DNA from: Diphasiastrum complanatum
Lineage: Eukaryota; Streptophyta; Lycopodiopsida; Lycopodiales; Lycopodiaceae
DNA length: 64,000 bases
Reading direction: 5' to 3'
NCBI GenBank assembly: GCA_029204225.1
Contig: CM055102.1
Coordinates: 11,359,245-11,423,244 of the forward strand
Position numbers and translations under genes: made by a program. The notes below the pieces were generated by a model, which was given only the letters and a program-made list of their open reading frames with translations, was not told the DNA's origin and made no database searches. Shown here in pieces: positions 1-64,000 of this stretch; position 1 is the first letter of the stretch, and each line of letters starts with the position of its first letter.

Positions 1-941
1 ACAATCTAGGAATCAAGAAACATACATTACTTGATGTCTAAATTATCCAAGAACATCAAGAACTAGAATGTCAAGAATATGCAAGATTTACACCACATTC
101 TAGCCTCTATAGTTTACTTGAATGCTGATTTCTACAAGATTCCACAAGCAAGAATTGAAGCTAATCCACAACCAAGCAAGAACAAGAAACAAGAATCTAG
201 TTAATTCACAAGCAAGGAATCAAGCATGCTCATAGAAACATCACTCAAGATCATTGCCATGAACAAGGAGCTTAGTGATCTTCAAGAACTCGTGGAGGAT
301 CCTCTTTATAACTTGAAAATACAATCAAAAGCTCTCTCACAAGAGAGAGGGGCCCTTAAATAAGCAACAAGGATGCCCATGTGGAGCCCATGTGGCAATT
401 CCACTAAATTAGAAATTACATGTGGAATTTGCCCTTCCACTAGAGGTCACCGTCAAAAGGTGGCTCACTCTTACTATTTTAAGGGGGATCTACATTTATT
501 ACAACTATTCAAGAAAATGTTACTAGCTCCTACATGGTCATTCCTTCTTTGGGATACACCACGTAGGCTCACATAGTAAATCACTATCTTCCTAGCTAGT
601 ATTTCTTCGGCTCTCACGCTCGGCTCTCAGCTTCTTCTGCTCTCTTCCTTCTGAGACCTCCTCGGTCATGGGTGAGAGATAACTTATGTCTTCAGCTTGG
701 TTCGGTACTAGAGAATCGGCTAACATTATTCACCCATAATCTGTTGAAGGACCCACTGCAACACCGGTGATGTCTTCCGCTTGGCACTTGGAAAAGCATG
801 GATTTTTGTTCGCTTCCATAAAATCAGGTGCTTATATCCGCAAAATTTATTCGTCAAAATTGGAAGTTCCTCAATTGGCCGCTACATACCAGCCCTCTTG
901 AGCACTTCTTGTGAATCTTGTTCGCTTCGTCGTCGCGCCGT
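1..941. other. Unassigned AT-rich DNA, CAAGAA-rich at the left edge
   Basis: I see no supported gene here. The first 220 bases are rich in CAAGAA/CAAGCAAG-type words, as in untranslated parts of retroelements. A CTCTCTCACAAGAGAGAG inverted repeat lies near 333-350. No LTR pair, primer site or conserved protein motif was found. The short ORFs at 373-576 and 781-1083 have no recognisable content. Confidence 0.4.
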
Positions 942-2775
942 CTATTTTCGCTCGCACATCTTAAGGCCCAGGGCTTCAAAAACTTGGAAGCGGAGATTAC
1001 TTCTGAAATTAAGGGGCCCCAGATATTCTCTTATTTTTTCTACGAAGCCCATTTCCTGCCAGTCTTCCACCATGGTCACATAGCGTGACAACATGAGGGC
1101 CGCTATGTAGTATAGCCTGGCCATCATCTCATGGTCTTCTTCTGATTGGAGGGCTGTGTTTGGGTTGATCCTAATGGGATCCAAACCTCGATCCCAGAAA
1201 CATTCTTGTTGCATCAGGAAGGCCATGGATCTACAATACTCGGCACTTTCCTGCACGCAGAGATCGGCACTTGACTTGTATTTGTGCCCGAAGTCTAGTA
1301 ACTGTAGCCTCAGATTATCCGAGGAGTTTCTCTCTATAATTTTCGGAATGACTGGCCAGTTTACTATCTCCACTTGAGGCTTTTCCACTGGCCATGGGAT
1401 TCTGCATTTGAGTGGCATGTAAAAAGGATCCACTCGCTTCCATGCCGGTTCCTTCAAATATTCCTGGAGTCGCCTGCTATCCTTTAGGACTTTGCTCCGC
1501 CACTCTAGCTGCGGTTGTAGTGCGGCAACTATATCGGCCCTGGTGGAGTATTGGCTTGATCAATGTCTTCTTTGCCGCCCCTCATATTGGGAGGGTATTT
1601 TCTTTCAAATCGCTCTGATTCCCTTGTATCAGCCAACTTACTTCTAGGCCGGGTAGGAGAAGTTGTCCTACACGGCTGGGGTGGCCTTGCCAAATAATCA
1701 TCAAGGGCCTTGGTGCCCGTGTCTTTCTCTTTTGCTCGTTCGCTTGTCGACGGCTCACCTGCACCCATGTCTAGCCTGGGCAAGAATCTTCTTGTCTCCG
1801 GTTGGTCAGCCAAGAAGTCATCGTCGGCTCCAATGTCTGTGTTAGTTTTCGGAAGGTCGTGGATGGAGTGATCTGGGGAGAGAGGTGCGGGGGTGAACGT
1901 TTTAGGAGGAGGCGGAAATAATAAGTTATACGCAGCCACGGGGGAGTGGAGTTGTTAGAGGAACTCGTCTCGTCGGGCTTTGTGATTGTCAGCTGGACCT
2001 TTTGATGGGCCCATTATTTGACTAGGAGGTGATGAAGAAAGAGGAGATGGAAGAATTGGGTAAGTTGGAATGAATGTTTCAGAGAAATTAAATGTGGAGT
2101 AGGAGGAAGGGTTAAAGGTGGGAGGGGGTCGGAGAAAGCTCATGGAAGCAGCACCGGCTCTCTGGCCACCCGATCCTGAGCTACCGTTTGATCGGTGAAT
2201 TTGTCCGTCCTAATTCCCTGTTCCATCATTCTCATCATCATCTCGTGGCTTCGTTACGTAAGCACCTGCTTGGGCCTTGCACACCGTGTCCCATAATTGT
2301 TCACCTTGTCCAAGACTTGTTGTAGGGCCTTCGTTGTTTCTTCAAGCTACTTATAGGACTCTAGGATGATCTTCTCTTGTTTCGCCACAATGTTTTCAAA
2401 ATTCTTTTTATCGGCCTCTCGCTCTTGGATCAGCCTTATGTATTTCTCCATTCGGATGGCCGAGGCCTATGGGGCCTGGATTTGAATGTCCTCGGGCTTG
2501 ATTGGAGGAGCATTGACTGTCATTGCACCCGATGATCCATCTCGTACTTGGTTGATTTGGACCATCTAGTGCTTCAGTTGCTGCTGGACCTCTTCCAAGA
2601 TGGTTTTCTGCCCAGTCATCACAGATCTGCTTTCTGCCACCTCTTTTTTTTTTTCTTTGGCCATCCTTTGATATCGTGCAATCTCTTGGTCTTGATGCTG
2701 GAGCTTGCTCTCTAGAACTTGATGTTGGCTCACCAACCAATTCATGTGGTAGCTCGTTTCAGATAGGCCAATCAT
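942..2775 (-). pseudogene. Decayed coding region of unknown family, possibly retroelement gag-like
   Basis: Several minus-strand reading frames follow one another and look like one protein broken by frameshifts. At 2775-2566 there is a Gln/Glu/Lys-rich helical stretch with coiled-coil character. It is followed by a Pro/Ser-rich stretch near 2143-1955, then an acidic and basic linker at 1939-1529. A 171-codon frame at 1457-942 comes last and is rich in aromatic residues (for example MQQECFWDRGLDPIRINPN). The frame at 1457 can be read upstream past its Met into the 1529 region, so that Met is probably not the true start. I recognise no family. The coiled coil, the Pro-rich linker and the retroelement neighbours suggest an accessory or gag-like ORF, but that is inference. 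Confidence 0.4.
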
Positions 2776-3049
2776 TGAGCGTTGGGCTGCTTCAGTGAGC
2801 TTTTCAGGGTTAGAGAGGATTGGGTACTGATCTGGGGTGTGGGATGGTGAGGCTAAACCAAAAAATAGGTGTGGTGTTAGAACTGCAGATGGAGGTGGAG
2901 GTGGAGGTGTCTGACTTCTTCATGGCTGCTTTCCCTTTTCTGGTTCGTCATCGCTTATCTCCATCAGGTTCGCAGCATCAAAATATTGAGATGTATCTAA
3001 TATGTGGACTTGTTGGGCCTGGGCTGTTCCCGTGTCTTGGGGACTGGAT

Positions 3050-4484
3050 ATCTTGGGAGACTTTGCAAAAGGTCTATGAATCCAAGAGCTAAACTAGAAT
3101 GTTAGCTTTGAAGAATCAAATCTATAGAAGCTATCAAAAGAAAGGAGAGAGTGCACATACTTTTGTCCTAAGAGTAAAGGAATTGAACAAAGAGCTAGCC
3201 TTTATAGGTGACCCTATCAAGGATGAAGAGCTTGTTCAACTCATATTGAATGGACTAAGCTTTGAATTTGACAATTTGGCTCAGGGATATGCAATTATGG
3301 GTAAGCTACCCATACTTGAAGAACTCCAAGGCACACTCATGGTCGAGGAATCAAGAAGGAGCCAAATGCAAGAGAGGATGGATAGGCTTTCCATCCAAGG
3401 TGGAGATGACCAAGATCTCTTCACCAAAGACAAAGGCAAGTCCAAAGGCAAAGGATCAACATTCAAGAAGTCTACAAAGTTTGAAGATCAAGAAGGACCC
3501 TCAAAGGCATCTCCATCAATCACCAAAGTCAAGAAGGACAAATCAAATGTGAAGTGCTACTATTGTAGCAAGATGGGGCATTATGCCTCGGAATGCCTCA
3601 AGAGGAAGCAAGATCAAAGCCAAGCCAACATGAGCAAAGAGGAGGAGGAGGAAAGTTCACATGAGGACTCTCTCATGATGTCCATATTTTATTCAACAAG
3701 CTTCAAAGGAGAAAATCCTTGGTGGATTGACTCGGGTGCTAGTTCACACATGACTAGTAAAAGGGAGTTTTTCTCTTCTCTCTTATCTTATGATGGACCT
3801 ATGAAGTCTATCTATACAGCAAATGATGAAGCTTGTAAGATTGAAGGAGTTGGTAGCATTCCCCTTTGCTTAGGATCTTCCAAAAAGATCAACATAGAAG
3901 GTGTTTTGTACATTCCTACAATAACAAAGAATCTACTAAGTGTTGGCCAAATGGTAGACAATGGTTTCAATGTTGACTTTGCTTCAAATGAATGTTTCAT
4001 CAAGAAGAAGGGTAAGATAGTGGCTAAGGGCACTAGACTTGGCAAACTTTATAAGCTGGATGCATTTGTGGATACTAATGTTGTCATGTTGGCCGAGAAG
4101 AGCAAGATATCTACCTTTACTTTATGGCACAAAAGACTTGGTCATGTCAACTCGGGTTCCATGGAGGCTATGATCAAGGAGGAGTATGTTTTAGGCCTAC
4201 CAAGGTCTATTGGGAAGGAAGACAAGGTTTGTGAAGCTTGTGCCTTATCCAAGGCACATAAGAAGGTGTTTCCTAACTCCATCACAAAGTCATCTCATCC
4301 TCTTGAACTCATACACTCGGATGTGCACATTGCTAGCACCAAATCTAATGGAAGTTCATCCATGTTTTTAACCTTCATTGATGACTACTCAAGATATTGT
4401 TGGGTGTTCTTACTTTCCTTCAAGTCTCAAGTATTTGATACTTTTGTAAAGTTCAAGTTGTTTGTGGAAAAGCATTTGAGCTGA
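3050..4484 (+). mobile_element. Copia-1: Ty1/copia gag-protease-integrase fragment
   Basis: This is an open copia polyprotein segment. The long frame begins at Met 3099, but homology starts upstream (WETLQKVYESKS, then a stop at 3090), so the true start is lost. Domains run in copia order: gag C-terminal half (residues 1-150), a CCHC zinc knuckle CYYCSKMGHYASEC (about 153-166), the protease motif DSGAS (about 211), the pre-integrase zinc region WHKRLGHV with CEAC (about 342-380), and the start of the integrase core with HSDVH and FIDDYSRYCW (about 406-435). It stops abruptly at 4484, losing the rest of integrase, reverse transcriptase and RNase H. It abuts an oppositely oriented copia gag fragment, so the break is a rearrangement or nested insertion. 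The frame is unbroken for 461 codons, suggesting moderate age. Confidence 0.9.
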
Positions 4485-4733
4485 AGTACAATCTCCTACC
4501 TCTCTTAAGAGTTCATTTGCAACATTCATTTTTATGCAATGTAGTGCAACATTGCACCTCTTGATGTATTTGGCTTTTTCTTGAGGATGAATAGGTTCAC
4601 CCTCCTTACCATTTACAATTTCCATCAGATCTTGCATGATCATGATAGATTCCATTCTAACTTTCCATATGGAATAGTTAGTTTTGTTGAGCCTTTCATT
4701 AGTATCCAAAAGATATGCATTTATAGATGCCAT
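4484..4733 (-). pseudogene. Copia gag N-terminal fragment
   Basis: Starting at Met 4733 this reads as a classic copia gag N-terminus. It opens MASINAYLLDTNERLNKTNY, continues with SIWKVRMESIMIMQDLMEIV, and ends near LREVGDCTSAQMLFHKQLEL. The pattern (short lead, N-Y-x-x-W-K/R-x-x-M) is typical of copia gag (UBN2-like). Homology ends near 4484, where the next codons belong to the opposite-strand Copia-1. The MNVANELLREV segment recurs in another decayed copia piece near 19.5 kb, so the family has more than one copy here. Confidence 0.75.
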
Positions 4734-5519
4734 CTAGTCTCCTAATCAAGGACTTGACACAAATGAAGGTTACTTCTATTGATTTGATTGAAGGTCTATC
4801 TTAGGGACCTGAAAAGATCAGTAATAGACTTCCTATAAAGATCTAAGAATGATCTCTAACAAAATCAAATCATAGAATACTAGAAACAATGCACTTGCTT
4901 GATTGAAGTAGACAATACTAGTAGAATTGTCCCTCTTTCTATAAAAAACATTAAAGCTTCCAAATGATCTGATCAAGAGTGAATTTCAGCAACCTAATAT
5001 ACTTTCAAAATCACTTGTAAAAGATCTAAATGGAACTTAATGAGGATGCAACACAATCTATTATCCAATCACAAACAAAAAATGATCAAAATTGATGAAA
5101 AATTGATCTAATTTGGTGCATAAGTCAAGAAATGGTTGGACTGAACCTAAATCACTTTAGGAGGTGTCTACTACACCTTAGAACAGCCTTGAAGAGTCCC
5201 CAAAACTCTGACCTTCCCTCTCCTTGAATGCTAGAAAGCCTCCTCTATAAAATCACCTCCAAAACTCGCTTAGAAATCAATGCTTGGAGCAAGCAAAACT
5301 TGCTATCTTGGTAATGTGAATTGAATTCAACTTTGCCTCTGGTTTTAGACACCTAAACACCTGCAAATGAAGTCACACAACACCAATCTCCAATGTATTT
5401 GACTCACTTTGAGTTCTAGAATCAATACTAGATGCTAAGATCCAATCTACACAAGATTTAGATCAAAAATTGTGATCAAATTGAATGAAAACCAAGGATT
5501 TAGCTCATTTCAGCCTTTA

Positions 5520-5532
5520 GGCTCTGATACCA
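5520..5532 (-). other. Copia primer-binding site (initiator tRNA-Met type)
   Basis: The minus strand reads TGGTATCAGAGCC, complementary to the 3' end of initiator tRNA-Met and the usual primer site of plant copia elements. It lies immediately inside the LTR end. Confidence 0.85.
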
Positions 5533-6213
5533 TTAAAAATTAAAGCAAATAATGATCCTAAAACACTTGAAATGATGAGGGAAACAATAGATTATGATTT
5601 CATAAGATTAGCACAAGTTGAAACATCAAAATCCATCAAAAATCTATGCTTGAACCTCACTAAATGGCCCAAATCCTTGAAGAAGACTTCACACGTGTGA
5701 AAGTACGGCCTCCCACAGTCTGAGTACTGTACACCAGACCTACATTCAATCCTATAATCATTAGTAATCACAAGTACTCAAACAATTATGAACATAGAGA
5801 GCAATTGCATCATTATGAGAGAAAAAACATGAAATTGCTTGATTGATTTTGGTGAGATGTCATCACCTATATATACATGATCCATCACGGTTTTGGGCAG
5901 GTATGAGTAGCCCTAAACCTATCCCTAATGCTAATTTTGGTGGATCTTTCATCCCTACCAAGTTAGGGTTGGAATCTTGGAGATCCCTCAACAATGCAAA
6001 AATTACAAAAAATAGCTCATATTTTTTCTCCCTTGTATCTAAGCATAATTTGGACTCATTCCAAAGGTTCTAACACTTAGGTCTACTTGAGAACATCCTT
6101 ATGAATGGAATCCTATGCTATTTGGCACGTGTGACAAGCCACATCATGACCATCTAACTATTTACAAGTCATATGACCAAAACTAGTCAAGCTAGAATTG
6201 TGAATTTTTAACA
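5533..6213 (-). repeat. Copia-2 5' LTR
   Basis: The LTR runs on the minus strand from TGTTAAAAATT at 6213 to AATTTTTAA at 5533, right against the primer site. These ends are short inverted repeats of each other, although the final CA is not preserved. Length is 681 bp. A CTATATATA stretch near 5869-5877 could be the TATA region. Confidence 0.65.
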
Positions 6214-7167
6214 AAAAGCACAGAATTCTCAACATTCTGCGAAGAACAGGGGATTGAACACCAGTTCACTCCTGCATACACACCAGAATACAACGGTGTG
6301 ACAGAAAGAAAAAACAGAACGCTAGTCGAAGGAGCCAGATGCATGATGGCACAGACTCAATTTTCAGGTCAATTATGGGCCGAGGCAATAGTTGCAGTTG
6401 TACACCTGCAGAACAGATCTACAACGACAGCGTTGGAGAACAAAACACCATACGAAATGTGGATAGGCAGAAAGCCTGATCTGTCATACATACGAGTGTT
6501 TGGATGTGCAGCATACAAGCACATTCCAAAGAAAAAGAGAAACAAGCTCGATAACAAATCTGAACAAACAACCATGGTCAGCTACTCGAACGGAACACAT
6601 GTGTACAGACTCTACGATCCAACCACGAAGAATGTTGTTTTGAACAGAGATGTGAAGTTCGACGAGTCCACATTCCCTGGACTGAAAGATGAAAGAGGCC
6701 ATGAGATATTCACACTGCTGCCTATTCAAGAGGGAGATCGAGGACATACATCAAATCAGAATACAGAGCTGCAGATTCCAGAGCAGCAGAAGGCAGAGGA
6801 TCGACCCCACAAACAAGAAATGTTCGAGCAGCAATGAAACGAACCTCGAAGGTCAACAAGACAAAGAAGAGCTCCAGATCGCTATTCTAACAATCTTCAA
6901 TGGAGAGAAGACACGCAGTTTGAGTACTGCAACTTCACAAAAGAGCCAGCAACATACAAGAAGCTATCCAAAGTCTAGAGGGAGAATTTTGGAAGCAGGC
7001 AATGTCAGAGGAGATCGAGTCAATGAGGCAAAACGAGGCATGGACATTAGAGCCACTGCCAGAAAACAGAAAAATAGTCGACTGCAAGTGGGTGTACAAG
7101 AAAAAGCTAAAATCAGATGGCACTATTGGCCACTACAAGGCAAGGCTTGTCGCAAAGGGCTGACGAT
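6214..7167 (+). mobile_element. Copia-3: integrase C-terminus and start of reverse transcriptase
   Basis: The sequence enters mid-integrase (FCEEQGIEHQFTPAYTPEYN, then GVTERKNRTLVEGARCMM, carrying the catalytic Glu region). It continues through WAEAIVAVVHLQNRSTT and the GCAAYKHIPKKKR segment to a stop near 6835. After a frameshift the copia reverse transcriptase start follows at about 6980-7162 (FWKQAMSEEIESMRQNEAW, CKWVYKKKLKSDG, HYKARLVAKG), then a stop. The N-terminal half and the catalytic YVDD part of RT are absent. The Copia-2 LTR sits exactly at its left edge, so Copia-2 probably inserted into it. Confidence 0.85.
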
Positions 7168-7395
7168 CTTGCTCTAAAACCAAACTGACAATATAGTCGT
7201 TCTATTTCGTGTATCTCTTGGTCTTGTGTTGTGTCTCTTGATTGCTAGAATAAAATATGTTTTGTGATGCGTAGTCAAGTGTCTGGGATCCCATAAGAGC
7301 TTCTGCACGAAAAAAAAATTCAAAGACAAAAAATTGTTCGCGAATCAAAAGAGAGAGGACGAACACGAAACGAAAAAGCTTTTGCAACATAAGTT
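7168..7395. other. Flank between Copia-3 and the gypsy-1 insertion
   Basis: Non-coding A-rich sequence. Its last five bases (AAGTT, 7391-7395) are the left copy of the target-site duplication of the gypsy-1 insertion. Confidence 0.5.
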
Positions 7396-8190
7396 TGTTA
7401 GCAATTGTGCTAACACAGAGAAAATAAAAAAATAAATAAATAAATAAAACTTCGTGACATGTGTTTTGTAATACCACGTATGAGTATCTGTCAATAAACT
7501 TCAGCCATGGCATGTGTTTTGTAAGTCCATGAGTAGAAGCTTAAATAATAATAAAAAAGCTTAAACTTAGATTTAGAACTTAGACTTAGGAAACTTAAGA
7601 TTAGAAATATTTTATCTTAAGTTTTCCTAAATTAAGAAATTTGAAGTTCTAAATCCTAAGCTAGAAGCTCTAAAAAGGCTAGAAATAGATTAGTCCCATA
7701 AGTTAGTAGACACTTATGGAAGACCCTCCTTGCCATAAAAGGAGAGGTATTTGCATTGTAAACAACACTCTGGGATTATGCTAAATTGCTCTCTATTGAG
7801 ATTATCATTCTATTTCTTTGTGTTCCCATTGGAAGGTGCTTGGGCCTCCTCTTGCCTCCTTTCATTGGCTTATTGTGGCATGTTTTTATTGGTTTATTTA
7901 GTTAGCCGCAACTTATCTTTCAAACCCTCGGGGTGTTACTTTCGGTCTTAGTTTAGCAACCTTGCTAGTTGGGTTTGTCTTAGCAAGGATTTTTATTGTT
8001 GTTTCTAATTAGCTTTATTTTCGTTTTGAGCACTAGTTGGGTAAGCCTTATTGCTCTCATCCTTGTTGATTATTTTCGTATTTCCGTTGAAGCTTGTTAT
8101 AGAAACTTAAAAAGTGGACGAATCTCTACATCCCTATACTACACCCGTAAGTAGATCCAGCCACCGCACGAACCAGAAACACTTCCAACA
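7396..8190 (+). repeat. Gypsy-1 LTR1, forward orientation
   Basis: A 795-bp LTR running from TGTTAG to CCAACA, followed after one base by a primer site. It is the inverted partner of LTR2; over the 225 bp nearest the tRNA I count about six differences. Its first 20 bases are a palindrome, TGTTAGCAATTGTGCTAACA. Confidence 0.9.
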
Positions 8191-8191
8191 T

Positions 8192-8315
8192 TGGCGCCGT
8201 TGCCGGGGATCGAATCCGGGTCACCTGCATGACAAGCAGTAATACTTATACCTTGCCGGGGATCGAATCCGGGTCACCTGCATGACAAGCAGTAATACTT
8301 ATACCTATACTACAA
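8192..8315 (-). pseudogene. Reverse-transcribed tRNA-Asp(GUC) copy with internal tandem duplication
   Basis: The + strand starts with TGGCGCCGTTGCCGGGGA, the complement of the CCA-bearing 3' end of plant tRNA-Asp and a known gypsy primer site. It does not stop after 18 nt. It continues antisense through the T arm (loop TTCGATC on the minus strand), the anticodon arm (loop TTGTCAT, anticodon GTC), and the D arm into the acceptor region (minus strand TTGTAGTATAG), lacking only about four 5' bases. A 53-bp part is present twice in tandem (8200-8252 and 8253-8305). Presence of the CCA complement points to a mature tRNA template. LTR1's U5 lies at the tRNA 3' end and LTR2's U5 end at the tRNA 5' end. 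It is unlikely to be a working tRNA gene because of the duplication and missing 5' bases. Confidence 0.85.
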
Positions 8316-9122
8316 TGTTGGAAGTGTTTCTGGTTCGTGCGGTGGCTAGATCTACTTACGGGTGTAGTATAGGGATGGAGAGATTCATCCACTTTTTAAG
8401 TTTCTACAACAAGCTTCAACGGAAATACGAAAATAATCAACAAGGATGAGAGCACTAAGGGTTACCCAACTAGTGCTCAAAACGAAAATAAAGCTAATTA
8501 GAAACAACAATAAAAATCCTTGCTAAGACAAACCCAACTAGCAAGGTTGCTAAACTAAGACCTAAATTAACACTCAAAAGGTTTGAAAGATAAGTTGTGG
8601 CTAACTAAATAAACCAATAAAAACATGCCACAATAAGCCAATGAAAGGAGGCAAGAGGAGGCCCAAGCACCTTCCCTCAAGCTATGCACCTTCCAATGGA
8701 AACACAAAGAAATAGAATAATAATCTCAATAGAGAGCAATTTAGCATAATCTTAGAGTGTCGTTTACAATGCAAATACCTCTCCTTTTATGGCAAGGAGG
8801 GTCTTCCATAAGTGTCTACTAACTTATGGGACTAATCTGTTTCTAGCCTTTCTAGAACTTCTAACTTAGGATTTAAAACTTCAAATTTTTTAACTTAGAA
8901 AAACTTAAGATAAAATATTTCTAATCTTAAGTTTCCTAGTCTAAGTTCTAAATCTAAGTTTAAGTTTTTTTATTATTATTTAAGCTTCTACTCATGGACT
9001 TACAAAACGCATGCCATGACTGAAGTTTATTGACAAATACTCATACGTGGTCTTACAAAACACATGCCACAGAGTTTTTATTTTTTATTTTTTTTATTTT
9101 CTCTATGTTAGCACAGTTGCTT
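8316..9122 (-). repeat. Gypsy-1 LTR2, inverted
   Basis: An 807-bp LTR in minus orientation. Its U5 end (TGTTGGAAG on the + strand) begins at 8316, directly after the tRNA copy. Its U3 start, at about 9122, lacks the first few bases and is fused to integrase coding sequence. It forms a long palindrome with LTR1 around a 125-bp centre. Confidence 0.9.
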
Positions 9123-10890
9123 AGGTCCGACATAATCAATTCCCCATTTTTGGAAAGCTTGATCAGTGCTTACGGGGTGTAGAGGCGTGTAATCTGTTTT
9201 TTGAAAGCGTTTGGTGCATTGGCAGACATCACAAGCCTTAGTGTAATTGTGCATATCCTTGAAGAGTGTTAACCACCAAAAACTGGCTAAGAGGATTTTC
9301 TTAGCAGTTGTTTCATAAGAGAAATGGTTGGCACCAATACCTTCATGAGTGAGGAAAATTACAGAGGGTATTTCTCCTTCAGTAAGACATCGTCGGATAA
9401 TTCCATCTAACACTTGCTTGTAGAGTTGTCCTGCGATTAACGTACAAGGTTTAGTTTTGAGGACCAACGCACGTTGTTCAGGTTTAGAGAAGGAAAGATC
9501 CATCTGTCCTGGAGTTAAAAATTCGATAATTTCCTTAGCCCATACAGGTGTAGAGTCAACTTGGAAAAGGATTGCATCTGGTAAATCATCGTTGACGCCT
9601 TGATCGGGGGTAGGAAGGTCAGGGATTCGGGATAGATGGTCTGCTAAAAAATACTGAACTCCCTTACGAACCACGATCCTAAACTCAAATTCTCGTAATA
9701 ATAGGACCCATCTAGTAATACAGCCTGTGGTGCACGTCTTGTTGATGAGATACAACAGTGCTTGATGATCAGTGAAGAACGCAAAGACTTTTCCTAGAAG
9801 ATAATGGCGAAACTTCTGAACCGCATATACCATTGCCAAGACTTTGCGTTTGGTAGTGGTATAATTGACTTCAGCATGTATCAATTGTCGACTAAGAAAA
9901 CGAATTGGGTAGTCCTTTTTGAATTCTCCCGGTTGGATGAGCACTGATCCAATGGCATACTTGGATGCATCGGTATGCACATGGAATTTTTTAGAATAAT
10001 CAGGAGCCCGAAGGATGGGTGCATTGGTAAGGGCTTCTTTGAGTTGATTAAAGACGACGCGTTGTTCATCTGTCCATTTGGGAACTACAACTACTTTGTA
10101 GATTAAGTGTGCTTTGTTAGCGAAATAAAGCACCGATAGTAGTTGGCGTGGCCAAGGAAGGAGTAAACTTCACGTATCGTACACGGTTTTGATAGATTTT
10201 GAATGATAAGGACCTTTTCAGGGTCAGTTAATATGTCCTAACACAATACCATGGGTTACCCAAATCTGGCATTTTTCAAGATTGAGAGAGATGCCAAAGC
10301 GTTGACATTGGATAAAAAAAATCTCGAGCACATACAAATGGCATATTTTTTCAGAATGTGCTCCTAAATCGTCCAAGTAAACTTCTAAGGTATCGCCCAT
10401 CTGTTGAGAAAAGGCCGCTTGCATAACACGTTGGAAGGTGCTAGGAGCATTGCAGAGACCAAAGGGCACGACTTTCCAGCAGACGGTTCTCCATTTTGTG
10501 GCAAACGCGATTTTCTTCTTCAGCGATTTGGATCATATTATATCCGCTAAAGCCATCTAAGAAGGAGTAAGCCTCATCTCCTACTAGATTTTCTAAGATG
10601 GATTCTTCGAAAGGTAATGGAAAATGATCACGTTCAGTGACGACGTTAAGTTTCTTAAAATCGACACAGATGCAGAGTTTTTCATTTTTCTTGGGGATGA
10701 TGACAATTGGGGAGACCCACTCAGTATGCTCAATTCCATAGATAAATTTCGCATCTAAGAGGCGTTGTAATTCTTCTTTGATCTTGGCCTTATAGATGGG
10801 ATTGCATCTGTATGGACGACTCACAGTGGGTCTCGCACCCGGTTTAAGCGGGATACGATGCACAACTACTTGGGGTGAGATGCCTTTCAT
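9123..10890 (-). pseudogene. Gypsy-1 reverse transcriptase, RNase H and integrase zinc finger
   Basis: Minus-strand gypsy pol in three frames. RT starts at 10890 (VDFKKLNVVTERDHFPLPF, then AYSFLDGFSGYNMIQIA) and continues at 10469 (MPFGLCNAPSTFQRVMQ and the catalytic VYLDDLGAHSE). RNase H is at 10133 onward (FHVHTDASKYAIGSVLI, FTDHQALLYLI, ADHLSRIPD). The integrase HHCC finger follows (HEGIGANH ... CDVCQCTKRF). Integrase stops at GIDYVGP (about 9124), where LTR2 begins, so the catalytic Asp-Asp-Glu core is almost wholly deleted. Frameshifts near 10450 and 10200 break the polyprotein. The element could not integrate by itself. Confidence 0.9.
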
Positions 10891-13269
10891 GTCTTTGTAG
10901 GTCCAAGCAAAGATATGTCGATATTTTCGCAGGAGCTTTTCAAGCCGTCTACATTGTTCGTGATTGAGAGGAGCTTCGACGTGAACAAGATATTCGTTGG
11001 TTTCATTTGGCTCACTCAGGGAAAGGGTTATGGTTTGTGCAGGGCCTTCGTAGGGTGAATTACCAGTTGGCTCACGTTGAGCTTGGGGTGATTGGATTGT
11101 GACATCCTCGATCGTATAGTCCTTAAAGTATGCAGGAACATCATGGGATGGAGATTCGAGGGGAGCCTTGCCTTTCTCTTGCCGGGATGGTGCTTGGAAT
11201 TTATTGGGATTGGTGTAGGACCAGAGGCAATCTCAGGAATTTCTCAAACAATGGTGAGGTCACCCGACGGTTGAATTTGAAGTGGTTTTTTCATTTTCTC
11301 TTTCATAGTATGACCACGTGGTTGAGGTTTTGGTGGTGGAGATGTGTGTGGATGAGGGACAGTTAGTATGTCATGGAGGATCTCGTCATCAATTTGAAAG
11401 ATAGTCTCCTCCACACAGAGATCCCATGGATAGTGTGGACGTTTGGGACGGTAGAATTTTGTCTTAGGTTTTTCGATTGCAACCTTGGCAACTGGTTCCA
11501 CCTTGGAAGCATGTTGCGGATAGGTCCTAAGATGTTCTCATCATCAATACATAAATCGTCTGATTCATTAGTAGGTAGCCATGCAACATTTAGCAAATCA
11601 TCATGGTGTGGAAGAATATCAATAAAATTGACATTGATGATAGGTGTATCCATATCAGATAATTGGTCGTAATCGATCGGGAGTGGAGAGGTACAATTAT
11701 CCTGATGCTAAACACAATAATCGACATTCACACAATCAATGGTAGCTAGACTATGACTCCAGTTTATGATATCAGTAGATTTAACATAATGACATTTTTC
11801 ATGGCTGGACTGGTATGGCTCAAATACTGAGTTGGTGGTTGAGGATCCCTCATCATGGATGTGTGAAGGTTTGAGTTTACTCGTTGAGTCAATGGTGACA
11901 GAACTGTCACGATTGTCAAAAGTGACTCGGCCTTTGCTCCAGTCATGAACGACTCGTGCATTGGTGAGCCACTGACGACCAAGTAGTAATTCATAAAAAT
12001 AGACATTATTAGGAATATCAAGTACTACAAGATCAACATAAAACTTGAGACCTCCTAGTTTGATCAGCACGTGCGGAAGGAAACCGGTAGGTCAGACCAC
12101 CCTTTAATCAGCCATCCGAAGCTGACAAGTAGATTTGGCTAGCTTGTTGCTCAAATTTCATTCCATCATGAGGGATGTGGAAATGATATTAACTCCGGAA
12201 CCTCCATCGAGTACTGCTAAAACTTCACGAGATTGATGATGGGTAGTTGGATTTTGATGTTGCCTCATTCGCTGAGTGGATTGGTTAGATGTAAGGGCAT
12301 TTCAGGCAACTCGTCAATAGTGGTGGTGGTATTGGATTGGATCTGTTGTTTCCACTGGCCAGCATGCTTCCAGAGTACATGGAAGGGAAGAGTGACATTG
12401 GCTTGTAGTAGATCTCCCGAAACTTTGGTACCTTCAAGGGTTTTGCTTTCAAAGGGCTTGGGAGGTACTTTATGGGAAGAGGAAGATTGTTGGTTGGCAT
12501 TGCGGATTTGCTGACGATACTCATGATGCAGCCGAATTTCTTCAGACGGGTGAGGGTAAACTATCGAGGTTAAATCATCACTTGGAGGAACAGCCTGTGG
12601 TTGAGTTTTGCTGGGTGCAAGTGTAGGGGCTTGGCGTTGGGTTTGTGCCCGAGTCAAGACCCAAGCAAGACGTGTTTTGATTGGTAAGGTTGTTACTTGC
12701 ACTGAACAGACAGTAGCGGCTGGCTTAGATCAGGATGGGCAGTCCTTCACGTGATGTTCAATACCACAGTTTTCACAAGCTGGGGGAAAGCGGAGTTTAT
12801 CTGGGCAACGAATACTAGGATGTTTACTTGCACAGATAAAGCATCCTTGTATATTGCAGGCAGTTGATGTGCGACAAAGACAACTTGGTTTGGATTGTAA
12901 GCTTGGGCATTGGGATCCACTGGTTGAGCATTAGAATCATAGGTATAATAAACAACCATTTCAGTAGAGTACTGTGGTTGAGTATTGTCTTCCACATAGT
13001 AGGTGGCCAGATCGATGGTATTCGAATCAAGATAATGGATAGTGTTTTGTGGGGTAGGTTGGTTAACAACAAACTGCTGTCATGGGGATTGGTATTGATT
13101 TGGTGCAGGTGGTCGTGGTTGGTAAACCCCTGGTCGTGGCACAGGTTGTTGTGGCGGTAAGGACGGTAAGCTCGATAGATGGTGGGTCTGGTGGCTGCTG
13201 AGAAATGATTTCGCAATTGAGGTCATTCATTAGCAGTGTGATGCTGTGAGCAGATTGGACACCATACAT
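10891..13269 (-). pseudogene. Gypsy-1 gag C-terminus, protease and linker
   Basis: Three zinc knuckles can be read on the minus strand: CPICSQHHTANE near 13250 (final Cys lost to a stop), CFICASKHPSIRC near 12835, and CENCGIEHHVKDC near 12770. A retropepsin-like region follows near 12220-11950, with LDGGSGVNII in place of the common DTGA, then LLGRQWLTNARVVHDW. Between protease and RT is an acidic linker (11653-10900). Upstream gag, the primer site and the end of LTR3 are missing. Frames are broken in several places. Confidence 0.75.
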
Positions 13270-13884
13270 ATAAAAATCCTTGCTAAGACAAACCCAACTA
13301 GCAAGGTTGCTAAACTAAGACCTAAATTAACACCCAGAGGGTTTGAAAGATAAGTTGCGACTAACTAAATAAACCAATAAAAACATGCCACAATAAGCCA
13401 ATGAAAGGAGACAAGAGGAGGCCCAAGCACCTTCCCTCAAGCTATGCACCTTCCAATGGGAACACAAAGAAATAGAATGATCATCTCAATAGAGAACAAT
13501 TTAGCATAATCTCAGAGTGTTGTTTACAATGCAAATACCTCTCCTTTTATGGCAAGGAGGGCTTCCATAAGTGTCTACCAACTTATGGGACTAATCTATT
13601 TCTAGCCTTTCTAGAACTTCTAACTTAGGATTTAGAACTTCAAATTTCTTAACTTAGGAAAATTTAAGATAAAATATTTCTAATCTTAAGTTTCCTAAGT
13701 CTAAGTTCTAAATCTAAGTTTAAGCTTTTTTATTATTATTTAAGCTTCTACTCATGGACTTACAAAACACATGCCATAGCTGAAGTTGATTGACAGATAC
13801 TCATACGTGGTCTTACAAAACACATGCCACGGAGTTTTATTTTTATTTTTTATTTTTTTATTTGTGTTAGCACAATTGCTAACA
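13270..13884 (-). repeat. Gypsy-1 LTR3, U5-truncated
   Basis: Minus-oriented LTR matching LTR2 from its U3 start (TGTTAGCAATTG at 13884) to 13270, where it breaks. About the last 190 bp, including U5, are missing along with the primer site. The adjoining AAGTT at 13885-13889 is the right target-site duplication. Confidence 0.85.
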
Positions 13885-14020
13885 AAGTTACATGGCTTCA
13901 GGGACAGACTTTGTTATTTATTGCCAGTGTATTGGAGATGAATACCTTGAGCTTACAAACTTTGGTGGTCACGCCGTGTTGGATACAACAATTTTAAAAA
14001 AAATGCATGGATTGTCCGCC

Positions 14021-14241
14021 CCCCACGATATCACCACACAGATTCTATTCATCCCACGACATCTCGCATGGATTTCATTCATCCCACAACACCTCACGCA
14101 GATTCTACTATGGATTCTATTCATTCCACGATGTCACCACACATAGATTCTATCTATCTTATGACACCTCACATCGATTCTATCCATCCCACGATACCTC
14201 ACATCAATTCTATCCATCCCACATCACCTCACATACCTTGT
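14021..14241. repeat. Minisatellite, about 30-bp unit, about seven copies
   Basis: Degenerate tandem units of about 30 bp share cores such as CACCTCACA, GATTCTAT and CCATCCCACGA. Copies vary by substitution and by one longer unit. Reading frames across it (13892-14286) are a by-product of the repeat and show no conserved protein. Confidence 0.75.
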
Positions 14242-15744
14242 GTAGAATCTTCTCTTCTTCCTATCCTATCTAGATTTACTCCTTAAAAAAAAAAGCACGA
14301 CTTGGACGCATTTTGACAAGATTTGAAAATGAACAACCAAATTTATGTATTGTTGGCTTATCCAAGAAAGTTTTAAATTCATTGACTGAGTCTCCCCTTT
14401 CTCCCTACCTAGAAGCATTGGTTAAGCCCTTTGATAGAAAGAAATATTCATGTTGGCCTGATGGAGTACATGTCATACTATACCAACAAGGTTAATATAG
14501 ATTTTGTAGTAAATAATGTCGAACCCATAGAGGATAGCGTTAGAAAGTTATGTATTTGGTACAATTATGATTTATTTCGAGTGAAGTGGATTTGGGCGTT
14601 ATTCGGGTTGTCAACATACACTAGAAAGTAACCACTATTACTTGTGTTTGGGGTGTGTAGTGTTAATAATTTCAAAACAACAGTCTTGCCGCTATTAAAT
14701 CGAATGAAATACGTTCTACAAATGAGATGTTATTAGAGTAGTACAGCAGTACTACACTCCGACTGATTAAGGCATCAACCGAGAGTCGAGAAATGTTCGA
14801 TGCATTCGTGTTTGTGTAGACAATTAGTTAATTGCATTCGCGAACTGTTCGTTTCTAGACAAAAGTCCTCAACAACTTAGGTCCAAAGTTACGGTTAAAG
14901 AACACAAAGAGTTCTTGAGTACGTTAGAAACTTATGTCAGTTACAAGCAAGAACACAGATCAAAGACTCAATTCTTTAGACAGAGACTGACATCTCAGAT
15001 ATATACATACAGTTTTATCAATTATTGTGCTAGACTGTACCAAATGTAGACTTTATTCGAGTGCCGAAAAGAAAGTGTTCGTGACAGACGAATAAGAGGA
15101 TTTTAAGACAGTTCCTTAGAGCATATCTACGAACATACAACAAACGACTATAATGCGCTAGAGAGTCTATCTGACCAGAGAGTAATTCATGTAATGCATT
15201 AGAGATTGCTAGTAGACTCAGGATCACTCACACTCAACAGTGTGGAGAACAGAGATAAGAGAGAATAAACCTCAACACTCTATTCACTTTCTTCAACCTC
15301 TCACAAATACATAAACTCTTTCTCTCTCGGTGATCGAGACTCAAGCGTGTGATCAATATATGTTCTATGGAACGAACAAACACACCTATAAAACTACAGG
15401 TGCGTCGCTTCCATGAAAAGGTCTAGTTAACAATTAGGTTGAATGTATGTTCAATTATACCATAAGAGGTATATTTAAGTAAGAGTTAAAATTACTCTAG
15501 TTTAACATGTCGATTCATATTTAGTCGTTCCGCGTAGATGACCCAGTAAAGGCTTATCCAAGACAACATTTCGTTTTTAGAGGTCTTGCCCTTAAATACA
15601 AGATAAGCCTTTAGGAGATATATTCTTGTAAAATGACTTAGGCCTCTTCATGGTTTATATTTATCTAGCTCATATCTTCATTTTCGAGTATATCATGCCA
15701 TATTTAGGTCGATATTCAATATTTAACAATTTCGTGGCATCACA
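14242..15744 (-). repeat. Probable 3' LTR of gypsy-2 plus unassigned sequence
   Basis: On the minus strand an LTR-like start, TGTGATGCCACGAAATTG, lies at 15744 right after a polypurine tract. Sequence to the left looks like an LTR with a transcribed 5' region (GAGAGAAAGAG and a CT-rich stretch near 15240-15340). I could not fix the outer end because no second LTR was found. Bases 14242-14700 hold nothing I recognise. Confidence 0.45.
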
Positions 15745-15760
15745 TATCCCCTTCCTCAAA
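15745..15760 (-). other. Polypurine tract of gypsy-2
   Basis: The minus strand reads TTTGAGGAAGGGGATA immediately before the TGTGATG LTR start. This is the normal plus-strand primer position in a gypsy element. Confidence 0.65.
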
Positions 15761-16099
15761 TGCGAAACGTCCTCGTAAACATATAATCTTTATTTCGAGG
15801 ATCATTTGTGAATCATTCTGTTCTTCATATATTTGTTAAGGTGAAAAGATATTTTTTCATATGTTTCTTTCTTTATATATTTCTTCTAATTTAGAGACAT
15901 ATGACTTTGCTGCTTCTTGAATTGAATAGGTTGATTGGAGTTGATCGTTGAATTATTGACGACAACAGGAATCAAACTTCAAAACATCTTCAAAATTTCA
16001 AAGATTCAGTGTTCAGCATTACATAGAAACATCACCATTACATAGGCAAAAATGAATCGAGCCTTGGCTGAAGTGTCAGATGGAGTTTCGTCTTCATCC

Positions 16100-17062
16100 G
16101 AGGCGCTTGAATTCTTCTACTTCTATGAGGTTGAAGTAGAGACTGGTTTTGTTGATTTAGCAATAGCAGGTTCATCCGTATCCATGGCAATGGCAGTGGC
16201 AGTGGCAGTGGCACCATCAACGTCCATAGTAGTTATAGGTGCTACTTGGATTGGCGGCGAAAGTGCTGTTGTGGTGGTTGTGGCAAGCATGGTCAGAAGA
16301 CTGAATAGGTCGACTGGTGTTGGGGGCAACAGTCTTCCCATCAACAAACATTTCTCCTGATCATTTAAGACTCCAAAATGCTCACACAGATGCGAGACAT
16401 GTGCTCCGACTGCCAAAAATTTCTCGTGTTTGATCCACCTCAAAAATGCCTTGTATGCAATGATGCCAAAGCATACAAGATTGTCAGCTAAAGCGTCCAA
16501 TAAATACCCAAAATTTTGCATCGAAATAGTAGCATCCGCATCCGTCAAAAAGGTAACTTGGTTGGTGTATTTACAAAATATTTGAATGTAGCATCCTTGA
16601 TCATAGAAATTTTGTAGCCCTTTGTAGGTACGAAGCAGTTGCTCATACGATATTTATCTTCGTCCACAACATCTCTTTCGTAGAAATGACTTTACCATCA
16701 AGTGGCAAAGCCAGAGTTGTGGAGAATACTTCCTCCGAGACAGTAAAAAACTTGTCTCGCACATGAACTTTAAAATCAACATCAGATACTGAGTAGATGG
16801 AATTCACGAACTCAATACTGGCTTCAGAAAGGATGATTGATGGTTCCACTTTCAAGCTTCCCAACCTGCATTGATCCAGAAAGGACTGGATTGATGTCAG
16901 TTGGATTCTTGCGTGTGCTTTCCAGTTGATAGAAGAGCTGGATCCAGAAGCCATTCTGTCAAATAAAGGACAAAAGCTCCGCAGATCACAACATGTCGTA
17001 ATAGAATGCTTGATCGCAAAGACAGTGATCGTAAGTAACAAAAGAAAGCATAAAAAACGCAA
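16100..17062 (-). pseudogene. Extra ORF downstream of gypsy-2 pol, unknown function
   Basis: Two minus-strand frames, 17062-16643 and 16548-16123, probably derive from one protein. A likely start is the internal Met at about 16953 (MASGSSSSINWKAHARIQL). The longer 17062 frame prefixes a 17-residue hydrophobic run (MRFLCFLLLLTITVFAI) that could resemble a signal or membrane segment. The segment VRDKFFTVSEEVFSTTLALP resembles the recurring 'F-x-V-x-x-E-x-x-x-x-x-L-x-L-P' pattern of plant transposon-associated proteins; this is a weak resemblance. Position (same strand, after pol, before the polypurine tract) is that of env-like or additional ORFs in plant gypsy elements. No fusion or envelope features are seen. 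Confidence 0.45.
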
Positions 17063-17334
17063 GAAGAATGTGTGAAAAGGAAAATAAAAAATGACTATGA
17101 TATGCAGTGGCGGTGTGGAAAGGATGACGATGTGTCATGATGACATGACATTTGTCATTTTCATTATTAAGGACGTGCATGGCTCAGAGTTTCAAAATAC
17201 GATTTGACATATCAGTCTTAATGATGGTAGGACCATTTATAAAATGAAAATAATAAGAAGAAAATAAATTCATTTTTATACGTAAAGCGTAACACGTGGG
17301 AGAAAATTTAACGTGTCCATCATCTTAAACAAAT

Positions 17335-18055
17335 GGATAAAAGTCTGTAGAAAGATTTTCGAATGATTTTCGAAAAGATGCTAGAAAGATTCTAAAAAGA
17401 TTTTCAAAAACATGCTAGGAGAGACTCTAGAAAGATTCTCGAAAAGATGCTAGAAAAATTCTAGAAAAATTCTCAAAAATGGTCCGCAGAAATTATAAGT
17501 TATTGGGTGAGTCTCGAAAAATTCTCCAAAGATTCTTTATTGATTCTCGAAGGATTTTCAAAATTTTCTTGAAAGAGGCTAGAAAAATTCTTGAAATTTT
17601 TTGGAAAGATTGTGGAAGGCGTTTAGAAAGATTCTCGAAAAGATTCTAAAATAGTCTTGACAAATTCTCGAAAAGAATCTCAAAAAATATGATAAAAGAA
17701 ACTCGTGAAACATTCTCGAAACGTTTTTTAGTAAAGGTGGTAGAAAATTTCTAGAAATATTTTTGGAAATGGAAATATAGTCGAAAATTTTTCAAAAAAT
17801 GGGAGAAAGATACTAGAAAATTACTGAAAACGCTGAGAAAGCAACTAGAAAAAGTTCTTGAGAAATTGGAGAAAGATGCTACAAACTTTCGCAAAAACTA
17901 GGAGGAAGATACTAGAAAAAATTCTCGAAAAGATGGAGAAAAATTCTTGAAAAAATACTAGAAAGTGCTAGAAAAATCACGAGCAATTCTAGAAAAGATA
18001 TGATAAAAGTCGCAAAAAAATCCAGAAAGAACCTAGAAAAGAATGAGAAGAAAAA
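17335..18055. repeat. Degenerate AGATTCTCGAAAAGATGCTA minisatellite
   Basis: About 720 bp are built from variants of one purine-rich word of roughly 20-25 bp (GCTAGAAAGATTCTCGAAAA and relatives), heavily diverged. It lies between the end of gypsy-2 pol and its extra ORF. No coding potential is visible. Confidence 0.75.
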
Positions 18056-18833
18056 AAAAAGTCTGATTAAAGATATTATTTCTTGAGTCTGGACCCATTA
18101 ATTTGTGTCGGTAATAGTTCGCCTTCAAGTGATTGGAGTTGAACAGAACCATTCTCGAACACTTATATAACTTTATAAGGTGCAAGCCATCTCATATGAA
18201 GTTTTCCAAGGAACTTTTGATGTCGACTGTCATAGATCAATGCAAAGTCATCAACTTTAAGATCACTTTTTCTGATACGACTATCATACAATTTCTTTCG
18301 TTGTTCCTGGATTTCCTCCGTTAATGTTTGTAAATTTGTACGAGCTTCAGATAGTTCTTCAATAGTCGTCAACCTTTTGTTAATACATTCTGCATATGTT
18401 CGTTGAGCTTGAATACGAAAAGTTGTCACCTCAAATTCAAAAGGTAAAATAGGATGCATACAGACGCAATTTTTTGGCGAGCATTTCTCAGTGAGCATGT
18501 CAAGGCGAGCAGAATTTGGCGAGCAATTTTAAGATACATTGTATGATTGTGAGCACTTCTCTAATATGAGGAATTATTTTTGGCGAGCAATATTATGATA
18601 GATTGTACGATGGCGAGCACTTCCTTAATATGAGAAATATTTTAATACTATTTTTTTTTTCTGGTTTTAGGAATGAAGGTGTGGCAACACATTGACGATT
18701 GGGTTTGAGCAAAGTACAATTTGTTTTAGGTTGTTTCTTTTTAGTTCAAGTTTATGAGCCAAATTGAATTGTTTGATTCAAACAATTTTTTAGTGGCGAA
18801 GCTTGACTATTGAAGGCTTTTGAACCATAGTTG

Positions 18834-18866
18834 CCCATTCTGAAACAAGTTCCATTTCAGAATGGG
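18834..18866. repeat. Perfect 12-bp inverted repeat
   Basis: CCCATTCTGAAA and TTTCAGAATGGG flank a 9-bp spacer inside the DNA transposon. It may be a relic of another small element; no function is assigned. Confidence 0.6.
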
Positions 18867-19106
18867 ACTCCAAAAAGAAATAAAACAAAAACATATATTT
18901 TTCACAAAGAAAATAAAAAACAACTACTTTGTAGACCTTGGTGTGAAGTCCAAATATCAGTTTTCTCTTGACATTGTACACATTTATAACTTGAAAATTG
19001 TACACATATGTACGAACATAAATCAGACTACAACTGTGGTTTTATTAGGCATCTACTTTCCAAATGCCACACTTGAAGATACTAGGCTTCGTAATTTTAG
19101 ACAAAG

Positions 19107-19410
19107 ACATTTTTTTTTCAATTTTTTTCTCGGGCCCCCCGGCGCTAATGCCCGGGTGCCCGAAAAAAAAATCTGCCCAAAAAAATTTTCAAAAAAAAAA
19201 AATTTCGAAATTTTTTTTTTCCCAAAATATTTTTTTTTTGAAATCTTTTTTCAAGCCCGAGAAAAAAATTTCGAATTTTATGTGTTCGAGAAAAAAAAAT
19301 TTGAAATATTTTTCTTAAAACAAAATGTGCCCGAGAAAAAAAAAATTCAGAAACAAAAATTTTGAAATTTTTTTTTCAAATTTTTTTTTTTCAAATTTTT
19401 TTTTTGGGCC
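19107..19410. repeat. Homopolymer-rich A/T block with repeated GCCCGAG islands
   Basis: Runs of A or T (8-13 bp) alternate with short GC islands such as GCCCGAGAAAAA. Several islands recur at irregular spacing. It lies inside the DNA transposon and is probably simple-sequence expansion. Frames across it (mostly Lys/Phe) are not genes. Confidence 0.65.
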
Positions 19411-19610
19411 GAAATACAAGAGGCTACCTCTCTTAGAAGCTCATTGATTACATTCATATTAATGCAACGTAGAGTAAGATTTGTCTTCTTCTTGTACCTT
19501 TGCAACTCTTGTCCACCTTGGGGCTCCTCCACCTTATCGAGCACAAGGCAAACAGGTCTTGGAGTATTAGCAATGACTCCATTCGAAGCTATTAGAGTTA
19601 ATGTTTAGAA
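19411..19610 (-). pseudogene. Copia gag scrap inside the DNA transposon
   Basis: The minus strand reads RYKKKTNLTLRCINMNVINE followed by LLREVASCISAQ. This aligns with the gag fragment of Copia-2 (RCNVALHCIKMNVANELLREV). It is short and without flanking LTRs, so it was either captured by the transposon or left by a nested insertion. Confidence 0.6.
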
Positions 19611-21061
19611 GAGTATCCCTAATGTTGTAATTTATGATTAACAATGATTATTGGGCCATGCTTGCGTGCATTTTATAGGGGCCTAAAAAGGCTAAAAAGT
19701 TGTCTCCACACATGTGGAAGTTGTTTCTCTGTGGAAGAATAGGCCTAGGTAATGGTCTCAAGCCCCTGAGCATACACAAAATCCTGAACGATAGATTATG
19801 TGCTTGCCAACTTGTCAACATTTAAATGAAAATCTATAACATCCAAACATAGTAGATTGCTACCTTTGTAGTCTTGATTATGTCATTAAAGCATAAAATG
19901 ATACTTGAATAGGTATAAAGTGAAAAGATTGGGATGAAGGGTGAGCAAATGATTGGGATGAAGGGCGAGCGGGTGCTCAAGATGCTCACCTTTGTCATGG
20001 AAACTGCTCGCTGAGAAATGCTCGCCAAAAATCATCCCCCGATGCATACCATAAGTAAGAAAATATGGTGTTTGCTTCGTCGTGATCTTTTTTGTATTTC
20101 GATAAGCCTAGAGAACTGAGGGTAATTTCTAATCCCAATCAGTCGCATCATGTGTGATAGTAATCTTGTTCAAGATCTTGCATAGTATTCCATTAGCTCT
20201 CTCAGTCAACCCGTTTGCTTTTGGATTATAAGGGGTTGTCTTTATGTGTTTAATCAAAAAGTATGTCGTCAGCAGCCATATTGTGTCATTTAGAAAATGT
20301 GTACCACGGTCACTTACTAGTTCAAGAGGACAACCATATCTTGTAATTATAGTTTTGAATAAAAATGCTGCGACAATTTTCGCATCGTTTCATTTTCGTC
20401 GCTTCCGCTTTGACGTTCTTTGTAGCATAATCCACTGCAACAAGAATATAATGACACTTAGTATGTCGAGTCTCGGGTTTGACTGGACCGACAAAGTCAA
20501 TCCCCCACTTTTCAAATGGTGCAAGAGGTAGTATTGGTGTCCTTTTGTTGGCTTTCCAGATCTCTGGCATTGATCACGCGAACGGATATAATTCAATACA
20601 TACTTGAACATAGTTGGCCAACTGTACTTGGCAGTCAATATTTTATTAATAATGTCCTTTAAAGCAAAGTGTTCGCTAGCATCCTCTGAATGTAAGGCTT
20701 GTACAACCTTTTTAATATCTTCAATTTCGAGACATCTTCTTAGTTGATGATCAGCACCAAGCTTGTACATAACATTGTTAATAATGGTATAAGGTGCTAC
20801 CTTATATTAAAAAACTGTCTTTTTCTCCAAATCATATCCAACCGAATATATCTAATCCTTGAGATAAGTAATGATATCAAAATATAACGAATTCGTGGAT
20901 GAGATTTTGAATAATTTTTTGTCTGGAAAATTATCATTAATTGGGTTTTCAACTTTTTTCGTGCTGAGTCACGATAAATAGTCAACATTCGTATGATATT
21001 TTCCTTGACGAAGTTCTACTTGAGAAGTGAATTCCTGCAGAAGTAGAACCCATCGAGCAAT

Positions 21062-22477
21062 TCATCTTGATAAATCTGGTTTATTCACAAGATACTTTAG
21101 AGCATAATGATCAACATGAGAAATAAAAGCATATCCCAGCAAATAATGCCAAAAAAATTTAACAGTGAAAATCATTCCGAGTGCTTCCCTTTCTGCAGCC
21201 GAAATTTCGAGGCACTTAGCTGTCGACTTGCATAGTATATGGGATGGTCTTTTTTCTGATCGTTCTTCTAGCTTAGACATATTCCAGTAACAAATGCAGA
21301 AATATCAACATAACTATGAAATAAAATAGCCCAGTTGGGTGGTCTCAGAATAGGAGCATTGATCAACCTTTGCTTAAGTTCTTCGAATGCTCTCTGCTGT
21401 TCATTCGTCCACAAGTATTCCACTTGTTTCTTAAGTAGATGCGTAAGAGCGACAACAATAGAGACATGATTTTGGATAAATCTCCGATAATAATCGACAT
21501 GTCCTAAGAAAGCTCTTACTTCATGTAGATTTGTTGGTATTAGGAGGTTCTTTATAAGCTCGATTTTATCTTTATCGACCTCTATTCTTCTGTTTGATAT
21601 TCTGTGTCCAAGTAAAATTCCTTCTTTCATACCGAAAAAACATTTCTTTGGATGAAGGAATAAACAAGTATCTTGACACCGTTGCAATGTAAGTTTCAGC
21701 TTCTGTAGATGTGTTTTTATGTCACTATATACACAGAAATCATCAACGAAAATTATTCAAGAAAAGTTCTTAGGAAGGCAGCAAAAATTAACATCATAAT
21801 TCACTGAAAAGTCGCTGGTGCGTTGCAAAAACAAAGGGCATTTTGTTGTAGGCATAAGTGCCCCAATCCGTAGTGAACATGGTCTTTGAACGATCCTCCT
21901 TTCTCACTCCAACCTGATTATAACCATAGAAACCATCATAGAAATTGTAACGCTCTTGAACGGCAACATGATCTAAGATAGAATCGGTGAAGGGCAGAGG
22001 ATGATGATCCTTCCTTGTGGCAGCATTAAGCTTTCAGAAATCCTGGCATATTCGTATTTTGCCAGTCTTTTTCTTTGGAACAACAACAATGTGAGAAACC
22101 CATTCACTGCTTAAAATGAGATAGATAATATCTGCCTTAAGGTGCTTGTTGAGTTCGTCTTTAACCATGAGGGAGTACTTTGGATTGAGACGATACTGTC
22201 TTTGCCGAACAGGTGCAACATCTTCTTTAAGATCAATACGGTTGTCTCCAAATTCTGCAGGTATACCTTTCAAATCGTCGAGTGACCAAGCAAATACATC
22301 TTGGTACTCCTTCAACAATTCCGTGAATTCAGCTAATTCCGTCTCTCCAAGTGACTTTGAGACATGTACAAATCTGCCAGGTGCAAGTTCAATTAGTTCA
22401 GTAGAATTTGGTAGAATGATATCTTCTGTCATACTGGCCTTGGTATGGCCATGAATTTTGCGCATGGTTGACTCCAT
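21062..22477 (-). pseudogene. Gypsy-2 reverse transcriptase and RNase H
   Basis: RT fingers start at about 22340 (DVFAWSLDDLKGIP, VVVPKKKTGKIRICQDF). The palm follows in other frames near 22020-21700 (HHPLPFTDSILDHV, FYDGFYGYNQV). RT connection is at 21687 (HPKKCFFGMKEGILLGHRI, VRAFLGHVDYYRRFI). RNase H is at 21380-21062 (ILFHSYVDISAFVTG, AAEREALGMIF, HYLLGYAFISHVDHYALKYL). The frame changes at 22034, near 21700 and near 21280. I did not find an intact YxDD box in one frame. Confidence 0.85.
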
Positions 22478-22831
22478 AGATATATTCTTTTCGTTAGCCT
22501 GGTTTTTGTTACCAAATTCTTGTTCAAATTCATCACTTGAATCATCATCAGACTCTTTAGAGTTCGTGTCTGCACATTTATTTCTTTATCCACAACATCC
22601 GCTTCAGTGTTGAGGCATCAAAGAATTCTTCTTCGTCAGTATTTTCATAGCATTAGAAATATTGCACTTCGATGTCAGATGCATTGGATAAAATATTTAA
22701 TGCATAAGAAGAATCTTCTTAGGTAAAACTGGTGTCAGACAAAGGAGTTTCACCTTCGTATTTGTCACGACTCCAAGTGATTATTTATTCTGCTGGCTTA
22801 CCTCGATTATTGGTCTCACCAGTTTGAAATC

Positions 22832-24750
22832 TCAACTCTCTGGATTTCCAATGAACACTTGCTTTGATTGATAAAGCCAAGGCCGTCCAATTAGCACATA
22901 ATGAGATGGAAAACCAAGTGGTTTGATGACTATAAAATTCATTGTGAAAGGCTTGGCTTGAATGTAAATAGTAACATCCTTCAATTCTCCAATAGGCTTT
23001 TGTCGCATCGAATCTGCTAACTTGATATTTTGTTGTGTTGGTTGAATGTCAGTTAGCCCCAAAGCATGAGCTGTGTCTTCTATTATTATGTTGCGCTTGA
23101 ACCAGAGTATATCGGCACTTTTTTAATCAAACATCCCGCAATGGTGACATCAATTTTAGGTGCGCCAAGATCTCCTAAATCAATAAACAATACACCAACA
23201 TCTGGCAAAGAAACTATTTTCTTCTTTTTAGGGTACGACAATAAGTGTTGTCTGCCAACAATTATTCAAAAGTGATGTTTGGACAAAGAGATCCAATATC
23301 AGTCACTATATCATAGTCCTTCATCTTCGCTTTCGAGATTGGCTTGTCAATAACGGCACTAGACAATTTGGTCTTCGGTATTTCATCGTCCCTTTCCTCG
23401 AACGTGACCGGCTTCTCTGCAACAGCTGACAGTAGTTTAGTATTAATAATTTTTTTTGCTTCTGCTGAGATGTCTTTTGCAAATAATTTTGCAGCATTGC
23501 GGTCGTAGTCGGGGTCATCTTTAAGATCTTCTTTGGTTGTAGATTTATTTGTTGACTTGCTTGAAGATTTCTTCTTCGAAGAGTTTCTGCGCTTCGTTGA
23601 AGATTTATGTTCAGGTTTCGAATAGTCTTTGCTTCTTGTTGTGACTTTGAATAGCTTTTCCATGTCACTTGGCCAGGACTGGTTTTATGTCTTTGCCAAT
23701 TGTCCTTCAATAATATCAATCCTCTGCACAATAGCATCAGTCGAAGCTTTTGCTTTCAAGTATGCAGTAGCTGGTGTTGCTACATACTGATACTTAGGTC
23801 GCGGCTTCTGCGGCTGAGGGCAGTCAGGATACTAGTGGCCAGGTTCCCTACAATTTGAGCATAGTGGTACATAACCAATCGGCTTTCGTGACTGAGGACT
23901 GTCAGGTGAAAAATGTCTTGGCTCTCCACATTTGTAACAGTTGTCTGACACTAGTTTGGTCGTGGTTTGTGACTTCATCGCTGGTCCAACAAATTCAGGA
24001 GGATTGTGTCTTCTTGATGCGAACTTTGGTCTATCCTACTGGGCTGATGCTGCAGTACCCTGAACATAATTAGTAGTCACATCATTCTAAAAAAGAAAGA
24101 GTACCTCCTGGGCAATATACTTTACATTCACAGTGGTGCAGTCTTCCTTAGTATGTCCAGAAGTTTCACATCTCATACACCACATTCTCGAGTTGGAAGA
24201 AGAAGCTTTTGGTCTTTTGTTTGCAACTTTAGAGATCTGCACTTTCAAATCATTAAATTTTTTATTAAGGTCAGCCATATTACTCTTCCAAAGCTGTTTG
24301 ACTTTAGAAGTTGATGACTTATCCTCGATAGTTTTCATGTCGTCCTTCCGTTTGGATTGTCGTTTACTTCTTTTATCTCCTTTATCAGTTTCTGATTCCG
24401 AGGAATCACTGCTATCAGACTCCGAAATTGAAGAACTGGAATTTGATTCAGTATCTGAATCATCTTTGCTATCACTAGAATCAGTTTTAGACTTATAAGA
24501 TATTTTAGTTGAGCGTCGCTTTCGTGCTAGTTTCGAGTTCTCAAAGTTCTCAGCACTAGCTATTACTACTGCTAAGGAAGTCATGTCCCCTTTGTTGGAT
24601 TTACTCCTCCTACTCTCCTAAATCCCATTTTAATCTGCCTCCATTCATGCTGCATATTTTTCTAACGTTGTCACGCAGTCCGCATTTTCTACACGCAAAT
24701 TCGCACAGACGAAGAAAAGGCGAATGAATCGCGACATTGTGTTCTTACAG
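22832..24750 (-). pseudogene. Gypsy-2 gag and protease region
   Basis: Gag can be read from about 24750 (FIRLFFVCANLRVENADCV) through several stop codons into the open frame 24584-24087. That frame carries a long Ser/Asp/Glu run and a knuckle CMRCETSGHTKEDC. Further knuckles near 23950-23850 read CYKCGEPRHF and CSNCREPGH. A Lys/Ser-rich linker follows (23663-23262). The protease tail at 23062-22832 includes FPSHYVLIGRPWL. The acidic run superficially resembles nucleolin but lies in a gag context with zinc knuckles. Confidence 0.75.
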
Positions 24751-24999
24751 AGGTCATGGTGACAAGCGAAAAGGGGACACTACCTTACTGAATGCCAAAG
24801 GTGCCCTGACAGATAAGGCACCCTATAAATCTTATCTTAAGGCCATTCGTAAGAGTGACGCACTTTTGCGTCATCACCAACGTTCACTTTAGTACTGGCT
24901 AACGTCGCACCCTTTTCACCCTCACCCCATGCAATTGCGCTAACAGATTGGACAACGATTGCAGCCACCCACGATCTCCTACAGACAACACATCCACTC

Positions 25000-25664
25000 T
25001 ATACTTTCGCATCTGCACACCTTTAATATTATGTATATATATATTGGATACCAGATGCGTATTCGATGATGATGATGATTAGATGATCAAGTGAGTGAAT
25101 AAGAGACTAAGAGAAGATGTTTCATTCCTCATTACAAATAGAAATAAGCTTTGTAGGGCATGCGGTTTCGTCTGCTACAGTCTTGTGCTCTACCGCATTA
25201 TTGACTTGTATACTTGATATACTTAATCTGACACAATTCATATGTTCTGCGTTTTAGATATGTCAATATTGCTATGCTTATTCTTCATTCAATCTGATTT
25301 ATCTTGTTGCTCTTTATGGTAATAGACAATTAACTTTTAGTCTTGTCTTTCGCGAATAATTTGCGACTAATTATCAGTCGAGCACAGTCTAGCTTTTCAC
25401 GAATCATTCGTGACAGATAATTTGTCTTGCAATTTGCGACAAATTATTCATCTAGCGCTTCATCCATTTAAATGTTTGGCTACGTAATCTAGAATGACTA
25501 TGATTTCTATTCTGATAGGTGTAGTCATGCTTACGGAGGGAGTCAAATAATTCATTCCGCTGAGCACGAACATTTTCTATTCGAGTTTGCTTCTCGTTCG
25601 TTTCTTGTTCGAGTTCGTTTCTCGTTCGTGTTCGTCATTTATTCTTACTCCCTCTCTCCCAACA
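25000..25664 (+). repeat. Probable 5' LTR of copia-4 (left edge unresolved)
   Basis: The right end is clear: ...CTCTCCCAACA at 25654-25664, directly before a copia primer site. The left end is not established, because no second LTR is present for comparison; 25000 is approximate. The stretch holds repeated TTCGTTTCTCGTTCG-like words near its end. Confidence 0.5.
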
Positions 25665-25676
25665 TGGTATCAGAGC
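25665..25676 (+). other. Copia-4 primer-binding site
   Basis: TGGTATCAGAGC, complementary to the 3' end of initiator tRNA-Met, lies immediately after the LTR end CA. Confidence 0.85.
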
Positions 25677-25821
25677 AATCTTTATAGCTTGATAAGCTCC
25701 CATAGTACAAGACTCTACTAGCCGATAGAGTAATTGTTTTCTTGTTATGTATTTTTCAGTATCAGATTTTCATACTTAAGTCACTGATAATTTCTCCTAT
25801 CACTTAGACTAATTCTTCCCC

Positions 25822-27590
25822 ATGGATTCCCAAGGGAAAGCTAGTTCTCTCATGGACAAGCTTGATGGAGCCAATTACCATATGTGGAAATCTAAGATCA
25901 AGACTGTACTAATGGCAAAAGAATTGTACGACGTTGTTACAAGTGTAGAAGGGAAACCCAAAGCGGACGACACGACAATCGCCAGATGGAAGCTGAAGGA
26001 TGGAAAAGCTTTCGCGCTGATCATCCTCAACATCACGGATACACAGGTCGGCCATGTATCCGGAGCTCAGACATCGAAAGAAGTCTGGGATATCTTGAGC
26101 ACGCTATAAGAAGTGCGAGATATAGCTTTTAAGCTACATCTCAAGAAAAAATTCTACTCCCTCAAGATGACAAATGATGATTCTCTGCAGAATCACATTA
26201 ATCAATTCAAGAACCTGCTAAGGCAAATGGCCGCTGTCGGATCTGTCATAGACAATCAAGACGCAGTGATGCAACTGCTTACAAGCTAGCCAAGTTCTTA
26301 CGATAGCTGGGTGATGATCATCACGACTCATCCAGAGTTGACTCTTTCGAGAGTCATCATTATGTTGTTGTAGGAAGACACGTGAAGGAACGAAGCCTCA
26401 AGTTCATCAACTGATTCTCACGCCTTGTACACCAACAAGGGCACAACAAAGCAGAAGAAGAAGAAAGGCTCGAAGCTATCGAAGCCAGACCAGAAACCAG
26501 CTCAGCACAAGGAACAATCGAATCCGCAGACAAAGAAGAAGTTGTTCTGCAGATACTAATAAAGCACTGCTGCGAAAATCGAGGGCCATACTAATTCCAC
26601 AGTGCCGAGGGACCGACATTATTTCAAGTCGGGAGTCCTGTGAGGGTATTTTCTGTAAATAAATAAATAAGGTCGAAAATAGAAAATTAGGTGCGAGGGT
26701 CAACCACAGAATACAAGACTGTCGAATACTTCAAGCGAATAACAACAACAAAGGGCAGTCGAATCAAGTGGCAAATGCAACTGCAGAAGCTCCACAGCCC
26801 ATTCAAGAAGTAGATCATGATGCCTTCATGACCAACCATCAAGGAGCATCTGGCAACAGTTCTTGGTTCTTGGATTCCGGAGCCACTCAACACATGACTA
26901 GTCTGATTGGCTGTTTCGAGTCCTATACACCTTACGGTACCCAGAAATTCGTTCACCTTGGCGACAATAGCACACAAGCTATTAAAGGTGAAGGAACTGT
27001 AAGATTATGCTTTGCAAATGATCAATCTAAGTTACTCTCCAAAGTTCTGTATGTACCTAGGTTATCCACGAATCTGCTCTCTGTAAGCAAAATCATAGAT
27101 CTAGGACACAGAATAGAATTTGAATGTGATCAATGTAAAGTGGTTGATAGGACAGACAAGATCCTAGCACTCGGAAAGAGACATGGATACTTGTATAAAT
27201 TAAGTCATTGTTTTTCTGCCTCTAGTCAGACTCTCAGTACTTCAATTCAATCAAATAAAGGTTTACTTTGGCATTATAGACTTGGTCATTTAAATTATGC
27301 TGTTGTACAACGAATGTCTAGACAATCTATTGTTCTTGATCTCAACTATCCTCGCGAAACAGTCGAGCTACCTGTCTGTCAAGACTGTCGAGTTGGAAAA
27401 CAGACTAGGAAGTCAAGCCATCAGCATGTTGATAGAGGATTGCTAGATGTTGTACATTTAGATATTTGTGGCCCGATGAAAAATCCTTCGTTGAAGGAAG
27501 CCAAGTATTTTGTAACCTTTATTGACGAATTCTCGAGAAGAATGATGGTGTACTTCATAAAGAAGAAATCAGAAGCCTTCAACTGCTTAC
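25822..27590 (+). mobile_element. Copia-4: gag, protease and partial integrase
   Basis: Gag starts at ATG 25822 (MDSQGKASSLMDKLDGANYH, then MWKSKIKTVLMAKELYDVV), which sets the start because of the classic N-Y-x-x-W-K. It continues in frame past stops near 26107 and 26288 to a Lys-rich end at about 26560. After a frameshift the frame from 26768 carries the protease DSGATQHMT, the pre-integrase region LLWHYRLGHLNYAVV with CQDC, and the integrase start VVHLDICGPMKNPS and FVTFIDEFSRRMMVYF. It ends at KKKSEAF near 27585, with the rest of pol missing. Downstream sequence is unrelated. It is a dead element truncated at its 3' side. Confidence 0.9.
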
Positions 27591-27705
27591 CCATTACCCA
27601 TTCTTGATGTCATCTCTTCCTTGGAGCACATCACCCATTCTCACAAATCCACTTCACGACACCAACCATTCTCACTTCACCCATTCTCCATGCATTTCAC
27701 CCATT
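27588..27705. repeat. Short interspersed CACCCATTCTCAC motif cluster
   Basis: Variants of CACCCATTCT(C) recur about seven times in 118 bp at the 3' break of copia-4. No gene is seen. Confidence 0.6.
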
Positions 27706-28126
27706 CTTACCTATTGAACTAGTCTACCAACTGCCTTTAACATGTTGTGACAGGTGTATCGGCGAAAGATCTTTTTTGCCAACATTATATTGCTTGCTAA
27801 ATAGGTCATAATGGGTTGGAGGGTGACGCATTTTCTCCTGGCTCAGGAGAGCAAGCAGGAGGTTGGATAGCGCACAGGTCAACTGTCGCATGGGTCCATG
27901 TAGTCAACGAAATGACCGAGCGCTCCACAAGCCCCACCCACATAAGCATGGCCTATTGCTAATAGCTTATTAAAAGCTGGAGACCTAAAAGGAAAGAAGA
28001 AAAGAAAAACAAAAGAAAAAGTACTTATATTTGCCAATGCCATACTGACACGTGTATGGTCTTCGTCTCTCCTTGCAAAACCCTTATCAATCGTCACCGT
28101 TGGCAGGTCTCTCTTTTCTCTTATAT

Positions 28127-28130
<4 letters not shown>
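27706..28130 (+). promoter_or_regulatory. Putative nucleolin promoter region
   Basis: This intergenic stretch precedes the (GA)n tract and the inferred 5' exon. A TTATATGG word (28110-28118) just upstream of the GA tract could act as a TATA region. AAACCCTT at about 28077 resembles the plant telo box (AAACCCTA) found upstream of many ribosome-biogenesis genes, nucleolin among them. The transcription start is not determined. Confidence 0.4.

Positions 28131-28166
<36 letters not shown>
28131..28166 (+). repeat. (GA)18 tract at the nucleolin 5' end
   Basis: 36 bp of pure AG repeats, followed by GGAGGGTTTAG. The reverse complement of that word contains CTAAACCCT, another telo-box-like motif. 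GA tracts in plant 5' regions are often bound by GAGA-binding (BPC) factors. It could also be a target of the (TC)n-associated LINEs described in intron 2. Confidence 0.6.
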
Positions 28167-28169
<3 letters not shown>

Positions 28170-29697
28170 GGTTTAGTAATAGGGCGAGCGAACTGATATC
28201 TGGTTCTTCTGATCTGCGCCTCTTTCCCTGCTGCTGCAAGGGCGACCTCCTTGTTCTCATCTGCGCGTTGTTCGCTGCTCCTGGGAAGTAAGTTTGGTTT
28301 TCTGAAGTGCTCCTTTTCGCATGCAATAGACGATAAATGTCCGTCTGCGAACTGAGTTAGAGGGACACTGTTTAGTACATGCAGTCTCATCACTGATCAG
28401 TTTGCAGGTGCCTTGCAGTCTCTCTCTCTCTCTCTCATCATGTCGTTGCTTTTGTATTTTGCTTATTTTGTTTCGTGCTGTCTGTCATATGACGCCTTTC
28501 CGAGTTCTTTGTTTGCTGGGTATTATTATGTTGGTGAGAGGTCTTTTTGATGCGATTTGATTTCATGTGTGTATGTAGCGCAGAATTTGGTGGGTCAGAT
28601 TTGCTCCGCCACTCCCGCATAAGCTTTGCTCCGCCGCTCCAGCTGCTCCAAGTGACGCACCCCTGCTTGCTTCGCACTCTATTCTGGTTACTTTTCTTTT
28701 GTCTGCCTTTAATTGGAGGTGAAGGTTTCTTGCTTATTTTCAGCTCGTGAACTGATTCACTTTCAGATTTTATTTAAAATTTCTATTGTCTTTAAAATTT
28801 TAGGTATTTTTACTTGTTTCTGGTCAGTAAGTTCTGACTTTTTCCCAGGAATGTTTATCCAGGGCTCAAAGCTTTGGTGACATATCTTTGTTCTTCTGTT
28901 TGAATCTGATGTGTTGTTTGGTAGTACCGTCTTACATTTCTGGGGTAATATTTTTCAAAAAGTAGTGGCCTTTGGAACTGTACAAGTTCTTGTTTTGTGT
29001 GGTACTGGGCAGATAGCACAGATACCTGTGCCAAGGTTTTGGTGTTGGAACGTACAGTACGTATGTAACGTACTGCCCCAAAACGTTTTGAAAAATCAAT
29101 AAAAAAAAGTAAAATAAGCTTCCTTTTTCTACTTTTCTGCTTCCCATGATTTGTCTGAGTCGCGAGCAGTGTTGCCTCCCTTGAATTGTCTCAGTCGCGA
29201 GTAGTGAATCCAGCAGTGACCTTTGTGATTACTGTGTACTGTGTAATCCGGTCAGTACTATGATGTTTTTCATAGCAAATCATACAGCCATTGCGATTTT
29301 GTGCAAAAAGCACCTGGAATCGGGACCTTAGTACTGCAACGTCTTTCATAGCGAATCATGCAGCCATTGATGATTGCCATTTTTTGCAAAAAGCCAGATG
29401 TGCGTCAGTTCATTGCCAACACCAAGCAAAGATGCACATCAGTTTACAAGCCATGTCTCCTATTGTTTGTCGACTCCTACTTGATCTGCTCTTTCGCAAG
29501 AAAACCCAAAAAAAAACAGTATGTACTAAAATAAAAATAATTTCAAGGCTCATTCTGGAACACGTTTCATTCCAGAACAGGCAACTTTGGCAGATTGGAA
29601 GCATTGTGTCTTGATTATGGATGCTTTATGATATTTATTTGTGGCGTGTTGATACTAATCCAAAATTATTCACAGGTAGTGCACTTGATACTGAGAC
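28167..29697 (+). other. Nucleolin 5' UTR with an intron
   Basis: A splice donor GTAAGT follows 28287 and an acceptor TTCACAG ends at 29675. This gives a 5' exon ending at 28287, a 1388-bp UTR intron (28288-29675) and 22 nt of UTR before the ATG at 29698. Within the intron are tandem near-duplications: TTGTCTGAGTCGCGAGCAGT and its variant (about 29150-29210), and a roughly 80-bp block with CATAGC(A/G)AATCAT(A/G)CAGCC (about 29255-29400). The 5' exon and its start are inferred. Confidence 0.5.
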
Positions 29698-58074
<28,377 letters not shown>

Positions 58075-61000
58075 AAAAATCAGTGTTGCCAGAGTTCTTA
58101 CCACAGTAGTCTTTGTTTCAAAAAGAGTTAGCATCTGTATGTCTCCCTTCAAATGCTTGTGCGAAAGTAAGTGTCCACAGCTACTTTGTTGCTGTGTTTC
58201 GTTTTGCTTTCAATTTTGCCCCACAACGTGGCTTCTGTGTTGGCATTGTAGCCCGACAGCTTTTAGATACTGGCTCGTATGTGCAGGTTTCGTTAAGTTT
58301 TGACTATTGATCTGTAGCAAGAGGATCAGATCATAACTTTCCAACGAATTCAATATACAATTATCTAGCATATCTGTGTTGTTTAGTAATATGCCAATGT
58401 TTTTGGAAAATACATATACAGCTTTGGAGGTGTGCTAACTTTTTAAGAGCAGGAGCTTCAATTTGGTTTCTTTTTTGTTGGGTTAGCTTTATTTAGTATG
58501 TCTGAGAATAGAACTCAGGTCCTTGGACTGGTATTTGCTGAACCTTAGCACGGTGGTGATGCCTCTGAATGAGCTAATGTTCCACTCGAGGAATGCAATC
58601 TAGACTTCTAGAGGACTTTTGGGATGCTTTTGTCAAAGGCTTGGCATTCCGGAGGGCAATTTTTTGAAATCTCCAACATTATCCAATTAGATACTCCTGT
58701 TATAAAAATATGAGGACATGCTCTCTTTTGGTGTGTTAAAGCACGAGTTGAATGCTAACCTGACTTCTGTAAGGGACCTGCACAGTGAGTTACTTAGCAA
58801 TCCTTTTGGAAGACAGGCTATGGCTGAATTTTAGATAGTTAATAAAATGTTACATTTTTTTATAGTTTTTGTGGTCTACTTTGCTATCTTTTCATTTTCA
58901 GTTTGTTCTAAATCCGCTCTTGTGAACATGGTTGACTTCTCAGCACTAGGTGATAAAAGGAAATCCAGATTTTTTCCAACTTGAGAAAGCCAATTATGTT
59001 CTGGAATACTGGGGGATAATATGAAGTCTTGCTAGTTACAGTTCTTTGTTTTGAATGCTTGTGATGTCCATTGATTTGTCTAATTTGGTTGCATGTATAT
59101 TTTTAGATCAAAGCTTTACCAAATGACCATACTGAGCACACAAATTTGTAATTTTTGATATATTCAAATTTCATGAAACTGACCAAAGAGTTAAGACAAG
59201 CTCACCATCGTAGCAATCTGTATAGACATGCTTTGTTAAGATACATGTGATGTGCTACTCGTAGATAAAGAGATTACTCAGTTTGCATGCAGTATCATCA
59301 AGAAGACACATTTTAGTTTATCTTGATACTTGAATACTGTTTTTGCACAAGCATTAACGTTTTTTTGCTTACAATATACAAAATACATAATCGAGGGCAT
59401 AATCAAGCTTTGGAAATAAGTGTACTGCTTGGGGATCTACAATATGAAAGTCCCATGTTCAAATTTTACTTTTGTAACTTAAGAAAGTGAAAAGCTACTA
59501 ATGAGGACTTCGGACTGATCAAGGTAATTGGTGAGGATATTAGATCAGTTCATTGTTTGCTAGAGGTTCTTTGAAATATGCAACTTTTTTTAGTGACCTA
59601 AGTAGGTTGAATAATACCATTGCCAACCACACTTGACTGACTTTTCAAAAAACACATAAACTCAAAAAATCTTTGTAGGTCTTAAAACCAGGTGGTTCGA
59701 TGTGAACTAAATATACAAGATTTATGTTCTGTAAATAAGATTGAACTCATTTCGCAAATAGTTAAATGCAGAGATGCGCATGGCTGATTGGATCTATTTT
59801 ACTGTTGCTATGTAGATAATTTTGTTATTAGCATACTATTCAAGATTCATTTCTGCAATGTGGAGGATAAAATTAGGATCTACTAGGATAAAATTAAGTG
59901 ATAGGTATAACCAGTATGTGTTCCCATGTTACCAGAAGCTTTAGTTAAAGAACATCTCAAATATGTTATTATGATTTTGCTCATGCCAGAACTTAACAAT
60001 GATCTTAATTGATCTACCTCCAAGAAGCTAATAATGTTATTTGTTTATCGAGCATCCAAAATTTAAATGTATTTCTCAACTGTAATTAGGGTTTTGTCAC
60101 TTAAATGAACAATAGTTGTTTTTGTTACGATTATGGAACCGTGGTAGGTTGACACTTATGGGGAGTTGTTGGCCAAGCTGAACGGTTGTCTTTTGTTTCC
60201 TCAAAAAAGTTTTGTACCATTCTTAAAATGTAGATGCTAAATATAAACTTGTTTCTCAAAGTCTCCTTAAAAAAGTTTTATTTTTAATGCCAGGATTTGG
60301 ATCAATCTTAGCTTTACTGCAAGCTTTGCTCTTGTTTGAGTTTATTTTTGTTTAAACTTTCCTTTCGGGGTGTATATATCTTTTTTATCACTAACCTACT
60401 AGTTTTTCCTATAAATAAATGCACCAGGGTATTTCTTCTTCTTCTTTAGTTTATTTGTTAGATGACATTGATAGGGTAGACAAAGAAGTTAGTCGAACTT
60501 ATTAACTTTTAATGCTTGTCAATCGTTGTCTATGCGTGAATGTTAGAACAAGGAATTTGCAACTCAACAAGCAAAATTATGATTTCAAGTAACTATGCAA
60601 AATAGTCACAATTTTTAAGGAGTGAGAATATCGAGGGTTACAATTTACCATGTTTACCTTGATGTCAACGTAGACTGTGAATCTAAATCAATTCTATATA
60701 TATAGGACAACAAAGAAAATATTTGAGATTTATTTTTTTGACGGAAATGTCTAGGAAATACCACTTTTTAATTTTGGAAAGAACTAAAATGAGAAAGAAC
60801 TTATATAATTGATTGTAACGTTTTATATTGTTTGCAAATGTGACACGCACTTTTCCAACATCTTACTAAAGACTTCGGTTATAGATTTGCCAAGGTATTT
60901 TTGGTATATACCATTCATCATTCATCAACCATTAAAATGTGGCACCCAAACAGTTAGTTTATTTGCATTCCTTGTTGTCATATTTGATCACTATCAATGA

Positions 61001-61429
61001 CAAATGGAGCATATGTTCACTCGCTTATACATGTTTCAATTTCGTGTGGATTAAACTCCACAAAAATGTAGATGTGATTTAAATATTTTAGGAAAGGATG
61101 AGAAAATTTCACCTAGGAAAGTATTGAAACTCTGAGAGATGCGTCATAAGATCATGGTGTGTCAATCTCCAAATGAAAGCATCCATACATATAAACACTC
61201 CAATTTGGATATAATTACAAAGTTGTAATTACACAAAATCAAATTTCAAAGAGCATATTACGAATATTTGACAATTGCAAAATAAGTGAGAGCTTTACAA
61301 GTATATAGATTTTCAAAAAAATACAATTTCAATACAACATTCACCTTTATACGAAGCCATGTATTTCCAATGGATTGGAAAAGAGGCAAAGAAATCATGT
61401 CCCTCCCTATTGCTATCGACCTATCTATC
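58075..61429. other. Nucleolin 3' flank, no gene seen
   Basis: AT-rich sequence with no conserved protein motif, RNA gene or LTR. The nucleolin 3' UTR and polyadenylation site must lie near the start, but I cannot point to them. The few short ORFs have random composition. Confidence 0.5.
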
Positions 61430-61990
61430 CTTTCCATATACACATTTGTTAATCCAAACTCATAATGTCCCTACCATGTCCAAATGGTTGTTTCAGAAAG
61501 ACATCCTTGTCCGTTATAAAAAATGTGATGGTCCGCTTCTCAAGTCTATTTTAGAGCAGTAACATCCAATCCTCATGCTATCAATCAAATCATTTATCCT
61601 TGGAATAGGATAAGTATTTTTTAAAGTGATCTTACCTTAGAGACCTATAATCTACACATATGTAGAAAGATCTATTTTTTATACCCACAAAGTAGGTGCA
61701 CTAGAATGAGGATTACTAGATCCAGTGTGGCTCGACAAGTTTTTTGAAAAACCGGCATCATAAAATATCTGACTGTTTTTTATGCAAGCATATATACCTT
61801 TTTATGAGTAAAAAGTCTTTAAAAAATTGAGAAGATCTATAGAATGCAAGTTTTTCGCGGATAACTCAAAAGAGGTTTCTCGAGCATTGAATGGATTGAA
61901 CCAACTCTTTCACCATATACTCAGCCAATTGCCTTTTAACTTCTTTCTCTTCTTTAAAGGTTGGCTTATAACATGCCCTAAAATGTAGTC
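61430..61990 (-). pseudogene. Heavily decayed Ty3/gypsy reverse transcriptase
   Basis: The minus strand still reads FKEEKEVKRQLAEYMVKELV near 61960-61890. Near 61650-61540 it reads KITLKNTYPIPRINDLIDSM and then YCSKIDLRSG. These are consecutive landmarks of gypsy RT (EVKRQLxEYLxKGxI, then LNKITxKNxYPIPRIDDLxD). Sequence between them is scrambled by indels and stops. No other pol domains were recognised. Confidence 0.65.
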
Positions 61991-62016
61991 GAGATTGATT
62001 TTGAACTTTAGACCAT

Positions 62017-62072
62017 CCATTTAGCTAAATGAACTCGAGAAGATCCATTTAGCAAAATGAACTCGAGAAGAT
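62017..62072. repeat. 28-bp direct tandem repeat
   Basis: Two adjacent copies of a unit starting CCATTTAGC and ending GAACTCGAGAAGAT, differing at one base. Confidence 0.8.
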
Positions 62073-62253
62073 CGTGAAAATGCATTACAACAGATTACAA
62101 TGTAATTCCTTTTATCCATACCTCAAACAATTGCATAAATAGATTATCAATGGTTAATGGAGCAAAGTATTAGTGAAAGTTATGAAAATTATTATAGTAA
62201 AAGACTCTACTGATGAAAATAATTCTTAAAGTAGTCTTTGTGTTGATGTAATC

Positions 62254-62633
62254 GCAATTTCATGAAGCAGCAAAAAACAACCTACAATAGCTCTATCTTC
62301 AACAAAAACTACATATCGTGCTCTGAGCAGTGGTACATAGGAAGTAGTATGGCTATGTAGATTGCTTGTTGATTCAGGTCAACCATAGGTACGTGCAACT
62401 ATTGTATCTTGTGATAACCAAAGCCACATTCACCTTGCCAAAAATCTTGGTTTACATGCTCGAATCAAGCACATTGAGATTCATTATGACTTTGTTTGAG
62501 AGAAATCATCTGATTCTATCAATCGGAAGATTAAGTGGCAAATATTTTGACAAAATCATTAGGTAGGATTAAATTTGAGAAGTTTTGCACTCAATTAGAT
62601 ATAGAAGAGTGCAGTTATATTATTGAGGAAGGG
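62254..62633 (+). pseudogene. Copia-5: RNase H end and polypurine tract
   Basis: One frame reads KKQPTIALSSTKTTYRALSS, EVVWLCRLLVDSGQP, TIVSCDNQSHIHLAKNLGLH and IKHIEIHYDFV. This is the hallmark C-terminal RNase H of copia pol, with the DNQS and H-x-K/R-x-K-H-I-E-I motifs. About eight stop codons interrupt it, but I see no frameshift. It ends at a polypurine tract (ATTGAGGAAGGG, 62622-62633). Confidence 0.85.
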
Positions 62634-64000
62634 TGTTAGAATTTCAGTGACTTCGATGCCAACTACGTGTCATGTGTGCCTATGCACCTTTCTTCTAACA
62701 ATGGGTGTTTGATAGCACCGACTTTCATTATGTACAATATGTGCTTTCCAAGTCTGCATATTAGGCCTAACAAGAATTGTAGCATTAGATTGTGAAGTAT
62801 TCCCATTTAAAAAGAGTGGAGATTGGAGGTTGCACATGCATCCATCTTGACAAAACTACAAGGGATATGGCATTTCTTTCTAATATAATGCATTTTGCCT
62901 CATAGCCAATGCTATTTTTGTTATATCAACACCTCAAGGAGTCAAACTTAGCACTCGGCCTACTTTTTTCATCCAACAAATCTTTGAGCAAGTACCAAGA
63001 TGAATGAACCTAATGGTCCCATCACATTACCATGGACAAGATGGTATGAGAAGATCAAGACAGGCCTTGTCTATGTTTGCAAGAGAGGTTGAGACTTCAT
63101 TTTGAAACTGGGACAATATAAGGTTGAAGGCTATTCTGCAAGGTAAGAACTTCACATTAGTACATAACACGGAAACTTCATTATGAAATGTTGTCGTCTT
63201 TCACTAATGTTTTGTCACCATCAAGAAACTTCAAAAAATTTAAGTAAAAACTTCACCTTTGAAGTTTTGGACATTCTCTAGTTAGGGCTTATCTTTTCAC
63301 AACCTTTCAAAATGATAGTTGCACTGGACAAAATTTTCTTCACATAACATACCTATAAATATATTTCAATAGGACAACCTTCATAGCTTCAAGCGATCAA
63401 TAGAACTTCAATCTTTAAGTTTTGTGATTTTCACGACTACATTTTTCTTTTACTTTTAATTGAAATGTATATTAAAGACCTTAGAACTTCAAATCGTGAG
63501 ATTCCCTACTTCACTTTGATAAATTATAATCCTTCAAAATTTGGAAAAGAAATCGACTATTCACCTTAAAGATTTGAAAGCCTTTAAGTTCATTAGATAG
63601 TCTTGAAAATACTTCAATTAGGGCACACTAAAAGTTCAAGAGAAAACTTTTAAAAAACTTCACAGTAGAAGTAGAGCTTGTCAATGTTCAAGGTTTTGCA
63701 AACTTTAAAACTTTACCATTTTCCATAAGTTAAGAATTCACCTCTTTTCAACAGTGGGCTTCAGAACTTCAAAGTGAGACACAAACTCAAGCTTCATAAG
63801 ATGATGCCTTTAAAAGATTTTGTGTCTTCATATAAATTTTCATAAGGGAATTTCCTTTGGCTTAGGGGTTGGGACCCACGTTACAAGAAACTTACCCTCA
63901 TAAACAAGTTGGAGAACTCTAACGACAACATAGAGAGAGGTGAAACCAAAACTAGCCTAAGTAAACAACACACTGAAAGTAAAAACAAAAGTTGACCTCT
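62634..64000 (+). repeat. Copia-5 3' LTR start and unassigned sequence to window end
   Basis: TGTTAGAATTTCAGTG follows the polypurine tract directly, as an LTR should. The LTR's right end is not identifiable. Beyond about 63000 the DNA is rich in ACTTCAAA-like words and contains no coding motif I can support. Confidence 0.5.

Follow-up and report, generated by a model that had tools for sequence, protein, structure and literature searches.

A 64,000-nucleotide stretch of the Diphasiastrum complanatum genome (hereafter the window) contains, at 7391-13889, an aberrant Ty3/gypsy insert whose two outer ends, by direct reading and a repeat search, are both exact U3 termini. A forward LTR (LTR1) is followed by an antisense copy of tRNA-Asp, an inverted LTR2, partial pol/gag and an inverted LTR3, in that order (Table 1). 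An initial annotation had described a two-U3-ended retrotransposon insert of this kind, and we confirm that it is present in the assembly, with the corrections given below. We consider it probable that the whole block stems from one insertion of an aberrant cDNA, in which a tRNA-tailed LTR had been fused head-on to a second LTR.

Table 1. Parts of the insert and their positions in the window.
Feature	Position	Strand	Basis
Left target-site duplication (TSD), AAGTT	7391..7395	.	sequence; family TSD is 5 bp
LTR1, TGTTAGC...CCAACA, U3 terminus outward	7396..8190	+	repeat search; termini of family copies
Spacer T between LTR and PBS, 1 nt, same in ordinary copies	8191..8191	+	
Mature tRNA-Asp copy, including TGG, the complement of CCA	8192..8315	- (antisense on +)	ARAGORN, Rfam, host genes L053-L055
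53-bp exact tandem duplication within the tRNA copy, unit 1	8200..8252	.	repeat search
53-bp exact tandem duplication, unit 2	8253..8305	.	repeat search
CAA common to tRNA copy and minus strand at U5/PBS border (joint microhomology)	8313..8315	.	by eye
LTR2, inverted, U5 complete, outermost 4 bp of U3 missing	8316..9121	-	
Joint J2, LTR2 U3 / mid-integrase, no clear homology	9121..9122	.	
Internal fragment, reversed: first part of integrase, RNase H, more pol, gag-like; broken frames	9122..13269	-	
Joint J3, gag region / middle of LTR3	13269..13270	.	
LTR3, inverted, U3 terminus outward against right AAGTT, U5 side missing	13270..13884	-	
Right TSD, AAGTT	13885..13889	.	sequence

The block had been described as bounded by a perfect AAGTT duplication, with the U3 of LTR1 at its left end and that of the inverted LTR3 at its right, and the sequence bears out both points. 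The repeat has the length of the family's TSD (the solo LTRs L007, L035 and L036 are flanked by ATATA, GCTAG and CAAGC) and abuts exact LTR termini, as expected of integration by integrase. Chance was the danger named for this reading: at random positions in the local flanks, two 5-mers are identical at a frequency of 0.0016 per pairing, and the repeat fits both U3 ends exactly. In an ordinary insertion the LTRs are direct and the outer ends are a U3 on one side and a U5 on the other; here LTR1 opposes LTR2 and LTR3.

The family is assigned to Ty3/gypsy by its TG...CA LTRs, its 5-bp TSD and a PBS, TGGCGCCGTTGCC, that matches the tRNA-Asp 3' end in the window and in ordinary copies. The Pfam domains RT_RNaseH_2, RT_RNaseH and Integrase_H2C2 follow one another on the minus strand of 9108-10169, in the gypsy order with RNase H before integrase, and the two other frames of this stretch gave no Pfam match. 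The internal fragment matches the ordinary copies L049 and L050, and its RT and zinc-knuckle parts are recognisable by eye. The best named protein matches come from Adiantum nelumboides, at 41-55% identity. The PPT, AAGGAGGGGGATAA or a one-letter variant of it, is found at 9 of the family's 38 other LTR places; in an ordinary insertion it lies beside the 3' LTR, the position at which LTR2 here adjoins mid-integrase. When 40 of 2383 candidates were scored across J2, no other scored match spanned the joint: each of the other 39 stops at query position 80 or starts at 81 (in one case at 82).

Between the facing LTR1 and LTR2 the initial annotation had placed a 125-bp tRNA-derived centre. The tRNA-Asp origin and the facing arrangement stand; the size includes the 53-bp tandem duplication, which inflates the centre, so that the tRNA copy proper amounts to 71 of 75 nt. 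Read on the plus strand (TGGCGCC...CTACAA), the copy reaches tRNA nucleotide 5 and a copy of nucleotides 1-4 is absent. ARAGORN calls a tRNA-Asp(gtc) at 8248-8319 on the minus strand, and Rfam finds an RF00005 match in the centre (E=0.0034). Ordinary copies match the tRNA for about 14 nt and then diverge (16 ordinary LTR-PBS-leader places), and the remainder is therefore tRNA read-through; the possibility that leader had been mistaken for tRNA was rejected on this ground. At the family's 38 other LTR places, tRNA sequence never extends past the PBS, and no inverted LTR arm longer than 100 bp occurs within the stretch examined; at 8 of these 38 control places the LTR alignment ends at least 27 bp short of the LTR end.

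Similar joints lie elsewhere in the genome. The complement of the tRNA-Asp CCA adjoins an LTR-like end at 31 of the 40 tRNA-Asp-like loci examined, and an inverted LTR arm lies beyond the tRNA at 9 of these 31, which represent 7 events. A search for such junctions had been proposed as a check. Two of the 9 loci with an inverted arm, L103 and L104, also have U3 on both outer ends, but no TSD is visible by eye at L072, L102, L103 or L104. L099, L100 and L101 have common flanks, so the palindromic unit was duplicated there along with its locus, and we rejected the idea that it is mobile by itself. The exact pattern had no match in viral contigs. Exact overlaps at the joints, counted by eye because the automatic count tolerates mismatches and misstates them, are 3 nt in the window (CAA), 2 nt at L072 (AA) and 5 nt at L102 (ACAAC); an overlap of at least 3 nt occurs in 1.5% of 330 possible joins.

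A common origin of the three LTRs is supported but not proven by their sequences. They form one clade in a tree of 35 LTRs (local support 0.86), with terminal branches of 0.027, 0.034 and 0.030, and are about equally diverged, with 39/790, 26/596 and 35/610 differences among them and 12, 21 and 14 private sites in 591 columns. The LTR1 and LTR2 arms thus differ at about 5% of sites, and 19 bp of LTR2 and LTR3 are missing from LTR1. Raw distances do not single the three out: LTR1 lies closest to L007 (0.041), L018 (0.042) and L004 (0.043), then to LTR3 (0.045), and LTR2 is at 0.039 from L004 versus 0.050 from LTR1. All three have only 3 derived sites in common.

To explain this structure, we propose that plus-strand synthesis from the PPT would copy the LTR, pass the early stop in the primer and run through the mature tRNA-Asp nearly to the tRNA 5' end, giving a tRNA-tailed plus-strand strong-stop DNA. 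At the CAA microhomology, the tail would then be joined to an opposed second LTR at its U5 end. This product would also bear the truncated pol/gag and the partial third LTR, and thus U3 at both ends, which integrase would join to the target, generating the 5-bp duplication. The anatomy, the tRNA copy and the 5-bp repeat are seen in the sequence itself, whereas we infer in what order the steps occurred, that LTR1 derives from strong-stop DNA and that integrase acted on two U3 ends. The earlier proposal, that a tRNA-tailed LTR cDNA was attached to the U5 end of another cDNA, is supported as regards the tailed fusion to an opposed U5. Its partner was not an intact second cDNA, because LTR2, short of 4 bp of U3, joins mid-integrase and LTR3 joins gag.

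An aberrant-cDNA origin is favoured by the 5-bp repeat, the two exact U3 termini, the tRNA copy beyond the PBS and the LTR clade, as well as by the recurrent LTR-tRNA joints with their inverted partners, the two-U3 loci L103 and L104 and the ACAAC microhomology at L102; full-tRNA plus-strand products and dead-end plus-strand strong-stop DNA are also known as intermediates (PMC13191261, PMC5371799; see below). Against it count the raw distances and the few common derived sites, J2 and J3, which are additional joints that a single-fusion account does not predict, the lack of a TSD at the other two-U3 loci, microhomologies as short as those of the window and L072, and the chance frequency of a 5-bp match.

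How the fusion came about, by end-joining to a second cDNA or by foldback or template-switch copying, is undecided. In a variant of the aberrant-cDNA explanation that is possible but that we rate on the doubtful side, the 3' end of the tailed strong-stop DNA would fold back, prime at the TTG of the U5/PBS border and copy its own LTR into an LTR-tRNA-LTR hairpin, making LTR2 a copy of LTR1; the U3 end of the hairpin would then be fused to a pol/gag-LTR fragment and integrated, which is compatible with the two-U3 step. LTR2 does stop just 4 bp short of its U3 terminus, at a joint (J2) that no other scored match spans, as if at a free or template end, both arms end at the same LTR position at L072 and again at L102, and the joints of the window and L072 fall on the identical tRNA nucleotide. 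However, at L099 the inverted LTR continues into the PPT and 3' internal sequence, and the partner there is therefore an ordinary cDNA; other tRNA tails in the genome are fused to the U3 start, PBS or integrase sequence; and the present-day DNA of 8150-8315, duplication included, folds no better than shuffles (z 0.64). It is unlikely that two events are superimposed, a reversed but ordinary LTR2-internal-LTR3 element and a separate, tRNA-tailed LTR1 that came to lie beside it by insertion or capture, with AAGTT arising by chance. The tailed palindromic pieces without a visible TSD at L072 and L102, the mere 5 bp of the repeat and the raw distances would suit this history, but the outer edge of LTR2 has no AAGTT, the repeat fits both U3 ends exactly, and the clade and similar branch lengths speak against it.

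Palindromes are typical foldback artefacts of long reads, and the structure is known here from the assembly alone. A foldback read built into the contig is nonetheless very improbable: the arms differ by the substitutions and the 19-bp deletion given above, which led us to reject such an artefact, the centre is a tRNA copy, and similar structures lie on several contigs, although one pair, 100% identical over 4.1 kb, could be an assembly duplicate. Hardly credible at all is a genomic tRNA-Asp gene with elements inserted beside it. Ty3 does insert beside tRNA genes, and both ARAGORN and Rfam call a tRNA, but the spacing between the LTR and the CCA complement is exactly that of a PBS, and CCA is absent from the host tRNA-Asp genes L053-L055, so that this candidate was rejected as well.

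Parts of the aberrant-cDNA pathway resemble known products of reverse transcription. Ty3 makes a dead-end plus-strand strong-stop DNA, likewise an LTR copy started at the PPT and ending in copied primer tRNA, but described with 12 nt of tRNA and as unintegrated, whereas the copy in the window covers almost all of the tRNA and has been both fused and integrated (PMC5371799). HIV-1 with an unmodified primer tRNA yields a full-tRNA plus-strand product that is described as no active template for transfer, while its counterpart here sits in chromosomal DNA (PMC13191261). Primer tRNA sequence is also retained at the LTR-LTR joint of HIV-1 2-LTR circles, which are unintegrated, unlike the opposed, chromosomal LTRs of the window (PMC5618025). 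In Triticeae, rice and maize, complex insertions ascribed to a single reverse transcription with template switching similarly place three LTRs inside one 5-bp TSD, but those LTRs run in the same direction, with normal outer ends and no tRNA (PMC1950507). Sabot and Schulman's definition has a third LTR shared by two direct cores within one TSD; the insert described here has an inverted arrangement and a single truncated core. Finally, Alt-EJ, host end-joining at PBS microhomology during second-strand transfer, uses similarly short homology, but there it serves normal transfer or circle formation (review, PMC12786077).

In the literature searched, whose coverage leaves out most subscription journals, we came across no account of an integrated element built in this way. 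The initial annotation likewise knew of none, and the inverted arms at other loci show that it is not unique in this genome. We tentatively envision, with somewhat less than even confidence, that reverse transcriptase in this plant often copies the whole primer tRNA and that the tailed strong-stop DNA regularly enters foldback or microhomology end-joining, giving integrable two-U3 palindromes. If so, LTR-tRNA-LTR palindromes would form a class of LTR insertion that recurs but has not been described, and would be fossils of strand transfers that failed. On our reading, the insert preserves in a chromosome an intermediate of reverse transcription supposed to be a dead end, and it suggests that the integrase of a plant Ty3/gypsy element is capable of concerted integration when both ends are U3. 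Since LTR-tRNA joints recur, the genome records how frequently the primer tRNA is read through and which partners tRNA-tailed DNA is fused to, and tRNA modification and host end-joining become testable causes of such fusions.

The Ty3/gypsy block (Table) lies in the window, which covers C11:11359245-11423244 of a 1.74-Gb genome. As the initial annotation had read it, it is bounded by a 5-bp AAGTT repeat and carries U3 at either outer end (terminus TGTTAGC on both sides); identity of two 5-mers arises by chance at 0.0016 (random places, local flanks). By Pfam, the reverse frame 9108-10169 encodes RNase H and then an integrase zinc-binding domain, the gypsy order, and two further interior frames (10441-11232, 12265-12729) have no Pfam match.

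Table. Layout of the insertion in window coordinates
Feature	Position	Orientation	Remark
Left AAGTT	7391-7395		block start 7391; read from sequence
LTR1	7396-8190	forward	sequence and repeat search
Single T spacer	8191		between LTR1 and tRNA copy
tRNA-Asp copy	8192-8315	antisense	
LTR2	8316-9121	inverted	
Internal sequence	9122-13269	reverse	
LTR3	13270-13884	inverted	
Right AAGTT	13885-13889		block end

ARAGORN calls the centre of the block as tRNA-Asp(gtc) at 8248-8319 on the minus strand, with Rfam concordant (E 0.0034). The copy opens with the CCA complement (TGG), spaced from the LTR as a PBS would be, and reaches tRNA nt 5 in a terminal CTACAA. Within it lies an exact 53-bp tandem duplication, taken as later because both units carry identical differences from the host tRNA. 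The host tRNA-Asp genes lack CCA at all seven loci from the tRNA search (L053, L054, L055, L065, L066, L067 and L070, where L066, L067 and L070 are overlapping stretches of one C7 cluster); relative to L053-L055, the window copy shows, by eye, four substitutions and an altered D-loop.

At the joint between tRNA copy and LTR2 (J1, CTA-CAA-TGTTGG), CAA is common, by eye, to the tRNA copy and to the minus strand where U5 borders the PBS; an overlap of at least 3 nt occurs in 1.5% of 330 possible joins. At the LTR2/integrase joint (J2), LTR2 lacks TGTT (4 bp of U3), and at the gag/LTR3 joint (J3) gag runs into mid-LTR3, both without clear homology. In L049, an ordinary copy, about 4.3 kb separates the two points that meet at J2. 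Among 40 scored matches to J2 (of 2383 candidates), none besides the window spans the joint: the other 39 end at query position 80 or start at 81, one at 82. Because this breakpoint lies at most 4 bp from the U3 end, it suggests that the U3 end of LTR2 was either a free end or the terminus of a template.

Ordinary family copies provided the control. An LTR search of the genome returned 44 matches (40 scored of 3419 candidates), and 38 LTR places outside the window were used (L003-L008, L017-L048). LTR-PBS-leader is seen directly in 16 of them (12 distinct, four pairs having common flanks), and there the tRNA match stops after about 14 nt. In the fetched stretches of the 38 places we found neither tRNA beyond about 14 nt nor an inverted LTR arm above 100 bp; the LTR alignment ends at least 27 bp short of the LTR end in eight (L006, L019, L026, L028, L029, L037, L044, L047), so that most of these eight say little on the U5 side. 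The PPT AAGGAGGGGGATAA, exact or with one letter changed, precedes U3 in 9/38 places, and TSDs of 5 bp flank three solo LTRs (ATATA, GCTAG, CAAGC).

Do the three window LTRs share an origin? LTR1 and LTR2 differ at 39/790 positions, LTR1 and LTR3 at 26/596, and LTR2 and LTR3 at 35/610; over 591 three-way columns, private differences number 12, 21 and 14 for LTR1, LTR2 and LTR3. A foldback sequencing artefact was rejected, since near-identical arms would then be expected, in contrast to the divergence between LTR1 and LTR2. A 35-LTR tree, built from these three and 32 of the 38 others (six with alignments of at most 700 being left out), groups the three window LTRs in a single clade with local support 0.86 and terminal branches of 0.027, 0.034 and 0.030. 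Against the family majority, three derived sites are common to all three, two to LTR1 and LTR3, and one to LTR1 and LTR2. Raw distances place LTR1 at 0.041 from L007, 0.042 from L018, 0.043 from L004 and 0.045 from LTR3, and LTR2 at 0.039 from L004 and 0.050 from LTR1. Because some other copies are thus equally near, common origin is supported by these sequences, not proven, and the remaining weight for one event is borne by AAGTT fitting both U3 ends. We consider it probable that the block is one insertion of an aberrant cDNA. Two events, a reversed element and a separate tRNA-tailed LTR1 with AAGTT matching by chance, would be compatible with raw distances that do not single out the window LTRs, and we regard them as unlikely; it is because of these distances that our confidence in one insertion fell slightly and that in two events rose slightly.

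Searches of the genome with tRNA-Asp queries uncovered further LTR-tRNA-inverted LTR junctions. With the window tRNA copy as query, 21 matches were obtained and every one was scored; with host tRNA-Asp to which CCA was added, 97 candidates came up, of which 40 were scored. Forty loci were inspected, L051-L070 (20 of the 21 matches) and L079-L098 (20 of 23 new places), leaving out C13:10072129 (a gene-like match), C1:56321604 and C1:79146713 (inside L077). The CCA complement adjoins an LTR-like end in 31/40 (L096 with one mismatch); the remaining nine are seven genes and two ambiguous loci (L059, L060). By left end the 31 form 14 clusters, with 22 distinct joints by clustering and 23 by manual count, because the window joint differs from that of L079/L082/L098. 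That the left end is LTR was checked, by a second copy or an LTR match, in the window, L052/L085/L097 and L057/L058 clusters; in most single-locus clusters its LTR identity comes from the PBS-like arrangement alone. An inverted arm, scoring more than 8 above the best shuffle, is present in nine of the 31 (window, L057, L068, L079, L082, L098, L085, L091, L097), representing seven events in five clusters. L079/L099 and L098/L100 are identical including flanks and L082/L101 96-97% identical including flanks; the common flanks make these one event. At L061-L064 and L076, one LTR-like end recurs in four places with its near-full tRNA-Asp copy and downstream sequence unchanged in kind, and this joint looks propagated. 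With initiator tRNA-Met as query (96 candidates), 28 of 40 scored matches start at the CCA complement and span 57-75 nt; from these, read-through may extend beyond tRNA-Asp.

What the tRNA tail is joined to varies. In L099, a partial LTR leads into a tRNA copy of 74 nt, a 9-bp filler and an inverted LTR without 11 bp of U5, which continues into PPT and 3' internal sequence; the partner was therefore an ordinary cDNA. L071 has a full tRNA, about 30 bp of filler and 193 bp of inverted U5. At other loci the tail continues in direct orientation into the start of a U3 (L083), the end of a U5 (L096), another PBS (L077, L095) or, identified by eye, the integrase C-terminal region (L080, L081). This variety of partners speaks for end-joining. 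In L072 the tRNA is copied to nt 5 as in the window, with a 2-nt overlap and an inverted arm of 133 bp, and L102 has an ACAAC overlap (by eye); in both, the LTR stops at an identical position in the two arms. These symmetric arms and the site of J2 point to foldback copying in some events. L103 and L104 (from L085 and L097) have U3 at both outer ends, with no TSD seen at either; additional sequence separates tRNA from aligned arm, and arm identity is 72.7% over 366 (strongly diverged) and 88.8% over 457, respectively.

L083, with its LTR-like end, tRNA copy and direct U3 start, is chromosomal and resembles a 2-LTR circle junction with tRNA. In the reverse complement of L077, tRNA lies at 4915-4989 and again at about 8314-8389: in this Asp-primed family, two neighbouring copies hold tRNA between LTR end and PBS, and the LTR end is itself similar to the tRNA 5' part. 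L095 likewise has tRNA, then PBS. From this arrangement, tRNA tails may have turned into heritable leader sequence.

How could such a molecule form? PMC13191261 describes modified primer bases as the normal stop of plus-strand synthesis, an unmodified tRNA being copied to its 5' end, and products reaching that end as inactive transfer templates. For Ty3, PMC5371799 reports accumulation of dead-end plus-strand strong-stop DNAs. HIV 2-LTR junctions can contain tRNA sequence (PMC5618025), and host alt-EJ uses PBS microhomology (PMC12786077). In the window, CAA would have been the point at which a tRNA-tailed LTR was joined to a U5 end; the resulting composite would have carried U3 at both ends, and integrase would have inserted it by these two U3 ends. 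The fusion of a tRNA-tailed LTR to an opposed U5 end, as first proposed, is supported; in the window it may have arisen by end-joining or by foldback copying. The initial annotation knew of no description of such a structure. In the literature searched, with most subscription journals outside it, we found neither an integrated LTR-tRNA-inverted LTR nor a natural insertion with two U3 ends, which is weak evidence of absence; direct three-LTR complexes within one TSD are already described (PMC1950507).

To the left of the block, and about 210 bp short of it, ends a truncated copia element (window 3093-7177, plus strand; gag, integrase parts and RT start by eye). Among 40 other matches listed for the right flank (13885-14400), none starts before flank position 122, from about which a repeat with 543 candidate places sets in. 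Remnants of a further LTR element with broken frames lie at 21268-22585, minus strand (RNase H match 21268-21756). LINE-like reverse transcriptase frames, identified by eye, occupy 37059-40314 on the minus strand, and parts of this region recur at 44836-45242 with 76-78% identity.
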